Position numbers and translations under genes: made by a program. Below are positions 1 to 64,000 of a DNA stretch of 64,000 bases, one piece after another (positions within the stretch are counted from its first letter, which is position 1; every line of letters starts with the position of its first letter). Origin of the DNA: Nocardioides marinus (GTDB lineage Bacteria > Actinomycetota > Actinomycetes > Propionibacteriales > Nocardioidaceae); contig NZ_JACBZI010000001.1 of NCBI RefSeq assembly GCF_013408145.1, positions 3,362,001-3,426,000 on the forward strand, in the 5' to 3' direction. Under the pieces are notes generated by a model, which saw only the letters and a list, made by a program, of their open reading frames with translations, did no database searches and was not told the origin of the DNA.

Positions 1-1406
1 GCGCCGAGCGACTGCGCGGCCTGGCGCAGCCGGTCGTCGACGCCACCGAGCACCGGCACCAGCGTGCGCACCACCAGGGGCAGCGCCACCAGGGCCTGCG
101 CGAGGGGGATCAGCAGCGGGGAGTCCCGCAGGTCCAGCGGCGGCTCGTCGAGGGTGATGAGGAACCCGAAGCCCAGCGTCACCGCGGAGACCCCCAGCGG
201 CAGCATGAACAGCCCGTCCAGCACCGAGCGCACCCGACGCTCGGTCCGCGAGCGGGAGCGCCGGGTGAGCAGGAGCGCCAGCAGCCCGCCCAGCAGCAGC
301 GCCATCCAGGTCGCGTCGACCGCGGTGCGCAGGGAGGTCACGAGCGCCTCGGTGACGGGCACGACCAGCGCCGTGCCCCCCTGGCCGGGCGCGGTCCCGC
401 GGCCGTCCAGTGCCCGGTAGGCCTCCAGCGACCAGCCGCCGTCGGGGCCGTCGGGCTGCAGCGACCCGGTCACCAGCGCCGCGACCGGGAGCGCCACGAA
501 GGCCAGCAGCAGGCCGGTCACCGCCAGCGGCACGACGTCGGTACGCCGGGGCCGCCGCGGCGGGACGGATCGGCGCGCCACGGTCGGGTCGGGGACGGCC
601 CGCAGCCGGGCGGCCAGCAGCAGCAGCGCGGTCACCGCCAGCAGCTGCACGATCGAGAGCGCCGCCGCCGCCTGCAGGTCCAGGCGCTGCACGGTCAGCA
701 GGTAGATCTCGGTCTCCACCGAGGCGTAGCGCAGCCCGCCGAGGGTCAGCACGACACCGAAGGCGGTGGCGCAGAAGAGGAAGACCACGCTGGCCGAGGA
801 CACCACCGCCGGGCGCAGCTGGGGCCAGGTGACGGTGCGGAACACGTGCCCCGGCGAGGCACCGAGGGCCGCCGCCGCCTCGCCCGGCCGGGCGTCCAGG
901 GACTCCCAGGCGGCCCCCACGCCGCGGATCACGACTGCGACGTTGAAGAACACCAGGCCGGCCAGGATCGCCCGCGCGGTGCCGTCCAGGCCGAGGAAGC
1001 CCAGCGGGCCCGCCTCACCCAGCAGCTGGCGGAAGGCGACCCCGACGACGACGGTCGGCAGCACGAACGGCACCAGCAGGCAGGCGCGCACCACCCGTCG
1101 GCCGGGCCACCGCAGCCGGTACAGCGCGTACGCCGCCGGCAGGCCCAGGGCGACCGCGACCGTGGTCGCGACCGCCGAGGACCACACGGTGAACCACAGC
1201 ACCCGCCCGGTCCGCGGCCGCCCCAGGACCTCCAGCACGCCGGCCAGGTCCAGGGCCCCGTCGTCGACGAGGCCCCGGGCGACCATCCCGCTCACCGGCA
1301 GGACGAAGAAGATGCCCAGCACGACGGCCGGGAGCGCGGCCAGACCCGCCAGGCCCGCGAGCCTGCCGGCGGTCGAGCCGCCCCCCGTCGCCCTGGCTGC
1401 CGCCAT
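1..1406 (-). CDS. thiP: Thiamine-type ABC transporter permease (ThiP-like), C-terminal part beyond the left edge
   Basis: Inner-membrane permease expected to work with the thiamine-binding lipoprotein encoded just upstream. It starts at an ATG (1406-1404) 14 nt after that gene's stop and stays open to the edge, giving 468 visible codons. The N-terminus is hydrophobic (GLAALPAVVLGIFFVLPVSG). A first EAA loop (EAAAALGASPGHVFRTV) lies near residue 175 and the start of a second (LRQAAQSLGA) is in the last visible codons. Two EAA loops in one chain mean two fused six-helix permease halves, as in ThiP and FbpB. The TPP riboswitch upstream of the operon favours thiamine or a thiamine precursor over iron as substrate. 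The missing C-terminus and any ATPase gene should lie to the left of the window. Confidence 0.85.
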   Translation of the reverse strand, partial: MAAARATGGGSTAGRLAGLAGLAALPAVVLGIFFVLPVSGMVARGLVDDGALDLAGVLEVLGRPRTGRVLWFTVWSSAVATTVAVALGLPAAYALYRLRWPGRRVVRACLLVPFVLPTVVVGVAFRQLLGEAGPLGFLGLDGTARAILAGLVFFNVAVVIRGVGAAWESLDARPGEAAAALGASPGHVFRTVTWPQLRPAVVSSASVVFLFCATAFGVVLTLGGLRYASVETEIYLLTVQRLDLQAAAALSIVQLLAVTALLLLAARLRAVPDPTVARRSVPPRRPRRTDVVPLAVTGLLLAFVALPVAALVTGSLQPDGPDGGWSLEAYRALDGRGTAPGQGGTALVVPVTEALVTSLRTAVDATWMALLLGGLLALLLTRRSRSRTERRVRSVLDGLFMLPLGVSAVTLGFGFLITLDEPPLDLRDSPLLIPLAQALVALPLVVRTLVPVLGGVDDRLRQAAQSLG

Positions 1407-1420
1407 GCCGGTCGACCCGC

Positions 1421-2497
1421 TCAGCGGGAGACGATGTCCTGCCACTCGGTCAGCCAGTCGTCCCGGTTCTCGTCGATCTCCGCGGCGTCGACCGCGAGCG
1501 GCTGCTCGGGGCGCGGGGCGAACTCGGCCCACGCCTCCGGCAGCCCGGCGCCGTCGGCGACCGGGAAGACGTACATCGAGTCCGGCAGCGCCGCCTGCAC
1601 CTCGGGCGTCAGCATCCAGTCCACGACCGCCTGCGCGCCGGCGGGGTTCTCCGCACCGGCCAGCACCCCGACGTACTCCACCTGCTCGAAGCAGGTGTCG
1701 AGCAGGGCCGCCGTGGTCGTGTCCTCGCCGTCGTCGGTGGTGGTGAAGGCCGGCGAGGAGTCGTAGGACAGCACGATCGGGCGCGCGCCCCCGCCGCCGG
1801 CGGTGAAGTCGACGAAGTAGGCGTCCTCCCAGCCGGGGACGACCTTGGCGCCGTTGTCGAGCAGGTCCTCCCAGTAGGAGGGCCAGTCGTCGCCGTACGC
1901 CGCGATCGTGGCGAGCAGGAACGCGAAGCCCGGGGAGCTCGTGGTCGCGCCCGAGGTGACGAAGAGGTCCTCGTAGGCCGGGTCGGTGAGGTCCTCGAGC
2001 GTCTGCGGCGGCTCGAGGCCCTCCTCGTCGAACCACGCGGTGTCGACGTTGACGCACACGTCGCCGTTGTCGACCGGGGTCAGCACGCCCTCGTCGTCAC
2101 CGGGCAGCGCGTACTCCTCGACCCCGGCGGGCCACTCGCCGCGGTACGGCGCGAAGACCCCGGCCTCCAGGGCGCGGCCGGCGAAGGTGTTGTCGACGCC
2201 GAAGGCGACGTCGCCGAGCGGGTTGTCGACGTTGAGGACCAGCTGGCTGGTCATCGAGCCGGCATCGCCGTTGGCGCGCAGCTCCAGCTCGTAGCCGGTC
2301 TCGGCCTCGAAGGCCCGGATGAGCTTCTTCGGCAGGCTGAAGCTGTCGTGGGTCACGAGGACCACGGGGCCGCCGGCCTCCGTGGTGCCGTCACCGGTCG
2401 GTCGGTCGGCGGCCTCGTCGTCGCCGGTGCCGACCAGCGAGCACGAGCTGAGCGCGAGCGCGCAGGTGAGGAGGGCAGGAACGGTGGTACGTCGCAC
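1421..2497 (-). CDS. thiB: Thiamine ABC transporter substrate-binding lipoprotein
   Basis: Extracytoplasmic thiamine-binding protein of 358 aa. The N-terminal signal ends in a lipobox (ALSSC, Cys19), so the mature protein should be lipid-anchored. After a short acidic linker the periplasmic-binding fold begins (VVLVTHDSFSLPKKLI), which matches the ThiB/TbpA opening, and later parts (NPLGDVAFGVDNTF) also fit this family. The start is GTG at 2497. A GGGAG Shine-Dalgarno 7 nt upstream belongs to the 3' end of the TPP riboswitch. The permease gene follows 14 nt downstream, so the two form an operon. Family and riboswitch together make thiamine the most likely ligand; a related pyrimidine ligand is not excluded. 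Confidence 0.88.
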   Translation of the reverse strand: MRRTTVPALLTCALALSSCSLVGTGDDEAADRPTGDGTTEAGGPVVLVTHDSFSLPKKLIRAFEAETGYELELRANGDAGSMTSQLVLNVDNPLGDVAFGVDNTFAGRALEAGVFAPYRGEWPAGVEEYALPGDDEGVLTPVDNGDVCVNVDTAWFDEEGLEPPQTLEDLTDPAYEDLFVTSGATTSSPGFAFLLATIAAYGDDWPSYWEDLLDNGAKVVPGWEDAYFVDFTAGGGGARPIVLSYDSSPAFTTTDDGEDTTTAALLDTCFEQVEYVGVLAGAENPAGAQAVVDWMLTPEVQAALPDSMYVFPVADGAGLPEAWAEFAPRPEQPLAVDAAEIDENRDDWLTEWQDIVSR

Positions 2498-2504
2498 GGG
2501 ACGA

Positions 2505-2606
2505 CTCCCTTCGCCGGTGCTAACCGGAGCAGGTTCGTGAGGGTCTGCGGCTCTCCCGCACTCTCAGCCCGCCCGGCCACCAGCCGCCCGTGCTCCCCTG
2601 TCTTGT
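2505..2606 (-). promoter_or_regulatory. TPP riboswitch (THI element) controlling thiB-thiP
   Basis: Read on the minus strand, the leader has the conserved TPP-aptamer blocks in order: GGGGAGC, then GCTGAGAGTG, then GACCCT, GAACCTG, a CCGGTTAGCACCGG hairpin and GCGAAGGGAG. These are the P2, P4/P5 and P3 signature segments. The final AGGGAG also serves as the ribosome binding site 7 nt before the GTG of thiB, so control is probably at translation start: ligand binding would sequester the site. I see no separate terminator between aptamer and gene. Boundaries are accurate to within a few bases. Confidence 0.93.
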
Positions 2607-2655
2607 CGGGGCCACGCTACCGCCCACCCAGCCGCTCCCGACGAACCGGCCCTCC

Positions 2656-2913
2656 GGTGGTCGAACTGCGAGGAGCGCCAGCGACGAGCGGGCCCCCCGG
2701 TGGTCGAGCAGCGAGGAGCGCCAGCGACGAGCGGGCCCTCCGGTGGTCGAGCAGCGAGGAGCGCCAGCGACGAGCGGGCCCTCCGGTGGTCGAGCAGCGA
2801 GGAGCGCCAGCGACGAGCGGGCCCCCCGGTGGTCGAGCAGCGAGGAGCGCCAGCGACGAGCGGGCCCCCCGGTGGTCGAGCAGCGAGGAGCGCCAGCGAC
2901 GAGCGGGCGTCGA
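2656..2913 (+). repeat. Six-copy tandem array of a 43-nt dispersed repeat
   Basis: Units begin at 2656, 2699, 2742, 2785, 2828 and 2871, an exact 43-nt period. Each begins GGTGGTCGAGCAGCGAGGAG and continues CGCCAGCGACGAGCGGGCCC. The first copy differs slightly (GTCGAACTGC). Copies differ mainly at one C/T position near the end (CCCTCC or CCCCCC). The array ends in GTCGAGACCACC, close to the reverse complement of the unit's start. There are no spacers, so it is not a CRISPR. It fills the space between the divergent thiB and esterase genes. Relatives occur at 17625-17815, and the first 10 nt recur at 7043. Confidence 0.95.
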
Positions 2914-2955
2914 GACCACCCATTCGCCCACCCACCGATCTGGTGGGATGGGGGC

Positions 2956-3876
2956 GTGGCCAGCCTCAGACACGACCTGATCGCCGTCGGCATCCCGAAG
3001 ATGCGCGGTTCCCTGGAGATCGACTCCGAGGAGAAGGAGCGGGCGCGCATCGAGCGCTGGCACCGCGACATGGGGCGCGACCTGCCCACCAACGCGGTGG
3101 TGCGCTTCGACCGGCGGTTCGCGGTCGAGACCCGCCAGGTCGGAGCGGGCACCGCGGGCGGGGAGGGGTTCCCCGTGCACACGATCACCCGCCGGGGCAG
3201 CACACCGCGTCGTACCGTGCTCTACCTGCACGGCGGCGGGTACGTCGCGCCGCTGGACCCCTTCCACGTGCGGTACGCCGCCCGGCTGGCCGCCTCGCTG
3301 CAGGCCCGCGTCCTCCTCCCGGACTACCCCCTCGCCCCCGGGCACACCTGGGCGGACTCCCACGACGCGCTGGTCGACCTGACCGCGGAGCTGACGGCCG
3401 GGGGCCCGACCGTCGTGGCGGGCGACTCTGCCGGGGGCGGGCTGGCCCTCGCGGTGGCCCAGTCCCTGCGCGACCGGGGCGGCCCGCAGCCCACGCACCT
3501 GCTGCTGCACTCCCCCTGGGTCGACCTGACGACCTCGACGCCGGCGACCGCGTGGTTCGCCCGGCGCGACCCGTGGCTGCGGATCACCAAGCTGCACGCC
3601 TACGCGACCTGGTGGGCGGGGTCGGCCGACGACCTCGGTCGACCCGAGGTCTCCCCGGGGCTGGCCGACCTGTCGGGTCTCCCGCAGGCGCTGATGTTCT
3701 GCGGCACCCGCGACCTGCTGGTGCCGGGGTGCCGGCTGCTGGCGCGGCGTGCCGAGGAGGCCGGGTGGGACCTCACCTACGTCGAGGAGCCGGGGCTGAT
3801 CCACGTCTACCCGTTGGTCTCCTTCATCCCCGAGGCGCGGCGGGCCTGGCGGGCGACCCGGGAGTTCCTGGGCTGA
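2956..3876 (+). CDS. Alpha/beta hydrolase of the HSL-type esterase family
   Basis: Predicted cytosolic esterase of 306 aa. It has the hormone-sensitive-lipase oxyanion motif HGGGY and the nucleophile elbow GDSAGGG, with a late acid/His region (FCGTRDLLVPG, then LIHVYPLV) that supplies the Asp and His of the triad. I chose the GTG at 2956 because the frame upstream consists of the 43-nt repeat array and a shorter protein fits the family; ATG 3001 is an alternative. No signal peptide is visible. Its stop overlaps the ATG of the GNAT gene (TGATG), and a third gene overlaps that one, so the three are very likely co-transcribed. The substrate cannot be deduced. Confidence 0.82.
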   Translation: MASLRHDLIAVGIPKMRGSLEIDSEEKERARIERWHRDMGRDLPTNAVVRFDRRFAVETRQVGAGTAGGEGFPVHTITRRGSTPRRTVLYLHGGGYVAPLDPFHVRYAARLAASLQARVLLPDYPLAPGHTWADSHDALVDLTAELTAGGPTVVAGDSAGGGLALAVAQSLRDRGGPQPTHLLLHSPWVDLTTSTPATAWFARRDPWLRITKLHAYATWWAGSADDLGRPEVSPGLADLSGLPQALMFCGTRDLLVPGCRLLARRAEEAGWDLTYVEEPGLIHVYPLVSFIPEARRAWRATREFLG

Positions 3877-4325
3877 TGCACTGCTACACCCACGTCCTGT
3901 CCTGGGCGGAGATGGACGCGACCACCGCGCACGACGTGTTCCGGCTGCGTCAGCAGGTCTTCGTCGTCGAGCAGGGCGACCCCTACGACGACCTCGACGG
4001 CCGCGACACCGAGCCCGGCACCGTGCACGTGGTGCTCCGCGACGACACCGACGAGGTGGTGGGCGTGGCCCGGGTGCTCGACGACGGCGACGAGTGGCGC
4101 GTCGGCCGGGTCGCGCTGGCGCCGCAGGCCCGTGGCCGCGGCCTGTCCGGACCACTGATGACGGCGTGCCTGGAGGTCTGCCAGGGTCGTCCGGTGGTCC
4201 TCGCCGCCCAGACGCCCCTCACCGGCTGGTACGCCACGTTCGGCTTCGAGGTGTGCGGCCCGGAGTTCCTCGACGGGTCGATCCCGCACCTGCCCATGGT
4301 CAGGGCCGCCGATGGCCGCGCGTAG
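3876..4325 (+). CDS. GNAT acetyltransferase, ElaA-like
   Basis: Cytosolic acetyl-CoA-dependent N-acyltransferase of 149 aa. The opening (FRLRQQVFVVEQG) and the ending (YATFGFEVCGPEFLDGSIPH) are typical of the ElaA branch. The acetyl-CoA loop reads VALAPQARGRGLSGPLM, close to the R/Q-x-x-G-x-G/A consensus. The ATG overlaps the stop of the esterase gene by one base, which points to translational coupling. Its 3' end overlaps the YhhN-like gene by 14 nt. The substrate is not known for this family. Confidence 0.85.
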   Translation: MHCYTHVLSWAEMDATTAHDVFRLRQQVFVVEQGDPYDDLDGRDTEPGTVHVVLRDDTDEVVGVARVLDDGDEWRVGRVALAPQARGRGLSGPLMTACLEVCQGRPVVLAAQTPLTGWYATFGFEVCGPEFLDGSIPHLPMVRAADGRA

Positions 4326-5001
4326 CCGCGTGCTGGCGGCCTACGCCGCGCTCGCGGTCGCCGACACCTGGCTGGCCGGACGCCTGCCCTCGCGGGGCGT
4401 GCGGGCGGCCCGCGCGGTCACGAAGACCGCGCTGGTGCCGACGCTCGCGGCGGCCGTGCCGCCGCGCTCCCCCGCCGTCGCGGTAGGGCTCGCCGGCTCG
4501 TGGGCCGGCGACGTCGCGCTCATGGTGGACGGGCCGCGCGCGTTCCGTGCGGGCGTCGCGTCCTTCGCCGTCGCGCACGGCGGGTACGTCGCCGCGCTGG
4601 CCCCGCACGTCTCCCGCGACCGACTCCTCGCCAGCCGGCGGGTCCGGCTGATGGCCGGGTCCACCCTCGCCTCCGCCCCGCTGATGGGGCTTGCCGCCCA
4701 CCGGGTCGACCCGCGCCTGGGGGTGCCCGTGACGGCGTACACGCTCACGGTGGCGTCGATGGCCGCGGTGACCCAGGCGGTCGGGACGGACCCGGCGACG
4801 CGACGGCTGCTCGCGGCCGGCGGGGCGGTGTTCCTGGCCTCGGACACCGTGCTCGGCACCCGCGACCTCGTGCTCGCCGGCCGGCCCGACGCCAGCACCC
4901 GGTGGATGGAGCGGGTCGTGATGGCGACGTACACCCTCGCGCAGGCGCTGCTGGCGGTGGGGTTCCGGCGGGTGGTCCCGGCGGCTGGAAGGTTCGACTG
5001 A
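4312..5001 (+). CDS. YhhN/TMEM86-family membrane protein (lysoplasmalogenase-like)
   Basis: Integral membrane protein of 229 aa with about seven hydrophobic segments, such as LVPTLAAAVPP, VAVGLAGSWAGDVALMV and AVFLASDTVLGT. The conserved acidic positions of the YhhN family are present as GSWAGDVALM and LASDTVLGTRDL. Animal TMEM86B hydrolyses lysoplasmalogen vinyl-ether bonds; the activity of bacterial YhhN proteins is mostly unproven, so only the family is firm. It starts at ATG 4312 inside the end of the GNAT gene, as the last gene of the operon. A large inverted repeat begins within its last codons. Confidence 0.8.
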   Translation: MAARSRVLAAYAALAVADTWLAGRLPSRGVRAARAVTKTALVPTLAAAVPPRSPAVAVGLAGSWAGDVALMVDGPRAFRAGVASFAVAHGGYVAALAPHVSRDRLLASRRVRLMAGSTLASAPLMGLAAHRVDPRLGVPVTAYTLTVASMAAVTQAVGTDPATRRLLAAGGAVFLASDTVLGTRDLVLAGRPDASTRWMERVVMATYTLAQALLAVGFRRVVPAAGRFD

Positions 5002-5080
5002 TGTCAGTCCGACCTTGCGGTGTGCGGTCGAAGGTTCGACCGCCATCCGAGAGGTCTGACCGTCATCAGTCAGACCTTCC
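4987..5080. repeat. Nested inverted repeat at the end of the YhhN gene, probable bidirectional terminator
   Basis: The outer arms GGAAGGTTCGACTGATG (4987-5003) and CATCAGTCAGACCTTCC (5064-5080) pair at 15 of 17 positions. Between them lies a second palindrome, GCGGTCGAAGGTTCGACCGC (5025-5044), with perfect 9-nt arms. The element separates two convergent genes, so terminator or mRNA-end protector is the simplest reading. No T-tract follows either arm. Confidence 0.7.
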
Positions 5081-5089
5081 GCGGCGCGC

Positions 5090-6160
5090 TCAGTCCCGGA
5101 CCGCGGTGTAGCGCACCCCGTCCTCCGCGGGGGTCGCGGTGGCCTGGCCCCGGGCGACGAGCAGGTCGAGGTGGGCCTTGGTCTCCATCGCGGCCATGCC
5201 GCGGCTGAAGACGTCGAGGGAGTCGTAGGAGTGCTCGTGACGGGTCCAGCCCAGCGTGCCGGCGACGTCGTGCGCGGTCACCGGCCCACCGGAGAGCGCG
5301 GCGAGGCTCTGGGCGAGCCGCTTCTCGTGGTGGGCGACGAGCTCGTCGACCCGGGCGTGGGTGGAGGGCGCGACCGGGCCGTGGGCGGGGAGGATCCGCA
5401 GGTCCGGCAGCGAGCGCACCCGGGCCAGCGAACCGAGGAAGTCTCCCAGCGGCTGGTCGGTCGGCGGCACGGTGAACCCGATGGACGGCGTGATCGTCGG
5501 CAGCACGTGGTCCCCGGCGAAGAGCACGGCCTCGGCCCGGTCGGCGAAGACGAAGTGGCCCGGGGTGTGGCCGGGGGTGTGCACGGCCTCGAGCGAGCGG
5601 TGCCCCACGGAGATGGTGTGGTCGCCGTCCATCCACCGGGTGGGGTACTGCCAGTCCTCCTTGGGCGGGACCTCGTCGTCGCCGCGGCCCGCGGCCCACT
5701 CCTCGGCGACGTCCAGCGCGCCGGAGGAGCGGAGCACCGCGAGGAAGGGGCTCTCGGTGATCTGGTCGGCGTTGTTGAGCAGGTCCAGCGCCGGCTCCTC
5801 GCCGCGGCCCAACGCCACCTCGGCCCCGACCTCGTGGCCCAGCACGGTGGCCATCGTGAAGTGGTCGCGGTGGACGTGGGTGACCAGGAAGCGGCGGATG
5901 TCCCCGAAGCCCGCGCCGATCTGGCGCAGGCAGCGCTCGAGCAGCTCGCGCGCCACCGGGATCGCCCAGCCGCCGTCGATCAGCGTCAGCCCCGTGTCGG
6001 TCTCGAGCACGTAGACGTTGATCGCCTTGAGGCCGTCCATCGGCAGCGGCAGCGGGATGCGCCACAGCCCCGGTGCGACCTGCCAGGCACCCTCCGCGGT
6101 CCAGTGCTCCCCGGAGTCCGGGGAGACGGCATGGGCGGTGGGGGTGTTCGACAGGCTCAC
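5090..6160 (-). CDS. Metallo-beta-lactamase-fold hydrolase
   Basis: Soluble metal-dependent hydrolase of 356 aa. The metal motif HxHxDH is intact as H95-V-H97-R-D99-H100. Further ligands follow in HTPGHTPGHF, FAGDHVL and LPAHGP, so two-zinc binding is expected. The C-terminal ~80 residues form the winged-helix-like tail common in the RNase Z/glyoxalase-II-like group of actinobacteria. It is the last of three minus-strand genes (dihydrodipicolinate-reductase-like, SDR, this one), although a 46-nt gap separates it from the SDR. The physiological substrate is unknown; an acyl-CoA thioester or lactone would fit the context. Confidence 0.83.
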   Translation of the reverse strand: MSLSNTPTAHAVSPDSGEHWTAEGAWQVAPGLWRIPLPLPMDGLKAINVYVLETDTGLTLIDGGWAIPVARELLERCLRQIGAGFGDIRRFLVTHVHRDHFTMATVLGHEVGAEVALGRGEEPALDLLNNADQITESPFLAVLRSSGALDVAEEWAAGRGDDEVPPKEDWQYPTRWMDGDHTISVGHRSLEAVHTPGHTPGHFVFADRAEAVLFAGDHVLPTITPSIGFTVPPTDQPLGDFLGSLARVRSLPDLRILPAHGPVAPSTHARVDELVAHHEKRLAQSLAALSGGPVTAHDVAGTLGWTRHEHSYDSLDVFSRGMAAMETKAHLDLLVARGQATATPAEDGVRYTAVRD

Positions 6161-6206
6161 CCGGCGACCCTAGGACACCTGATCAGGCACGGCACCGGCG
6201 GTCGGC

Positions 6207-7031
6207 TCACGCGGTGACGTCGGGGAAGCCGAGGTCGAGCGTCGGCTGCTGGATGCCGCCGTCGATCTCGAGCAGCTTGCCGGTGAGGTACTGCCCCGCC
6301 CTCGAGGACAGGTAGAGCACCCCCGCGGCGATGTCGGCCGGCTCACCGACGCGACCCAGCGGTGTCTTGCCCTCGAGCTGTCCCATGAGGTTCGGGTCGC
6401 CGGCGACCATCTCCAGGGCGCTGGTCATGATCGAGCCGACGTAGATGCCGTTGACCCGGATTCGCGGCGAGAGGTCCTGGGCGGCCATCTTCGTCCAGTG
6501 CGCCAGCGCGGCCTTGGCGGTGCCGTAGGCGACGAAGCCACGGTCCGCGCTGCGCCCCATCGTGGAGCTGACCGTCACCACCGACTTCTGGGCGGCGCTC
6601 GCCTCGTCCTCCCCCTCGAGGGTCTTCAGCAGCAGTGGCACCGCGGCCCTGGTGAGCACGTGCGCGGTGCTGACGTTGAAGGAGAAGGCCCGCTCGAGGT
6701 AGCCGGGGCTGGTGTCGAGGAAGCCGCGCGGGCCGGTGCCGCCGACGTTGTTGACCACGATGTCGAGTCGACCCAGCTCGTCGTACGCCGTCTGCGCGAG
6801 GCCGGCGACCGCGTCGAGGTCGCTGAGGTCGGCCGCGACGCTGACGCAGCGGCGCCCGGTGGCCCGGACCTGCGCGGCGACCTCCTCGAGCTGGGACTCG
6901 GTGCGCGCGGAGATCAGCACGTCGGAGCCGGCCTCGGCCAGCGCCACAGCGGTGGCGGCGCCGAGGCCGCGCCCGGCACCGGTGACGACGGCGACCGTGC
7001 CCGGCACGCCGAAGCGGTCGAGGATGCTCAT
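6207..7031 (-). CDS. Short-chain dehydrogenase/reductase
   Basis: NAD(P)-dependent oxidoreductase of 274 aa with the classical SDR signature: cofactor loop TGAGRGLG (residues 17-24), structural NNVGG, catalytic Ser in TVSSTMG and the Y-x-x-x-K pair in AYGTAKAAL. The ending (YLTGKLLEIDGG) is standard. Its ATG overlaps the stop of the upstream gene by 4 nt (ATGA), so the two are translationally coupled and share the KstR-like operator upstream of that gene. This suggests a role in steroid or fatty-acyl metabolism, but the substrate is inferred only from regulation. Confidence 0.88.
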   Translation of the reverse strand: MSILDRFGVPGTVAVVTGAGRGLGAATAVALAEAGSDVLISARTESQLEEVAAQVRATGRRCVSVAADLSDLDAVAGLAQTAYDELGRLDIVVNNVGGTGPRGFLDTSPGYLERAFSFNVSTAHVLTRAAVPLLLKTLEGEDEASAAQKSVVTVSSTMGRSADRGFVAYGTAKAALAHWTKMAAQDLSPRIRVNGIYVGSIMTSALEMVAGDPNLMGQLEGKTPLGRVGEPADIAAGVLYLSSRAGQYLTGKLLEIDGGIQQPTLDLGFPDVTA

Positions 7032-8191
7032 CGTGCCTCCCCGGTGGTCGAGCCCGTCGAGCCCGTCGAGCCCGTCGTGCCGGTGTGGCCGGAGCCGGCG
7101 ACCAGGCCGCGGCCGGTGACCAGCGGCAGGTCCAGCGCGGTGACCAGGCCGGGCTCGGCGGCCACGACGGCGGGCAGCGCGTTGACCAGGCGCTGCGCGG
7201 TCGTGATCATGCCGCTGACGTTGTGGTCGCCGTGCTCGCCGTGGTGGACGAAGTCGACGTGCATCATCGGCTCGCCGGTGATCTTGACGCGGTAGCAGCC
7301 GTCGGTGCCGACGGGCGGGGAGTCCCAGTCGGGGTCGGACTCGGCGTCGGTGCGTGTGATGTGCTCCAGCACGACACGGGGTACGCCGTCGACCTTGCCG
7401 ACCACCGCGAAGCGGACCGAGCCCATGGTCCCCTCGGCGACGTCGCCGGAGACGCTGGCGGTGTCACGGGTGGCCGGGCGCCGGTCGACCTCCTCGGTGA
7501 GTGGCTCGTCGAGGGTGACACCGAGGCCGGCGGCGATCTGCTTGACCACCGAGCCCCAGGCCATCGTCAGCACGCCCGGGTGCCACAGGAAGCCGAGCTC
7601 GTCCATCGGCTTGCCGAAGCCGAAGAGGTCGCCCATGACGACCGGCTGGTAGTAGGTGGAGTAGTCGCAGATCTCCATGACCCGGACCTCGTCGATGCGC
7701 TGCGACAGGCTGGTCATGACCAGCGGCAGCACGTCGTTGGCGAAGCCGGGGTCGATGCCGTTGACGTGCAGGCTGGCGTTCCCGCTGCGGCCGGCCTCCT
7801 CGATGCGGGTGAGGATCTCGTCGGGGAGGATCCCGTGCGGCCACTGCAGGAGGACCGGGCCGGAGGACACGACGTTGACGCCGTGGCCCAGCATCCAAAT
7901 GAGGTCCTCGATCGACTCGAAGACCCGGTCGTCGGTCATCGCGGTGTGCACCACGGCGTCGGGGGCCAGTGCCATCAGCGCGTCCCGGTCGGTGGTGGCG
8001 GGAACACCGAGCTCGCGGCCGAGCTCGGCCAGGACGCCGGCGTCCTTGCCGTGCTTGTCGGGGTTGGAGACCCAGACGCCGACCAGCTCGAGGTCGGGGT
8101 GGGCGTCGACGCCCGCGATCGCGTGCCGACCGATGGTCCCGGTGGACCAGACGACGACCCGCAGCGGCTTCTCGGGGATGACCTGTGACAT
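7028..8191 (-). CDS. NAD(P)-binding dihydrodipicolinate-reductase-like protein
   Basis: A 387-aa protein with an N-terminal Rossmann domain (VVVWSTGTIGRHAIAGV, residues 13-29) followed by VSNPDKHGKDAG. It belongs to the large actinobacterial group annotated as dihydrodipicolinate reductase or NAD(P)H-dependent amine dehydrogenase, which is related to 2,4-diaminopentanoate dehydrogenase and not to lysine-pathway DapB. I start it at ATG 8191: a palindromic operator lies 10-27 nt upstream, and the frame beyond is low-quality. The C-terminal 20 residues are a Gly/Ser/Thr tail produced by a 9-nt tandem repeat. The SDR gene overlaps its stop. The reaction is unknown. Confidence 0.8.
   Translation of the reverse strand: MSQVIPEKPLRVVVWSTGTIGRHAIAGVDAHPDLELVGVWVSNPDKHGKDAGVLAELGRELGVPATTDRDALMALAPDAVVHTAMTDDRVFESIEDLIWMLGHGVNVVSSGPVLLQWPHGILPDEILTRIEEAGRSGNASLHVNGIDPGFANDVLPLVMTSLSQRIDEVRVMEICDYSTYYQPVVMGDLFGFGKPMDELGFLWHPGVLTMAWGSVVKQIAAGLGVTLDEPLTEEVDRRPATRDTASVSGDVAEGTMGSVRFAVVGKVDGVPRVVLEHITRTDAESDPDWDSPPVGTDGCYRVKITGEPMMHVDFVHHGEHGDHNVSGMITTAQRLVNALPAVVAAEPGLVTALDLPLVTGRGLVAGSGHTGTTGSTGSTGSTTGEAR
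7043..7079 (+). repeat. 9-nt tandem repeat inside the 3' end of the reductase-like gene
   Basis: GGTGGTCGAG is followed by three CCCGTCGAG-type units (the last cut to CCCGTCG). On the minus strand it encodes the repeating Ser-Thr-Gly tail of the upstream protein, just before the SDR start. The first 10 nt equal the start of the 43-nt repeat. The same 9-nt unit recurs in reverse orientation at 10608-10640. Confidence 0.8.
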
Positions 8192-8200
8192 GGGTCGCAG

Positions 8201-8218
8201 ACTAGAACACGTTCTAGT
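8201..8218. promoter_or_regulatory. KstR-like palindromic operator
   Basis: ACTAGAACACGTTCTAGT has perfect 8-nt arms around AC. Its core fits the KstR consensus TnnAACnnGTTnnA exactly at 8203-8216. KstR is the TetR-family repressor of cholesterol catabolism in mycobacteria and rhodococci. The site ends 10 nt before the start of the reductase-like gene, where a repressor would block transcription start or a near-leaderless transcript. A nearly identical site precedes the OYE-type gene at 12782. Confidence 0.7.
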
Positions 8219-8232
8219 CATAGGGAAGTGGC

Positions 8233-8613
8233 TCAGCCGGCGCGCGCTTCCAGGTCGAGCCCCGGACCCGTCTCCAGCACCGCCGACCGCAGCACCGAGA
8301 CGTCCTGCTTCCCCAGCACCCGGACGTCCAGGTCCGAGATGGCCGGGTCCTCCACCGAGACGTTCCACCCGGTCCACAGGATGATCCGCCCCGTGTGCCC
8401 GGCCGCTCGGGCCGCCCGGGCCACGTCGATCCCGGTGCACACGGGCATGTCGAGGTCCAGGACGAGCACGTCGAAACGCGCCCCGCCAACGACGAGGTCG
8501 CGCGCGGCGCCCCCGTCCTGGACCGCGGTCACGGCGCAGCCGTGCCGGGCCAGCACCAGGGTGGTCAGGTCGCGCAGGTCGTGGTCGTCCTCCGCCAGCA
8601 GCAGTGAGGTCAT
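8233..8613 (-). CDS. Single-domain response regulator (CheY-like receiver)
   Basis: A 126-aa receiver with no output domain. The acidic pocket (LLLAEDDHD), the phospho-acceptor in VLVLDLDMPV (Asp near residue 53) and the Lys of the last strand (VLGKQDV) are all present, so it should be phosphorylatable. The T/S position appears as LWTGWN. The gene begins one base after the stop of the large hybrid kinase, with its ribosome binding site (GGAG) inside the kinase's last codons. The two are surely co-expressed. It probably takes phosphate from one of that protein's kinase modules and signals through protein interaction. Confidence 0.87.
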   Translation of the reverse strand: MTSLLLAEDDHDLRDLTTLVLARHGCAVTAVQDGGAARDLVVGGARFDVLVLDLDMPVCTGIDVARAARAAGHTGRIILWTGWNVSVEDPAISDLDVRVLGKQDVSVLRSAVLETGPGLDLEARAG

Positions 8614-8614
8614 G

Positions 8615-11533
8615 TCAGTCTCCGGAGGTCAGTCGCAGGTCGAAGGTCGTGCCGGCGGTCGAGGTGTCGACCAGGGTCAGGTCGCCGCCCATGGCCCGCG
8701 CGGACTCACGGGAGACGTGCAGGCCGAGACCGCTGCCCCGGGAGTCCTGCGAGGTGGTCCAGGGCTGGAACAGCCGCTCCCGGATCCCGTCGGAGATCCC
8801 CGAGCCGTCGTCACGGATCCGCAGGTGCAGGCCGTCGACGTCTCGGTCGGTCACCACCCACAGCCGGGTCGCGCCCGCGGCGACGGCGTTGCCGGCGAGG
8901 TTGGCGAGGATCCGCAGCACCCGCTGCCCATCGGCGCGCACCCGCGCACCGGCCGCCACCTGGGTGGTCAGCTCCAGGCCGCGCGGCCAGACGACGTCGG
9001 CGACCAGCGTCGGCACCTCGAGGTCCTCCAGGTGCACCCGCACCCCCGCACCGGTCGACAGTGCGGACCAGTCGAGGAACTCCGCGACCAGGCCGCGCAG
9101 CGAGGCCACGCTGCGACCCATGGTGCCGGTGATCTCGGACGGCAGGTCCGCGATGCCCAGCGACCCCAGCAGCTCCAGCGCGTTGGCGATCGTGGCCAGT
9201 GGCGTCTGCATGTCGTGGGAGACCCCGGCGAGCATGGTCTCGCGGTCCCGGCGGCGCTGCCTCTCCCGCCGCAGCGCCGAGAGCTCCAGGTGCGCGCGAA
9301 CGCGGGCCACCAGCTCCTCGCGGGAGAAGGGCTTGGCGACGTAGTCGTCCGCGCCCCGCGCCAGGCCACTCACCGCTGCCTCGCTGCCGGCGCGCGCCGA
9401 GAGCAGCAGGACCGGGAGGTCGGGTCGGTCCCGCGACTCACGGATCGCAGCCACCAGGCCCTCGCCGTCCAGTCGCGGCATCATCACGTCGCTGACCACC
9501 AGGTCGACGTGCTCTCGGGCGAGGACGCCGAGGGCGTCCTGTCCGTCGCTGGCCTCCAGGACGCGCCCGACCTGCGCCAGCGACGCGGCGACGTGCTGAC
9601 GCATCGCCAGGTTGTCGTCGACCACCAGCACGACCGGCCCGTCGTCCTGCGCCGACCGCGACGCGACCCCGAGGGCGCCACCCGCCGGCACCAGGTCGAG
9701 GGCCTTGGCCCGCACCCCGGCGAGCCGGTTGGCGCTGGGCGCCGCGGTGCCGCCGTCCTCGGTCCCCCGGACCGGGAGCCGCACCGTCATCGTGGTCCCC
9801 GCGCCGGGCTCCGACTCCAGCCCCAGCTGGCCACCCAGGGCGGCGACGGAGTCGGCGACGATCGCGAGCCCGACGCCGGCACCCTCGATGTTGCGTCCCT
9901 CGTGGGCCCGCACCCGGTGGAACCGCTGGAAGACCAGGGGCTGCTGGGACTCCGGGATGCCGATGCCGGTGTCACGCACCGTCAGCACCAGCTGCTCGCC
10001 GAGCTCCAGGTCGACGTGCACGGACCCCTCGAGGGTGTACTTCACGGCGTTGCTGACGAGGTTGAGGACCACGTTCTCCCACAGGCGTACGTCGAGCAGG
10101 CACGTCCCCGAGCCGCGAGGGGTCCAGGTCATGGTCAGCCCGGCCCGCTCGCCCGCTTCGAGCAGCGGCGCGACGAGTCGGGCGGTGAGGTCCTGCACCT
10201 GGACGGGCTCGGGGTGGACCGTCAGTCGACCGCCGTCGGCACGGGAGACCTCCAGCAGGTCCTCCACCATCGCGAGCAGGCGCTGGCACTGTGCGTCGAG
10301 CCGCACGACAGCCGCCCGGTCCAAGACGTCAACCCGCCCCGTCAGCACGTCCTGGAGCGGGCCGAGCAGCAGGGTGAGCGGCGTGCGCAGCTCGTGGCTC
10401 ATCGTCGACAGGAAGTGCGACTTGGCCGTGCTGAGCTCGGTGAGGGCCTGCGCCCGCTCGGCCTCCAGCTGGCGCGCCCGGGCGGCCTCGAGACGTTGAC
10501 CGACGTGCTGCGAGAGCTGCTCGAGGAAGCGGCGGTGCGGGTCGTCGAGGGGCCGGCGCTCCGGCAGCCGGAGCTCGAGGATGTCCCTGGCCCGGTCGTC
10601 GCCCGAGCCCTCGACGGGCTCGACGGGCTCGACGGGCTCGCGCTGGGGGGCGACGGCGTGGCTGGGTCGATGGGCCCCCCCAAGTCCCAGCCACGCCGTC
10701 CGACCGGCTCCCAGGAAGGTCGGGCCCTCCACCGAGGTGGGAGCCTCGGGGAGCGGACCCGGCTCACCGAACGTCGCGACCACACGGGTCACGCCGTCCT
10801 CCGTCAGCCACACTCGGCCGCCGGGGAGCTCGCTGGGATGCCGGTCGAGGGCGGCCGCGATGCCAGCGGCCGCCGTCTCGGGGTCGGACGCCGCCACGGC
10901 GCCGACGTCGTTGAGGATCTCCAGGCGCCGCGCGCCCAGGACCTCGGGGGTGGTCATGGAGAGGACGGCGAGGACGCCGCCGGGCTGGTCGCCGTCGGGC
11001 ACCGGCGAGTAGGAGAAGGTGAAGAAGCACTCCTCCGGCCCGTTGCCCCGCTCGAGGACCAGCGGGAGGTTCTCGTCCCAGGTGGCCTCGGCGCCGCGCA
11101 GCACGGCGTCCTGCATCGGCCCGATCGCGTCCCAGATCTCGGGGAACTGCTCGGCCAGGGGGCTACCCAGGGCTGTCGGGTGCTTGTCACCCAGCACCGG
11201 CACGTAGGCGTCGTTGTAGAGCATGACGAACTGCTCGCCCCAGGTCAGCGTCATGGGGTACTTGCTGCGCAGGACCATGCTCACGGAGGTCCTGAGCACG
11301 GCCGGCCACCGGGCGGGCGCACCGAGGACGCTGTCCTCCCACGGGTGCGAGCGCATCCGCGCGGCCATCTCACCGGCGCACGCGAACACCGGGTCGTGGG
11401 TCCACGGGGTCCCGTCGTCGTACGAGCCTGCGCGGGGGTCCACGACGGGCACGTCGACCGACGTGTCGGCCACGTCAGGGTCGAGGCGGGATCCCGCGGA
11501 TGGAGGCATGGCCCCACCGTCCCCCGGCGACAC
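8615..11533 (-). CDS. Hybrid sensor histidine kinase with two kinase modules flanking a receiver
   Basis: A cytosolic sensor of 972 aa without clear membrane helices. Order: PAS-like sensor with a conserved VMLYNDAYVPVLGDKHP stretch (about 100-230), GAF-like region, HisKA with TMSHELRTPL (His near 381), HATPase (NAVKYT, DTGIGIP, GAGVGLAI), receiver with VVSDVMMPRLDG (Asp near 681), a second HisKA-like helix with GVSHDMQTPLATI (near 771), and a second HATPase (DDGSGISDG, SRGSGLGLH). Two complete kinase modules around one receiver is uncommon. Met 11509 is an alternative start. The linker near residue 305 has an Glu-Pro-Val run made by a 9-nt repeat. The partner receiver gene follows after one base. 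Confidence 0.9.
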   Translation of the reverse strand: MSPGDGGAMPPSAGSRLDPDVADTSVDVPVVDPRAGSYDDGTPWTHDPVFACAGEMAARMRSHPWEDSVLGAPARWPAVLRTSVSMVLRSKYPMTLTWGEQFVMLYNDAYVPVLGDKHPTALGSPLAEQFPEIWDAIGPMQDAVLRGAEATWDENLPLVLERGNGPEECFFTFSYSPVPDGDQPGGVLAVLSMTTPEVLGARRLEILNDVGAVAASDPETAAAGIAAALDRHPSELPGGRVWLTEDGVTRVVATFGEPGPLPEAPTSVEGPTFLGAGRTAWLGLGGAHRPSHAVAPQREPVEPVEPVEGSGDDRARDILELRLPERRPLDDPHRRFLEQLSQHVGQRLEAARARQLEAERAQALTELSTAKSHFLSTMSHELRTPLTLLLGPLQDVLTGRVDVLDRAAVVRLDAQCQRLLAMVEDLLEVSRADGGRLTVHPEPVQVQDLTARLVAPLLEAGERAGLTMTWTPRGSGTCLLDVRLWENVVLNLVSNAVKYTLEGSVHVDLELGEQLVLTVRDTGIGIPESQQPLVFQRFHRVRAHEGRNIEGAGVGLAIVADSVAALGGQLGLESEPGAGTTMTVRLPVRGTEDGGTAAPSANRLAGVRAKALDLVPAGGALGVASRSAQDDGPVVLVVDDNLAMRQHVAASLAQVGRVLEASDGQDALGVLAREHVDLVVSDVMMPRLDGEGLVAAIRESRDRPDLPVLLLSARAGSEAAVSGLARGADDYVAKPFSREELVARVRAHLELSALRRERQRRRDRETMLAGVSHDMQTPLATIANALELLGSLGIADLPSEITGTMGRSVASLRGLVAEFLDWSALSTGAGVRVHLEDLEVPTLVADVVWPRGLELTTQVAAGARVRADGQRVLRILANLAGNAVAAGATRLWVVTDRDVDGLHLRIRDDGSGISDGIRERLFQPWTTSQDSRGSGLGLHVSRESARAMGGDLTLVDTSTAGTTFDLRLTSGD
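10608..10640 (+). repeat. 9-nt tandem repeat within the hybrid kinase gene
   Basis: Three and a half copies of CTCGACGGG in this strand are the reverse complement of the unit at 7043. On the coding (minus) strand they encode EPVEPVEPVE in the linker between the sensor region and the first kinase module. The reading frame is kept because the unit length is a multiple of three. Confidence 0.8.
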
Positions 11534-11583
11534 GACGTCGCGCGAGGGACCTCACGCCTTCTTCATGCGCCCCCGGAAGAGCC

Positions 11584-12765
11584 TCACACCGGCAGTGCGT
11601 CCCGGACCGGGCAGCGGGTCCCGGAGTAGATCGTCGGCATGCACCGGTTGCAGTGGATGCACACGCCGGCGGCGGCCTGTCCGGCGGTGAGCCGGTTCAC
11701 CAGGTCCGGCTCGCGCAGCACGGCGCGACCCATGGCCACGAAGTCGAAGCCGTCGCTCATCGCCTGCTGCATCGTCTCGAGTCGGTTGATGCCGCCGAGG
11801 AGCATCAGCGGCAGGGAGACGGCCTCGCGCACCTCGAGGGCCTTGGGCCGGAAGTAGGCCTCCTCGAAGGGGTACTCCTTGAGGAAGGAGCGGCCGACCG
11901 GCGTCCGCATGCCCCAGCGCACGGGCAGAGGCATCGACGCCGCGAACTCGTCGGCCGGCACGTCGCCGCGGAAGAGGTACATCGGGTTCATCAGCGAGGA
12001 GCCGCCCGAGAGCTGGACGGCGTCGAGCGTGCCGTCCTCCTCCAGCAGCCGCAGCAGCTGGATCGACTCACGCAGGGTGACCCCGCCCTTGAAGCCGTCG
12101 GACAACGACACCTTCGCGGTCACCGCGACGGCGTCGCCCACCTCCTCACGCACCGCGCGGGCGACCTGGCGGGCCAGGCGGGCCCGGTGCTCCAGAGGCC
12201 CTCCCCAGCGATCCTTGCGGCGATTGAGGCCGGGCGCGAGGAAGGAGCTGATGAGGTAGGAGTGCGCCATGTGCAGCTCGAGCACGTCGAAGCCCGCGCG
12301 CACCAGCGTGCGGGCCGTCGCGACGTAGGCACCGGTCACCCGGGTCAGGTCGGCCTCGGTGGCACTGCGCACCATCTGCATCGACAACGGGCTCGGCATC
12401 CGGCTGGCGGCCAGCGCGTGGACGCCGTTGGAGCGCCCGTTGGCGACCGGCCCGGCGTGACCGACCTGCCCTGCGATCGCGGCCCCGGTCGCCTTGACCG
12501 CCTCGGCCATCCGCGCCAGCCCGCCCTCGGTGTCGGGTCCGACGACGACCTGCTCGCGGTGCGTGCGGCCCTCCGGCGCCACCGCGAGGTAGGCCACCGT
12601 GGTCAGCCCGATGCCGCCCTCGGCCACCGCGAGGTGGTAGTCGATCAGCTCCTGGGTCACCTGGCCGTGCGGCGTACGGCCCTCGAAGGTGGCGGCCTTG
12701 ACCGTGCGGTTGCGCAGCGCCACCGGCCCGAGCGAGGCCGGTGCGAGGACGTCGGGGGTGCTCAC
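11584..12765 (-). CDS. NADH:flavin oxidoreductase, Old Yellow Enzyme family
   Basis: FMN enzyme of 393 aa with the TIM-barrel fold of the OYE / 2,4-dienoyl-CoA reductase group. Visible landmarks are the N-terminal LRNRTVKAATFEGR, the substrate-pocket ELHMAHSYLISSFL followed by NRRKDRWGG, and the phosphate-binding GRAVLREPDLVNRL. Near the C-terminus, CIHCNRCMPTIYSGTRC supplies four cysteines for a 4Fe-4S cluster, as in dienoyl-CoA reductases. The protein stops there, so the FAD/NAD domains of full-length DCR enzymes are absent. The GTG at 12765 is preferred because a KstR-like operator and a hairpin repeat occupy the region upstream. Likely role: reduction of an enone or enoyl-CoA, possibly in steroid degradation. 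Confidence 0.87.
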   Translation of the reverse strand: MSTPDVLAPASLGPVALRNRTVKAATFEGRTPHGQVTQELIDYHLAVAEGGIGLTTVAYLAVAPEGRTHREQVVVGPDTEGGLARMAEAVKATGAAIAGQVGHAGPVANGRSNGVHALAASRMPSPLSMQMVRSATEADLTRVTGAYVATARTLVRAGFDVLELHMAHSYLISSFLAPGLNRRKDRWGGPLEHRARLARQVARAVREEVGDAVAVTAKVSLSDGFKGGVTLRESIQLLRLLEEDGTLDAVQLSGGSSLMNPMYLFRGDVPADEFAASMPLPVRWGMRTPVGRSFLKEYPFEEAYFRPKALEVREAVSLPLMLLGGINRLETMQQAMSDGFDFVAMGRAVLREPDLVNRLTAGQAAAGVCIHCNRCMPTIYSGTRCPVRDALPV

Positions 12766-12781
12766 CCGTTGATGGTAGCCC

Positions 12782-12801
12782 CGTTCTAGAACGTGTTCTC
12801 G
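12782..12801. promoter_or_regulatory. KstR-like operator upstream of the OYE-type gene
   Basis: CTAGAACGTGTTCTCG (12786-12801) matches TnnAACnnGTTnnA except for the last A (C here). It overlaps a perfect 12-nt palindrome, CGTTCTAGAACG (12782-12793). It lies 17-36 nt before the GTG of the reductase and shares 13-14 core positions with the site at 8201. The two probably bind the same TetR-family repressor. No such repressor gene is in the window. Confidence 0.62.
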
Positions 12802-12816
12802 TTTCAAGGCTGGATC

Positions 12817-12882
12817 GGGGTACTCCGCAGGAAATCGCACCCTCAGCGTGCGCTGAGGGTGCGATGGGATGCGGACTACCCC
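12817..12882. repeat. Large hairpin repeat, copy 1
   Basis: The outer arms GGGGTACTCCGC and GCGGACTACCCC pair at 11 of 12 positions. The inner arms ATCGCACCCTCAGCG (12834-12848) and CGCTGAGGGTGCGAT (12851-12865) are perfect over 15 nt. A second copy of the same design is at 34152-34218. It lies between divergent genes, so it is not a simple terminator. Confidence 0.85.
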
Positions 12883-12904
12883 CACCGGACGCGATCATCG
12901 TCGC

Positions 12905-13708
12905 GTGGCCCCCGCCGATCCCATCGACCCCGAGGGACTGGTGGCTCGGCTGCGCGCGGCAGGGTGCGTGTACGCCGAGGAGGAGGCCGCCCTGCTGAGC
13001 GACGCCGCCACGGGCGAGGACCTGGAGTCGCTCGTGGTGCGGCGGGTCGCCGGGGAGCCGCTCGAGGTGCTCCTCGGCTGGGTGGGCTTCGAGGGCGTGC
13101 GGGTGCGCACGGCGCCCGGTGTCTTCGTCCCCCGTGCGCGCAGCGGCCTGCTGGTCCGCCTCGCCCTCGCCGCCCTGCAGTCCCGGTGCGACCCGGTCGT
13201 GGTCGACCTCGGCTGCGGCACCGGTGCTCTCGGGGCGGTCGTGGCCCACCGGCGCCCCGACGCCGAGGTGCACGCCGCGGACCTCGACCCCGCCGCGGTC
13301 GACTGCGCGCGCCGCAACCTGCCGGCCGACCGGGTGCACCGGGGAGACCTCTACGACGCGCTGCCGGCGGGCCTGCGCGGGCGCGTGGACGTCCTGCTCG
13401 CCAACGCGCCGTACGTCCCGACCGACCATGTGGCGCTCATGCCCGCGGAGGCGCGCCTGCACGAGCCGCGCGCGGCCCTCGACGGCGGGCCCGACGGCCT
13501 CGCCGTCCAGCGCCGGGTCGCGGCCGGCGCCGCGCAGTGGCTCGCGCCCACCGGCGTACTCCTGCTGGAGACCGGACGAGCCCAGTCACCCTCCACCCTC
13601 GCCCTGCTGCGCGACGCCGGCCTCGACGCGGCGCTGCACACCGACGACGCCCTCGACGCGACGGCGGCGGTCGGTCGCCGACCCAGGGGCGTCGACGCGG
13701 GATACTGA
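12905..13708 (+). CDS. PrmC-related protein N5-glutamine methyltransferase
   Basis: SAM-dependent methyltransferase of 267 aa. The SAM loop is VVDLGCGTGALG, followed by the acidic strand HAADLDPAAV and the motif IV sequence LLANAPYVPTDHV. True PrmC/HemK enzymes have NPPY at this place; NAPY marks the PrmC-related subgroup, which often sits beside regulators in actinobacteria. The N-terminal helical segment (residues 1-75) corresponds to the PrmC substrate-binding domain. The ATG at 12869 lies inside the hairpin repeat, so I prefer GTG 12905. The MarR gene begins 5 nt after its stop. Methylation of release factors is possible but unproven. Confidence 0.8.
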   Translation: MAPADPIDPEGLVARLRAAGCVYAEEEAALLSDAATGEDLESLVVRRVAGEPLEVLLGWVGFEGVRVRTAPGVFVPRARSGLLVRLALAALQSRCDPVVVDLGCGTGALGAVVAHRRPDAEVHAADLDPAAVDCARRNLPADRVHRGDLYDALPAGLRGRVDVLLANAPYVPTDHVALMPAEARLHEPRAALDGGPDGLAVQRRVAAGAAQWLAPTGVLLLETGRAQSPSTLALLRDAGLDAALHTDDALDATAAVGRRPRGVDAGY

Positions 13709-13713
13709 CCCCG

Positions 13714-14223
13714 ATGGAGCCGACCCGTGACCCGATCCGCGAGGCGCACCGCCAGTGGGTGGCGCACGGCTGGGGCGACGCCGCGGACGCCATGGCCCTG
13801 GTCACCTCCGTCACGCGCGCCCAGCAGCTGCTCGCCGAGCGGGTGGAGCGCGCCCTGCGGCCGCACGGGCTGACCTTCGCCCGCTTCGAGGTCCTGCGCC
13901 TGCTCTCCTTCACCCGCGACCGCGCGCTGCCCATGACGCGCCTCGGCTCGCTGCTCCAGGTCCACCCGGCCTCGGTCACCAGCGCCGTCGACCGGCTCGA
14001 GGCCCAGGGGTTCGTACGCCGGCAGCGACGCAGCGAGGACCGCCGGGTCGTCCACGCCGAGCTCACCGAGGCCGGCGCCGCGACCGTCGACGCGGCCACC
14101 GTCGACCTCAACGCGGTCTTCACCGCCCTCGGCTCGGACCTCGGCGACGACACCGTCCGCGACCTGACCCGCCTCCTCGGCACGCTCCGCGCCGGCGCCG
14201 GCGACCGCGTCGACGGCGACTGA
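13714..14223 (+). CDS. MarR-family transcriptional regulator
   Basis: DNA-binding repressor of 169 aa with the MarR winged helix: recognition region LGSLLQVHPASVTSAVDRLE, then the wing GFVRRQRRSEDRRVVHAELT with the conserved DRR. Flanking helices give the usual dimer interface. It starts 5 nt after the methyltransferase stop, so they are co-transcribed. The gene downstream is icmF, about 180 nt away, with a TTGGA-CA-TCCAA palindrome in front of it that could be a target. The ligand is unknown. Confidence 0.88.
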   Translation: MEPTRDPIREAHRQWVAHGWGDAADAMALVTSVTRAQQLLAERVERALRPHGLTFARFEVLRLLSFTRDRALPMTRLGSLLQVHPASVTSAVDRLEAQGFVRRQRRSEDRRVVHAELTEAGAATVDAATVDLNAVFTALGSDLGDDTVRDLTRLLGTLRAGAGDRVDGD

Positions 14224-14267
14224 CCCCTCCCCCTCCCCACCCCTCAAGGCCCCGCGCATCCCCGCCG

Positions 14268-14294
14268 AACCGGCGTATTGATACGCCGGCTCGA
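14268..14294. repeat. CCGGCGTATTGATACGCCGG palindrome, copy 1
   Basis: A perfect 20-nt palindrome (9-nt arms, TG centre) at 14270-14289, within a shared 27-nt segment starting GAACCGG and ending GGCTCG. Two more copies occur at 57624-57699. A degenerate fragment, CCGAACCGGCGTGCC, follows at about 14310-14324. It lies between the MarR stop and icmF. Confidence 0.85.
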
Positions 14295-14383
14295 CCCGCA
14301 CGCCCCGCCGAACCGGCGTGCCCCGCCCCGCGGACCGGCCTCGACGGCCCGCCGTGACCGGGCTTACACTCGGACAGAGATAG

Positions 14384-14395
14384 TTGGACATCCAA
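14384..14395. promoter_or_regulatory. Short palindrome in front of icmF, candidate operator
   Basis: TTGGACATCCAA is a perfect 12-nt palindrome 22 nt before the GTG at 14418. Its position fits a repressor site over the promoter or leader of icmF. The MarR-type protein encoded just upstream is the nearest candidate to bind it, but this rests on position only. Confidence 0.35.
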
Positions 14396-14405
14396 GCATC
14401 TGCCG

Positions 14406-17400
14406 ATGGAGAACCCCGTGAGCACCGACCGCCCCAGCCTGCACGTCCCCCAGCACCCGGTCCGCCTGGTCACCGCGAGCAGCCTCTTCGACGGCCACGA
14501 CGCCTCGATCAACATCATGCGGCGGATCTTCCAGAGCCAGGGCTGCGAGGTGATCCACCTCGGCCACAACCGCTCGGTCCAGGAGGTCGTGGACGCGGCG
14601 CTGGAGGAGGACGTCCAGGGCGTGGCGGTGTCGTCCTACCAGGGCGGGCACGTGGAGTACTTCGAGTACCTCGTGGAGCTGCTGCGCGCGGCCGGGGCCG
14701 GTCACGTGAAGGTCGTCGGGGGCGGCGGCGGCGTGATCGTCCACGACGAGATCAGCCGGCTGCGGGCCTCGGGCGTCACGATCTTCTCCCCCGAGGACGG
14801 CCAGCGTCTCGGCCTGCCGGGCATGGTCAACACCGTCGTGGCCGACTGCGACACCGACCTGTGGGACCTGCGCCCCGTCACCGCCGAGCAGGTGCTGGCC
14901 GGCGAGCGGTCGGCGGTCGCGCGCGCGATCACCGGCGCCGAGCTCGGCCGCCTCGACGACGACACGCGCGCCGAGCTGCGCGCGGCCGCCGAGCGCAGCC
15001 ACGCGCCGGTCCTCGGGCTCACCGGCACGGGCGGCTCGGGCAAGTCCAGCCTCACCGACGAGATCGTCCGCCGCTTCCGCGTCGACCAGCAGGACAAGCT
15101 GCGCGTGGCCGTCGTGGCCGTCGACCCGACCCGGCGCAAGGGCGGCGGGGCCCTGCTCGGCGACCGGATCCGGATGAACTCCCTCGACCTGCCCGGCCAC
15201 GACCGGGACCGGGTCTACTTCCGCAGCCTGGCCACCCGCGGCGCCCACGAGATCCCCGAGCACCTCGAGGACGTCATCACCGTCCTCAAGGCGGCCGGCT
15301 TCGACCTCGTCGTCGTCGAGACGCCCGGCATCGGTCAGGGCGACGCCGCGATCGTGCCGTTCGTCGACACCTCGATGTACGTCATGACGCCGGAGTTCGG
15401 CGCCGCCTCGCAGCTGGAGAAGATCGACATGCTCGACTTCGCCGACGTCGTGGCGATCAACAAGTTCGAGCGGCGCGGGGCCGCCGACGCGCTGCGCGAC
15501 GTGGGCCGCCAGCTGGTCCGCAACCGCGAGGCCTTCGGCAAGCAGCCCTCCGACATGCCGGTCTTCGGCACCTCGGCGGCCACCTTCAACGACGACGGCG
15601 TCACCGCGCTCTACCAGCACCTGCGAGGCCTGCTCGCCGCCCAGGGTCTCCCGGTCGCCGAGGGCGCGCTGACGCCCGTCGACGTCAAGCACTCCAGCGG
15701 CATCCGGGCGGTCGTCCCCCAGGAACGGGTGCGCTACCTCGCCGAGGTCGTCGAGACCGTCCGCGGCTACCACGCGCGCACCGAGGAGCTCGTCGAGCAG
15801 GCCCGCCGCGCCCAGCGGCTGGCCGACGTCGCGGCCGAGCTGGAGTCCGCGGGGGCGGACGCCGGCGGCGTACCGGCGCTCCTCGAGGACGCCCGCCGCA
15901 CCCTGGACCCCACGGTCGCCGACCAGCTCGAGCAGTGGCCGTCGCTCGTCGAGGAGTACGCCGCGGTGCCGGGCCGCGAGTCCCTCTCCGGCAACCGGGT
16001 CCCCAAGGTCGCCGTGCCGCGGTACGCCGACCACGGCGAGCTGGTGCGCTTCTGGCGCCGGGAGAACCTCCCGGGCCGCTTCCCCTTCACCGCCGGCGTC
16101 TTCCCGTTCAAGCGCGAGGGCGAGGACCCGGCCCGGATGTTCGCCGGCGAGGGCGACCCCGCCCGCACCAACCGCCGCTTCAAGCTGCTCAGCGAGGGCA
16201 ACGAGGCGACCCGCCTCTCGACCGCCTTCGACTCGGTGACGCTCTACGGCCGCGACCCCGACGAGCGCCCCGACATCTACGGCAAGGTCGGCACCTCGGG
16301 CGTGAGCGTCGCGACGCTGGAGGACATGAAGCAGCTCTACGACGGCTTCGACCTGCTCGCCCCCACCACCAGCGTGTCCATGACGATCAACGGCCCGGCC
16401 CCCACCGTGCTGGCCTTCTTCCTCAACACCGTCATGGACCAGGCCCGCGAGCGCGGCATCGAGCCGGCCGAGGCCCTGCAGACCGTGCGCGGCACCGTGC
16501 AGGCCGACATCCTCAAGGAGGACCAGGGGCAGAACACCTGCCTGTTCTCCACCGAGTTCAGCCTGCGGATGATGGCCGACATCCAGGAGTGGTTCATCGC
16601 CCAGCGGGTGCGCAACTTCTACTCGGTGTCGATCTCCGGCTACCACATCGCCGAGGCCGGGGCGAACCCCATCAGCCAGCTCGCCTTCACCCTCGCCAAC
16701 GGGTTCACCTACGTCGAGGCCTACCTCGCGCGCGGCATGGACATCGACGACTTCGCGCCCAACCTGTCGTTCTTCTTCTCCAACGGCATGGACCCGGAGT
16801 ACTCCGTGATCGGCCGCGTCGCCCGCCGGATCTGGGCGGTGGCGATGAAGGAGAGGTACGGCGCGGGCGAGCGCTCCCAGAAGCTGAAGTACCACGTGCA
16901 GACGAGCGGTCGGTCCCTGCACGCGCAGGAGATGGACTTCAACGACATCCGCACCACCCTGCAGGCGCTCATCGCGATCTACGACAACGCCAACTCCCTG
17001 CACACCAACGCCTACGACGAGGCCGTGACCACCCCGAGCACCGAGTCGGTGCGACGGGCGCTGGCGATCCAGCTGATCATCAACCGCGAGTGGGGCCTGG
17101 CGATGAACGAGAACCCGCTCCAGGGCTCCTTCATCATCGACGAGCTCACCGACCTCGTGGAGGAGGCGGTGCTGCGGGAGTTCGAGGCGATCAACGAGCG
17201 CGGCGGGGTGCTCGGCGCGATGGAGACCGGCTACCAGCGCGGGCGGATCCAGGACGAGTCGATGCTCTACGAGCACCGCAAGCACGACGGGTCGCTGCCG
17301 ATCATCGGCGTCAACACCTTCCTCAAGCCCGGCGGCGACGACGCCACCCCCGAGCACGTCGAGCTCTCCCGGGCCACCGAGTCGGAGAAGGAGTCGCAGC

Positions 17401-17594
17401 TGCGTCGGGTCCGCGACTTCACCCGCAACCACGAGCAGGAGGCCACCGAGGCGCTGGCGCGCCTGAAGGAGGCGGCCGCCTCCCCCGACGAGAACGTCTT
17501 CGCCGTGCTCATGGACGCCGCGCGGGTCTGCTCGCTGGGCCAGGTCACCGAGGCGTTCTTCGAGGTCGGCGGCCAGTACCGCCGCAACGTCTGA
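14406..17594 (+). CDS. icmF: Fused isobutyryl-CoA mutase (IcmF)
   Basis: Adenosylcobalamin-dependent acyl-CoA mutase of 1062 aa, interconverting isobutyryl-CoA and butyryl-CoA or a related pair. Order: B12-binding domain with FDGHDASI (His31 is the lower cobalt ligand) and GGGGGVIV; MeaB-like G-protein chaperone with P-loop [12 protein letters not shown] (about 205-216) and [11 protein letters not shown]; then the mutase TIM barrel ([44 protein letters not shown]). This three-part fusion is diagnostic of IcmF. Start: ATG 14406 gives 1062 aa, but GTG 14418 has a better ribosome site (GGAG, 6-nt spacing) and may be the true start. The 168-aa thioesterase gene follows. Confidence 0.95.
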
Positions 17595-17597
17595 GGT

Positions 17598-17620
17598 GCT
17601 CCCGGGCGGAGCCCGGGAGC
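17598..17620 (+). terminator. GC hairpin just after icmF
   Basis: GCTCCCGGGC-GGA-GCCCGGGAGC is a perfect 10-bp stem with a 3-nt loop, starting 4 nt after the icmF stop. There is no T-tract, as usual for high-GC actinobacterial terminators. Confidence 0.65.
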
Positions 17621-17624
17621 AACC

Positions 17625-17815
17625 CGAAGAGGTCGAGCGAGCCCCGCGACCGAGGGACGAGGTCGCGACGGGCGGGTCGAGACCTTGGCCCAGGTGATCG
17701 AGCAGCCGAGGAGCGCCAGCGACGAGGCGGGCGTCGAGATCCCCGGGCCACGCGCGTCGGGCCGGAGGTCTCGACGCCCGCTCGCTGGCGCTCGCTGCTC
17801 GACCACCGACGTCCG
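17625..17815. repeat. Cluster of 43-nt-family repeats in both orientations
   Basis: A degenerate unit near 17697-17745 (GATCGAGCAGCCGAGGAGCG, then CGCCAGCGACGAGGCGGGCG) runs in the direction of the array at 2656. A second unit near 17770-17813 (GGTCTCGACGCCCGCTCGCT onward) runs the opposite way. Together they form an inverted pair around a short centre. A third, looser copy precedes them (GGTCGAGCGAGCCCC to GGGTCGAGACC). The cluster fills the gap between icmF and the thioesterase gene. Confidence 0.85.
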
Positions 17816-17828
17816 ATAGGTTCACCCC

Positions 17829-18335
17829 GTGACCAGCACCACGACGCACCCCAGCTACGACCAGCTCAAGGACCTCCCGGCGTACGCCGAGCAGCCCGTC
17901 CCGATCGCCTTCGAGGACAACAACGGCCACCTCAACGTGCGCCACTACCTCGGGATCGGCAGCGAGGGCCTCGACGAGTCCCTGGTCGACCTGGGCATCC
18001 CGGTGGACTGGCCGATCAAGGCCGGGCACGCCTGCTTCGCCGCCGAGCACCACGTGACCTACCTGCGCGAGCTGCGCACCGGCGACCGGATGTCGGTGCG
18101 GGTGCGGCTGCTGGGCCGCTCCGAGCGGGCCGCCCACGCGCTGGTCTACATCCTCGACGACACCCACCAGCAGGTCAGCGCGGTCTTCGAGGAGATCTTC
18201 CTGCACATCGACCTCTCCGACCGCCGTACGGCGCCCTGGCCGGCCGACGTCGCCGAGGCCATCGACGCCCGGGTGGCCGAGCACGAGAAGCTCCCCTTCG
18301 AGGCGGTCACGTCCGGCTCGATGGCGCTGCGCTGA
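17829..18335 (+). CDS. Acyl-CoA thioesterase, hot-dog fold
   Basis: A 168-aa single hot-dog-domain protein. FEDNNGHLNVRHYL matches the active-site helix region of 4-hydroxybenzoyl-CoA-type thioesterases, with Asn/His where others have Asp-x-x-x-H-x-N. The strands AGHACFAAEHHVTYLREL and RVRLLGRSERAAHALVYIL follow. GTG start at 17829. Placed after icmF, it may hydrolyse an acyl-CoA from branched-chain metabolism, but the substrate is not readable from the sequence. A repeat cluster separates it from icmF, so co-transcription is doubtful. Confidence 0.8.
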   Translation: MTSTTTHPSYDQLKDLPAYAEQPVPIAFEDNNGHLNVRHYLGIGSEGLDESLVDLGIPVDWPIKAGHACFAAEHHVTYLRELRTGDRMSVRVRLLGRSERAAHALVYILDDTHQQVSAVFEEIFLHIDLSDRRTAPWPADVAEAIDARVAEHEKLPFEAVTSGSMALR

Positions 18336-18351
18336 CCGACTCGCGCTGACT

Positions 18352-18485
18352 GCCGAGAGGTCACCCGTGCCCGGCCGAGCCGTCACCGACGCACGCTCGG
18401 GAGGTCGCTCACGCACGGCGGCGCCCGGGTGCGCGTGCGTGGGTGACGTCCGGAGCGTGCGCGGGTGACGGCTCGGCGGGTGGTG
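18352..18485. repeat. Degenerate 22-nt repeats in an inverted arrangement around the start of the BtuF-like gene
   Basis: Three 22-23-nt units run one way: GCCGAGAGGTCACCCGTGCC from 18352, GCCGAGCCGTCACCGACGCA next, then CTCGGGAGGTCGCTCACGCA. After about 20 nt, two units run the other way (GTGCGTGGGTGACGTCCGGA, GTGCGCGGGTGACGGCTCGG). The last includes the GTG start of the next gene at 18465. The same unit appears 2.6 times inside a coding region at 31364-31423. Confidence 0.75.
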
Positions 18486-19199
18486 TCGCTGGTCCCCTCG
18501 ATCACCGAGGCACTGGCCACCGTGCACCCGGAGGCGCTGGTGGGGGTCACCGACTGGTGCACCCATCCCCCCGACCTCGAGTCGTACGGCGCCCGGCGGG
18601 TGCGCGGGACCAAGAACCCGGACCTCGCGGCGATCGAGGCGCTGCGGCCGGACCTGGTGGTCGTCAACCGCGAGGAGAACCGCGAGCTGGACGTGCGCCG
18701 GATGCGCGAGCGCGGGCTGCGCGTCGAGGTCACCGACATCGAGACCGTCCCCGAGGGGGTCGCCGAGCTCGAGCGGCTGCTGGACCTGCTGGGCTGGGAG
18801 CGACCGGCGTGGCTGGCCGAGGCGCGGTCACTGTGGTGCGGGCCGCTCCCGCCGGTGACCCGGCGCGTGGTGGTACCGATCTGGCGGGACCCGTGGATGG
18901 TCGTGGGCCCGCGCACCTTCACCGCGGACCTGTGCCGTCGCCTGGGCTGGGAGGTCGTGCAGGCCCAGGACCCCGACGCCCCGGACCGCTACCCCACGGT
19001 GCCGGTCGAGGAGCTCGACAGGTGCGGCGCGGACGCCGTGCTGCTGCCCGACGAGCCCTACGTCTTCACCGCCGACGACGGCCCCGAGTGCTTCACGACC
19101 CCGGTGGAGCTGGTCAGCGGTCGGGCGCTCACGTGGTACGGCCCTTCCCTGGTCGCGGCCGCCCGCGACGTGGCGCGACCCACCCTTACGGAGGGTTAG
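18465..19199 (+). CDS. BtuF-like helical-backbone metal/cobalamin-binding protein, apparently cytosolic
   Basis: A 244-aa protein of the class III periplasmic-binding fold (BtuF/FhuD type): RRVVSLVPSITEALATV, then VGVTDWCTHPP, GTKNPDLAAIEALRPDLVVV and the matching second lobe. It lacks any signal peptide or lipobox, since the frame opens directly into the first strand. It is therefore probably cytosolic or misnamed as a transporter component; such stand-alone forms are common in actinobacteria and their role is unknown. The GTG start lies inside the last 22-nt repeat. No transporter genes are adjacent. Confidence 0.75.
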   Translation: MTARRVVSLVPSITEALATVHPEALVGVTDWCTHPPDLESYGARRVRGTKNPDLAAIEALRPDLVVVNREENRELDVRRMRERGLRVEVTDIETVPEGVAELERLLDLLGWERPAWLAEARSLWCGPLPPVTRRVVVPIWRDPWMVVGPRTFTADLCRRLGWEVVQAQDPDAPDRYPTVPVEELDRCGADAVLLPDEPYVFTADDGPECFTTPVELVSGRALTWYGPSLVAAARDVARPTLTEG

Positions 19200-19255
19200 A
19201 CCCGGCGGGCCCTGGGGAACCCCTGGAGGGACCGCACGCGAGAGGACCCCTCCCC

Positions 19256-20173
19256 ATGAACCAGCCCGACGCCCCCGAGCCGACCGAAGGCTCCGAGATC
19301 GTGGGCCGCTACCGGGTCGAGGAGCTCATCGCCCTCGGTGGCACCGCCACCGTCCACCGCGCGCACGACCTGCGCCTGGGCCGCGACGTGGCCCTCAAGC
19401 GCCCCCGCACCGAGGGTGGCCAGGCGCAGCACCGGCTCCGACTCCTCGACGAGGGCCGCATGCTGGCCCACCTCTCCCACCCGGGCCTGGTCCGCGTCCT
19501 GGACGCCGCATGGGAGGGCCCCGGAGCTCCCTACCTCGCCCTGGAGCTCGTCGACGGTCCCGACCTCGACGCGACGCTGGCCAGCGGACCGCTGAGCCGG
19601 CGCGAGGTCGCCGTCGTCGGCCGCGACGTGGCCTCCGCGCTGGCCTACCTCCACGCCGAGGGCCTGGTCCACCGCGACGTGAAGCCGGCCAACGTCCTCC
19701 TCGACAGCAGCGGCCACGCCCGCCTGTGCGACCTGGGGGTGACCCTGCGCGACGGGGAGCCCGACCCGCACGGCCGTCCCGGTCACACCGTCGGCTCCAT
19801 CGCCTACCTCGCCCCCGAGCAGGTCCTCGGCGCGCCGCTCGGCACACCGGTCGACGTCTACGCGCTCGGGCTGATGCTCCTCGAGGCGCTGACCGGGCGC
19901 CGCGAGTTCGACGGCAGCCCGGAGGAGGCCGCCTGGGCCCGTGTGCACCGCGGCCCGACCATCCCCACCTCGCTCGGCGCCGGCTGGACCGGCCTGCTCT
20001 CGGCCATGACCTGCCGCGAGCCCGCGGAGCGCCCCTCGGCCCGCGCGGTCGCCGAGCACCTCGAGGCCATGCTGGCCGTCGACACCCTGGGCGTCGTCGC
20101 CCCGCTCGAGCGGCCCGCCGGTCGTCACCGCGCGCCCGTCGAGGCTCAGGAGCTCGCTGCCACCGTCGCCTGA
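19256..20173 (+). CDS. Serine/threonine protein kinase without membrane anchor
   Basis: A Hanks-type kinase of 305 aa consisting almost only of the catalytic domain. It has the Gly-rich opening (YRVEELIALGGTATVHRA), the lysine in VALKRP, the catalytic loop HRDVKPANVL (near residue 139), CDLGVTL in place of DFG, then SIAYLAPEQ and VDVYALGLML. The key Lys, Asp, Asn and the DLG aspartate are all present, so it should be active. There is no transmembrane segment or PASTA domain, unlike PknB. ATG start at 19256. Its last 28 nt overlap the end of the convergent acyltransferase gene. Confidence 0.9.
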   Translation: MNQPDAPEPTEGSEIVGRYRVEELIALGGTATVHRAHDLRLGRDVALKRPRTEGGQAQHRLRLLDEGRMLAHLSHPGLVRVLDAAWEGPGAPYLALELVDGPDLDATLASGPLSRREVAVVGRDVASALAYLHAEGLVHRDVKPANVLLDSSGHARLCDLGVTLRDGEPDPHGRPGHTVGSIAYLAPEQVLGAPLGTPVDVYALGLMLLEALTGRREFDGSPEEAAWARVHRGPTIPTSLGAGWTGLLSAMTCREPAERPSARAVAEHLEAMLAVDTLGVVAPLERPAGRHRAPVEAQELAATVA

Positions 20174-21261
20174 GCGGCCGAGCCGCCGGCTGCCGTCCCC
20201 GGCAACCGGGCACTACGCGGTCGGCGGGGCAGCTCGAAGAGCGCGTCGGCCCCGAGCCGGCGCAGCACCGCGTGCAGCGCGAGGGCGGCCGCGACGGCCA
20301 CGGCGCTGAGCAGCACGGGGTACGCCGCAGCCTCCGCGGCCCCGAGCCACCCCGTCCCGATCGGGCTGGGCAGGTGCAGCGCGAGCGCGAGCAGCGGGGC
20401 GTGCAGCACGTAGATCGGGAGCGTGCGTCGACCGAGCCAGGCCAGCGTGTGGGCGGAGCGTCCCTCGGCCAGCCGCACGCACAGCCCGATGCCGAGCGGC
20501 ACGCCGACCACGCTGGCGACCAGCATCAGGCTGATGCGCGGCATCCCGACCAGCGGCAGGACGACGACCAGCGCCAGGTAGGCCAGCCCCAGGCGCCGCG
20601 GGACCCGCGAGGCCGGGCCGGCCCAGCGGCGTACCAGGTCGGGGGCGAGCGCGCCGACGGCGAAGAAGGTGAAGTGGAAGACCACCGACACCCTGTTCCA
20701 GTCGTCGGTCGGAAGGAGCCCGGCGCAGGCCGAGACGACCGCGCTGGCCGCCAGCACCGGGAGGACCGGGAGGCCCGACAGCAGCCGGGCCAGGGCGAAG
20801 TAGACCGCGAGCGCGTAGAGGAACCACAGCCCGGTGGAGGCCCACACGAGGTCGGCCGCGAGCTCACCGAGGTCCTGGGTCCGGTTCATCGGGAGCATCC
20901 GCTCCACCGAGAAGAACGCGCCCTGCAGGACCAGCCACACGACGTAGAGGTAGTACGGCGAGAGCACCCGTCGCCTGGCCTGCGCCCACGGTCGGCGCAC
21001 GGCGCTCGAGGCGACCAGGCCGCTGAGCACGAAGAAGAGCGGCATCCGCACCGGCTTGAGCGCCATCGTGACCCAGTGCCAGGCGTCGGCCACCGCGGCC
21101 AGGGCCGCAGGGGTCTGCATCGCGAGGTCCTTCACGACCGCGTGGTGCAGCACCACCAGCAGGATGCACACGCCCTTCGCGACGTCGACCCACAGCATCC
21201 GACCACCGGCACGACGCTCGGCGGGCGCGTCGGCGGGCGCGTCGGCGGGAGGGAGGGGCAC
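20146..21261 (-). CDS. Membrane acyltransferase, fucose-4-O-acetylase-like (acyltransferase 3)
   Basis: Integral membrane protein of about 371 aa with around ten hydrophobic segments. The opening VDVAKGVCILLVVLHHAVV is the family signature (D-x-x-K-G, then H). Later helices include RMPLFFVLSGLVASS and LPIYVLHAPLLALAL. Members move acyl groups onto exported sugars or lipids. I use GTG 21261, which clears the adenylate cyclase gene; ATG near 21198 (MLWVDVAKG) is equally possible. The substrate is unknown. Its end overlaps the kinase gene by 28 nt. Confidence 0.83.
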   Translation of the reverse strand: MPLPPADAPADAPAERRAGGRMLWVDVAKGVCILLVVLHHAVVKDLAMQTPAALAAVADAWHWVTMALKPVRMPLFFVLSGLVASSAVRRPWAQARRRVLSPYYLYVVWLVLQGAFFSVERMLPMNRTQDLGELAADLVWASTGLWFLYALAVYFALARLLSGLPVLPVLAASAVVSACAGLLPTDDWNRVSVVFHFTFFAVGALAPDLVRRWAGPASRVPRRLGLAYLALVVVLPLVGMPRISLMLVASVVGVPLGIGLCVRLAEGRSAHTLAWLGRRTLPIYVLHAPLLALALHLPSPIGTGWLGAAEAAAYPVLLSAVAVAAALALHAVLRRLGADALFELPRRPRSARLPGTAAGGSAAQATVAASS

Positions 21262-21319
21262 GGGGCCAGGGTGGGGGGCGCGGCGCCCGGGTGCCGCACC
21301 GGCGACGACGTGTCGTTGG

Positions 21320-22861
21320 TCACCGACGCACGTGGAGCGCGGTCTCCTCGGTCCTGCCCCGCAGGGTGACCCGGTCGCCGGGACGCCAGTGCGCGGCCTC
21401 GTCCTCACCGGCGTCGGCAAGGGTCTCGGCGCTGGTCAGCACCCGCCCCTCGACGTCCTTGGCCAGCTCGGTGAGGCGGGCCGCGGCGTTCACTGCGTCC
21501 CCGATGACGGTGTACTCGAAGCGGGCCCGGGTGCCCACGTTGCCGGCCACGGTCTCCCCGGTGAAGACCCCCACGCCCGCGTCGAGGTCGGGCTGCTCGC
21601 GCGCCAGCCGCTCGACCATCGCGCGTGCCGCCCGCAGGCCGCGGGTGGCGTGGTCGGGCAGGTCCACCGGCGCCCCGAAGACCGCGAGCACCGCGTCGCC
21701 CATGAACTTGTTGACCAGCCCGCCCTCGCGGTCTATCTCGTCCACGACGACCTCGAAGAAGCCGTTGAGGAGCTCGACGACCTCGGCCGGGGTACGCCGC
21801 GCCGCGATGGTCGTGGAGCCGACGAGGTCCACGAGGAGCACGGTGACCCGCCGCGACTCCCCGCCGAGCTCGACGTCGCCGCCGGCGGCCGCCCGGGCCA
21901 CCTCCTGCCCCACGTGCCGGCCGAACAGGTCGCGCAGGTGCTCGCGCTCGGCGAGCCCCTCGGCCATGTGGTTGAACCCGGCCTGGAGCAGCCCGAGCTC
22001 CGTGGCGTCGTACACGGGGACCCGCTGGTCGAGGTCCCCGTCCTGGACCCGGCCCAGGGCGGCCCGGACCGAGACCAGCGGGGCCACGACCGCGCGGGCG
22101 TTGAGCACGGTCACCAGCAGCCCGAACACGAGCACGACCCCGGAGATCGCCAGTGCCTCCACGGCCATCCGCTCCGCGGAGACGTCGCCTTGGGCCAGCG
22201 CCAGCACGGCGGCGTACCCGAGGCCCACCAACGGCGCCGCGGTCCCGAGCAGCCAGAAGGTGAGCATCCGCCCACCCACCCCGAGGCCGCGCGGGCGGGA
22301 CTCGGGCGAGCCGGCGAGCGCGCGCGCCGAGACCGGCCGGAGGAAGAACTCCGCCATCAGGTAGGTGATGGCGCACACCACCGTCCCCCCGATGGCCACG
22401 GTCGGCGCCGTGCCGAGGGCGCGGCCGGGGGCCAGCCACAGCGCCAGCGCGGTGAAGAGCACCGTCGCGCCGAGCCACAGGGCTGCGGAGACGGCGGCCA
22501 GCTGGAGCGGGACCCGCATCGAGCGCCGGCGGTCCGCGGGCGAGGGCTCCTCCCCCCGCAGCGCCCAGCGCAGGCTCCGGAACGCCACCCTCGTGCCCCA
22601 CAGCACCCCCACGACCAGGGCGAGGCCGACGTAGACGGGGACGGCGATGGCCAGCGCGACCAGCAGGTCGCGACCACCACCGGGTTGGGGGACGACGAAG
22701 AGCGTGAGGACCACGACGACCCCCGCACCCGCCGCGTGCGTGGCGGTGATCCCCAGGGTGAGGAACAGCTGGACCCGCACCCGCAGGCGGCGCAGTGACT
22801 GGCCCTCCGGGCCGAGCAGCCAGGAGCCGAAGGGAGCGCGGGTGCCGGCCACGCCCCGCAT
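21320..22861 (-). CDS. Class III adenylate/guanylate cyclase with membrane and HAMP domains
   Basis: A 513-aa membrane-bound nucleotide cyclase. The N-terminal half has about six transmembrane helices (such as LFLTLGITATHAAGAGVVVV and LLVALAIAVPVYVGLALVV). A HAMP linker (ARAVVAPLVSVRAALGRVQD) leads to the catalytic domain (about 320-500). The metal-binding Asp residues lie in LLVDLVGSTT and FMGDAVLAVFG, and the late EYTVIGDAVNAAARL motif carries the Asp and Asn of active cyclases. This layout matches the mycobacterial Rv1318c-Rv1320c group. ATG 22861 is the chosen start. It would make cAMP in response to an unknown membrane signal. Confidence 0.9.
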   Translation of the reverse strand: MRGVAGTRAPFGSWLLGPEGQSLRRLRVRVQLFLTLGITATHAAGAGVVVVLTLFVVPQPGGGRDLLVALAIAVPVYVGLALVVGVLWGTRVAFRSLRWALRGEEPSPADRRRSMRVPLQLAAVSAALWLGATVLFTALALWLAPGRALGTAPTVAIGGTVVCAITYLMAEFFLRPVSARALAGSPESRPRGLGVGGRMLTFWLLGTAAPLVGLGYAAVLALAQGDVSAERMAVEALAISGVVLVFGLLVTVLNARAVVAPLVSVRAALGRVQDGDLDQRVPVYDATELGLLQAGFNHMAEGLAEREHLRDLFGRHVGQEVARAAAGGDVELGGESRRVTVLLVDLVGSTTIAARRTPAEVVELLNGFFEVVVDEIDREGGLVNKFMGDAVLAVFGAPVDLPDHATRGLRAARAMVERLAREQPDLDAGVGVFTGETVAGNVGTRARFEYTVIGDAVNAAARLTELAKDVEGRVLTSAETLADAGEDEAAHWRPGDRVTLRGRTEETALHVRR

Positions 22862-23047
22862 TCTGCCGCGTCGACGGCCGCGGCGCGGAGGACGGTCACG
22901 GCGGCCCAAAGGGGTGAGATGTGTGCAAGGTTTGTAGAGGGTTGTCTAAGGTGGGGGAATCCCACACCGATGAGGGACCTGTCGGCACCCGAACGCACCA
23001 CCGCACCGCCCCCCGGGCGGCGCGCAGCACAGAGAGCGACCCAGGCC

Positions 23048-23911
23048 ATGACCACGAGCCCGCTCGACGACCGTCGTCAGCAGCCCGGCATCCCCGCCCC
23101 GCGCACCTCCTGCGAGACCGTGCCGGCAGACGTCCGCTCGATCACCGACGGCGAGCGCTCGGAGTGGACCACCGCCCTGCTCGCGCGGGCGAACGCACCC
23201 GGCGTCGACGAGGCCGAGCGGGAGGCCTGCCTCGAGCGGGTCGTCGAGCTCAACATGCGCGTCGCCGAGGCCGTCGCCCGGCGCTACGCCCGGCGCTCCG
23301 TGCCGGTCGAGGACCTGACCCAGGTCGCCTACCTCGCCCTCGTGCGCGCCGTGCGCTCCTTCGACCCCACCCACGAGCGCGACCTGCTGGCCTACGCCGT
23401 CCCCTCGATGACCGGCGAGATCCGTCGACACTTCCGCGACCACTCCTGGACCATCCGCCCGCCGCGCGAGGTGCAGCGGGCCCACACGCGCCTGGTGCGC
23501 ACCGGCGCCGCCCTGGACCGCGTCGACGAGACGTCGGTGTCGGCGCTGGCCGCCGAGGTCGAGGAGTCCGTGGACGTCGTGCGCGAGGCACTGGTCGCCC
23601 GCTCCTGCTTCTCCCTGGTCTCCCTCGACTCCCCCGTCGGCGGCGAGACCGGCGGTGAGGACGGGCCCGTCCGCGACGTGGCCGACCCCGAGGTCGAGGA
23701 GTCGATCGAGCGCACCGAGGCCCGCCTGCTGGTGCAGCCCCTGCTGGCCACCCTCACCCCGCGCGACCGCGACCTGCTGCGCCTGCGCTTCGGTCAGGAG
23801 CTCTCCCAGCGCGAGATCGGGGTGCGGCTCGGGATGAGCCAGATCCAGGTGTCGCGCTGCCTGCAGCGACTGCTCGTGCAGCTGCGCGGCGCGCTCGCCG
23901 AGGCCAGCTGA
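23048..23911 (+). CDS. RNA polymerase sigma factor of the SigB/SigF (stress) family
   Basis: Alternative sigma factor, 287 aa from ATG 23048. Region 2 is plain (VVELNMRVAEAVARRYARR, then VEDLTQVAYLALVRAVRSFDP and FLAYAV-type VPSMTGEIRRHFRD), as are region 3 and the region 4 helix-turn-helix (LTPRDRDLLRLRFGQELSQR, then MSQIQVSRCLQRLL). The pattern matches SigB/SigF/SigI-type factors. ATG 22970 would add 26 residues; I prefer 23048 because the AT-richer, promoter-like stretch at 22930-22955 leaves little leader before 22970. No anti-sigma or anti-anti-sigma gene is adjacent, which is unusual for this family. Confidence 0.87.
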   Translation: MTTSPLDDRRQQPGIPAPRTSCETVPADVRSITDGERSEWTTALLARANAPGVDEAEREACLERVVELNMRVAEAVARRYARRSVPVEDLTQVAYLALVRAVRSFDPTHERDLLAYAVPSMTGEIRRHFRDHSWTIRPPREVQRAHTRLVRTGAALDRVDETSVSALAAEVEESVDVVREALVARSCFSLVSLDSPVGGETGGEDGPVRDVADPEVEESIERTEARLLVQPLLATLTPRDRDLLRLRFGQELSQREIGVRLGMSQIQVSRCLQRLLVQLRGALAEAS

Positions 23912-23981
23912 GCGTGACGGGCCGGCTCACGCCGGCGCCGGCGCAGGGATCGACCCGGCGGCCGGAGGGACCCGTCGGACC

Positions 23982-24278
23982 TCAGCCGAGGTCGGTGTCG
24001 TCGCGCCCCATGTCCGACCCCATGTCCGCGTCGAGCTCGCGGGTGTCCCAGCCCGGCTCGGGGCGCGGGGGGAGGTCGGCACGAGCGGCCGCCTGGTGCA
24101 TGCCCACCCGCTCCATCCAGCTCAGGCCGGGCGACCACGCCGAGCGCATCGAGATGCGTCCGTCGGCCTCCATCACCTTCATCAGCACCACGGCGCCGAG
24201 CACGAGCTCGCCCTCCGCGGGACGGTGCTCCACGCCCAGCGAGTCGATCAACCGGCCGAGCGGCTGCGGGTCCGACAT
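23982..24278 (-). CDS. Small conserved-type hypothetical protein
   Basis: A 98-aa protein that I do not recognise. It begins with DPQPLGRLIDSLGVEHRP, has a central hydrophobic strand-like part (ELVLGAVVLMKVMEADGRIS) and a Trp-rich segment (RSAWSPGLSWMERVGMH), and ends in a Pro/Asp-rich tail (DADMGSDMGRDDTDLG). There is no signal peptide or helix-turn-helix. Coding is supported by the codon pattern and by a gap otherwise empty of genes. It diverges from the CarH-like gene and may share its promoter region. Confidence 0.6.
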   Translation of the reverse strand: MSDPQPLGRLIDSLGVEHRPAEGELVLGAVVLMKVMEADGRISMRSAWSPGLSWMERVGMHQAAARADLPPRPEPGWDTRELDADMGSDMGRDDTDLG

Positions 24279-24390
24279 GGTCTCGCCCTCCCTCGGGGTC
24301 GGTGGTGCAGGTGTGCGATGCTCCGGCGCCCGGGACCGGCAGACGGCCCGGACGACTCACGTGGAGTGTACGCCCCGCGTGCAATGTTCG

Positions 24391-24396
24391 TATAAC
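24391..24396 (+). promoter_or_regulatory. Probable -10 element of the CarH-like gene
   Basis: TATAAC stands out in an AT-richer patch (GCAATGTTCGTATAACGTCA, 24381-24400) in otherwise GC-rich DNA, 57 nt before ATG 24453. A CarH-type protein would be expected to repress its own promoter by binding over such a site in the dark. I cannot assign the exact operator. Confidence 0.4.
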
Positions 24397-24452
24397 GTCA
24401 GGACTGCGGGCGTGGCCGGGAGTGCCACGCTCCACTGGGGGTGCGAGAGCTC

Positions 24453-25394
24453 ATGAGCGGCGGTCCGGCACAACGCTGGCGCATCGGCGTGCTGGCCACC
24501 CGGGTGGGCGTCAGCGAGACCCTGCTGCGCGCCTGGGAGGTCCGCTACGGCCTGCTCAGCCCTCAGCGCACGCAGGCCGGCTACCGGCTCTACGGCCCCG
24601 AGGACGAGCGCCGCGCCATCGCCATGCAGCGCGCCAGGGAGCGAGGCGTCCCGGCGGGCCAGGCGGCCGCGGAGATCCTGGCCAACGAGCGCACCTGGGC
24701 CGAGGCCCAGGAGGAGCCCGTCGAGGGCACCGCCTCCAGCTCCGGCTCCCTCGACGTCGTCGGCGCGCTGTCCGAGCTCGAGGCCGCGATGCTCGCCTAC
24801 GACGTCGGTGCCATGCACGAGGTCCTGGACCGGCTGCTGCGCACCGTGTCGGTCGAGAGTGCCATCCGCGACGTCCTGCTGCCGTTCATGGCCCACGTCG
24901 GCCAGGGATGGGAGGCCGGCGACTTCGACGTCGCCGACGAGCACTTCGCCAGCGACCTGGTGCGTGGTCGCCTGGCCGCCCTCGCCGTCGGCCCGGGCAC
25001 CCGCACCGGCCCCACCGTGCTGCTCGCCTGCCCGCCCGAGGAGTCCCACGACATCGCGTTGAAGGCCTTCGAGGTCGTGCTCCAGCGCGCCGGGTGGCGC
25101 ACCCGCTTCCTCGGGCCCCACAGCCCGCTGGCCTCGATCCGGGCCGCGGTCGACGTCATCGACCCCGACGTCGTGGTCCTGGCCGGCGCGACGCCGCAGG
25201 TCTTCGCCCTCGACGACACCGAGCTCGCCGTCGTACGACGCCTGGCGCAGCAGTGCGCACTCGGGCTGGCCGGCGCCGGGGCGAGCGCGGAGCTCGCCGA
25301 GTCGTGGGGCGCGCTGCACCTGGCCGGGGACCCCGTCACCGCCGCGACCGGACTCGTCGAGCGGGCCCGCACGCTGCTCACCCCGACGGACTGA
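24453..25394 (+). CDS. carH: CarH/LitR-like MerR regulator with adenosylcobalamin photoreceptor domain
   Basis: Light-sensing repressor of 313 aa. An N-terminal MerR helix-turn-helix (RIGVLATRVGVSETLLRAWE, RYGLLSPQRTQAGYRLYG) is followed by a helical bundle and a B12-binding domain. The AdoCbl-specific W-x9-EH motif is exact: W153, E163, H164. The cobalt-ligand motif E-x-H is E197-S-H199. H164 to H199 is 35 residues, the same spacing as in Thermus CarH (H142 to H177). The residue after the Trp is Glu154, where Thermus CarH has His132, the ligand that traps the light state. ATG 24453 is preferred over GTG 24441. Targets are probably its own promoter and stress or pigment genes; none of those is adjacent. 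Confidence 0.85.
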   Translation: MSGGPAQRWRIGVLATRVGVSETLLRAWEVRYGLLSPQRTQAGYRLYGPEDERRAIAMQRARERGVPAGQAAAEILANERTWAEAQEEPVEGTASSSGSLDVVGALSELEAAMLAYDVGAMHEVLDRLLRTVSVESAIRDVLLPFMAHVGQGWEAGDFDVADEHFASDLVRGRLAALAVGPGTRTGPTVLLACPPEESHDIALKAFEVVLQRAGWRTRFLGPHSPLASIRAAVDVIDPDVVVLAGATPQVFALDDTELAVVRRLAQQCALGLAGAGASAELAESWGALHLAGDPVTAATGLVERARTLLTPTD

Positions 25395-25469
25395 CCCGTC
25401 GGGTCCACCCCCGACTGGCCCGCTCGGAACCTGCTCGCCACCACCTGGGCCACGGGTCGGGCTCGAGAT

Positions 25470-25487
25470 TTGACCAAACCGGGTCAA
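25470..25487. promoter_or_regulatory. Inverted repeat upstream of the LuxR-type regulator
   Basis: TTGACC-aaaccg-GGTCAA has perfect 6-nt arms. It lies about 110 nt before the regulator's ATG. TTGACC could also serve as a -35 element, in which case the repeat would be an operator over it. A short leader hairpin (GAGGCG at 25541, CGCCTC at 25554) follows. Confidence 0.35.
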
Positions 25488-25596
25488 CCCGAACGGGTGA
25501 GTGGTGATTGAACTCTGGAGCAACGGGATACAGGAGAGATGAGGCGCCCGAGACGCCTCACCCAAGGATTCCGACAAGCACACGAGGTGACGAGCA

Positions 25597-26247
25597 ATGC
25601 AGAACGAGAGGACCCCCCTGACGGCCACCGTGGTCGACGACAACGACCTCGCCGTCGCCGGCCTGGAGACGCTGCTCGCGTCCTACGGCGAGCGCGTGCG
25701 TCTGGTCGACGTCCGCACGGCCCTGGCCCACCCCGAGGACGTCGACGTCGTGCTCTACGAGCCGATGCAGCAGTCCTCGTTCAGCGCCTCCATGCTGCGC
25801 AACCTGCAGGCCGCCGCCGAGGCCCAGGCCGTCGTGTTCAGCTGGGCGCCGGCCGACCAGCTGCCCGACACCACCAGCCCCTACCTGTCCAAGTCGATGA
25901 CCGCGGCGCAGCTCGTGGTCGCGCTCGAGGACGTCGTCTCGGGTCGCGGCGTCCCCGCCCCGCCCGTGCACACCCCGGCCGAGAAGGTCGAGCCCGTCGC
26001 GCCGATCCGCACCCCGCAGGCGCCGGCCGGCAGCCGCCTCACCCCGCGTGAGCTGGAGATCCTCACGCTCATCACCCAGGGCCTGACCAACGGCGAGATC
26101 GGCGAGGAGCTGGGTCTGTCGATCAACTCGATCAAGACCTACATCCGTCAGGCCTACCGCAAGATCGACGTCGAGCGCCGCACCCAGGCCGTCGCCTGGG
26201 GCATGGCCCACGGCCTGCTGCCCGACGCCCAGCCCGTCGCCGTCTGA
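25597..26247 (+). CDS. LuxR/NarL-type response regulator with a Glu in place of the phospho-acceptor Asp
   Basis: A 216-aa two-domain regulator. The receiver starts ATVVDDNDLAVAGLETLL, so the acidic pocket is present, and ends with YLSKSMTAAQLV, which supplies the conserved Lys. The strand that should end in Asp reads VDVVLYEPM, with Glu55 at or next to the acceptor position. It is therefore probably not phosphorylated in the usual way. The C-terminal helix-turn-helix is standard (LTPRELEILTLITQGLTNGE, LGLSINSIKTYIRQAYRKI). No kinase gene is adjacent. An ATG start and a leader of more than 100 nt are likely. Confidence 0.87.
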   Translation: MQNERTPLTATVVDDNDLAVAGLETLLASYGERVRLVDVRTALAHPEDVDVVLYEPMQQSSFSASMLRNLQAAAEAQAVVFSWAPADQLPDTTSPYLSKSMTAAQLVVALEDVVSGRGVPAPPVHTPAEKVEPVAPIRTPQAPAGSRLTPRELEILTLITQGLTNGEIGEELGLSINSIKTYIRQAYRKIDVERRTQAVAWGMAHGLLPDAQPVAV

Positions 26248-26323
26248 CGACGTGGACCACGGGTCCTCGTGACCCGGCGCCCTCCCGGTCGCACTGGCAT
26301 CGGACGGGAGGACGCGGAGGCCA

Positions 26324-26369
26324 GAGCCCCTGGCGCTGCTCCCCACCCGGGGTGCCGCGCCAGGGGCTC
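26324..26369. terminator. Strong hairpin after the LuxR-type regulator
   Basis: GAGCCCCTGGCGC (26324-26336) and GCGCCAGGGGCTC (26357-26369) form a perfect 13-bp stem with a 20-nt loop. It separates the regulator from the iron-transport operon. No T-tract. Confidence 0.8.
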
Positions 26370-26415
26370 CGGTCGTTCCGGGCCGCTCGAGCGCCGGGAC
26401 GAGTTCGCGTCCTGC

Positions 26416-26434
26416 GAAGGGTTGGCTAACCTTC
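26416..26434. promoter_or_regulatory. DtxR/IdeR-like iron box upstream of the iron ABC operon
   Basis: GAAGGGTTGGCTAACCTTC matches 13 of 19 positions of the IdeR/DmdR consensus (TTAGGTTAGGCTAACCTAA), including the uninterrupted GGCTAACCT core. It ends 37 nt before the ATG of the binding-protein gene. Repression under iron sufficiency is expected. Confidence 0.75.
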
Positions 26435-26471
26435 CTGGTGGCTCTTCCCCGCCGACCCCTGGAGTGACCCG

Positions 26472-27500
26472 ATGCGCCGTCCGCCCGCCCGCACCCTGCC
26501 CGCACTGGCCATGGCGCTGCTCGCACCCCTGGCCCTCTCCGGCTGCGGACTGCTCGGCGGCGAGGAGGCCGACCTGCAGGTCTACTCCGCGCGGCACTAC
26601 GACCTCGAGGAGGCCTTCGAGGAGTTCACCGCCGAGACCGGCCTGACGGTGGAGTTCCTCTACGGCGACGACGCCGAGCTGCTCGAGCGGCTCAAGGCCG
26701 AGGGCGAGGACACCCCCGCCGACCTGTTCATGACCGTGGACGCCGGGATGCTCTGGAACGCCGGCGAGCAGGGCGTGCTGGAGCCCGTCGAGTCCCCCGT
26801 CCTCGAGGAGGCGGTGCCGCAGGACCTCCGCGACCCCGACGGCGAGTGGTACGGCCTGGCGATGCGCGCCCGCACCGTGGTCTACGACCCCGACGCGGTC
26901 GACCCGGCGGACCTCGACGCCGAGGACACCTACGCCGGCCTGGGCGACCCCCGGTGGAAGGGCCGCATCTGCATGCGCGACGAGACCGCGTCCTACACCC
27001 AGAGCCTCGTGGCCAGCCTCATCGACCTGCACGGTCGCGAGCGGGCCCAGGAGATCGTCGAGAGCTGGGTCGCCAACGACGTCCAGATCATGTCCAACGA
27101 CGTCGAGCTGCTCGAGGCCATCGACGCCGGCGGGTGCGAGGTCGGCATCAGCAACCACTACTACCTCGCCCGGCTGCTCGACGAGGACCCCGACTTCGGG
27201 GTGGAGCTGTACTGGGCCAGCCAGGACGGTGCCGGCACCCACGTGAACATCTCCGGCGCCGGCGTGGTCGCCGGCAGCCCGTCCTCGGCCGAGGCCCAGC
27301 AGCTGCTGGAGTGGCTGGCCACCGACGGGCAGAGCGCCTTCGTCGACGGCAACCACGAGCTCCCGGTCAACCCCGCGGTCGAGCCCGAGCCGCTGGTCGC
27401 CGGCTTCGGCAGCTTCTCGCGGATGCCGGTCGACGCCTCGGCGTACGGCTCGCTGAACGCCGAGGCCGTCGAGGTCCTCGACGCCGCCGGCTACCGGTGA
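26472..27500 (+). CDS. fbpA: Iron(III) ABC transporter substrate-binding lipoprotein
   Basis: A 342-aa ferric-iron-binding protein of the FbpA/FutA family. A signal peptide with lipobox LSGC (Cys near 24) anchors it to the membrane. The fold opens with LQVYSARHYDLEEAFEEFTA, with the YSARHY tyrosine/histidine typical of iron-binding members, and carries the paired tyrosines in ISNHYYLARLL. ATG 26472 follows a GGAG with 7-nt spacing. The permease gene follows after 4 nt. The iron box upstream and the typical neighbours make iron the clear substrate, probably free or citrate-bound Fe(III). Confidence 0.93.
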   Translation: MRRPPARTLPALAMALLAPLALSGCGLLGGEEADLQVYSARHYDLEEAFEEFTAETGLTVEFLYGDDAELLERLKAEGEDTPADLFMTVDAGMLWNAGEQGVLEPVESPVLEEAVPQDLRDPDGEWYGLAMRARTVVYDPDAVDPADLDAEDTYAGLGDPRWKGRICMRDETASYTQSLVASLIDLHGRERAQEIVESWVANDVQIMSNDVELLEAIDAGGCEVGISNHYYLARLLDEDPDFGVELYWASQDGAGTHVNISGAGVVAGSPSSAEAQQLLEWLATDGQSAFVDGNHELPVNPAVEPEPLVAGFGSFSRMPVDASAYGSLNAEAVEVLDAAGYR

Positions 27501-27504
27501 CCCC

Positions 27505-29166
27505 GTGACCGTCCCCGCCCCCGGGCTGGCCCGCCCCCGGACCCGCCGCCGGCTGCTGGCCGCCGGTCGTCCCGGGTGGTCGGCCGCGGTCCTGGTGGTG
27601 GCGGCGGTCATCGCCAGCCCGGTGGTGGCGGTGGCGGTGGGCGCCCTGCTCCAGGGCGGGTTGCAGCTGCCCGGCGGGGTCGGCGGCATGGTGGCCACCA
27701 CCCTCGCGCTCACGGTCCTGGTCGCCCTGGGCACCAGCGTCCTGGGCACCGGCCTGGCGTGGCTGGTCAGCGTCCACGAGTTCCCCGGCCGCCGGGTGCT
27801 GTCGTGGCTGCTGGTGCTGCCGCTGGCGGTGCCGGCCTACATCCTCGGCTTCGTCTTCCTCTCCACCTTCGACTACGCCGGGCCGGTGCAGACCGGGCTG
27901 CGCAGCGTCCTGGGCGACGACCTCGGGGCGCTGCCGGTGCGCTCGCTGGGCGGCGCGACGATCGTCCTCGTCCTCACGCTCTACCCCTACGTCTACCTCC
28001 TGGTGCGGGCGGCCTTCAGCGACCTGGCCCCGACGGCGTACGACGCCGCCCGCACGCTCGGCGCCTCGCCGGCCCGCGCGTTCCGCACCGTGCTGCTGCC
28101 GCTCGCGCGCCCCTCGCTGGCCGCGGGGCTCGCGCTGGTGACGATGGAGGTGCTCACCGACTTCGCGACCGTGCAGTACTTCAACGTCCGCACCGTCTCC
28201 GTCGGCGTCTACCTGGTGTGGAAGGGCTCCTTCGACGTCGCCTCCGCGGTCTCGCTGGCGAGCCTGGTGCTGCTGTTCGCGGTGGCGGTGCTGGCCGCCG
28301 AGCGCGCGTTGCGCGGTGACGCCCGCTACCACCAGCGCGGCGGCCGGGGCCGGGGTCTCGAGCGCCGTCGGCTGACCGGAGGACGGGCCGTGGCGGCCAC
28401 GGGCGCCTGCGGCACGGTGGCCGCCCTCGCCTTCGGCCTGCCGGTGCTGCGCCTGGTCACCTGGGCCGCCGCGGCCGTGGCCGAGGAGAACCCCTTCACC
28501 GACACCCGCTTCGCCGACCACCTGACCAGCTCGGTGCTGGTGGCCGCCATCGCCGCGACGACCTGCGTCCTGGTCTCCGTCGTCCTCGCCCACGCGCTGC
28601 GACTGGGCGGCGGGCCGTGGGTCCGCGCGGCGGCACAGGTCACGACCTTCGGGTACGCCGTGCCCGGTGCCGTCGTGGGCATCGGGGTGCTGGCGCTCTT
28701 CTCTGCCGCGGACCGGCTGCTGCAGGCGCTGGGTCGCGAGGACGGCACCGGCATCCTGGTCACCGGGTCGGTGCTGGGCATCCTGCTGGCCTACGTGGTC
28801 CGGTTCACGGCCCCGGCGTACCAGGCCGTCGACGCGAGCTTCGCGCGCATCCCGCCGACCGTGAGCGCCTCCGCGCTGACCCTGGGCGCCGGGCCGGGGC
28901 GGCTGCTCGGCCGGGTGCACCTGCCGCTGGCCCGCTCCGGCGTGGCGGTCGCCCTGACCCTGGTGATCGTCGACGCGGTCAAGGAGCTGCCGCTCGTGCT
29001 GCTGCTGCGGCCGTTCGGCTTCACGACCCTCTCGGTGTGGGTCTACGAGCTGGCCTCGGAGAACTTCTGGGAGCGCGCCGCCCTGCCCGCGCTGCTCATC
29101 GTCCTGGTCGCCGTCGTGCCCGTCGCGCTGACCTTCCGCAACCCCGCGACCAGGCACGCGCGATGA
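27505..29166 (+). CDS. fbpB: Iron(III) ABC transporter permease (fused two-domain)
   Basis: A 553-aa membrane protein with about twelve helices. Two EAA loops are visible: DAARTLGASPARAFRTVLLP in the first half and SALTLGAGPGRLLGRVHLPL in the second. They dock the ATPase. The two-domain fusion is the normal form of FbpB/SfuB permeases. It starts 4 nt after the binding-protein stop and overlaps the ATPase gene by 4 nt (ATGA), so the three genes form one operon under the iron box. Confidence 0.93.
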   Translation: MTVPAPGLARPRTRRRLLAAGRPGWSAAVLVVAAVIASPVVAVAVGALLQGGLQLPGGVGGMVATTLALTVLVALGTSVLGTGLAWLVSVHEFPGRRVLSWLLVLPLAVPAYILGFVFLSTFDYAGPVQTGLRSVLGDDLGALPVRSLGGATIVLVLTLYPYVYLLVRAAFSDLAPTAYDAARTLGASPARAFRTVLLPLARPSLAAGLALVTMEVLTDFATVQYFNVRTVSVGVYLVWKGSFDVASAVSLASLVLLFAVAVLAAERALRGDARYHQRGGRGRGLERRRLTGGRAVAATGACGTVAALAFGLPVLRLVTWAAAAVAEENPFTDTRFADHLTSSVLVAAIAATTCVLVSVVLAHALRLGGGPWVRAAAQVTTFGYAVPGAVVGIGVLALFSAADRLLQALGREDGTGILVTGSVLGILLAYVVRFTAPAYQAVDASFARIPPTVSASALTLGAGPGRLLGRVHLPLARSGVAVALTLVIVDAVKELPLVLLLRPFGFTTLSVWVYELASENFWERAALPALLIVLVAVVPVALTFRNPATRHAR

Positions 29167-30275
29167 TGGCTGGCGTCATGAGCACCTCCGAGACCGTCGC
29201 CCGCGTGGCGACCGAGCCCGCCCTGCGCCTGCGCGGCGCGTGCAAGGCCTACGGCGCGCACGAGGCGGTCCGGGCCGTCGACCTCGAGATCGCGGCGGGC
29301 GAGGTGCTGACCCTCATCGGCCCGTCCGGGTGCGGCAAGTCGACGTTGCTGCGGCTCGCGGCCGGGCTCGAGCGGCCCGACTCGGGATCGGTCGAGCTGG
29401 GCGGCCGCGAGGTCGCCGGCTCGCGGTGGGTGCCCCCGGAGAAGCGGCGCGTCGGGCTGGTCTTCCAGGACCACGCGCTCTTCCCCCACCTCGACGTGGC
29501 GACCAACGTCGCCTTCGGCCTGGACCGGCTGCCCCGCGCCCAGCGCGGCCCCCGGGTCGCGGAGGTGCTCGACCTCGTGGGCCTGGGCCACGTGCGCGAC
29601 CGGCACCCCCACGAGCTCTCCGGCGGCGAGCAGCAGCGCGTGGCGCTGGCCCGGGCGCTGGCCCCGTGCCCCTCGCTGGTGCTGCTCGACGAGCCGTTCT
29701 CCAGCCTCGACGAGAACCTCCGCGCCCAGGTGCGCGCCGACACGTTGGCCGCGATCCGGGCGACCGGCAGCGCGGCCATGGTCGTCACCCACGACCAGAC
29801 CGAGGCGCTCTCGCTGGGCGATCGGCTCGCGGTCATGCGCGACGGGGTCGTCGAGCAGGTCGGCGCACCGACGGCGGTCTACGAGACGCCGGCCAACCGG
29901 TTCGTGGCGACCTTCATGGGCGACGCCGACTTCCTGCCCGCCCACGTGCAGCGTGCGCTGCTGACCTGCGAGATCGGCGTGGTGTCGACCGTCCCCGGCT
30001 GGGGCGACAGCGACGTGCACGTCGAGGTGATGCTGCGCCCCCACGAGGTCGCGCTCCGCGCCGAGCCGACCTCCACCGCGGTCGTCGAGCGGGTCGAGTA
30101 CCACGGTGCCTTCGTGCTCCACGAGGTCCGCCTCGCGTCCGGCCGCACGGTCCGCTCGTGGCAGCAGCACGGCGTACGCCTCGAGGTCGGCACCGCCGTC
30201 GACGTCACCGTCGTGCCCGGCTCACGTCCCGTCCTGCTCTCCGGCGACACCGCCCTCACCGCTCCGCCTGCCTGA
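29163..30275 (+). CDS. fbpC: Iron(III) ABC transporter ATP-binding protein
   Basis: A 370-aa ATPase with Walker A GPSGCGKST, Q-loop VFQDHALFPH, signature LSGGEQQR, Walker B LVLLDEPFSSLD and the H-loop VTHDQTEA. A C-terminal TOBE-like regulatory domain (about 260-365) contains MLRPHEVALRAEP. ATG 29163 overlaps the permease stop; ATG 29166 and 29178 are close alternatives. The last 54 nt overlap the 3' end of the convergent synthetase gene. Confidence 0.92.
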   Translation: MMAGVMSTSETVARVATEPALRLRGACKAYGAHEAVRAVDLEIAAGEVLTLIGPSGCGKSTLLRLAAGLERPDSGSVELGGREVAGSRWVPPEKRRVGLVFQDHALFPHLDVATNVAFGLDRLPRAQRGPRVAEVLDLVGLGHVRDRHPHELSGGEQQRVALARALAPCPSLVLLDEPFSSLDENLRAQVRADTLAAIRATGSAAMVVTHDQTEALSLGDRLAVMRDGVVEQVGAPTAVYETPANRFVATFMGDADFLPAHVQRALLTCEIGVVSTVPGWGDSDVHVEVMLRPHEVALRAEPTSTAVVERVEYHGAFVLHEVRLASGRTVRSWQQHGVRLEVGTAVDVTVVPGSRPVLLSGDTALTAPPA

Positions 30276-32804
30276 GGACGTGCCGCGGGCGGTCAGCGGC
30301 TGCTCCAGGAGGCGCCAGGCCCGCCAGGCGAGCACGCCCACGACCAGCGAGGCGACGGTGGCCCAGAAGGAGTGGTCGACCTCGAGGTGGGGGTAGACCT
30401 GCCAGTGGGTGAGGTAGATCCACAGCGACGCGCCGGCCACGCAGGCCAGCGGGGCGACGAGCACGGTCGGCACCGGCGTACGCCGCACCCAGACCAGCGC
30501 GAGGCAGGCCAGCAGCACGACCAGGCCGCGCTGGGGGTCGGTGAAGAAGCCGGGCAGCGTCGCGGCCAGCAGCGCGCTCACGACCACGCGGTGGGTGGTC
30601 GTGCCCGCGCGCGCTGCGGCCCACCCCAGGGCCACCAGCCACCACACGACCTCTGGCCGGTGGATCACCGTGCCGCCCTCGCGCAGCAGCACGAGCTCGT
30701 AGCGGGTGGCCAGGCCCGCGACCGCGAGACCCACCGGGAACCAGAACGGGTGCCGCACGTCGAGCCGGTGCAGCGCCGGCACCGCCAGGACCGCGGCCAG
30801 TGCGACGGCGCACCAGACCATGGCCTCGACGAACCAGAAGTACCACGCCGGCTCGCTCCAGCCCGCCGGCCCGACGAGGCTGTTGACGAGCAGGGCGGTG
30901 GGCCAGGGGTAGGCCCCCGTCAGCAGGCCGACCCCGCCGATCCACAGCACCGACGGCACGGCCACGCGGGCCGCGCTGCGCAGCACCGCCCGGACCCGCT
31001 CGTCGCGGCGGGTGGAGGCGAGGGCGAAGCGCCCGAGGTTGAAGCCGACCAGGACCAGCAGGAAGTGCGCCCCACCGACGACCGCGAAGAGGTCGGCGTG
31101 GCTGCCCACGATCGCCACCACCGCGAGCGCCCGCAGCAGGGTGCCCGTCTCGACGCTGCGCCACCAGCGCCGCCGCGGCCCGGCGACCTCGGCGAGGGTG
31201 CCGACCGGACGCAGGTGCCAGTCGTGCGGCAGGGGGCCCAACGCCCGCTCGAGCCGCACGGAGGCCTCGACGTAGGAGAGCGAGTCGCCCCCGAGGGAGG
31301 CGAAGGAGTCCTCGGGCCCGACCGGACCTCCGAGCACCTGGGCGAGCACCGCGGTGGGCGGGAGTGACGTCTCGGCCGTGCGCGAGCGACCTCTCGGCCG
31401 TGCGCGGGTGACCTCTCGGCCGGCCAGGGCGGCCACCCGCTGCCGGTCGGGCTTGCCGGAGGCCAGCACCGGCCACTCCTCCAGGGGTACGACGGTGACG
31501 GCCGCCTCGGGCAGTCCCGCGAGTCGCGCGGCGCTGGTGGCGAGGTCGGCGAGCGGGTCGCGGTCGGCGGGCCGGTCCGGCCCGGCCGGCGGCGCGAGCA
31601 CCCCGACGGCGAGCCGGTCCCCGGCCTCGACGGCCAGGGCCTCGACGCCCTGGTCGGCCAGACCGGCCTCGACCCGGTCGAGGTCCACCCGCAGGCCCAT
31701 CACCTTGGCGAAGCGCGCCAGCCTGCCGACGACCCGCCACAGGCCGTCGGGCTCCTGGACGCCGAGGTCCCCGGTGCGCAGCTCGGCGAGGTCGTGGCCG
31801 CGCGCGAGGTCGGCCCGCTCCTCGGCGTACCCCATCATCACGTTGGGCCCGGTGTAGACGAGCTCGCCGACCCCGTCGGGCTGCCCGGGCACGGGGTCGA
31901 GCCGCAGGTCGCCCCCGGGGACCGGCACCCCGACGCACTCGGGTCGCTCGGCGGCCAGGTGGGCGGGCAGGTAGGCCATCCGGGCGGTCGCCTCGGTCTG
32001 GCCGTACATCACGACCAGGTCGAACCCGCCGCGCTCCCCACGCCGCGCCCACGCGCGCACGGTCTCGGGCGCCATCCGCCCCCCGGCCTGGGTGAGCAGC
32101 CGGAGCGAGGGGTGGGCGCCACGGGCCAGCGCCTCGGCACGGCCGGAGGCCTCGAGCATCTCGAAGCTGTGCGGCACCCCGGCGAGGCTGGTGACGCCGT
32201 GGGCGTCGACGGCGGCCCAGAAGCAGGGGTCGACGACCTTGGTCCGGGTCAGCACGACCGCCGCCCCCACGGCGAGGTGGGAGTGCAGCACCGAGAGGCC
32301 GTAGCAGTAGTGCAGCGGCAGGGCGGTGATGCCGACGTCGTCGTGGCGCAGGCCGAGGTACTCGGCGATGGCTGCGGCGTTGGCGTCCACCGCCCGGGCC
32401 CCCAGACGCACCAGGCGGGGGCTGCCGGTGCTGCCGGAGGTGGAGAGCAGCAGGGCCAGGTCGGGGTGCGGGGCCGGGGCGCCGACCCGCGGGCCGAACC
32501 GCGCCTCGAGCTCGTCGGTGGCGCCGTCGGGATCGGTGAGGAGCACGGGACGCCCCGCGGCCAGGCAGGCCAGGTAGGTCACCACGTCCTCGCGGCAGGG
32601 CCGCACCGGCAGCACGAGCGGCTCGGCCGCGCGGGCGAGGTGACGCTCGGCGGCAGCGGCGACCAGCCCCGCCAGCGCGGCGTACGACGTCACGCCGGCG
32701 TCGTCGACGAGCGCCGGCCGATCCCCGTGGCGGGCGAGGTCCTGCGCGAGGCGCACGCCTCGGCGGGTCGGCGCCAGCGGCCGCAGGGGGGTCAGGGTCA
32801 CCAC
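30222..32804 (-). CDS. Adenylation domain - carrier domain - membrane acyltransferase fusion, iron-box controlled
   Basis: A protein of about 860 aa in three parts. Residues 1-450 are an AMP-forming acyl/aminoacyl adenylate synthetase: LLLSTSGSTGSPRLVR (A3, Lys replaced by Arg), VVMYGQTEATARMAY (A5), ELRTGDLG (A7) and LASGKPDRQRV (A10 Lys). Residues about 485-545 are a phosphopantetheine carrier (FASLGGDSLSYVEA). The rest is an acyltransferase-3 membrane domain with about ten helices. It should activate a small acid, hold it as a thioester and transfer it to a membrane or exported acceptor. GTG 32804 is preferred because the iron box lies just upstream. The linker before the carrier contains a 22-nt tandem repeat. 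The product is unknown; a siderophore-linked or envelope modification would fit the iron control. Confidence 0.85.
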   Translation of the reverse strand: MVTLTPLRPLAPTRRGVRLAQDLARHGDRPALVDDAGVTSYAALAGLVAAAAERHLARAAEPLVLPVRPCREDVVTYLACLAAGRPVLLTDPDGATDELEARFGPRVGAPAPHPDLALLLSTSGSTGSPRLVRLGARAVDANAAAIAEYLGLRHDDVGITALPLHYCYGLSVLHSHLAVGAAVVLTRTKVVDPCFWAAVDAHGVTSLAGVPHSFEMLEASGRAEALARGAHPSLRLLTQAGGRMAPETVRAWARRGERGGFDLVVMYGQTEATARMAYLPAHLAAERPECVGVPVPGGDLRLDPVPGQPDGVGELVYTGPNVMMGYAEERADLARGHDLAELRTGDLGVQEPDGLWRVVGRLARFAKVMGLRVDLDRVEAGLADQGVEALAVEAGDRLAVGVLAPPAGPDRPADRDPLADLATSAARLAGLPEAAVTVVPLEEWPVLASGKPDRQRVAALAGREVTRARPRGRSRTAETSLPPTAVLAQVLGGPVGPEDSFASLGGDSLSYVEASVRLERALGPLPHDWHLRPVGTLAEVAGPRRRWWRSVETGTLLRALAVVAIVGSHADLFAVVGGAHFLLVLVGFNLGRFALASTRRDERVRAVLRSAARVAVPSVLWIGGVGLLTGAYPWPTALLVNSLVGPAGWSEPAWYFWFVEAMVWCAVALAAVLAVPALHRLDVRHPFWFPVGLAVAGLATRYELVLLREGGTVIHRPEVVWWLVALGWAAARAGTTTHRVVVSALLAATLPGFFTDPQRGLVVLLACLALVWVRRTPVPTVLVAPLACVAGASLWIYLTHWQVYPHLEVDHSFWATVASLVVGVLAWRAWRLLEQPLTARGTSSGRRSGEGGVAGEQDGT
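31364..31423 (+). repeat. 22-nt repeat inserted in frame in the adenylation-carrier linker
   Basis: About 2.6 copies of GTGACCTCTCGGCCGTGCGC plus two bases. On the coding strand it gives a basic, low-complexity stretch (GREVTRARPRGRSRTAETSL) exactly between the last adenylation motif and the carrier domain. The same unit, more degenerate and inverted, lies at 18352-18485. Confidence 0.8.
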
Positions 32805-32811
32805 ACGAGGG

Positions 32812-32830
32812 TAAGGCAAGCCTCACCTTC
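32812..32830. promoter_or_regulatory. DtxR/IdeR-like iron box upstream of the adenylation-carrier-acyltransferase gene
   Basis: TAAGGCAAGCCTCACCTTC matches 13 of 19 positions of the IdeR consensus. It keeps the AAGGnnAGCCTnACCTT shape. It lies 8-26 nt before the GTG at 32804, so the transcript would be leaderless or have a very short leader. Confidence 0.68.
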
Positions 32831-33009
32831 GCCGCGAGTCGTCTCGCCCAGAGGGCTCCCCATCGGCGGCCACGGGCGGGCTGGACCAGCCCGTCCTCCG
32901 ATCGGACATTTCTTTACGTATCCCGGACGCCGGTCGAGACCCGGGGTCATGCTGAACCCGCCGCGGTCTGGGAGGGCCGCGGATCATCTACATGGGAGGA
33001 CGTTTCACC

Positions 33010-34080
33010 ATGCACTCACGCATGCTCCGGCACCGGGTCGTCACCGGCGCCGTCACCCTGGCCCTCGCCCTCGGCGGCGTGGCCATCACGGGCGGCAGCG
33101 CCCAGGCCGCGGGCGCCTCCGCGGACCGCGCCACCACGTCCGACTGCCAGCAGGCCCGCAAGGACCTGAGCAAAGCCAAGAAGAAGCTGCGCAAGGCCAA
33201 GCGGTCCGGCGAGTCGGCGAAGGTGCGCAAGGCCAAGAAGCGCGTGAAGGCCAAGAAGGCCGCCAAGTCGCGCGCCTGCGCCGCCCCCGCGCCCGTGACC
33301 GAGGAGTCGGTGCTCGAGCAGGTCCAGCAGGGCCAGCTCGGCCTGGACGGGCTCGACCTGAACTCGCTCACCGGCGCTCTGCCGCCCGAGCTGGCGGCCG
33401 CGCTCACCCAGCTGGTCGCCCAGCTCGAGGGCGCGCTCGACGGCATCGGCGCCAGCGTCCCCGGCGCAGACACCGCCGAGCTCGAGGCGCTGCTGGCCGC
33501 CCTGCAGGCGATGGACGTCCAGGGTGTCGTCTCCGCACTCCAGGGGCTGGCCGGGTCGCTCACCGAGATCGGCGGCGGCCCCGAGGCCCTCGACACGCTG
33601 ATCAGCCTGCTCCAGGGCGGACTGCCCGGCGGGGCCTCCCTGCCGATCAGCGGTCTCTCGGACCTGCAGGCGCTGCTCGGCCAGCTGGCCGGCCAGCTCG
33701 GCGGTCTCGGCGCCGGCTTCGACCCGGTCACCGCGCCGGCGCAGGTCCAGGCCGCCATCGCACAGCTGATCGCGACCCTGCAGGGTCTCGCCGGCAACAT
33801 CAGCGGCGACTCGGCCCCCGGGCTGAGCGCGCTGACCGAGCTGGTGGACCAGCTCGGCACGCTCGGCGCGCTCGTCCCGGGCGGCGTCGGCTCTGCCGAC
33901 GTGCTCGCCCAGGTGCTGGGGACGATGCTGGGCTTCCTGCCCTCGGGCGCCGACCCGCTGCAGACCCTCACCGACATCCTGTCCGGTGGCGGCCTCGCCG
34001 GAGTCCTGGACCTGCTGGGCCTGGGTGACCTGCTCGGCGGCATCCTCGGCGGCGGCCTCCTGGGCACCCCGGCGGCCTGA
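33010..34080 (+). CDS. Secreted protein with a lysine-rich coiled segment and a long Leu/Gly-rich region
   Basis: A 356-aa protein that I do not recognise. ATG 33010 follows GGGAGGA with 9-nt spacing. A Sec signal peptide (VTGAVTLALALGGVAITGGS, cut after SAQAA) is followed by a short domain with two Cys (SDCQQAR and SRACAAP) around a strongly basic helix (KKKLRKAKRSGESAKVRKAK). The remaining ~250 residues are nearly free of Lys and Arg. They are built of Leu/Gln/Gly helices (LTQLVAQLEGALDGIGAS, LLGQLAGQLGGLGAG) and end in a Gly-Leu tail (LLGGILGGGLLG). The gene stands alone with its own terminator. A cell-wall or surface role is plausible; no enzymatic motif is visible. Confidence 0.8.
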   Translation: MHSRMLRHRVVTGAVTLALALGGVAITGGSAQAAGASADRATTSDCQQARKDLSKAKKKLRKAKRSGESAKVRKAKKRVKAKKAAKSRACAAPAPVTEESVLEQVQQGQLGLDGLDLNSLTGALPPELAAALTQLVAQLEGALDGIGASVPGADTAELEALLAALQAMDVQGVVSALQGLAGSLTEIGGGPEALDTLISLLQGGLPGGASLPISGLSDLQALLGQLAGQLGGLGAGFDPVTAPAQVQAAIAQLIATLQGLAGNISGDSAPGLSALTELVDQLGTLGALVPGGVGSADVLAQVLGTMLGFLPSGADPLQTLTDILSGGGLAGVLDLLGLGDLLGGILGGGLLGTPAA

Positions 34081-34107
34081 CGGGCCTCGTCCCGGGCTCC
34101 ACGCACA

Positions 34108-34140
34108 GAGCCGCGGTCCCCGCTCCGGGGGCCGCGGCTC
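34108..34140 (+). terminator. Hairpin after the secreted-protein gene
   Basis: GAGCCGCGG and CCGCGGCTC arms with an inner CCCC/GGGG extension, 28 nt after the stop and followed by TT. A typical intrinsic-type stem for a GC-rich genome. Confidence 0.75.
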
Positions 34141-34151
34141 TTCGCGCGTGT

Positions 34152-34218
34152 CGGGATGCTCCGCAAGCGATTTCACCCTCAGCGCGCGCCGAGGGTGACA
34201 TCGGATGCGGAGTACCCG
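34152..34218. repeat. Large hairpin repeat, copy 2
   Basis: Same design as 12817-12882. The outer arms CGGGATGCTCCGC and GCGGAGTACCCG and the inner arms TCACCCTCAGCGC and GCGCCGAGGGTGA pair with few mismatches. The stretch GGATGCGGA-TACCC is shared by both copies. Here it lies between convergent genes, just after the ppsA stop. Confidence 0.85.
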
Positions 34219-34224
34219 GCGATC

Positions 34225-36650
<2,426 letters not shown>

Positions 36651-36654
<4 letters not shown>

Positions 36655-37550
36655 GCTGGGGAGTCCCCTCTGCTGCTGGTGCTGCGGGTGTGCTGGCTAC
36701 TGCTGAGTCTCGCGGCCGCGGCGTTGCGGGCACGGTGCTTCTTGGTCTGCAGGATGATCGCGGAGATCTCCTCCACGGACTTCGCGGAGGAGTCCACGAC
36801 CGGGAGCCGGTGGGCCTCGAAGAGCTCCTTGCTGCGTCGCAGCTCCCACCGGCACTGCTCCGGGGAGGAGTAGCGCGATCCGGGGCGGCGCTCGTTGCGG
36901 ACCCGGCTCAACCGCTCGACGGTCGTGACGAGACCGAAGCAGCGGTCGGCGTACTCCCGCACCGGGGCCGGCAGCTCGGACTCGTGGAGGTCCTCCTCGA
37001 CGAGCGGGTAGTTGGCGACGTAGAGGCCGTGCTGGAGGGCGAGGTACATGCTCGTCGGGGTCTTGCCGCACCGCGAGGGCGCCAGCAGGATCACGTCGGC
37101 CTTGTCCAGCGCGCGCAGCGACTGGCCGTCGTCGTGCTCGATGGTGAACTCCACCGCCGCCATCCGGGCGTTGTAACGCTTGATGTCGCCCACGCCGTGC
37201 AGTCGCGCCGCCCGGCGGATGCCGCGCTGGCCGAGGATGCCCTCGACGCGGTTCATGTGCATGTCGAAGAAGTCGATGACCGGGGCGACGGTGCGGTTCA
37301 GCTCGTGCCGCACGTCGTCGTCCGCCGCGGTGCAGAACACCAGCGGCATCACCGGCCCCGCGGCGACCTCGTCGAGCATGGCGGCGATCTTCCTGGCCTG
37401 CTCGACCCCCGCGATGAAGGGGATGGTGCTGCGCTCGAACGTCAGCTCCGGGAACTGCAGCAGCAGGGCGTTGCCCATCGTCTCCGCACTGATGCCGGTG
37501 GAGTCGGACAGGAAGAAGACCGGGACGACACCGTCCTCCGCCTCGCTCAT
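36651..37550 (-). CDS. ppsR: PEP synthase regulatory protein (bifunctional kinase/pyrophosphorylase)
   Basis: A 299-aa DUF299-family protein that inactivates PpsA by ADP-dependent phosphorylation next to the active histidine and reactivates it by phosphate-dependent removal. It opens with [20 protein letters not shown], the family signature, and has the P-loop-like [17 protein letters not shown] plus [23 protein letters not shown] 37550 has a GGAGG upstream. A longer frame runs further upstream, but the family starts here. The C-terminal 25 residues are Ala/Ser/Arg-rich and extend past the usual end. Confidence 0.95.
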
Positions 37551-37735
37551 CGCCGCCTCCTGACGTGGTCCCCACCGGGCCCTCCCGGCCTGCGGGAACC
37601 CCGGCCGAGGGGTGGGTTGGACCGTAGCGCCCCCCGACGGCCACCGACAGACATCAGCGGGTTCGTCCGAGCGTCGGACGTGGGATCCGTCACCCGTGCG
37701 GGCGAGGTCGGTGCGCCCTCGGGGGAGCGTGGGCC

Positions 37736-38362
37736 TCAGCGGGCGGAGATCTCCAGGGTGGCCATGACCTGCCCGATCCACTCCTCGCGCTCGGCCTCGC
37801 CCAGCGACGCCGGAGTGAGGAAGTCGAGCTCGATCGTCCTCTCCCCGGTGGCGTGGATGAAGAAGTCGACGTCGAGCCCGTTGATGCTGGCACCGCGCGC
37901 TCGCGCCATCTCCAGGCCGTCGACGACGACCGGGTCGAGCATCTCCAACGGGCCGGTCGCGAGGCCGCTGTGCCTGTCGAGGTAGCGGATCTCCGCCCTG
38001 GCGTTCTTCATGGCCAGGAGTCCCTCCCGGGAGCTGAGTGCGACGGCGACCGCCTCACCGTCGTCGGTCCGGGTGCCTCCTCCCAGCTGCTGGGGCGTCT
38101 CCTCCGCCTCGGCGTCGGCCCAGATCCCGAAGGCCTCCACCCCGTCGACCAGGCTCGCGTCGAGGGCCTGCGGCGCCGGCTCCACGTCGGCGTAGGTGTC
38201 GATCGGCGACGCGTCCTCGGTCGTCGCACTCGGGGACGTCGTCGCGGCGCCGATCGCGCTGGCCCCGTCGCTCGGGCGGGGGTCGGCCGCGTCGTCACCG
38301 CAGGCGGTGGTGCCGCCGACCAGGAGGGTCAGGGCGGCGAGTCCCGCCAGTCGTCTGCTCAC
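37736..38362 (-). CDS. Putative lipoprotein
   Basis: A 208-aa secreted lipoprotein with signal RRLAGLAALTLLVGGTTAC (lipobox GTTAC), a Ser/Thr/Pro/Asp-rich spacer of about 50 residues and a compact C-terminal domain with RTDDGEAVAVALSSREG, LDVDFFIHATGERTIELDFL and EEWIGQVMATLE. I do not recognise the domain; it has no catalytic motif I can name. GTG 38362 gives a good signal peptide. It stands between the ppsR-ppsA operon and a divergent two-gene operon. Confidence 0.75.
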   Translation of the reverse strand: MSRRLAGLAALTLLVGGTTACGDDAADPRPSDGASAIGAATTSPSATTEDASPIDTYADVEPAPQALDASLVDGVEAFGIWADAEAEETPQQLGGGTRTDDGEAVAVALSSREGLLAMKNARAEIRYLDRHSGLATGPLEMLDPVVVDGLEMARARGASINGLDVDFFIHATGERTIELDFLTPASLGEAEREEWIGQVMATLEISAR

Positions 38363-38549
38363 CCGCCCCTGCTGCCCTTCCGTGCACGTGGCCAAACAGA
38401 GCACGGCACCTCGACGGACGGCCATCCCGATTCACTGGGAGGAGGATTGAGGTCTGCCGCACGTGGGAAGACGCTGGGTCGGGCCTTTACCTTCGAGGCT
38501 CGAGGACTTCCTCAGGACACGACCAGCACACGCTCTCGGGAGGCACGTG

Positions 38550-38951
38550 ATGGTGGCCATCGGGCCGGACGGCACGCCCGTCGACATGGGTGCGATCGCG
38601 CAGCTGCTCCAGGAGCTGCGCATCGACAACGTCGTCATCGGCGACATCATGGCGGCGCTGGCCGACGGTGTGGACCGCGTCGACGGCTTCGAGCCGGCGC
38701 AGGTCCCCGAGCGACGGTTCGGCACCCTGGGCAACGGCGCCGTGCTGGGTCACCACACCGAGCTCGCCCGGCGTGCGGTCCGCGAGGCGATCCTGACGAT
38801 GGTCCACGACCTCCAGCACTACAGCGAGGGCGTCGACACGTTCCGCAAGGGCTTCAACGTGGCCGATCAGCACGCGCAGGAGGACCTCGCCCACATCGCT
38901 GCGGAGGTCGGCAGCGTGCGGTCCGCGACCGACGGAGGTCTCGACCGATGA
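38550..38951 (+). CDS. Unrecognised 133-aa helical protein, WXG100/ESX-like in style
   Basis: Starts at ATG 38550, or GTG 38547, behind GGGAGG. The N-terminal half (MGAIAQLLQELRIDNVVIGD) looks like an amphipathic helix with a short loop. The second half (HTELARRAVREAILTMVHDL, then QHYSEGVDTFRKGFNVADQH) forms long helices with the L-x-x-Y-x-x-x-V-x-x-F spacing seen in WXG100-like secretion partners. No signal peptide, enzymatic motif or nucleic-acid motif. Its TGA overlaps the ATG of the next gene, so the two products are probably made in fixed ratio and may form a heterodimer. The function is unknown. Confidence 0.72.
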   Translation: MVAIGPDGTPVDMGAIAQLLQELRIDNVVIGDIMAALADGVDRVDGFEPAQVPERRFGTLGNGAVLGHHTELARRAVREAILTMVHDLQHYSEGVDTFRKGFNVADQHAQEDLAHIAAEVGSVRSATDGGLDR

Positions 38952-40243
38952 CACGCGGTCCCGAGCGCCTGCGCCTCGACGCCGCGTTGGCCGAGGCCGA
39001 CGAGGCGGTGGTGCGGGCCAACGGCGAGGCCGAGTGGCTGAGCGCGACGTACCGGCTGCGTGACGTGTCCCGCGCCCTGCGGGTCGCGGCCAACTCCGGC
39101 CTGGGCATCGGCGGGCAGACCGGGCCGGCCATGTTCAAGGCGATGCGTCGCTCCGCCGACCACCTCGACGAGCGGATCACCCTGTTCAACGAGGGACGCG
39201 AGGCACTCGGATCGGCCGCCGAGACGATCCGACGGGTCCGTGAGCAACGGGACCGGCTCGACACCGACCCCGAGACCGCCGCGATCGCCGACCCCGGCGA
39301 GTTCCGTGACGACCCGGAGTGGGACGACGAGAAGCGGCTGCGCGAGCAGAGCAGGCACTCCGCGGCGGCCGGCGCGTTCGCCGACCGCGAGGCGCTGCGC
39401 GAGCGGCGGGCCCGCGAGATCGCCGAGGAGTTCGACCGGCGCTACGACGAGCCGATCGCGGTGATGAAGCGCATCCACGGCCTCCCCGACCCCGAGCCGG
39501 AGACGGCGTCGGGTGGCGGCGGTGCCGGCGGCGGTGGTCGGGGCTCGGTGCCCGGCCCGCGCGGCGGCAGCGGCCCCGGGGCCGCAGGACTCCTCGGGGG
39601 CCATCCGCACCCGCCGTACGCCGGTGAGCCGGTCGGTCCCGGCGGCGACGGCTCCGACCCGACCGGGGCCTCGGTCGAGGACCCATCCGGCAGCCCGGAC
39701 GGCTCGACCGCGACCGACCAGCCCTCCGTCCTGACGTCGTCGCCGACGGCCGAGGCCGGCGGGGCCGGCACCGCTGTGGGTGTCGGGCTCGGCGGCGGCG
39801 CACTGCTCGGCGGGCTGGCCAGGAGCGGCGTCCTGCGCGGCCTCACCGGTGGTGCCCTGGTGGGCGGCCAGCAGGTGCGGTCCACCGCGGGGCCCCAGGC
39901 CCGACCGCAGGGCCGACCTCTGGGCCGACCGCTGGGCGGCCTGAGCCGATCGGCGGTCTCCGGCACCCTCGGCCGCAGTGTTGCGGTCGGGGCGCCGGCC
40001 ACGAGCCGGCCGGCGGCGCGAGGTGGCGTGGGGGCCGCCTCGTCCGCCGGTCGCACCCCGTCCTCACGCGGCACCGCGGCGGCCGGGAGCCGGGGCGGCG
40101 CCGGCACGGTGGCCGCCCGAGCCGCCGGCGGCGCCGGCGGCGCCCGCCGCCGTGACCGCGACGGCGCCCCCGACCACGAGCACTACGAGGACGACGGCTC
40201 GGACTGGCTCGACGACGAGGCCGCCCCGCGGGTCCTCGACTGA
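38948..40243 (+). CDS. Unrecognised 431-aa protein: helical N-terminus plus Gly/Ser/Ala-rich C-terminus
   Basis: Residues 1-185 are strongly helical and charged (RLRLDAALAEADEAVVRANG, then MFKAMRRSADHLDERITLFN, ALRERRAREIAEEFDRRYDE), like a WXG100/PPE-type pairing domain. Residues 185-400 are a low-complexity Gly/Pro/Ser/Ala/Arg region with repeats such as GRPLGRPLGGL. The end is acidic with Tyr and Trp (HEHYEDDGSDWLDDEAAP). This shape, including the partner gene with a 4-nt overlap, resembles type VII secretion substrates such as EspB/PPE. However, no ESX core gene is in the window and the exact Y-x-x-x-D/E export motif is not visible. No signal peptide. Confidence 0.72.
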   Translation: MTRGPERLRLDAALAEADEAVVRANGEAEWLSATYRLRDVSRALRVAANSGLGIGGQTGPAMFKAMRRSADHLDERITLFNEGREALGSAAETIRRVREQRDRLDTDPETAAIADPGEFRDDPEWDDEKRLREQSRHSAAAGAFADREALRERRAREIAEEFDRRYDEPIAVMKRIHGLPDPEPETASGGGGAGGGGRGSVPGPRGGSGPGAAGLLGGHPHPPYAGEPVGPGGDGSDPTGASVEDPSGSPDGSTATDQPSVLTSSPTAEAGGAGTAVGVGLGGGALLGGLARSGVLRGLTGGALVGGQQVRSTAGPQARPQGRPLGRPLGGLSRSAVSGTLGRSVAVGAPATSRPAARGGVGAASSAGRTPSSRGTAAAGSRGGAGTVAARAAGGAGGARRRDRDGAPDHEHYEDDGSDWLDDEAAPRVLD

Positions 40244-40287
40244 TCAGGAGCCGACCAGCCGTCCCCCTCGGGCCCTAGGCTGCGGCC

Positions 40288-40575
40288 ATGCGGCTCGAGG
40301 TGCGCGGCGAGGTCTTCACCTGGCGGGGCCCCGCGCCCCACCATTTCGTGCGCATCGACGGCGACCCGGCCGAGCAGGTGCAGGAGACCGCGACGGCGGT
40401 GACCTACGGTTGGGGGATGGTCCCCGTGCGCGTGCGGCTCGGGGCGACCACCTGGACGACCTCGTTGTGGCCCAAGGACGGCGGCTACCTCGTGCCGGTG
40501 AAGGCCGAGGTCCGACGACGCGAGGGCGTCGAGGTGGGCGACGTCGTCGACCTCGAGGTCGAGATCGCGCTCTGA
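40288..40575 (+). CDS. DUF1905 family protein
   Basis: A 95-aa beta-rich protein with the DUF1905 pattern: EVFTWRGPAPHHFVRIDGDP, TYGWGMVPVRVRLGATTWTT, LWPKDGGYLVPVKAEVRR and GVEVGDVVDLEVEI. The family forms a small AbrB/double-psi-like barrel; its role is unknown. ATG start; the gene lies alone between the unrecognised operon and the LacI regulator. Confidence 0.88.
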   Translation: MRLEVRGEVFTWRGPAPHHFVRIDGDPAEQVQETATAVTYGWGMVPVRVRLGATTWTTSLWPKDGGYLVPVKAEVRRREGVEVGDVVDLEVEIAL

Positions 40576-40688
40576 CCGCGGGTCCCGGGGAGGGCCACGG
40601 AGGGGCAACGGAACCGAAGAGGCGCCGGCCGGACCGCTGGGGGGCAGACGTCCCGGCCGACGCCGTACGCACAGTGTGACATCTCGGA

Positions 40689-40702
40689 TACCCCCAGGGG
40701 TA
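40689..40702. promoter_or_regulatory. TACCCC-CA-GGGGTA palindrome, CsoR-like operator shape
   Basis: Perfect 6-nt arms, 57 nt before the LacI-type start. The shape resembles copper-sensing CsoR and sulfide-sensing CstR operators (TACCCC...GGGGTA). No copper or sulfide gene is nearby, and a LacI-type auto-operator would normally have a different sequence, so the assignment is open. Confidence 0.35.
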
Positions 40703-40758
40703 GTCCCGCCGCGCCGAGTCTCGCCACACGGTCCCGCGCGGTGTCCTACCCTGACGCT

Positions 40759-41862
40759 GTGGAGCACGAGGACCAGGAGGGCGCGGGCGAGGCTGCCCCG
40801 GCGGCGTCGACGCCCACCACCGGCGCCCCCGCCAGCTCCGCCAACCCCGCCAACCCCGCCAACATGGCCGACGTCGCCCGTGTCGCCGGGGTCTCGATCG
40901 CCACGGTCTCCCGGGCCCTGCGCGACGTCCCCGGCGTCGGGGACTCGACCCGGGAGCGGGTCCGCGAGGTCGCCGAGCAGCTCTCCTACGTCATCTCCCC
41001 CGAGGCGAGCTCGCTGTCGCGGCGCGAGACCGGCCGGGTGGCGGTGGTCATGCCCCGCATCGACGTCTGGTTCTACTCCACGATGCTCTCCGGCCTCGAG
41101 CGCGCGCTGCGCGCCGAGGGGATCGACGTGCTCGTCTACCAGGTCGACGGGCCGGCCGAGCGCGGCGCGTTCGTCCGCGACCTGCCCGCACGCCGCAAGG
41201 TCGACGCCGTCATCCTCGCGGCCCTGCCGCTCTCCCCCGAGCAGCGCGACCGGCTCGACCTGCTCGGGGTCCCCATGGTCATCGCGGGCGGCCAGGCCCG
41301 CGGCCTCCCGCACGTCGACGTCGACGACCGGGCCATGGCGCGCGCGGCGGTCGAGCGACTGGTCGCCGCCGGGCACCGCGACATCGCGATGGTGCGCACC
41401 AGCGACACCGACGCCACCACCTGGGACGCCGACCTTCTGCGCGTCGCCGGCTACCGCGAGGCACTGGCCGCCGCCGGCCTCGAGGCGAGGCCGGAGCTGC
41501 TGGTCACCGAGACCTACGGCGTGGACGCCGGGACGCGGGCGGTGGAGCGACTGCTCGCGGTCGACCGGCCACCCACCGCCGTCTTCGGCTACTCCGACGA
41601 GATCGCCGCCGCCGTCAGCGTCGGCGCCCGACGCCACGGGCTGTCGGTGCCCGACGACCTCTCGGTCATCGGGGTCGACGGGCACCCGATGTCCGAGCTC
41701 TTCGGGCTCAGCACCATGGACCAGAACGTCGAGCGCCAGGCCGAGGAGGCCGCCGGCATCGCGGTCCGCCTGATCCGGGGCGAGCCCGGGACCCGCTCGG
41801 TGCGGGTGCGTCATCGTTTCGTGGACCGCGGGTCCGTCCAGCCGCCCCGCCCCCAGGACTAG
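40759..41862 (+). CDS. LacI-family transcriptional regulator
   Basis: A 367-aa repressor with N-terminal helix-turn-helix (NMADVARVAGVSIATVSRAL) followed by the hinge helix and a sugar-binding-type core (VAVVMPRIDVWFYSTMLSGL, GHRDIAMVRTSDTD, PTAVFGYSDEIAAAV, LSVIGVDGHPMSELFGLST). An extra Pro/Ala-rich segment of about 30 residues precedes the DNA-binding domain. GTG 40759 is preferred: a -10-like TACCCT ends 6 nt upstream, typical of leaderless actinobacterial transcripts. No sugar genes adjoin it, so the effector is unknown. Confidence 0.88.
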   Translation: MEHEDQEGAGEAAPAASTPTTGAPASSANPANPANMADVARVAGVSIATVSRALRDVPGVGDSTRERVREVAEQLSYVISPEASSLSRRETGRVAVVMPRIDVWFYSTMLSGLERALRAEGIDVLVYQVDGPAERGAFVRDLPARRKVDAVILAALPLSPEQRDRLDLLGVPMVIAGGQARGLPHVDVDDRAMARAAVERLVAAGHRDIAMVRTSDTDATTWDADLLRVAGYREALAAAGLEARPELLVTETYGVDAGTRAVERLLAVDRPPTAVFGYSDEIAAAVSVGARRHGLSVPDDLSVIGVDGHPMSELFGLSTMDQNVERQAEEAAGIAVRLIRGEPGTRSVRVRHRFVDRGSVQPPRPQD

Positions 41863-41926
41863 ACCGGCGCCCCGACTGCGGGGGCCTGGCTCATCCGCGC
41901 ACGGGGAGCGCCGATGGAGGGACGTG

Positions 41927-41962
41927 GGCGATCGGCGGGCCTCCCTCCCGCCCGATCGCCCT
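41927..41962. terminator. GC hairpin between the LacI gene and the SGNH hydrolase
   Basis: GGGCGATCGGCGGG and CCCGCCCGATCGCCC pair over 14 bp with one bulged base and a 7-nt loop. It lies about 65 nt after the LacI stop, within a 225-nt gap that otherwise shows nothing I can name apart from the promoter region of the next gene. Confidence 0.6.
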
Positions 41963-42087
41963 CACGCGTGCCCCCTTCCCACGATCGGGCGACCTCGCTA
42001 GCGTGCGATCGCGCCTCGGTGTGAGGCGGGCCACATCGACGACCGCGTCGGCGAGGCCTTGTTCGTCTGCTCGGGAAAGGCTCCGTC

Positions 42088-43347
42088 ATGCCCTCGTCCG
42101 TCTCCCTCCCGCGGCTGCGGCCCCGCCTCGCGGTGCCCGCGGCCGTCCTGCTCCTGCTGGTGGCCCTGCTGAGCGTGCTCACCAGCGGCGCCCTGCCCGG
42201 CACGCCCGTGGCCAGTGCCCGCGCCGACGGCCCCGGGGTGGGCACGCCGTACGTCGTCAGCGTCGGTGACTCCTACATCTCCGGCGAGGCCGGGCGCTGG
42301 GCCGGCTCGTCCAACGCCAGCTCCGGGTACGCCGACGCGCTCGGCCCCACGGCGTACTGGGACACCCCCAGCGGCGAGGCGATCGACCGCTGCCACCGCA
42401 GCAAGGCCGCCGAGGTGTTCATCGGCGGCGGGACCCTGGGCAAGAACCTCGCCTGCTCGGGCGCGCGGACCACCACCGACGCCTCGGGCAGCACCTTCAA
42501 GCCCGGCCTGGACTTCTACGACGACGGCGCCGGCAACATCGGCCAGGCCAAGGCCCTGCAGCAGTTCGCCGCGACCCACCACGTGAAGATGGTCGTGGTC
42601 TCCATCGGCGGCAACGACTTCAACTTCGCCGACATCGTGGCCACCTGCGTCGCCGACTTCCTCTACTCCCCGAGCTGGTGGAAGGACTACTGCTACGACG
42701 ACAGCTCGGTCACGTCGAACTTCACCACGTCGAACGTCAACACCGTCCGCGCCCGCATCGCCACCGGCTTCACCAACCTGCGGACCGCGATGCGCAACGC
42801 CGGCTACTCCGACACCTCGTGGACCCTGCTCGTGCAGACCTACCCCTCGCCGATCCCGAAGGCCTCCGGCTTCCGCTACTCCCAGAGCGGCTACACCCGT
42901 CAGAGCACCGGCGGTTGCGGCTTCTGGGACAAGGACGCCGACTGGGCCAACACCAGCGCACTGCCCACCATCAACAACACCGTCAAGAGCGCCATCACCG
43001 CCTCGGGGCTGACCAACACCCGGACCCTGGACCTCGCGTCCGCGTTCAACGGACGCCGCCTCTGCGAGAGCACCGTCGGTCTCTACGAGGAGAAGGGGCT
43101 GACGTCGTGGACCCAGCCCACCGCCGTCGACAAGACCGAGTGGATCAACCAGATCCGCACGGTGAGCACCTGCTGCTCCAACAGCCCGTACTACGTCCAG
43201 GAGTCGCTGCACCCCAACTACTGGGCGCAGCTGGCGACCCGCAGCTGCGTGCGACAGGCCTGGAACGGCGGCGCGCCGCGCGGGGGCACCTGCGCGATCT
43301 CCGGTACCGGTCTCGTCGGCGGCGAGCCCCGGATGACGCTGCAGTAG
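42088..43347 (+). CDS. Secreted SGNH/GDSL hydrolase
   Basis: A 419-aa exported esterase or lipase. A Sec signal (LAVPAAVLLLLVALLSVLTS) leads to the catalytic blocks: SVGDSYISGE (nucleophile Ser62), SGART-type oxyanion region LACSGARTTTD, block III SIGGNDFNF (Asn near 176) and block V ESLHPNYW (His375). Several cysteine pairs suggest disulfides. This is the actinobacterial secreted lipase type with a large insert between blocks III and V. It stands alone and ends in a strong hairpin. Confidence 0.9.
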   Translation: MPSSVSLPRLRPRLAVPAAVLLLLVALLSVLTSGALPGTPVASARADGPGVGTPYVVSVGDSYISGEAGRWAGSSNASSGYADALGPTAYWDTPSGEAIDRCHRSKAAEVFIGGGTLGKNLACSGARTTTDASGSTFKPGLDFYDDGAGNIGQAKALQQFAATHHVKMVVVSIGGNDFNFADIVATCVADFLYSPSWWKDYCYDDSSVTSNFTTSNVNTVRARIATGFTNLRTAMRNAGYSDTSWTLLVQTYPSPIPKASGFRYSQSGYTRQSTGGCGFWDKDADWANTSALPTINNTVKSAITASGLTNTRTLDLASAFNGRRLCESTVGLYEEKGLTSWTQPTAVDKTEWINQIRTVSTCCSNSPYYVQESLHPNYWAQLATRSCVRQAWNGGAPRGGTCAISGTGLVGGEPRMTLQ

Positions 43348-43361
43348 CTCCTGCGCACCCC

Positions 43362-43393
43362 GGCCCGGGGCGGTCGCGTCGCCGCCCCGGGCC
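43362..43393 (+). terminator. Strong hairpin after the SGNH hydrolase gene
   Basis: GGCCCGGGGCGG and CCGCCCCGGGCC form a perfect 12-bp stem with an 8-nt loop, 14 nt after the stop. No T-tract. Confidence 0.82.
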
Positions 43394-43486
43394 CGCCACT
43401 TCCGCGGACGGCTTCCCGACTCCTGCCGCACGGGTGAGGATGACAGGACATGATGGGTCCCACGGATCCATTGGGAAGGAGCAGGT

Positions 43487-46400
43487 GTGGGGCACTCCGC
43501 CTGGCTGGGATCGGTCGTCGAGGCGACGACCGACGGCCTGTGGGTGCTCGATCGCGGCGGCGTCACCGTGTGGGCCAACTCCGCGATGGCCGCCCTGCTG
43601 CGCCGCCGGCCCGAGGACCTCCCCGGACTGCCCGCGCACGAGGTCTTCCCCCGCAGCCAACGCGCCCGGGTCGACATGCACCTCTCCCTGCTCCAGCGCG
43701 GGACGCGCGGTCGCGACAACCTCCCGGTGACGCTGCAGCGCGTGGACGGCACCCTCGTCGACGGCCTCCTCAGCTACAGCCCGGTGCGCGAGGACGGCCG
43801 GATCACCGGCTGGCTGCACCGCTTCACGCCGTACGCCGTCGCCGCCCCCTCGCCTGCCCCGCCCCCGCCCGCGCCTCCGTCCACGGCGGCGGACCCGGAG
43901 TCCGAGGCCCGCGCCCGCCAGCTCAGCGAGGCCCAGGAGATCGCCGGCATCGGCTCCTTCACCTGGGACCTCGACTCCGGCCTGGTCACCTGGTCCGAGC
44001 AGCTGCACCGGCTCTACGGCGTGCCGCCCGAGGAGTTCGACGGCACGTTCGAGGCCTTCGTCGCGTGCCTGCACCCCGAGGACCGCGAGCACGTGCGCGA
44101 GGTGACGGAGGAGGCGCTGCGCGAGCGGCACTCCTTCGAGTTCGACACCCGCGTGCTGCGCCCCGACGGCGAGGTCCGGTGGGTGCACGCCCGCTGCCGG
44201 GTCACGCGCGACCCGGCCGGCGGGCGTCCGGTGCGGATGGACGGCACCAACCAGGACATCACCGAGGTGCGGCGGGCCGAGGTCGCCGCCTCCGCCTCGT
44301 CGAGGCGGCTGCGGCTGATGCAGCAGATGGCGACCGCCGCCAACAGCGCCCGCACGCTGGAGGAGGCCATCGAGGTCGCCGCCGTGCGACTCCCCGAGCA
44401 CACCGGCTGGCAGCCCGTCGCCGGGTGGGTTGCGCAGCCGCCCGCCGCCTCCGAGGACCCGGCGGACCGCTTGGACCAGGTCTACCCCGCGACCGCCTCC
44501 GCCGCGGCCGGCACCGACCTGGCCGAGGCCTGCCTGACCACCGGCCGGGTGGCCCAGTCGACGGCGCGGATCGAGGGCCGCACGCTGTCGCGGGTGGCCC
44601 TGCCCGTGGTCGTGGCCGAGGAGGTGGTGGCGGTCCTGGAGGTGCTGGCCGACGAGTCCCCGCTCTCCGAGCCGGCCCACGACCTCGTGCACCAGGTCGC
44701 GGCGCAGCTCGCGGTGGTGGCCGAGCGCGAGCGTGCCGCCGCCGCCCTCGCCGACGCGCGGGACCGGGCCATGGAGGCCTCGCGGATGAAGTCGGAGTTC
44801 CTGGCCACGATGAGCCACGAGATCCGCACCCCGATGAACGGCGTCATCGGCCTCAACGAGCTGCTGCTGCGCACCGACCTCGACGACCACCAGCGCCGGC
44901 TCGCCGACGGCGTGCACCAGTCCGGCCTCTCGCTGCTGGCGATCATCAACGACATCCTCGACCTGTCCAAGATCGAGGCGGGCAAGCTCGAGCTCGAGGA
45001 CGTCGACTTCGAGGTCCGCAGCGTCTTCGAGCAGACTGCCTCGGTGCTGGCCAGCCCGGCCCACGAGAAGGGGGTCGAGCTGCTGGTGGCCTGCCACCCC
45101 GACGTGCCGGAGTACCTCCGCGGCGACCCGACCCGGCTCGGGCAGGTCCTCACCAACCTCGGTTCCAACGCGGTGAAGTTCACCGAGCACGGCGAGGTGG
45201 CGATCCGGGCGCACGTGGAGTCCGGCGACGACGGCCGCGTCGTCCTCCGGGTCGACGTGACCGACACCGGCATCGGCATCCCCACCGCGGCGCAGGCCGG
45301 CCTCTTCGACGCCTTCACCCAGGCCGACCTGGCGACCACCCGTCGGCACGGAGGCACCGGGTTGGGCCTGGCCATCTGCCAGCAGCTCGTCGAGGCGATG
45401 GGCGGACGCATCTGGGTCGACTCCGCCCCGGGCAAGGGCTCGACGTTCTCCTTCACCGCCGACCTCGAGCGCACCCCCGTGCCGCCCCGGTTGCAAGCCG
45501 CGCCGGCGGAGTCGCTGGAGGGCCAGCGCGTGCTGGTCGTGGACGACAACGAGACCAACCGCTTCATCCTCACCGAGCAGCTCTCCGCCTGGCAGCTCGC
45601 GCCCGTGGCCGTCGCGACCCCGGCCGAGTGCCTGGCCACGCTGCGTGAGGCGCACCGAGCCGGTCGTGACTTCACCGTCGCCCTGCTCGACCTGGTGCTG
45701 CCGCGCATCGACGGCCTCGAGCTGGCCCGCATCATCAAGGCCGACCCAGACCTGCGCGACCTGACCCTGGTGCTGCTGACCTCCGACCAGGGCGTCGGCG
45801 CCCGCAGCGCCCGTGAGGCCGGCATCGCGACCACGCTGTCCAAGCCGGTGCGGCACTCCGAGCTGCTCGAGGCCCTCCTGCGGCTCGTGGGCGAGCCCGA
45901 GGAGTCGGCGCCGCGCGCACCCCGCCGGCTGGTGGTGCCCTCGCTGGACCTGCGGGTCCTGGTGGTGGAGGACAACCCGGTCAACCAGCTGGTGGCGACC
46001 GGGCTGCTGGAGGCCCTGGGGGTCCGCGTGCAGGTCGCCGACGACGGAGAGGCCGCCATCGAGGCGCTCAAGGGCGACCACGGCTTCGCCATGGTCCTCA
46101 TGGACTGCCGGATGCCCGGCATCGACGGCTTCGACGCCACCCGGGCCATCCGTGCCTCGGAGCCGACCGGTGAGCGGGTCCCGATCATCGCGATGACGGC
46201 CTCCGCCCTGGAGGGCGAGCGCGAGCGCTGCCTGGACGCCGGCATGGACGACTTCCTCACCAAGCCCGTCGACCCCACCCAGCTGGAGGAGGTCGTGCAG
46301 CGCTGGACCAAGCGCTCCGGCCCCGCCTCCGACGGACGGAGCGCCCCGCAGGCGACCCGCGCCGCCACGCCGACGGGCGGGGCGCACGCCGCCGTGACAC

Positions 46401-46774
46401 CCGGGCCCGACCCGGAGGAGGAGCCGGCGCTCCCCGTGGTCGACGAGGAGCGCCGCCAGGTCCTCGCCGAGCTCGTCAAGGACGGCGAGAGCTTCTTCGA
46501 CCGCACCGCCCGCTCGTTCGTCGGCCGCATCGACGGGCAGGTCCGCGACATCCGCGAGGCCCACCGCAGCGGGAACGCCCACGAGACCTTCACCAGCTCC
46601 CACCTGGTCAAGGGCAGCGCGCTCAACCTGGGCCTGCCGCGGGTCTCCGCCGCCGCCGCGGCCATCGAGGCGCAGGCGCACACCGGCTCGCTGGCCGGCG
46701 TCGAGGAGATGCTCGACGAGCTCGACCGCGAGGTCGAGGCCGCCGTCGCCGAGCTGCGCCGGAGGCTGCGCTGA
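43487..46774 (+). CDS. Hybrid sensor kinase: PAS-PAS-GAF-HisKA-HATPase-REC-REC-HPt
   Basis: A 1095-aa cytosolic phosphorelay protein. PAS 1 (WLGSVVEATTDGLWVLDRGG) is followed by a Pro-rich spacer, PAS 2 (EIAGIGSFTWDLDSGLVTWS), a GAF-like region (265-415), HisKA TMSHEIRTPMNGV (His near 443) and HATPase (NAVKFT, DTGIGIP, GTGLGLAICQ). Receiver 1 is LVVDDNETNR with ALLDLVLPRIDG (Asp near 733), receiver 2 is LVVEDNPVNQ with VLMDCRMPGIDG (Asp near 872), and the HPt domain carries SSHLVKGSALNLG (His near 1037). All phosphorylation sites are intact, so a complete His-Asp-His relay in one chain is possible. GTG start. The next gene overlaps the stop. Confidence 0.93.
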   Translation: MGHSAWLGSVVEATTDGLWVLDRGGVTVWANSAMAALLRRRPEDLPGLPAHEVFPRSQRARVDMHLSLLQRGTRGRDNLPVTLQRVDGTLVDGLLSYSPVREDGRITGWLHRFTPYAVAAPSPAPPPPAPPSTAADPESEARARQLSEAQEIAGIGSFTWDLDSGLVTWSEQLHRLYGVPPEEFDGTFEAFVACLHPEDREHVREVTEEALRERHSFEFDTRVLRPDGEVRWVHARCRVTRDPAGGRPVRMDGTNQDITEVRRAEVAASASSRRLRLMQQMATAANSARTLEEAIEVAAVRLPEHTGWQPVAGWVAQPPAASEDPADRLDQVYPATASAAAGTDLAEACLTTGRVAQSTARIEGRTLSRVALPVVVAEEVVAVLEVLADESPLSEPAHDLVHQVAAQLAVVAERERAAAALADARDRAMEASRMKSEFLATMSHEIRTPMNGVIGLNELLLRTDLDDHQRRLADGVHQSGLSLLAIINDILDLSKIEAGKLELEDVDFEVRSVFEQTASVLASPAHEKGVELLVACHPDVPEYLRGDPTRLGQVLTNLGSNAVKFTEHGEVAIRAHVESGDDGRVVLRVDVTDTGIGIPTAAQAGLFDAFTQADLATTRRHGGTGLGLAICQQLVEAMGGRIWVDSAPGKGSTFSFTADLERTPVPPRLQAAPAESLEGQRVLVVDDNETNRFILTEQLSAWQLAPVAVATPAECLATLREAHRAGRDFTVALLDLVLPRIDGLELARIIKADPDLRDLTLVLLTSDQGVGARSAREAGIATTLSKPVRHSELLEALLRLVGEPEESAPRAPRRLVVPSLDLRVLVVEDNPVNQLVATGLLEALGVRVQVADDGEAAIEALKGDHGFAMVLMDCRMPGIDGFDATRAIRASEPTGERVPIIAMTASALEGERERCLDAGMDDFLTKPVDPTQLEEVVQRWTKRSGPASDGRSAPQATRAATPTGGAHAAVTPGPDPEEEPALPVVDEERRQVLAELVKDGESFFDRTARSFVGRIDGQVRDIREAHRSGNAHETFTSSHLVKGSALNLGLPRVSAAAAAIEAQAHTGSLAGVEEMLDELDREVEAAVAELRRRLR

Positions 46775-48252
46775 GGACCGACCCCCTCGCCCTGAGCTAC
46801 GAGGAGGTCGCCCGGTTCCGACCCGTCGACCCGGTCAGCAGGGTCGACCGCCCGGTGCTCCGCGCCCGGCCCGGTCGCTCCTCGGTCACCGCCCTGCCCC
46901 GTCCGGCTCCCTACGCCGCGGTGCGCGCCGAGCTCGTCGACTCCGCCCCGCTCACCCTCACCCTGACCGGCCGCGGGCTGCTGCTCCGCGCCGTGTACGA
47001 CGGCGAGCACTGTCGCCTCGAGCTCGACGGGATGACGGGGCCGGTGGTCCTCCGCAGCCGCCGTGCCGGTCGGGTGGAGGCGGCCGCGTCCCTGGCCCTG
47101 TGCCTGACCGGCACCCACGTCAGCGTGCTGACCCAGGACCACCCCGGTGGCCCGTGGACCGGGCGCGCACGGACCGACCTGGCCGGCACGCACCCGGCGG
47201 CCGCACGCCTGGTCCGCACCGCGGCCTGGCTCGAGGACCTCCAGGTGGGTCACGACGGCCGGGCGCTCTCCCTCGTCGCCGGCGGCTTCGGCCAGCTCGG
47301 GCTGCGCGACCTGCGGCTGGTCACCCACGCCGACGGCCGCCCCTACGACGACGGCACCGGTCTGCTCCGGTTCCTCGCCACCAGCGCGGGCCCCGGCCCC
47401 TTCGGCTCCGGCCACACCTCCGTGTGGGCCCTGGACCCCTCCGCCCTCGACCAGTCCACCCGCGACCACTCGGCCCGCGACCACGACGGGGAGGCGCTCG
47501 TCCACACCGCCGACCTGTACGTCCGCCGCCTGGACAGCCGCGGCGTGCAGGGCGACCACGCGGGCCACCTGCTGCGCGACGACGACGCCTGGCTGCTGGC
47601 CACCAGCACCTGGGGCGACTTCGACCCCGACCGCGACGACGCCGCCGTCGCGGTGACCCTCGCGGCGACGGGTGCGGACCTGCTCACCGGCGTGCACGTC
47701 GTCGCCGCGGAGCCGCTCCCGCTGCCCGTCGACGGCCCCTCCGTCGGGGTCTGGGACCCGCACCTGCTGCGCACCGACGACGGCTGGCTGGTCGGCTACG
47801 TCAGCGCCAGCCGGTTCTTCCGGTTCCACCCCGTCCTCGCCGAGGGCCCCGACCTCGACACCCTCCGCCTGCGAGCCGCCGACCCCGGGCGGCGCGCCTC
47901 GGAGGGGACCACGCTGCTGGCGCTGCCTCCCGCCGCACCGGACGAGGACCCGCGCGGCGGCGGGGAGCCCGGCGACGCCGCGGGGTCGCCGCGGACCACC
48001 GTGCTGGTCTCCGACGGTCGCGACGGACCCCGCGGGCTGCGAGGGCAGTGGGCCGTCCTCGACCTCGACCTGCGCCCCCGGGGCGTGCTCGCGGCGGCGT
48101 ACCCGAGCAACATCCCGTGGCCGACGCTGGTGCCCCACGGCGACGACTGGCTGCTGGTCACCTTCGACGACACCCGGCACGGCGGTCGGGTGTGCGGCTA
48201 CGGCACCCACGGGGACGTCGTCGTGATGCGCGGGAGCCGGCCGGCGTCCTAG
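46771..48252 (+). CDS. Unrecognised protein, possibly beta-propeller-like; probable CTG start
   Basis: A protein of 493 aa from CTG 46771, or 465 aa from GTG 46855. I prefer CTG because it overlaps the kinase stop as CTGA (like the common ATGA), has a perfect GGAGG 5 nt upstream, and the extra 28 residues ([20 protein letters not shown]) look like real protein. The rest is rich in beta strands with repeating motifs such as [33 protein letters not shown] and [20 protein letters not shown]. These recall five-bladed propellers of the GH43/GH32 type, but I cannot point to catalytic residues with confidence. No signal peptide. Co-expressed with the kinase. Confidence 0.68.
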
Positions 48253-48331
48253 GCTGGGACGTGATCCGCGCCACCCCTGCGGGTCGTCCACCCGGCCGCA
48301 CCACCCCCGCGGCCCGACAGAGAGCCTGACC

Positions 48332-49471
48332 ATGAGCACCTCACCCACCACGCCCGCCGCACCCGTCACCTCCGTCCCGGCCGCCGCCGGCGACGTGTTC
48401 GAGCTGGCCGCCGAGCACGAGCAGGTCGTCTTCTGCACCGACGAGGCCACCGGGCTGCGCGCCATCGTCGCGATCCACTCCACCGCCCTCGGGCCGGCCC
48501 TGGGCGGCACCCGCTTCTACCCCTACGCCAGCACCGACGCGGCGCTCCGCGACGTGCTCGACCTCTCCCGCGGGATGACCTACAAGGCCGCCGTCACGGG
48601 TCTCGACCTCGGCGGCGGCAAGGCCGTCATCATCGGCGACCCCGCGACGCTGAAGACCGAGGCGCTGCTGCGGGCCTACGGCCGCTTCGTGCAGAGCCTG
48701 GGCGGCCGGTACCGCACCGCCTGCGACATCGGCACCTTCAGCGCGGACATGGACCACGTCGCCCGCGAGTGCGACTTCGTCACCGGGCGCACCGTCGCGC
48801 ACGGCGGCGCCGGGGACAGCTCGGTGCTCACGGCGTACGGCGTCTTCCAGGGGATGCGCGCCGCGGCGGAGTCCGTGTGGGGCACCACCTCGCTCGCGGG
48901 CCGGACCGTCGGCGTTGCCGGCGTCGGCAAGGTCGGCGGGCACCTGGTCGGTCACCTGGTCGAGGACGGCGCCGACGTCGTCGTGACCGACGTGCACGGC
49001 CCGGCCGTGGACGCCGTGGTCGCCCGCTACCCCGGCGTCCGCTCGGTCGACTCGACCCAGGCGCTGGTCGGCGGCGCGCTGGACGTCTACGCACCCTGTG
49101 CCATGGGCGGCGCCATCACCGACGAGGTGGTCGACGCGCTGAGCGCGAAGGTCGTCTGCGGGGCCGCCAACAACCAGCTGGCGCACCCCGGGGTGGACAA
49201 GCACCTGATGGACGCCGGCATCACCTACGCCCCCGACTACGTGGTCAACGCCGGTGGGCTGATCCAGGTAGCCGACGAGCTCGACCCGCGCGGCTTCTCC
49301 TTCGAGCGCGCGCAGCAGCGCGCCACCGGCATCGTGGAGACCACGCGGAAGATCCTGGCGCTCGCCGAGAGCGAGCGGATCTCGCCGGCGGTCGCGGCGG
49401 ACCGCATCGCCGAGGAGCGCATCCGCACCGTCGGACGACTGCGCGGGATCTGGAACGCCCCGCGCGCCTGA
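48332..49471 (+). CDS. vdh: Valine/leucine dehydrogenase
   Basis: A 379-aa NAD-dependent amino acid dehydrogenase that removes the amino group from branched-chain amino acids, the first step of valine catabolism. It has the catalytic lysines in [20 protein letters not shown] (Lys85 and Lys97), the family signature GGGKAVI, and a Rossmann loop [14 protein letters not shown]. The segment [10 protein letters not shown] is also typical. ATG start. Its place next to DUF3073 and purM is the same as that of vdh in Streptomyces, which supports valine rather than phenylalanine as substrate. It ends at a bidirectional terminator. Confidence 0.92.
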
Positions 49472-49505
49472 TCACGGGGTCGCCGCACACGCGGCCGACA
49501 TCGCC

Positions 49506-49544
49506 TCGAGTCGGCCCGTCCCCGAGGGGGTCGGGCCGACTCGA
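49506..49544. terminator. Bidirectional hairpin between vdh and the DUF3073 gene
   Basis: TCGAGTCGGCCCG (49506-49518) and CGGGCCGACTCGA (49532-49544) form a perfect 13-bp stem with a 13-nt loop between convergent genes. Confidence 0.85.
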
Positions 49545-49577
49545 GAACGCGGTCAGCGCGTCAGGAGTCGCGAGGGG

Positions 49578-49757
49578 TCAATCGCGGCGGGGGTCGGCGT
49601 AGTCCGACCACTCGTCGTGATCGTCCTGAGCGACGTCATCGGAGGCATCGCCCCCGTGGAGCTCTCGCGCCAGCGCACCCAAGTCCGTCTCATGCGTCCG
49701 GTACTTGAGTTCGCGAGCGACCTTGGTCTGCTTGGCTTTTGCACGGCCGCGGCCCAT
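49578..49757 (-). CDS. DUF3073 family small protein
   Basis: A 59-aa protein that begins GRGRAKAKQTKVARELKY, the near-invariant DUF3073 opening, and ends in an acidic tail (DDHDEWSDYADPRRD). Basic head and acidic tail are typical of the family. It is small, conserved in actinobacteria and of unknown function, and it lies beside purM in many genomes. The frame extends upstream of 49757, but the family starts at this ATG. About 170 nt separate it from purM, and I see no other gene in that gap. Confidence 0.93.
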   Translation of the reverse strand: MGRGRAKAKQTKVARELKYRTHETDLGALARELHGGDASDDVAQDDHDEWSDYADPRRD

Positions 49758-49931
49758 AGGGTCCAGCCCCCTCGCACACTTGGCCGGGGCACTCAGGCTC
49801 CCGGGCTGTCTCTCGAATACTCGTGGCCCCAACGCTACCTGTTCGGTGGCTGTTCCCGCACACCCCTCCCCGGATTGGTGCGCGTGGTGTGCGTCGGGCG
49901 GCCACGAGGGGGGCAGTTTCAGGCGCGTGCG

Positions 49932-51014
49932 TCACCAGCCCGGGTGCTGACCCACCAGCTCGACGGCCCCGGGGCGGCCGGTGGCGTGGGAGACCCGACC
50001 GGCGGGCCAGGCGTGGATGCCGTAGCCGGCCAGCAGCGCGACGGCGGCGTCGACCTGGTCGGCGGGCAGCAGCGCGACCATGCCCACGCCGCAGTTGAGG
50101 GTCATCTCCAGGTCGGCCTGGGAGACGTCCCCGACGCGCCGCACCAGGTCGAAGACCGGGTCGGGGGTCCAGGTGCCGCGCTCGATGGTCGCGGAGAGCT
50201 CCTCGGGCATCACGCGCTCGAGGTTGGTCGCCAGGCCACCGCCGGTGACGTGGGACATCGCGTGCACGGTGGTGCTGCGCGCGAGGTCCAGACAGGCCTT
50301 GGCGTAGATGCGGGTCGGGGTCAGCAGGGTCCGGCCCAGCGGGCCGCCGAGCTCGTCGACGTGGCGGTCGAGGGCCCAGCCGGCGCCGGACTCCGAGAGC
50401 AGCACGTGGCGCACCAGCGAGTAGCCGTTGGAGTGCAGGCCCGAGGAGGCCATGGCCAGCACCACGTCGTCGGGGCGCACCCGCGCGGGACCGAGCAGGT
50501 CGTCGGCCTCCACCACGCCGGTGGTCGCGCCGGCGACGTCGTACTCGTCGGGGGCGAGCAGGCCGGGGTGCTCGGCGGTCTCGCCGCCCACCAGCGCGCA
50601 GCCGGCCTCGACGCACGCCTCGGCGATGCCCTTGACGATCGCGGCGATCCGCTCGGGCACGACCCGGCCGGTGGCGATGTAGTCGGTCATGAACAGCGGC
50701 TCGGCGCCGCAGACCACGAGGTCGTCGACGACCATGCCGACCAGGTCGTAGCCGATCGTGTCGTGGACGTCCATGGCCTGCGCGATGGCGACCTTGGTGC
50801 CCACCCCGTCGGTGGAGGTGGCCAGCAGCGGCCGCTTGTAGCGGGTGAGCGCACTGGCGTCGAAGAGCCCGGCGAAGCCACCCAGGCCGCCGATCATCTC
50901 GGGGCGCTTGGCCTTCTCGACCCAGACCTTCATCAGCTCGATGGCCTTGTCGGCCGCCTCGATGCTGACGCCGGCCTCGGCGTAGGCGTTGCCGGCGCTG
51001 GTGCTGTCGCTCAC
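49932..51014 (-). CDS. purM: Phosphoribosylformylglycinamidine cyclo-ligase (AIR synthetase)
   Basis: A 360-aa enzyme of purine synthesis that closes the imidazole ring (FGAM to AIR, with ATP). It shows STDGVGTKVAIAQ, the Asp-rich DLVGMVVDDLVVCGAEPLF, GGETAEHPG and SGLHSNGYSLVR, all standard. GTG 51014 is preceded by AGGAG. It starts 17 nt after purF, so the two are one operon in the usual purF-purM order. Confidence 0.97.
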   Translation of the reverse strand: MSDSTSAGNAYAEAGVSIEAADKAIELMKVWVEKAKRPEMIGGLGGFAGLFDASALTRYKRPLLATSTDGVGTKVAIAQAMDVHDTIGYDLVGMVVDDLVVCGAEPLFMTDYIATGRVVPERIAAIVKGIAEACVEAGCALVGGETAEHPGLLAPDEYDVAGATTGVVEADDLLGPARVRPDDVVLAMASSGLHSNGYSLVRHVLLSESGAGWALDRHVDELGGPLGRTLLTPTRIYAKACLDLARSTTVHAMSHVTGGGLATNLERVMPEELSATIERGTWTPDPVFDLVRRVGDVSQADLEMTLNCGVGMVALLPADQVDAAVALLAGYGIHAWPAGRVSHATGRPGAVELVGQHPGW

Positions 51015-51031
51015 GGGACTCCTGTCGGGGA

Positions 51032-52585
51032 TCAGGGGTTGTTGAGGACCGGGAGGGCCCGGCCCATCGTCGGCGAGCTCAACGTCGCCTCGAGCAGGTG
51101 CTTGCCGAGCAGTGACTCGTCGGGCAGCTCGACCGGGTACTCGCCGGTGAAGCAGGCGGTGCACAGCGCCGAGCGCTGCTGACCGGTCGACTCGATCATC
51201 CCCTCCAAGGAGATGTAGCCCAGGCTGTCGGCCCCCACGCTGGCGGCGATCTCGTCGACGTCGAGCCCGTTGGCGATCAGCTCGGCGCGGGTCGCGAAGT
51301 CGATGCCGTAGAAGCACGGCCACTTCACCGGCGGCGAGGAGATGCGTACGTGCACCTCGAGCGCCCCGGCCTCGCGGAGCATACGGATCTGCGCGCGCTG
51401 GGTGTTGCCGCGCACGATGGAGTCGTCGACCACGACGAGGCGCTTGCCGCGCACCATGTGCTCGAGCGCGTTGAGCTTGAGCCGCAGGCCGAGCTGGCGC
51501 AGGGTCTGGCTGGGCTGGATGAAGGTGCGGCCGACGTAGGCGTTCTTGACGAAGCCCTGGCCGAACGGGATGCCCGACTCCTCGGCGTACCCCGCGGCGG
51601 CCGGGGTGCCGGACTCGGGCACCGGCATCACCAGGTCGGCCTCGACCGGGAACTCCCGGGCCAGCTGACGACCCATCTCCACCCGGGCCTGGTGCACGCT
51701 GCGGGCGGCGATGGTGGCGTCGGGACGGGCGAGGTAGACGTACTCGAAGACGCAGCCCTTCGGCTCCGGCTCGGCGAAGTGGTGCGAGCGCAGGCCGTTC
51801 TCGTCGATGACCAGCATCTCGCCGGGCTCGACCTCCCGCACGACCGAGGCGCCGATGGTCTTCAGGGCGGCGTCCTCGGAGGCCACCACCCAGCCGCGGT
51901 CGAGGCGGCCGAGGACCAGCGGACGGATGCCCTGGGGGTCGCGGGCGGCGTAGAGGGTGTTCTCGTTCATCCACACGAAGCAGAAGGCGCCGCGCAGCAT
52001 CGGCAGCACCTCCAGCGCTCGCTCCTCCAGCCCCATGTCGGGGTGGTGGGCCATGAGCGCGGTGACCAGGCTGGTGTCGTTGGTCGAGGTCTCGCCCGGG
52101 CGCTGGGCCAGGTCGAGCTCGCCCTCGGGGCCCGGCAGCGCGGCCACCGCCTCGCGCAGCTCGTGGGTGTTGATCAGGTTGCCGTTGTGGCCCAGCGCGA
52201 TCGAGCCGTCCGGCGTGGGCCGGAAGGTCGGCTGGGCGTTGTGCCAGGTGCTGGCCCCGGTCGTGGAGTAGCGCGAGTGCCCGATCGCGAGATGGCCCTT
52301 GAGGGAGTCCAGCGTCGTCTCGTCGAAGACCTGCGAGACCAGGCCCATGTCCTTGTAGACCAGGATCTGACGCCCGTTGCTCACCGCGATCCCGGCCGAC
52401 TCCTGACCCCGGTGCTGGAGTGCGTAGAGACCGAAGTAGGTCAGCTTGGCGACGTCCTCGCCGGGCGCCCAGACGCCGAAGACGCCACAGGCGTCCTGGG
52501 GTCCCTGGTCCTGGGGGTCCAGCGCGTCCGTCAGACGTCCGTCGCCGCCCCTGCGGGCACTGTGGCCACTGCTCTGGAAGGGCAC
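51032..52585 (-). CDS. purF: Amidophosphoribosyltransferase
   Basis: A 517-aa enzyme for the first committed step of purine synthesis, transferring the glutamine amide nitrogen to PRPP. It has a propeptide-like N-terminus of 32 residues and then the catalytic Cys33 (DACGVFGVW), the glutaminase landmarks HRGQESAGIAV, GHSRYSTTG and GHNGNLIN, and the PRPP loop LVVVDDSIVRGNTQ. Four cysteines, including late CTACFTGEYP, suggest the 4Fe-4S type of B. subtilis PurF with propeptide cleavage. GTG 52585 is chosen; the frame runs further up but becomes non-coding and overlaps the divergent kinase gene. Confidence 0.97.
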   Translation of the reverse strand: MPFQSSGHSARRGGDGRLTDALDPQDQGPQDACGVFGVWAPGEDVAKLTYFGLYALQHRGQESAGIAVSNGRQILVYKDMGLVSQVFDETTLDSLKGHLAIGHSRYSTTGASTWHNAQPTFRPTPDGSIALGHNGNLINTHELREAVAALPGPEGELDLAQRPGETSTNDTSLVTALMAHHPDMGLEERALEVLPMLRGAFCFVWMNENTLYAARDPQGIRPLVLGRLDRGWVVASEDAALKTIGASVVREVEPGEMLVIDENGLRSHHFAEPEPKGCVFEYVYLARPDATIAARSVHQARVEMGRQLAREFPVEADLVMPVPESGTPAAAGYAEESGIPFGQGFVKNAYVGRTFIQPSQTLRQLGLRLKLNALEHMVRGKRLVVVDDSIVRGNTQRAQIRMLREAGALEVHVRISSPPVKWPCFYGIDFATRAELIANGLDVDEIAASVGADSLGYISLEGMIESTGQQRSALCTACFTGEYPVELPDESLLGKHLLEATLSSPTMGRALPVLNNP

Positions 52586-52775
52586 GGGTGGGATTCTACG
52601 GGCCGTACGCCCCAGCCACCCACTCACGGGTCGGTCGGACCGGACCGGGTCGACCGGGGGGTGCGCGCCTGCCCGACCGGTCCGAACCGCGCCAAACCCC
52701 CTCCCGTATCGACATATTCTGCCTATCCTGCCGGAGCCGCCGCATCGCCCCCTTCCGGATCGGACCTCCGTCCGC

Positions 52776-54614
52776 GTGACAGAACCCGCCGTGCACAGCC
52801 CCGTGCCCCCTCCCCCGTCGGACGCACCACCGACGGGCACCTCGAGCACCCCCCTGTCGATCGCTGCACCGCCGTCGGACCGGACCCCCACCGCCGACCT
52901 GGTGCCCGACCTGTTCCGGCACGCCGACCTGCGCGCGACGCTGCGCTCGATCACCGACGGGGTGGCCAGCGCGGCCGGCTTCCGGCTCTCCGCGGTCAGC
53001 GTCTTCCGCAACAGCGACGAGCTGGAGTTCCTCGTCGTCAGCGGCGACGAGGACGCCCAGGCCGAGCTCGGTGGCGACGTCACCCCGCGCGAGATCGTGG
53101 ACCAGTGGCTCGAGGAGTCCGAGCGATGGGGCGGACTGTGCTTCCTGCCGCACGAGAAGACGCTGCGCCTGGCCGACCACGTGTGGGTGGGCGAGGAGAC
53201 CACGGTCGACCACCCGCACGCCTGGCAGCCCTACGACATGCTCTTCGCCCCGCTGCTGGACCGCGACGAGCAGCTGCAGGGGATCTTGTGGGTGGACCTG
53301 CCCCTCGACGGCCTGCGCCCGGGCCCGGACAAGCGGCGCAGCATCGAGATCTACGCCCGTCAGGCCAGCGAGGCGATCCTGGTCGCCATCGAGCGCAGCC
53401 GCCTGGCCGAGCAGGTGCGCCTCGCCGCCGCCGCGCGCCGCGTCGTACGCGATGCGACCGCGCAGCTGGACCTCGACCGTCTGCTCGAGGCCACCGTGGC
53501 GGCCGCGCGCGAGGGCTTCGGCGTCGACGACGCCCGCGTGCTGCTCGACAACGCCGAGGAGGTCGAGTCCCTCGACGAGCTGTCCGCCCTGGCCCGGTCC
53601 CTCGCACACGGCTGCTGGGCCCGGCAGCGCACGCTGGTGGTCTCCCCCCAGCGCACCGCGCCCGGCCTGCTCACCCCCGCCGAGCACGCCGCGCTGCTCG
53701 CGGGCCTGGAGGAGAAGGGCGACACCTCGCTCCTGCTGGTGCCCCTCGGGGCGGGCACCGAGTGCCTCGGCCGGATGCTGATGTTCCGCCACGACCGGGC
53801 CGACTGGTCCGACGAGGAGGCCGACGCGGCCCTCGACATGGGTCACGACCTGGGCCGCGCGGTCCTCAACGCACGCAGCTTCGCCCGGGAGCAGCACGCG
53901 GCCGCGTACACCCAGCAGCTGATCGCCACCATGGCCCACGAGCTGCAGAACCCGCTCGCGGCCGCCCGGGGCTACGCCTCGATCCTCGAGGACGTGCTCG
54001 ACGAGCTCGGCGTCCAGGACGCGGACGCCCGCAGGAGCCTGCGGGGCCTGGAGCGGGCCAGCGGCCGCCTGGTCGACATCGTGACCGACCTGCTCGCGCT
54101 GGCCCGGGCGACCGAGGAGACCGACCCGACGCAGTGCCCGCCCGTGGACCTGGTCGGGCTCGTGGGCGACAGCGTGGAGATGGTCTCGGTGCAGGCCGCG
54201 CCGCGTGAGATCTCGGTGACCCTGGACGTCCCCGCCCACCCGCTGCCGGTGCGCGGTGAGCCCGGGGACCTGGAGCGGGTCGCCTCCAACCTGGTCGGCA
54301 ACGCCGTGAAGTACTCCCCCGACGGTGCCGCCGTCCGGGTCACGCTCACCGAGGAGCCCGACGGTCCCGCGGGTCCCCACGTGGTGCTGGCGGTGGCCGA
54401 CGACGGCATCGGCATCTCGGCCGCCGACCAGGAGCGCCTGTTCGAGGAGTTCTTCCGCAGCGAGGCGCCCGAGGCCGTCCAGCAGCCCGGCACCGGCCTG
54501 GGCCTGGCCATCGTCAAGCGGGTCGTCGACCGGCACCGCGGCACGATCACCGTCAGCTCGGCGCCGGGCGAGGGCAGCACCTTCACGGTGCGGCTCCCCC
54601 GCGCCGACGCCTGA
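52776..54614 (+). CDS. Sensor histidine kinase with two GAF-like domains
   Basis: A 612-aa cytosolic kinase. A Pro/Ser/Thr-rich head (residues 1-50) is followed by two GAF-like domains (about 55-210 and 220-375, with LFAPLLDRDEQLQGILWVDL and SLLLVPLGAGTECLGRMLMF), HisKA with TMAHELQNPLAAARGY (His near 388) and HATPase (NAVKYSPDG, DDGIGISAAD, GTGLGLAIVKR). GTG 52776 start, about 190 nt from the divergent purF start. The region between has an AT-richer part (TATCGACATATTCTGCCTAT) that probably holds its promoter. No response regulator is adjacent, so it is an orphan kinase. Confidence 0.9.
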   Translation: MTEPAVHSPVPPPPSDAPPTGTSSTPLSIAAPPSDRTPTADLVPDLFRHADLRATLRSITDGVASAAGFRLSAVSVFRNSDELEFLVVSGDEDAQAELGGDVTPREIVDQWLEESERWGGLCFLPHEKTLRLADHVWVGEETTVDHPHAWQPYDMLFAPLLDRDEQLQGILWVDLPLDGLRPGPDKRRSIEIYARQASEAILVAIERSRLAEQVRLAAAARRVVRDATAQLDLDRLLEATVAAAREGFGVDDARVLLDNAEEVESLDELSALARSLAHGCWARQRTLVVSPQRTAPGLLTPAEHAALLAGLEEKGDTSLLLVPLGAGTECLGRMLMFRHDRADWSDEEADAALDMGHDLGRAVLNARSFAREQHAAAYTQQLIATMAHELQNPLAAARGYASILEDVLDELGVQDADARRSLRGLERASGRLVDIVTDLLALARATEETDPTQCPPVDLVGLVGDSVEMVSVQAAPREISVTLDVPAHPLPVRGEPGDLERVASNLVGNAVKYSPDGAAVRVTLTEEPDGPAGPHVVLAVADDGIGISAADQERLFEEFFRSEAPEAVQQPGTGLGLAIVKRVVDRHRGTITVSSAPGEGSTFTVRLPRADA

Positions 54615-54632
54615 GCAGCCGCCACCGGCCGC

Positions 54633-55109
54633 TCACATCCTGCGCGCGCCCTGCCGCACCGCCTCGCGGATGCGGGTGTAGGTGCCGCACCGGCAGATGT
54701 TGCGGATGCCGTCGAGGTCGGCCTCGGTGATGGTGCCGCCCTCGCGCTGCACCTTCCGCACCAGGGCGACCGCCGCCATGATCTGGCCCGGCTGGCAGTA
54801 GCCGCACTGCGGCACGTCCCGGTCGATCCAGGCCTCCTGCATCGGGTGCAGGTCGCCCTTCACGGTGTCCGCCAGGCCCTCGATGGTGGTGATCTCGTCG
54901 TCGGGCTCGAGGTCGCCCACCTTGACCGAGCACGGGTTGAACGCCTTGCCGTTGATGTGGGACGTGCACGCCTTGCACACGTTGATCCCGCAGCCGTACT
55001 TCGGGCCGGTGACGCCGAGCAGGTCCCGCAGGACCCACAGGACGCGCTCGTCGTTGGCGACCTTGACGGTCACCCGCTCGCCGTTGAGGACGAAGGTCTG
55101 CTTGGGCAT
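54633..55109 (-). CDS. (2Fe-2S) subunit of an IorAB-type molybdenum hydroxylase
   Basis: A 158-aa electron-transfer subunit with two cluster motifs: CGINVCKAC with a fourth Cys in FNPC (plant-type ferredoxin fold), then CGYCQPGQ with CRC (helical domain). This is the xanthine-oxidase-family small subunit, closest in layout to isoquinoline 1-oxidoreductase alpha. The first motif has Lys where others have Gly (VCKAC). It starts 11 nt after the large-subunit gene. No FAD-subunit gene is adjacent, as in other two-subunit members that pass electrons to a cytochrome. Confidence 0.9.
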   Translation of the reverse strand: MPKQTFVLNGERVTVKVANDERVLWVLRDLLGVTGPKYGCGINVCKACTSHINGKAFNPCSVKVGDLEPDDEITTIEGLADTVKGDLHPMQEAWIDRDVPQCGYCQPGQIMAAVALVRKVQREGGTITEADLDGIRNICRCGTYTRIREAVRQGARRM

Positions 55110-55120
55110 CTGTCTTCTCC

Positions 55121-57502
55121 TCAGTAGGTGAACTTCAGGCCGTTGGTCGGCGACTTGGGCACAGGGGGGATGAAGGACTTGGGCTTGAACGAGATCGTGT
55201 CGTGGTTGATGGGGAACCGGGTCGGCACGCTGCCGGTCGCCCGGGCGTACGCGCAGGCCACCGCGGCCGCGGACGAGCCGACGGCCGCCTCGCCGGCACC
55301 ACCGGGCTGGTCGACGTCGGGATCCATCACGATGACCTCCATCTCCGGAGGCACGTTCCACTGCCGGGTGTAGAAGTAGTTGTCCCAGCTGGCCTCCAGG
55401 AACCGACCGTCCTCGAGGTGGCAGCTGCTGGTCAGGGTCAGCGCGAGGCCGTCCATGAAGCCGCCCTGCATCTGGGCCTCGAGGCCGATCGGGTTGATGA
55501 CCAGACCGGCGTCGACGGCGATGACCGCCTTGGTCACGCGCGGACCGGTGACCGCGTTGCGCACCTTGCGGTTGACCGTCCGCGGCCGGCAGTCGATCTC
55601 CACCAGCACGGCGGTGCAGCCCTTGTACTCCTTGTGCACGGCGATGCCCTGGGCGGTGCCCTTGGGCATCGACCGGCCCCAGTTCCCGCGCTTGGCCACC
55701 GCCTCGATCGCCGCGCGCACCCGGTCGTTGCGGCACAGCTCGAGCCTCAGCTCGAGGGGGTCCTTGCCCATCCGGCGAGCGATCTCGTCCATCGTCAGCT
55801 CCGCGGCCACGCAGACGTCGGGGCTGTAGATGTTGCGCATGCTGCCGGTGCTGAAGCGCTGGTCGGTCTCCATCAGCAGCTGGGTGATCGCCCCCAGGTT
55901 GTAGGGGAGCTCCTGGGTGAGGGTGAAGATCGTCTCCGCGAACCCGAGACCGCCGAGGTAGCGACCGACCTCGGTCGGCGCCTCGTCGATGGTGGAGGTG
56001 ATGATCTCGCCGAGCCCATGGCTGAAGTCGGTGACGACGCTGGTGTGCCGCTGCTCGAAGGAGAGCACCTGACCGGCGAGCATCGTGGCCCGCACGCGCG
56101 AGGTGCACATCGGGTGCAGACGACCCTGCCGCGGCTCGTCGGCGCGGTGCCACATCAGCTTGACCGGCTTGCCCATCGCCTGGGAGATCTGCGCGGCCTC
56201 GATCGCGTGGTCGCTGAAGAGCTTGTGCCCGAAGGAGCCACCGCCGGTGACGACGTTGACCTTCACCTGGTCCTGGGTCATGCCCAGCTCCTGCGCGATG
56301 TTCTGCTGGGCCAGGATCGGCACCTTCAGGCCAGCCCAGATCTCGGCGCGGTCCTCGCGGACGTCGGCGATCGCGGCGTACGGCTCCAGGGCCGCACTGC
56401 TGCGGAACATGAACTCGAAGTCGAGGTCGACCTGCTCGGCCAGGATCGGCACCTGCGGGACCGCCATCGGCAGCTCGGCGGCGCGCAGCCCCGCGAGGAT
56501 CGACTCGTCGTTCTCGCCCGCCAGGTCGCCGAGGTCCCACTCGACGTCCATCTTGCGGATGGCGTCGATGCACTGGCCGAAGGTCTTGGCCCGCACGGCG
56601 ATGCCGGTGGGGATCTGCGCCACGTGGGTGACGCCCTTCATCTTCAGGATCTGCTTCTCGTTGCGCAGCCGGACCGGACGGCCGCGGTGCGTGGGCGGGC
56701 GGCAGACCATCGTGGGCTTGGCGCCCTTGACCTGCAGGTCGGTGGAGAAGTCCTTCTGCCCCGTGACCGCCGCCTTGGCGTCGGTGCGCTTGCGACCGGT
56801 GCCGATGACGCGGTACTCCTCGCGCGGGCGCAGCGTCACCCCCACCTGCTTGACCACCTGGCTGGCGGCGTCGGCCGCGAGCTCGCCGTAGGGGATGGCG
56901 TTGCCGGCGCCGTCGACGACGGCGCCGGAGATCGTGCTCAGCCGGTCGGCGTCGGTGCCCAGCCGCGCGGCTGCGGCCTCGAGCAGCTGCTGGCGGGCGA
57001 TGGCCGCCGCGACCCGGATCGGGGTGAACGTCGAGACGGTCGTGTTGGAGCCGCCGGTGAGCTGGTTCATCAGCAGCTCGGGGCGCGCCGGCGCGAGGGT
57101 GACCTCGATCTTGCGCATCGGCAGGTCGAGCTCCTCGGCGAGGATCATCGCCGTCGAAGTGACGATGCCCTGACCGACCTCCATGCGCGGCAGCTCGAAC
57201 GCGGCGGTGCCGTCCTCGCGGATGGTGACCGTGATCAGCTGGCTCGTGGCCAGCGCGGCGTCGGTCTGGAGGTCCTCGAGGTCGTAGATCTCCGGGATCT
57301 GCGGCAGCGAGGGGACGGCGCCGCGCGCGGGGACGCGCCCCAGCGTCAGGTCGGCGGCCGTGACGAGCGTGGCGCCGCCGAGGACGTACCCGACGAACCG
57401 TCGGCGGTCCAGGCCCGGCGGGCTGCTCGCGACCTCACCCGTCCCTCCCGGGCTGTCGACGTGGCCGGTCGTGCTGCGTGCGGTCGTGCTGGACTCGTGC
57501 AT
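55121..57502 (-). CDS. Molybdopterin-binding subunit of an IorAB-type oxidoreductase, Tat-exported
   Basis: A 793-aa catalytic subunit. A twin-arginine signal (DRRRFVGYVLGGATLVTAA, about residues 32-50) predicts folded export with its partner. Molybdenum-site landmarks include TGGGSFGHKLF, FRSSAALEPYAAIADV and the active-site glutamate region GGAGEAAVGSSAAAV. The length agrees with IorB/aldehyde-dehydrogenase-type enzymes with a duplicated N-terminal part. The reaction is probably hydroxylation of a heterocycle or aldehyde next to nitrogen or carbonyl. The substrate is not readable, and no maturation (XdhC/CoxF-like) gene lies nearby. Confidence 0.9.
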   Translation of the reverse strand: MHESSTTARSTTGHVDSPGGTGEVASSPPGLDRRRFVGYVLGGATLVTAADLTLGRVPARGAVPSLPQIPEIYDLEDLQTDAALATSQLITVTIREDGTAAFELPRMEVGQGIVTSTAMILAEELDLPMRKIEVTLAPARPELLMNQLTGGSNTTVSTFTPIRVAAAIARQQLLEAAAARLGTDADRLSTISGAVVDGAGNAIPYGELAADAASQVVKQVGVTLRPREEYRVIGTGRKRTDAKAAVTGQKDFSTDLQVKGAKPTMVCRPPTHRGRPVRLRNEKQILKMKGVTHVAQIPTGIAVRAKTFGQCIDAIRKMDVEWDLGDLAGENDESILAGLRAAELPMAVPQVPILAEQVDLDFEFMFRSSAALEPYAAIADVREDRAEIWAGLKVPILAQQNIAQELGMTQDQVKVNVVTGGGSFGHKLFSDHAIEAAQISQAMGKPVKLMWHRADEPRQGRLHPMCTSRVRATMLAGQVLSFEQRHTSVVTDFSHGLGEIITSTIDEAPTEVGRYLGGLGFAETIFTLTQELPYNLGAITQLLMETDQRFSTGSMRNIYSPDVCVAAELTMDEIARRMGKDPLELRLELCRNDRVRAAIEAVAKRGNWGRSMPKGTAQGIAVHKEYKGCTAVLVEIDCRPRTVNRKVRNAVTGPRVTKAVIAVDAGLVINPIGLEAQMQGGFMDGLALTLTSSCHLEDGRFLEASWDNYFYTRQWNVPPEMEVIVMDPDVDQPGGAGEAAVGSSAAAVACAYARATGSVPTRFPINHDTISFKPKSFIPPVPKSPTNGLKFTY

Positions 57503-57623
57503 CCTTGCCCTTTCCCCATGCGGGCGGGGGCGGGTACCCCTGCCCGTGTCGCGAACCTAGGTCGAGGAGTGACCGTCGTCACTCCCCCGACCGGCATTCG
57601 GACAGGGTCGGCTTCCGGATTGG

Positions 57624-57699
57624 TCGAACCGGCGTATTGATACGCCGGCTCGGCGGGGACGGCGGGTCGAACCGGCGTATTGATACGCCGGCTCGGCGG
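57624..57699. repeat. Two tandem copies of the CCGGCGTATTGATACGCCGG palindrome
   Basis: Perfect palindromes at 57629-57648 and 57672-57691, 43 nt apart, each within a 38-nt unit beginning GTCGAACCGG and ending GCTCGGCGGGGAC. The two units are identical. The third copy in the window is at 14268. They lie between divergent-facing 3' and 5' ends (dipeptidase stop and molybdenum-enzyme start) and have AT-rich centres in GC-rich DNA. Confidence 0.9.
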
Positions 57700-57726
57700 G
57701 GACAGGAGTCCCCGGGGAGGGGTGGG

Positions 57727-59064
57727 CTACTCGGCGCCGAGCTTGGCGAGGAGGAGGGTCTCGGCGAGCACGACCCGCTCGAACTCCGCGAGGTGCAGGC
57801 CCTCGTTGGCGCCGTGGGCGCGGGTGTCGGGGTCCTCGACGCCGGTGACGAGCACGCTGGCCTGCGGGAAGGCGTCGAGGAACTCGGCGATGAACGGGAT
57901 CGAGCCGCCGACGCCCATGTCGATCGGCTCGGTGCCGTCCCAGGCCTCGGTGAAGGCCGAGCGGGCGGCGTCGTACGCCGGACCGGTGGCATCGATCTGG
58001 GTCGCCTCGCCGGTGTCGACGACGGTGTGGGTGAGCGTGGCGCCCCACGGCGTGTGCGCCTCGAGGTGCTCGACGAGGCGGGCGACGGCGTTCTCGGCGG
58101 TGTCACCGGGGGCGATGCGCATCGAGATGCGGGCCCTGGCGGCCGGGACGAGGGTGTTGGAGGCGCCGGCGACCTTGGGGGCGTCGAGACCGGTGATCGA
58201 GAGGGCGGGCTTGGTCCACAGCCGCTCGACGGCCGAGCCGGAGCCGATCCAGTCGATGCCGGGGGCGGCGCCGGACTCGGCGCGCAGCCGGTCCTCGGGG
58301 TACTCCACGTCCGCGGCCGGGCCGGCGTGCAGGCCCTTGATCGCCACGTTGCCCTCGTCGTCGTGGAGGCTCGCGATCACCCGCGACAGCGCCATCAGCG
58401 AGTCCGGGACGAGCCCGCCCCACATGCCCGAGTGCACGGCGTGGGTCAGGGTGCGGACCTCGATGTCCATGCGGACCAGGCCGCGCAGGCTGGTGGTGAG
58501 GGCGGGGACGCCGATGTCCCAGTTGCCGGAGTCGGCGATGACGATGACGTCGGCGCGCAGCGACTCGTGGTGCTCGGCGAGCAGCGCCGGCAGCGTCTCC
58601 GAGCCGACCTCCTCCTCGCCCTCGATGAACATCACGACGTTGACGGGCAGGTCGTCGCCGAAGACGCGGACCGCGCCCAGGTGGGCGGCGATGCCGGCCT
58701 TGTCGTCGGCCGCACCACGGGCGTAGAGACGGTCGCCGCGCTCGGTGGGCTCGAAGGGCGGGGAGTCCCAGTCGGCGTGGTCGTTCTCGGGCTGGACGTC
58801 GTGGTGGGCGTAGAGCAGCACGGTCGGGGCACCCGCCGGCCCCGCCTTGTGGGCGATGACGGCCGGGGCACCGCCGTCGGCGCTGACGATCTCGGAGGTG
58901 AAGCCCTCGGCGTCGAAGAGCGCCTTCACGGCCTCGGCGCTGCGCTGAACCTCGCCCGCCCGCTCCGGGTCGGCGCTGACCGACTCGATGCGCACGAGGT
59001 CCTCGAGGTCGGACCGGATGCCGGGCAGGACGGACTGGACGCGGGCGCGGAGGTCGTCACTCAT
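57727..59064 (-). CDS. M20-family dipeptidase
   Basis: A 445-aa cytosolic zinc peptidase. Metal ligands are in LLYAHHDVQP, GAADDKAGIAAH and FIEGEEEVGSE, the usual H-x-D, D and E-E set with the catalytic acids. A dimerisation insert follows, then THAVHSGMWGG and the final HGANEGLHLAEF with the last His. This matches the dipeptidase group of CNDP-type enzymes. ATG 59064 is preferred over 59073 (one more Met three codons upstream). Confidence 0.92.
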   Translation of the reverse strand: MSDDLRARVQSVLPGIRSDLEDLVRIESVSADPERAGEVQRSAEAVKALFDAEGFTSEIVSADGGAPAVIAHKAGPAGAPTVLLYAHHDVQPENDHADWDSPPFEPTERGDRLYARGAADDKAGIAAHLGAVRVFGDDLPVNVVMFIEGEEEVGSETLPALLAEHHESLRADVIVIADSGNWDIGVPALTTSLRGLVRMDIEVRTLTHAVHSGMWGGLVPDSLMALSRVIASLHDDEGNVAIKGLHAGPAADVEYPEDRLRAESGAAPGIDWIGSGSAVERLWTKPALSITGLDAPKVAGASNTLVPAARARISMRIAPGDTAENAVARLVEHLEAHTPWGATLTHTVVDTGEATQIDATGPAYDAARSAFTEAWDGTEPIDMGVGGSIPFIAEFLDAFPQASVLVTGVEDPDTRAHGANEGLHLAEFERVVLAETLLLAKLGAE

Positions 59065-59091
59065 GCCGAGCACGGTAGTCGGCGGGCGGAC

Positions 59092-59451
59092 CTACAGCAG
59101 TGGCAGGTGGGGCGTCAGGTCGGTCCGCTCCCCGGACGCGCTGACCCGGCCCTCGGCCACGGCGTCGGCCCAGGCCAGCTCACCGGCTGCCAGGGCGATC
59201 ATCGTGCGCGCGTCGGTCTCCACCACCGCCGGCGGGGTGCCCCGGGTGTGGCGCACGCCGGGGATGCACTGCACGGCGGCGTACGGCGGGACGCGCACCT
59301 CCACCGAGTGCCCGGGCGCCCGCTGCTCCAGCACCGCCAGCACATGCTTGACGACCAGCTTGAGGTCGACGCGCTCGTCGCCACCGGCCCGGAGCCGGTC
59401 GAGGGCGTCGGCGAGCTCGGCGGGGTCGGCGAGGCGGAGGCGGGCGGGCAC
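59092..59451 (-). CDS. Sterol carrier family protein (bSCP type)
   Basis: A 119-aa protein with the actinobacterial SCP-like pattern: DERVDLKLVVKHVLAVLEQR, GHSVEVRVPPYAAVQCIPGV, HTRGTPPAVVETDARTMIAL and GELAWADAVAEGRVSASGER. The last part is the typical SCP2 ending (gain of function in sterol binding is untested in bacteria). It lies near the purine genes, as its relatives do in other actinobacteria. The role may be lipid or hydrophobic-ligand binding. Confidence 0.85.
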   Translation of the reverse strand: MPARLRLADPAELADALDRLRAGGDERVDLKLVVKHVLAVLEQRAPGHSVEVRVPPYAAVQCIPGVRHTRGTPPAVVETDARTMIALAAGELAWADAVAEGRVSASGERTDLTPHLPLL

Positions 59452-59503
59452 CTGGAGAGGGTACGGCGGACACGAGGCGCGCGCAGGGGCACGACCCGGT
59501 CGG

Positions 59504-60436
59504 TCAGAGCGCCTCGAGGATCGTCAACGTGGTCGCCCAGGCGTCCGAGGCGGGGTCGATGACCGTGAAGTGGTCGCCCTCGACCTCCACCAGGCGTGCA
59601 GTACCGCCGGCGGCCGTGGCGGCCTCCACGTAGGAGCGGGACTGGCTGATCGGCACGATGTCGTCGCCGGTCGCGTGGACGCACCACACGGGCACGGGCA
59701 GCGGCACCTGCTGGGCCGGGTCGATGCCGGCGTGCTCGCTCGTGGGCACGCCGCCGACGATGCCGGTGACCGTGCCGGGGCCGCCCAGCCCGGCGGTGTA
59801 CGCGCCGCGCAGGTCCAGGACGCCGGCCTGCGACACGACGTGGGTCAGCAGGCCCTGCCCGCCGGCCCAGGTGGCGAGGTGGCCGCCCGCGGAGTGGCCG
59901 ACACCGACGACAGGGACGGTGCTCGGGTCGACCCCGAGCACGAGCTCGTCGAGCTCCTCGATCGCGGCCCGCACGTCCTCGAAGGTCTCCGGGTTGCCAC
60001 CGCCACCACCCGCGCCGTTCCCGACGCGGCGGTACTCGATCGCCCAGGTCGCCCAGCCCTGCTCGACCAGGCTCGGCACCAGCGGACGGGCGTACTCGAT
60101 GCCGTAGGCGGTCTTCCAGAACCCGCCGTGCACCACCACCGCCACCCCGCGCGGGACGCCCGCGGGCAGGGTGAGCTCGCCGAACTGGCTGGGGTCGCTG
60201 CCGTAGTCGTGACGCCGTGGCTCGCGCACTCCCTCGGGCATGGGTGGCACCTCCTCGGGGCCGACGCCCCCACGGACCAGCACGGTCAGGCCGACAGCGG
60301 CCGCTCCCAGGGCCGGGAGCGTGAGGAGGGTACGACGCGGCATCCGGGGCACGCGGGTGGTTCGGTCCCATGGGGCGGGTCGGATGGGTCCAGGCGTCCC
60401 GTCGCCGGGGTCAGGACCAGTCGCCGGATCGGCCAC
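59504..60436 (-). CDS. Membrane-anchored or exported alpha/beta hydrolase
   Basis: A 310-aa esterase-like protein. After a 30-residue head comes a hydrophobic segment (RRTLLTLPALGAAAVGLTVL), so it is exported or anchored. Catalytic blocks: oxyanion VVVHGGFWKTA, nucleophile GVGHSAGGHLATW, acid HATGDDIVP and histidine EGDHFTVID. It belongs to the BD-FAE/carboxylesterase group. GTG 60436 has a good ribosome site inside the end of arfB (26-nt overlap); ATG 60343 would place the signal at the very N-terminus and is a serious alternative. The substrate is unknown. Confidence 0.82.
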   Translation of the reverse strand: MADPATGPDPGDGTPGPIRPAPWDRTTRVPRMPRRTLLTLPALGAAAVGLTVLVRGGVGPEEVPPMPEGVREPRRHDYGSDPSQFGELTLPAGVPRGVAVVVHGGFWKTAYGIEYARPLVPSLVEQGWATWAIEYRRVGNGAGGGGGNPETFEDVRAAIEELDELVLGVDPSTVPVVGVGHSAGGHLATWAGGQGLLTHVVSQAGVLDLRGAYTAGLGGPGTVTGIVGGVPTSEHAGIDPAQQVPLPVPVWCVHATGDDIVPISQSRSYVEAATAAGGTARLVEVEGDHFTVIDPASDAWATTLTILEAL

Positions 60437-60833
60437 GCTTCACCTCGCCACGACGCTTCTTGGCATCGAGGCGACGACGCTGTGAGCCGCGGGTGGGCTT
60501 CGTGGGTCGCCGCTTCGCAGGCGGCGGGCCGGCCGCGCGGCGGACGAGCGTCGCGAGGCGCTCCCGCGCGGCGCGGCGGTTGGCCAGCTGGGTGCGGTGC
60601 TCGGAGGCGGCCACGGTGATCACCCCGTCGACCAGTCGGCCGGCCAGCTGGTCGAGCACCCGGCGGCGTACGTGGTCGGGGAGGGCGGAGCCCGCGACGT
60701 CCCACACCAGCTCGACGCGGGAGTCGGCGGTGTTGACGCCCTGCCCGCCCGGCCCCGAGGACCGGCTGAACCGCTCGCTGAGCTCGGACCCCGGGATCAC
60801 CAGGGTCCGGGTCACGGGCAGGTCGTCGGGCAC
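60411..60833 (-). CDS. arfB: Alternative ribosome-rescue factor ArfB (YaeJ)
   Basis: A 140-aa peptidyl-tRNA hydrolase that frees ribosomes stalled without a stop codon. The catalytic GGQ is intact (SSGPGGQGVNTADS, residues 29-31). The basic C-terminal tail that enters the empty mRNA channel is present (KRRPTKPTRGSQRRRLDAKK). Length and layout match ArfB rather than a full release factor. Its end overlaps the next gene by 26 nt. Confidence 0.95.
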   Translation of the reverse strand: MPDDLPVTRTLVIPGSELSERFSRSSGPGGQGVNTADSRVELVWDVAGSALPDHVRRRVLDQLAGRLVDGVITVAASEHRTQLANRRAARERLATLVRRAAGPPPAKRRPTKPTRGSQRRRLDAKKRRGEVKRGRSGDWS

Positions 60834-60857
60834 CGGTCCATCATCGGGAGCCCGGAG

Positions 60858-60950
60858 CCGGTTTCACCACCCGGGTGGTGAAACCGGCGCTTGTCGACCG
60901 GAACTTCATGAGACAAGCGGCAGTTTCACCACTCGGGTGGTGAAACTGCC
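60858..60950. repeat. Three consecutive hairpins with a shared TTTCACCAC core
   Basis: Hairpin 1 is a perfect 30-nt palindrome: CCGGTTTCACCACCC (60858-60872) and its complement (60873-60887). It is followed by CGCTTGTC (60888-60895), which pairs with GACAAGCG (60912-60919). Hairpin 2 is GGCAGTTTCACCAC (60919-60932) with GTGGTGAAACTGCC (60937-60950). The outer two share the core GTTTCACCAC / GTGGTGAAAC. The element starts 24 nt before the arfB start and ends 5 nt after the purL stop. Confidence 0.92.
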
Positions 60951-60955
60951 GGCCC

Positions 60956-63205
60956 TCAGCCCAGCGCAGCGGGGAGGGTGGCCATCCAGGCCGAGCGGAC
61001 CTCGAGGAGCGGCAGGTCGAAGAGCCCCTGCAGGTCCACCGAGTCACCGCCGGTGGTGCCGAGCTCGGTGACGGGTACGCCGTGGCGCGCGGCGAGGTCG
61101 GTCAGCCGGGCGGTGTCGCCGGCCGGCACGGTGACGAGCACGCGCCCGGTGGACTCGGAGAAGAGCGCGACGAACGGGTCCTCGTGGACCCCGGCGAGCG
61201 ACACCGAGGCGCCGGTCATCGACGGCAGCGAGGCCTCGAGCAGCGCCTGGGCGAGGCCGCCGTCGGACAGGTCGTGGGCGGAGGTCACGAGGCCGACGGC
61301 CTCGTGGAGCAGCGCGGCGAGGGCCTTCTCCCCCTGGAGCGAGAGCGCCGGCGGGCGGCCGCCGAGGTGGCCGTGGACGACGTGCGCCCACTCCGAACCG
61401 GAGAGCTCCTCGCGGGTCTCGCCGAGCAGCAGCACGGTCTCGCCGACCGTGGACCACGACGACGGGGTGCGCCGGGTGACGTCCTCGATGACGCCGAGGA
61501 CGGCGACGACCGGGGTCGGCAGGATCGCGGTCTCGCCGGTCTGGTTGTAGAGGCTGACGTTGCCGCCGGTGACGGGCACGCCGAGCTCGAGGCAGGCGTC
61601 CTTGAGGCCACGGCAGGCCTCGGCGAACTGCCACATCACCGACGGGTCCTCCGGCGAGCCGAAGTTGAGGCAGTCGGAGACGGCCAGCGGGGTCGCCCCG
61701 CCGGTCGCGACGTTGCGGTAGGACTCGGCGAGGGCGAGCTGGGCCCCGGCGTACGGGTCGAGCTTGGCGTAGCGGCCGTTGCAGTCGGTGGAGACCGAGA
61801 CACCGAGGTTGGTCTGCTCGTCGATCCGGATCATCCCGGAGTCGGCCGGCTGGGAGAGCACGGTGTTGCCGCGGACGTAGCGGTCGTACTGGTCGGTGAT
61901 CCAGGACTTGTCGCACAGGTTCGGCGAGGCGACCAGGCGCAGCACGGTCTCCCGCAGCTCCGCGGCGTCGGCCGGGCGCGGCAGCGCCTCCGCGGCGTCG
62001 GCCTGGAGGGCGTCCTGCCAGTCGGGGCGGGCGAAGGGGCGCTGGTACGTCGGGCCGTCGTGGGCCACCGAGCGCGGCGGGACGTCGACGACCCGCTCGC
62101 CGTGCCAGTCGATCTCGAGGCGACCGGTGTCGGTGACCTCGCCGACGACGACGGCCTCGACGTCCCACTTGGCGCAGATGGCCATGAACGCCGCGACGTC
62201 GTCGGGCTCGACGACGGCCATCATCCGCTCCTGGCTCTCGCTCATGAGGATCTCCTCGGGAGCCAGCGTGGAGTCGCGCAGCGGCACCCGGTCGAGCTCG
62301 ACGTGCATGCCGCCGTCACCGGCCGAGGCCAGCTCGGAGGTCGCGCAGGACAGCCCGGCGCCGCCGAGGTCCTGGATGCCGGCGACCAGGCCGGCGGCGA
62401 AGATCTCGAGCGTGCACTCGATGAGGAGCTTCTCCATGAACGGGTCGCCGACCTGCACCGAGGGCCGCTTGGCGGGGCCGTCGGCGTCGAAGGTCTCCGA
62501 GGCCAGCACGGAGACGCCCCCGATGCCGTCGCCGCCGGTGCGGGCGCCGTAGAGGATGACCTGGTTGCCCACGCCGGAGGCCTTGGCCAGGTGGAGGTCC
62601 TCGTGCTTGAGCACGCCGACGCACAGGGCGTTGACCAGCGGGTTGCCGAGGTAGGTGGAGTCGAAGACGGCCTCGCCGCCGATGTTGGGCAGGCCCAGGC
62701 AGTTGCCGTAGCCGCCGACGCCGGCCACGATCCCGGGCAGCACGCGGTGGGTGTCGGGGGCGTCGAGCGGGCCGAAGCGCAGCGGGTCCATCACGGCGAC
62801 CGGGCGCGCGCCCATCGCGAGGATGTCGCGGACGATGCCGCCGATGCCGGTCGCGGCGCCCTGGTAGGGCTCGACGTACGACGGGTGGTTGTGCGACTCG
62901 ACCTTGAAGGTCACCGCGTAGCCCTGCCCGACGTCGATGACGCCGGCGTTCTCGCCGATGCCGGCGAGCATCTTGCCGACCGGGGTCTCCTGGGGCAGCT
63001 CGCCGAACTGCTTGAGGTGCACCTTGGAGGACTTGTAGGAGCAGTGCTCGCTCCACATCACCGAGTACATCGCCAGCTCCGAGGAGGTGGGACGGCGCCC
63101 GAGGATCTCGCGGATCCTGGCGTACTCGTCGGCCTTCAGGCCGAGATCGGCCCAGGGCTGCTCGCGGTTCGGGTCCTCGGCGGCGACGGCGACGGTGTCC
63201 AGCAC
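60956..63205 (-). CDS. purL: Phosphoribosylformylglycinamidine synthase subunit PurL
   Basis: A 749-aa ATP-dependent synthase for the fourth step of purine synthesis (FGAR to FGAM). It is the small PurL type that works with separate PurQ and PurS. Landmarks: [43 protein letters not shown], and the second half with the matching AIR-synthetase-like fold ([36 protein letters not shown]). ATG 63205 start. purS and purQ are not in the window and may lie to the right. The three-hairpin element follows its stop by 5 nt. Confidence 0.97.
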
Positions 63206-63316
63206 GGGAGAAATCTACCGACCCCCGTCCGCCGCCGGTCAGCCGCGCCCCTCAACCGGCGCCCTCGGCGGCCGATCGGACCGGCCGTCCAGACCGAAAC
63301 CCCTGCTGACCTGCGA

Positions 63317-63336
63317 GAACTACATGTCTGTAGTTC
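63317..63336. promoter_or_regulatory. Inverted repeat in the purL-DUF1906 gap
   Basis: GAACTACA-TGTC-TGTAGTTC has perfect 8-nt arms and is AT-rich for this DNA. It lies about 110 nt before the DUF1906 start, with a further AT-rich stretch (GTTACTCGTGTGACTGATGT) downstream that probably holds the promoter. It could be a regulator site for either divergent gene. Confidence 0.45.
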
Positions 63337-63444
63337 GCGGCGAAGCCTGTTACTCGTGTGACTGATGTGGTTATCGTGCTGTGGTCGCTCCGCCAGGGAC
63401 GACGACTTCCCCCCGCTTCGACTCCGTGCCGCTGGAGCTCCACC

Positions 63445-64000
63445 ATGACCCGACCGGGCCTCGTCCGCACCCGCACCTCCTCGCGCCGCGCCCTCCTGCG
63501 GCGCGCCGGCAGCGCCGCCGCCTCCGGGCTGCTCGCGCTGACCGTGCTCGGCGCCGCCCCGTCCGGCACCGCGGCGTACGCCGCCGAGGTCGGTGCTCGT
63601 CGCTCCCCCATCGTCGACGGGGGCGTGGTGGTCACGCCGGGCAACTTCACCGGCTACGGCTTCGACCAGTGCCTGGCGCCGGACAGCAAGGCGATGCGCA
63701 CCTGGTGGAACAACTCACCGTTCTCCGCGGTCGGCATCTACATCTCCGGGAAGTCTCGCGCCTGCCGCAACCAGCCCAACCTCAGCAAGGAGTGGGTGCT
63801 CCAGCAGGCCACCCTCGGCTGGCGGCTGCTGCCGATCACCCTGGGCCCGCAGGCCTCCTGCCAGCCGCGCTTCCCGCGCTACTCCGACGACGTGCGGATC
63901 AACCCCAAGCCGGGGAGGAAGAAGGACTACCACAAGGCGCTGAAGATGGGCCGCGCCGAGGCGGAGACGACCGTCGCCGATGCCCTCGCGCTCGGCATCG
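63445..64000 (+). CDS. Exported DUF1906 (glycoside-hydrolase-like) protein, cut by the right edge
   Basis: The first 185 codons of a secreted protein. A twin-arginine-like signal (SRRALLRRAGSAAASGLLAL) is followed by a cleavage region (TAAYAAE). The mature part opens with the DUF1906 signature: NFTGYGFDQCLAPDSKAMRT, VGIYISGKSRACRNQPNLS and GWRLLPITLGPQASC. This is the Rv2525c-type TIM-barrel fold, related to GH25-like lysozymes but without proven activity; Rv2525c is also a Tat substrate. ATG 63445. The C-terminus lies outside the window. Confidence 0.88.
   Translation, partial: MTRPGLVRTRTSSRRALLRRAGSAAASGLLALTVLGAAPSGTAAYAAEVGARRSPIVDGGVVVTPGNFTGYGFDQCLAPDSKAMRTWWNNSPFSAVGIYISGKSRACRNQPNLSKEWVLQQATLGWRLLPITLGPQASCQPRFPRYSDDVRINPKPGRKKDYHKALKMGRAEAETTVADALALGI

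What the first reader, a model, noticed from the sequence alone, without database searches (positions are those of the whole stretch)
38550..40243. Two-gene operon with type VII secretion-like style but no known family
A 133-aa helical protein and a 431-aa protein with a helical head, long Gly/Pro/Ser/Arg-rich body and acidic Tyr/Trp tail overlap by 4 nt. This layout resembles EspA/EspB or PE/PPE-like pairs. There is no ESX gene in the window, so they would be an orphan substrate pair. They are preceded by a divergent lipoprotein gene that may be part of the same unit.
Basis: inference. Interest (0 to 1): 0.62.

Follow-up and report, generated by a model that had tools for sequence, protein, structure and literature searches.

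The report
Type VII secretion substrate pair with lipoprotein
Two overlapping genes and their divergent lipoprotein neighbour in a Nocardioides chromosome form a conserved module of the bacterium's type VII (ESX) protein-export system: in related bacteria the same genes sit inside the export-machine locus, whereas here they lie about 700 kb from it.

Summary
Observation confirmed: P1 (38550-38951, 133 aa) and P2 (38948-40243, 431 aa) overlap by ATGA, are under purifying selection, and match no Pfam, NCBIfam or PDB entry on their own. Homologues occur as a P1-P2 pair in Nocardioides. Across 150 family genomes the P2 profile co-occurs with EccB (42/46 ESX+ vs 1/104). In five Nocardioides and about ten genomes of other genera the genes lie INSIDE the ESX locus, near esxBA and eccD. 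The host has one ESX locus, 0.7 Mb away, without P1/P2. P2's head models as a PPE-like helical domain (pLDDT 93); relatives match WXG100/PPE, and ESX-linked ones carry a true WxG. P1 models as a PE-like hairpin ending in the published WXG100 export pattern (102-FNVADQHAQEDL-113). The divergent lipoprotein belongs too: full-length homologues in 11/11 genomes with the pair, 0/7 without, and beside eccC where the pair is ESX-embedded. Best explanation: a PE:PPE/EspB-like heterodimer exported by the ESX-4-type machine, with a surface lipoprotein partner. Not formal PE/PPE members (no PE/PPE motifs, no strict YxxxD/E, no EspG detected in host). Secretion and dimerisation are inferred. New variant of a known kind.

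The parts
37736..38362 (-). Divergent lipoprotein gene (208 aa, GTG start 38362; lipobox TTA-C, Cys21); conserved third member of the module
   Evidence: homologues divergent to nearly every detached P1-P2 pair; inside the ESX locus beside eccC in four genomes; full-length homologues absent from 7 genomes without the pair
38363..38549 (.). Divergent intergenic region (187 bp; about 50-220 bp in relatives) that should hold both promoters
   Evidence: no sigma-70-type consensus found there
38550..38951 (+). P1, 133 aa; small helical partner, PE-like hairpin with FG (57-58) at the turn
38853..38888 (+). P1 residues 102-113 FNVADQHAQEDL: WXG100 C-terminal export pattern HxxxD/ExxhxxxH
   Evidence: 24/32 homologues fit at this position, at most 25% at any other offset
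38948..40243 (+). P2, 431 aa; PPE/WXG100-like head, disordered body, acidic W tail
38948..39508 (+). P2 head (residues 1-187): helices 5-15, 19-50, 58-106, 127-177; invariant W30; IGGQTG where ESX-linked relatives have WKG/WQG
39764..39820 (+). P2 Gly/Ala/Leu hydrophobic stretch (residues 273-291), at the same place in the full-length homologues
40184..40240 (+). P2 acidic aromatic C-terminal tail YEDDGSDWLDDEAAPRVLD, conserved also in ESX-linked homologues of other genera

Best explanation
P1 and P2 are a type VII (ESX-4-type, T7SSa) substrate pair of the PE:PPE/EspB kind. P1 (PE-like helical hairpin) and the head of P2 (PPE/WXG100-like helices) are translated together from overlapping genes and fold into one helical heterodimer; P1 carries the C-terminal export pattern read by the EccC ATPase; the ESX machine encoded about 0.7 Mb away exports the folded pair, taking P2's disordered Gly/Pro/Ser/Arg-rich body and acidic W tail to the cell surface or beyond; the divergent lipoprotein sits on the outer face of the membrane and receives, anchors or helps the pair. 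Shown here: gene anatomy, homology, genomic linkage to ESX, co-occurrence, predicted folds, signal-like pattern. Inferred: heterodimer, export, recognition by EccC, the lipoprotein's role and any downstream biological function.
For: Every confirmed P1-like ORF in the first set (21/21) is followed by a P2-like ORF and 28 Nocardioides loci hold both. The P2 profile is in 42/46 EccB+ genomes and 1/104 EccB- (p = 2e-31); within the genus 30/33 vs 0/4 (p = 5e-4); the single exception, G141, does have EccD. In G094, G130, G132, G136 the order is mycP-eccB-eccD-P2-P1-esxA-esxB-eccD'//eccC, with the lipoprotein beside eccC; in G046 (another genus) it is esxB-esxA-P1-subtilase-P2-eccD, and similar spacing is seen in about ten other-genus genomes. 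P2 relatives match Pfam WXG100 (7 members, best 2.8e-7) and PPE (3.4e-5); the P2 profile matches S. aureus EsxA (1.2e-5). P2 head model pLDDT 93, PPE41 TM 0.61/0.65, Z 9.5, 3.1 A over 157 residues. P1 residues 26-106 to PE25 at 1.8 A. Export pattern at P1 102-113 in 24/32 homologues. Full-length lipoprotein in 11/11 genomes with the pair, 0/7 without. Host ESX: EccC, two EccD, two WXG100, EccB, MycP-type subtilase.
Against: The window proteins alone match no T7SS family. The strict YxxxD/E signal is absent (F102 instead of Tyr). P2 itself lacks WxG. BAR domains score as high as PPE in Z for the P2 head, so fold alone is not decisive; a de novo helical protein also scores in the profile search. 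The P1 model is only pLDDT 74. G109, G134 and G140 have ESX but no P2 hit. Co-occurrence is not corrected for phylogeny. No complex was modelled and no secretion data exist.
Confidence: 0.78

Rival explanations
1. P1, P2 and the lipoprotein are accessory parts of the ESX machine (assembly factor, adaptor or envelope component) that work at the membrane and are not exported as cargo.
For: Lipoprotein adjacent to eccC and P1/P2 between esxBA and eccD in several genomes; usually one, at most two pairs per genome; conserved hydrophobic Gly/Ala/Leu stretch in P2.
Against: The module lies away from the ESX locus in most Nocardioides, and three genomes have ESX without it; substrate-type heads (WXG100/PPE) and an export pattern on P1.
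Confidence: 0.13
2. An interbacterial effector with its helper and a lipoprotein immunity protein: P2 the effector, P1 the targeting partner, the lipoprotein protecting the producer.
For: T7SSb effectors use small helical partners, and lipoprotein immunity is known for a T7SSb lipase toxin (own knowledge; the toxin is the subject of PMC10730906, listed, not read here); the lipoprotein tracks the pair and is duplicated at some loci.
Against: P2's C-terminal region is low-complexity with a short conserved tail, no enzyme-like or variable toxin domain; the same lipoprotein family sits beside eccC in ESX-embedded cases.
Confidence: 0.06
3. Not type VII at all: a helical/coiled-coil pair with a disordered tail that only resembles T7SS proteins by composition.
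For: No direct family match; BAR and other helical bundles score equally in Z.
Against: Embedding inside the ESX locus in several genera, conserved tail and WxG in those homologues, and ESX co-occurrence.
Confidence: 0.03

Closest known systems
PE/PPE heterodimers (PE25-PPE41, PE5-PPE4, PE8-PPE15) of mycobacterial ESX-3/ESX-5
   Same: Adjacent genes for a small hairpin protein and a larger protein with a long helical head plus a low-complexity C-terminal part; predicted folds match PE25 (1.8 A) and PPE41 (TM 0.61/0.65)
   Different: No PE or PPE N-terminal motifs, Phe instead of Tyr in the export motif, no EspG detected in the host; a 2025 review calls PE/PPE unique to mycobacteria (PMC12209268 abstract)
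EspB (ESX-1)
   Same: PE- plus PPE-like helices, disordered C-terminal part; export segment EspB 81-YGEVDEEAATAL-92 (PMC3935865) fits the same pattern as P1 102-FNVADQHAQEDL-113; two P2 relatives hit Pfam EspB_PPE weakly (0.0029)
   Different: Two polypeptides, not one; the acidic W tail is not known to me from EspB
EsxA/EsxB WXG100 pairs of ESX-4-type loci
   Same: Bicistronic, helical hairpins, same C-terminal pattern; P2 profile matches S. aureus EsxA; genes lie next to esxBA in relatives
   Different: Much longer P2; window P2 lacks WxG
EspC/EspA pair
   Same: Small plus large helical pair encoded away from the ESX core locus (own knowledge); EspC 87-YSEADEAWRKAI-98 fits the same pattern as P1
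   Different: No EspC or EspA family match for P1/P2 (only two P2 relatives hit EspA_EspE, best 0.065)
T7SS_Rv3446c (TIGR03931), 'type VII secretion-associated protein'
   Same: 16/24 lipoproteins of the module match weakly (best 7.7e-8)
   Different: Below the curated cut-off in the members checked and mostly over the signal/linker part; the model also hits other frames weakly, so only a lead

Membership tests
WXG100 superfamily (P2 head) | W-x-G in the loop between two helices | tested here: not met
   Window P2 has IGGQTG there; ESX-linked relatives in other genera have WKG/WQG at the same column
WXG100 superfamily (P2 head) | Sequence-profile relationship | tested here: met
   Met by relatives and by the family profile, not by the window protein alone: 7/34 members hit PF06013 (best 2.8e-7); profile hits EsxA 1.2e-5
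WXG100/T7SS substrates (P1) | C-terminal HxxxD/ExxhxxxH pattern on the last helix | tested here: met
   102-FNVADQHAQEDL-113; 24/32 homologues at that column, at most 25% elsewhere in P1
T7SSa substrates | Strict YxxxD/E signal | tested here: not met
   F102xxxD106 in P1; the only YxxxD (P2 35-39) is inside a helix and not conserved
PE/PPE family | PE / PPE motifs near the N-terminus | tested here: not met
   Absent from the translations; no Pfam PE/PPE match for the window proteins; 2 P2 relatives hit PPE, best 3.4e-5
PE/PPE family | PE hairpin and PPE helical fold | tested here: inconclusive
   P2 vs PPE41 TM 0.61/0.65, Z 9.5; P1 vs PE25 1.8 A, Z 6.1; BAR and other bundles tie in Z
PE/PPE family | EspG chaperone in the genome | tested here: not met
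   PF14011 not detected in the host at E 0.01; 4/59 Nocardioides pass the cut-off
EspB | PE and PPE parts fused in one chain | tested here: not met
   Two genes
EspA/EspC | EspC or EspA family match | tested here: inconclusive
   No Pfam hit for the window proteins; weak EspA_EspE hits in two P2 relatives
T7SSa (ESX) cargo | ESX machine present in host and linked to the genes | tested here: met
   Host ESX locus; pair embedded in ESX loci of relatives
T7SSa (ESX) cargo | EccC-dependent secretion; physical heterodimer | not testable with these tools
   Needs experiments or complex prediction

The most novel reading that the evidence does not exclude
A three-part ESX module outside the mycolic-acid bacteria: PE:PPE-type heterodimers that are not mycobacterial inventions, each with its own dedicated surface lipoprotein acting as receptor or anchor on the outer face of the membrane, the module found both inside ESX loci and detached from them as a unit.
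Probability: 0.35. Interest if true: 0.72.

Novelty: new variant of a known kind. Interest (0 to 1): 0.58.

Why it matters
The ESX-4-type system is held to be the ancestral branch of actinobacterial type VII secretion and its function had not been determined (PMC4791881). A recognisable cargo pair with a dedicated lipoprotein in environmental bacteria without a mycomembrane gives a simple setting in which to ask what ESX-4 exports and how cargo is received at the surface, and bears on whether PE/PPE-type pairs arose before mycobacteria.

Tried and rejected
Direct Pfam/NCBIfam/PDB sequence searches of the two proteins: nothing usable (Imm32 at 0.066 lies on the acidic tail). Low-scoring hits L017, L023, L024, L025, L028 were rejected as not pair-like. 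TIGR03931 as the lipoprotein's family: kept only as a lead. A strict YxxxD/E signal: not found. An EspG-like gene in the host: not found. Sigma-70-type promoter in the divergent intergenic region: none. Class-wide scan of 394 genomes: P1 family nearly confined to Nocardioidaceae, with three weak or remote hits elsewhere. Tree of P2 heads: detached copies mostly cluster, embedded ones unresolved at the base; consistent with detachment from ESX but not proof. Literature: no description of this pair found. I did not try to force a P1-P2 fusion for complex prediction.

Full report
What is there. P1 (window 38550-38951, 133 aa) and P2 (38948-40243, 431 aa) overlap by ATGA on the + strand; a lipoprotein gene (37736-38362, minus strand) diverges from them across 187 bp. 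Third-codon-position bias of the substitutions and dN/dS of 0.2-0.4 against two relatives show that P1 and P2 are real genes. Alone, neither protein matches Pfam, NCBIfam or a solved structure.

Where it is. The window is part of a 4.11-Mb single-contig genome (3,362,001-3,426,000). The named near relatives are Nocardioides (94% and 72% identical P1), so the host is taken to be a Nocardioides (inference).

Homologues and pairing. A search of 150 genomes of the family with P1 gave matches in the host's genus and a few other genera. After removing hits that were not pair-like, all 21 confirmed P1-like ORFs are followed, by overlap or a few bases, by a P2-like ORF. Profiles built from these (A1, A2) found P2 homologues in 43 and P1 homologues in 38 of 150 genomes; in the loci fetched, 28 hold both genes next to each other. 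P2 homologues share a helical head with an invariant Trp (W30), a VMKxIHGxPDP segment at its end, a Gly/Pro/Ala-rich body with one hydrophobic Gly/Ala/Leu stretch, and an acidic aromatic tail.

Link to ESX. EccB (PF05108) is in 46 of the same 150 genomes, 45 above the curated cut-off. P2 is in 42 of these 46 and in 1 of the 104 others (Fisher p = 2e-31); within the host's genus in 30 of 33 and 0 of 4 (p = 5e-4). These p-values ignore shared ancestry. The one exception, G141, does carry EccD. Of the four EccB-negative Nocardioides three have no EccD and one a partial match. Three Nocardioides (G109, G134, G140) have ESX but no P2 match, so the pair is not an obligatory part of the machine.

The pair inside ESX loci. 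In G094, G130, G132 and G136 the gene order is mycP-eccB-eccD-P2-P1-esxA-esxB-eccD' on one strand and eccC on the other; G142 has the same P2-eccB spacing. In G046, of another genus, the order is esxB-esxA-P1-subtilase-P2-eccD, with eccB further on, and about ten genomes of other genera have P2 3-4 kb from eccB. In G046 and G023 the P2 head carries a genuine WxG (WKG, WQG) where the window protein has GGQTG, the G046 protein matches WXG100 and PPE in Pfam (1.3e-4 and 2.3e-4; below the curated cut-offs), and both end in the same kind of tail (FEDDEAWLDDDEAGPDVI). The host's own ESX locus (EccC, EccD', EsxB, EsxA, EccD, EccB, subtilase; 4,101,565 to the contig end and on to about 2 kb) has none of the three genes. 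So the window's copy is a detached one. A tree of P2 heads groups most detached copies together and leaves the embedded ones unresolved near the base, which fits detachment from ESX but does not prove direction.

The lipoprotein. Homologues of the divergent lipoprotein are found divergent to nearly every detached pair and not directly upstream of the four embedded pairs. A whole-genome search shows why: where the pair is embedded, a full-length homologue lies in the ESX locus beside eccC, either just upstream (G094, G136) or just downstream on the same strand (G130, G132). Full-length matches occur in 11 of 11 genomes with the pair and in 0 of 7 without it; the latter give only partial hits, mostly over the signal-peptide and linker end. 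This is the strongest evidence that it belongs to the module. Weak TIGR03931 (T7SS_Rv3446c) matches cover mostly the signal/linker part and stay below the cut-off where checked, so they are only a lead.

Fold. The P2 head (34 sequences) is predicted at mean pLDDT 93 with helices 5-15, 19-50, 58-106 and 127-177. By TM-score the PPE chains are the best among the rows listed (2g38_B 0.61/0.65; 6uuj_E 0.58/0.66), but eukaryotic BAR domains reach equal or higher Z (PPE41 Z 9.5, 3.1 A over 157 residues), so fold alone does not decide. The P2 profile matches S. aureus EsxA and other WXG100 proteins at 1e-5 to 1e-2, with designed helical proteins in the same range as a warning. P1 as a monomer is predicted at pLDDT 74; its residues 26-106 superpose on PE25 at 1.8 A (Z 6.1), and PE25 and LapA4 (partner of a T7SS LXG protein) are among the matches. 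Low confidence as a monomer is what an obligate partner would give, but that is inference.

Export signal. The strict YxxxD/E motif is absent. The extended WXG100 pattern HxxxD/ExxhxxxH described in PMC3935865 (EspB 81-YGEVDEEAATAL-92, EspC 87-YSEADEAWRKAI-98) is present at P1 102-FNVADQHAQEDL-113: 24 of 32 homologues fit at that column, and no other offset in P1 exceeds 25%. It lies on the last helix, after the hairpin, where such signals lie.

Mechanism. Best reading: P1 and P2 head form a PE:PPE/EspB-like bundle; the P1 C-terminal helix is the signal for EccC; the ESX machine exports the folded pair; the lipoprotein, on the outer face of the membrane, receives or anchors it. Steps beyond anatomy, homology and linkage are inferred. 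The main rival is that the three proteins are non-exported accessory parts of the machine.

Known or new. Type VII substrates with small helical partners are a known kind, and ESX-4 loci are known across actinobacteria including Propionibacteriales (PMC4791881). A 2025 review calls PE/PPE proteins unique to mycobacteria (PMC12209268, abstract). Literature searches found no description of this pair or of the lipoprotein association (the library is incomplete). The module is therefore scored as a new variant of a known kind, of moderate to fairly high interest.

Noticed in passing
L075:11567-12864 (G132); L078:7937-9004 (G178); also G097, G115, G044: EspG-like (PF14011) genes occur in some Nocardioides, in G132 next to a WXG/P2-like frame, and about 14-17 kb from eccB in G132, G097, G115 and G044; four of 59 genomes pass the Pfam cut-off. 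Not found in the host.
   Followed up: partly
G000:C1:2791926-2792447 (L085:6888-7451): The host has a second full-length homologue of the module lipoprotein with no P1/P2 or ESX gene within about 6 kb.
   Followed up: partly
L074:7707-9592 (G000:C1 about 4,087,700-4,089,600): A WXG100-like small ORF next to a 506-aa ORF about 12 kb from eccC in the host; similar neighbours occur beside an EspG-like gene in G178.
   Followed up: no
L003:1168-2013 (G000:C1 about 754,900-755,760): A separate 281-aa protein with a WXG100 domain over the Pfam cut-off, another possible ESX substrate.
   Followed up: no
window 40288-40575: The downstream gene on the same strand is a DUF1905 protein (PF08922, 3.3e-24); no link to the module was seen.
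   Followed up: no
L030, L012 and L022, upstream of P1: Tandem duplicates of the lipoprotein gene lie beside some detached pairs.
   Followed up: partly

Follow-up and report, generated by a model that had tools for sequence, protein, structure and literature searches.

The three-hairpin element that separates purL from arfB in Nocardioides marinus is probably one solo copy of a dispersed family of palindromic repeats. This family is likely to be REPIN-like, its repeats being non-autonomous and depending on a nuclease that is predicted to act on them in trans, and we have good reason to place its parent locus at a single AbiEi-like/Vsr-type nuclease gene lying between two inverted repeat copies, the product of which would spread the repeats. 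Bacterial genomes commonly contain REPs and REPINs, whose known enzymes (RAYTs) are, to our knowledge, Y1 transposases. Somewhat less firmly, we favour the broader view that actinobacteria possess a second, independently evolved REPIN-like system, in which an AbiEi-like/Vsr-type homing-nuclease gene, itself framed by repeats and often syntenic, keeps and spreads species-specific palindromic repeats, nuclease and repeat dialect evolving together. The features of the window (the whole stretch of 64,000 nucleotides that was analysed) at the purL-arfB junction are the following:

60411..60833, minus strand: arfB, the gene downstream of the element, encoding an RF-1 domain protein
60856..60938, plus strand: match to covariance model R1, model positions 1-83 of 83 (G000:C1:3422856-3422938:+, 94.9 bits), obtained by construction since the model was built from copies that include this one
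60857..60888, no strand: palindrome 1, a perfect 32-nt palindrome
60861-60884: core 24-mer of palindrome 1, GTTTCACCACCCGGGTGGTGAAAC, with 18 exact core copies in the genome
60888..60919, plus strand: central hairpin formed by arm 1 and arm 2, outer 8 bp paired, inner slots unpaired
60888-60895/60912-60919: middle stem, CGCTTGTC/GACAAGCG
60890-60905: central hairpin arm 1, minus-strand motif AGTTYC-N4-GACMAG, slot GGTC
60904-60919: central hairpin arm 2, slot ATGA
60918..60951, no strand: palindrome 2, a 34-nt hairpin with 15-bp arms and a 4-nt loop
60923-60946: core of palindrome 2, GTTTCACCACTCGGGTGGTGAAAC, one change from GTTTCACCACCCGGGTGGTGAAAC
60956..63205, minus strand: purL, the gene upstream of the element, with AIRS and FGAR-AT linker domains

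The element covers positions 60857-60951, 4 nt from the purL stop codon. The initial annotation had described three hairpins here, two of them with a shared core, and this architecture was recovered in full: a 32-nt palindrome and a 34-nt hairpin having GTTTCACCAC/GTGGTGAAAC in common, with a stem between them. The alternative pairing that it had proposed between the two palindromes is in fact the predicted minimum fold, a single long hairpin in which palindromes 1 and 2 pair over 35 nt (91% complementary). The predicted RNA folding energy of 60848-60960 is -75 kcal/mol; shuffled sequences average -40.15 (sd 3.84, z -9.08), and none of 200 was as low. Despite these hairpins, no T-run terminator was found at the element in a scan of both strands, and an Rfam scan of the element returned only miRNA models, far below cut-off. 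On these sub-threshold matches and the dispersed copies described below, a local riboswitch or other conserved local structure was rejected. The suggestion that the element marks an mRNA boundary keeps its positional part, as the element lies directly after the purL stop, and loses the terminator; the element may serve as a 3'-end structure in a secondary capacity.

In the 4.11-Mb chromosome of N. marinus (genome G000), the core 24-mer occurs in 18 exact copies and at 29 places with at most three mismatches, and a reversed-pattern control matched at no place in the genome. The 29 places correspond to 24 elements, labelled E01-E24, the window copy being E20. Twenty-two of them align without gaps over 83 columns (alignment A1, made without E10 and E22, which are atypical or consist of the palindrome only) and display a common layout: a palindrome is accompanied by a central hairpin, built from two arms in inverted orientation, and by a third arm that is a direct repeat. 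The arm form AGTTYC-N4-GACMAG occurs 29 times in the genome, with two matches in the control. Most copies carry a single arm 3; in some, including E20, a second palindrome stands at that site instead.

The palindrome core is nearly invariant among copies, with 99.1% of cells paired, and the N4 slots draw on a small vocabulary (GGTC, RYGA types, AGCA). The slots of arms 1 and 2 agree in four of 22 copies, with 7.5 expected by shuffling and about 2.7% of shuffles as low, and the percentage of paired cells observed in the central hairpin was reached by 495 of 500 shuffles. Pairing worse than in shuffles and low slot agreement indicate that the central hairpin is not maintained as an RNA stem by compensating changes, and this candidate structure found no support. 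No invariant columns corresponding to a GTAG/GTGG or CGTC foot lie beside the palindrome in the 22 aligned copies. A RAYT was likewise dismissed as the enzyme, since a search of the genome for the Y1 transposase (PF01797) gave no match. The distribution of the elements along the chromosome is uneven, 22 of 24 lying in one half of it, an imbalance equalled in 13 of 20000 uniform draws.

According to a simple codon-based gene caller, 15 of the 24 copies lie between convergent genes, eight between co-directional genes close to the upstream stop, none between divergent genes, and one (E23) within a called gene. The background, a sample of 129 gene pairs of the same genome that includes the element junctions, comprises 23 convergent, 85 co-directional and 21 divergent pairs, giving a convergent excess of 15/24 over 23/129 (binomial about 1.5e-6). 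E23 is an in-frame copy in the linker of a chorismate-binding enzyme (L018:3894-5264, minus strand), whose orthologue in genome G172 has a different, longer linker holding another palindrome.

Copies directly after stop codons, 15 of 24 between convergent genes, and a palindrome core that is almost always paired are also what one would see if these were bidirectional terminators or mRNA-end stabilisers homogenised by gene conversion, with no mobile element involved, and the plain 28-nt GC hairpin found at the E12 site of the nearest relative points the same way. We hold this explanation to be quite improbable: the element has no T-run, its central hairpin pairs worse than shuffles, one copy stands in frame inside the chorismate-binding enzyme gene, and the framing of one nuclease family by two inverted copies in many genera would be left unexplained.

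The exact 24-mer is absent from all 117 other genomes of the genus searched and from every stretch of the wider contig collection. Covariance model R1, built from the 22 copies, nevertheless matched the full-length 83-nt design in 98 of 215 Nocardioides genomes, and these diverged relatives rule out the reading of the family as unique to the species; the genus scan used stricter filters with at most 21 candidates scored per genome, and per-genome counts near 21 are therefore lower bounds. Among the matches listed, 27 come from other genomes and are mostly full-length with altered palindromes, the palindrome differing between species in what we call dialects. Twenty solo copies sampled in other species comprise six between convergent, 11 between co-directional and two between divergent genes, and one possibly within a gene, so the convergent bias is weaker there.

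The nearest genome found, G016, has 88% identity over the locus and lies outside the 98 genomes positive for R1. It carries no copy of the family at the E12, E15, E16/E17, E20, E21 and E22 junctions (the E13 site falls at a contig end and was left out). Apart from the hairpin at the E12 site, it has a 17-nt gap at E15, a short gap at E22, and another repeat family at E16/E17, E20 and E21. The initial annotation had offered an mRNA boundary, a protein-binding site or a small mobile palindromic element, and had regarded a sequence unique to this locus and deeply conserved in position as the mark of a local regulatory structure. With 18 exact core copies in the genome and none at the compared junctions of the nearest relative, the opposite pattern was found, and the mobile element is the favoured reading of the three. 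The search for repeats and empty sites that it had proposed was successful in its first part, revealing copies genome-wide, and less so in its second: no target-site duplication was seen at the compared junctions, none of them is a perfectly clean empty site, and in relatives the junctions are usually occupied by some other repeat or by a short hairpin of a different kind. Between purL and arfB, four related genomes have four different intergenic sequences, two of which belong to repeat families; one of these families is common to several genomes (30+24 places in G016, 39+43 in G000). The presence of unrelated repeat families at the same junctions in relatives suggests that these sites are general hot spots.

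In four genomes (G000, G033, G091 and G167), the list of R1 matches contains inverted pairs 1.1 kb apart, each framing a single reading frame of 311-317 aa. In G000 the framing pair is E16/E17 (C1:3087644-3088878), 335 kb from the window element, and the framing unit is absent from this junction in the three nearest relatives compared. The four framed proteins are homologous (43-47% identity to the first), and a profile scan of the contig collection with their alignment retrieved 52 loci in Nocardioides, Pimelobacter, Aeromicrobium, Williamsia, Gordonia, Hoyosella, Flexivirga, Cellulomonas, Pseudonocardia, Arthrobacter and other genera. At 51 of the 52 loci (L213 lies at a contig end and was left out), we took the 350 nt on either side of the gene and compared the upstream stretch with the downstream one in reverse complement. 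Inverted flanks exceeded the maximum of 1020 within-locus controls in 42 of these 51 loci; against 155 neighbouring genes, 43 lay above the 99th percentile and 32 above the maximum. The remaining nine homologous loci show no inverted flanks above the within-locus control, which counts against the preferred reading. In most loci with inverted flanks, the downstream repeat starts at most about 40 nt after the stop codon. A pair of R1 matches, upstream on the plus and downstream on the minus strand with palindromes outward, was found at 14 of the 52 loci, all in the Nocardioides group; distant genera have framing repeats of other sequence.

Flanking genes are common to 43 of 253 locus pairs, which form one large and one small group, indicating that the nuclease gene mostly stays put while the solo repeats disperse; the G000 unit has flanking genes in common with no other locus. 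That the gene seldom moves, part of the Nocardioides loci being syntenic, was also counted against the preferred reading; such behaviour fits REPtrons and not a classical transposon. Locus L189 has the same flanking genes as L180, L181 and L183 with their sides swapped and the unit reversed, as if it had been inverted between its own inverted repeats or inserted anew. In 35 of 51 loci (L169-L220), the 200 nt preceding the nuclease gene contain the heptamer TCCACAG (consensus GTTGTCCACAG), which we take to resemble a DnaA box; downstream it occurs in none of the 51, and the nuclease unit of G000 itself lacks it.

The framed protein has an AbiEi-like N-terminal half, followed by a C-terminal domain that, in the predicted model, resembles the Vsr-type homing nuclease I-Bth0305I. 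Matches to Pfam AbiEi_4 above its cut-off were obtained for all of the first four framed proteins; the same domain is found in 29 of 41 homologues, and all five proteins scanned with PADLOC match its AbiEi models. The nuclease domain stays below the Pfam cut-off in all four first proteins, with sub-threshold MTES_1575 and DUF559 matches in one of them, and its assignment therefore rests on fold. In the AlphaFold model of the L171 homologue (mean pLDDT 92.2), residues 199-311 match I-Bth0305I (Z 12.1, 96 aligned residues, 2.4 A) and also, with Z 11.2, an endonuclease-like protein from Neisseria and, with Z 9.9 and 8.6, Vsr. For residues 1-194 the fold match is to the AbiEi antitoxin (Z 10.9, 178 residues aligned, 6.6 A); the first eight Foldseek matches include Rv2827c, AbiEi, Vsr and I-Bth0305I. 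In alignment A3, which comprises 41 of the 52 homologues, the invariant residues are G42, E202, D235, E246, D248, G249, K252, Y253, E270, K271, R273 and R287. The family profile found no match among PDB sequences or in phages, and a single weak one (28% identity) in plasmids.

Antitoxins of the AbiEi type recognise inverted repeats within the promoter from which they are expressed. The protein might accordingly be a regulator that controls its own gene through the framing repeats and has its regulon at the solo copies; the predicted antitoxin fold of the N-terminal half and the PADLOC matches speak for this. This arrangement seems improbable to us, as the second framing copy lies downstream of the gene, just past the stop codon in most loci, and the solo copies lie at 3' ends, none of the 24 being found between divergent genes, the arrangement in which promoters are shared. 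Moreover, G000, G033, G091 and G167 have a single long reading frame between the repeats and no AbiEii toxin partner in the unit, and the conserved nuclease residues would find no explanation.

The two repeats of a locus resemble each other far more than those of different loci. Over 20 of the 23 Nocardioides-group loci (L170, L185 and L189 were dropped because a palindrome is missing or unclear), the framing palindromes differ on average at 1.1 of 24 positions within a locus and at 7.9 between loci, and none of 10000 permutations was as low. In seven syntenic loci, the mean difference is 5.3 between species and 0-2 within a locus, which indicates that the two framing copies evolve in step while their location is conserved. 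The solo copies, taken from the best R1 model scores, have the dialect of the framing copies in nine of nine palindromes in G091 and eight of eight in G167, and in G033 the 13 solo palindromes are variants of one sequence. A transposase or host recombination might instead move the repeats, the nuclease gene being cargo or a resident suited to the same sites; the unrelated repeat families at the same junctions in relatives would agree with this. We judge it unlikely, given that repeats of different sequence frame one and the same nuclease family in several genera and that the two framing copies change together.

The nuclease is the probable agent. The repeat would be recognised by the AbiEi-like part, the nuclease domain or both; on the model of Vsr-type homing enzymes, the nuclease would then cut or nick the DNA, and repair from a repeat-bearing template would carry the repeat to further sites. 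Such insertions are presumably best tolerated at the 3' ends of genes, most of all between convergent genes.

REPIN/RAYT systems (REPtrons) are the closest known parallel, and passages in PMC6006769 and PMC8049555 describe a framed gene, dialect matching, and a stable gene with dispersed repeats. The present family likewise has short palindromic extragenic repeats in many dispersed copies (24, of which 23 lie outside called genes), an inverted pair of the same repeats on either side of one gene (in G000, G033, G091 and G167), matching dialects, and a gene largely stable in place. In contrast, its enzyme is predicted to be an AbiEi-like/Vsr-type PD-(D/E)XK protein and not a Y1 HUH transposase, and its repeat is longer (a palindrome with two or three arms, 83-95 nt in all) and lacks a GTAG or CGTC foot. 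As it would work in the manner of REPIN/RAYT and lacks the defining Y1 enzyme, we did not file it under that class. I-Bth0305I and other Vsr-type homing endonucleases appear to share the catalytic-domain fold, in which the present family has the invariant acidic residues E202, D235, E246 and D248, but here the gene lies between two inverted palindromic repeats and not in an intron or intein, and the DNA-binding half is AbiEi-like. The AbiE type IV toxin-antitoxin systems have the AbiEi fold in common with the N-terminal half; however, the second gene (AbiEii) is missing from our unit, and a nuclease domain is fused instead. The CGTC-tagged REPs, in the passages of Di Nocera et al. 2013 (PMC3733652), are also dispersed palindromic repeats without a RAYT, some of them in genes, and have no dedicated enzyme assigned there, as is the case for some palindromic repeat families, whereas one is proposed here and the CGTC tag is absent. 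With regard to IS elements and MITEs, inverted ends were observed at the framed loci, and no target-site duplication was seen at the compared junctions, none of which is a clean empty site. Intrinsic terminators share the GC-rich hairpins, but not the T-run.

In the open-licence literature, we found no description of a link between AbiEi/DUF559 genes and repeats. If the role of the nuclease is shown, the system would form a separate class, and the same way of life would have evolved twice with unrelated chemistry, through a Vsr-type nuclease with an AbiEi-like domain in Nocardioides and other actinobacteria and through RAYTs. A protein family now annotated mainly as AbiEi antitoxin would gain a function, and specificity studies a natural pair of enzyme and changing recognition sequence.

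Further repeats were observed alongside this family. A family with core CGCTGGCGCTCSTCGC occurs at window positions 2658-2898 and at 82 places genome-wide, in tandem arrays with a period of about 43-45 bp; it is common to several related genomes and, in the nearest relative, occupies sites of the present family. The second of the purL-arfB intergenic repeat families, the 22-bp-spaced tandem family TTCGAGSGTGASTCGGC, is found at 59 places in G037 and 32 in G172 (L073-L081 and others) and is near-absent from the four other genomes searched. Finally, two palindrome-like sequences of 28 nt with core CGGCGTATTGATACGCCGG lie in inverted orientation to each other at window positions 57625-57652 and 57668-57695 and perhaps represent a further repeat family.
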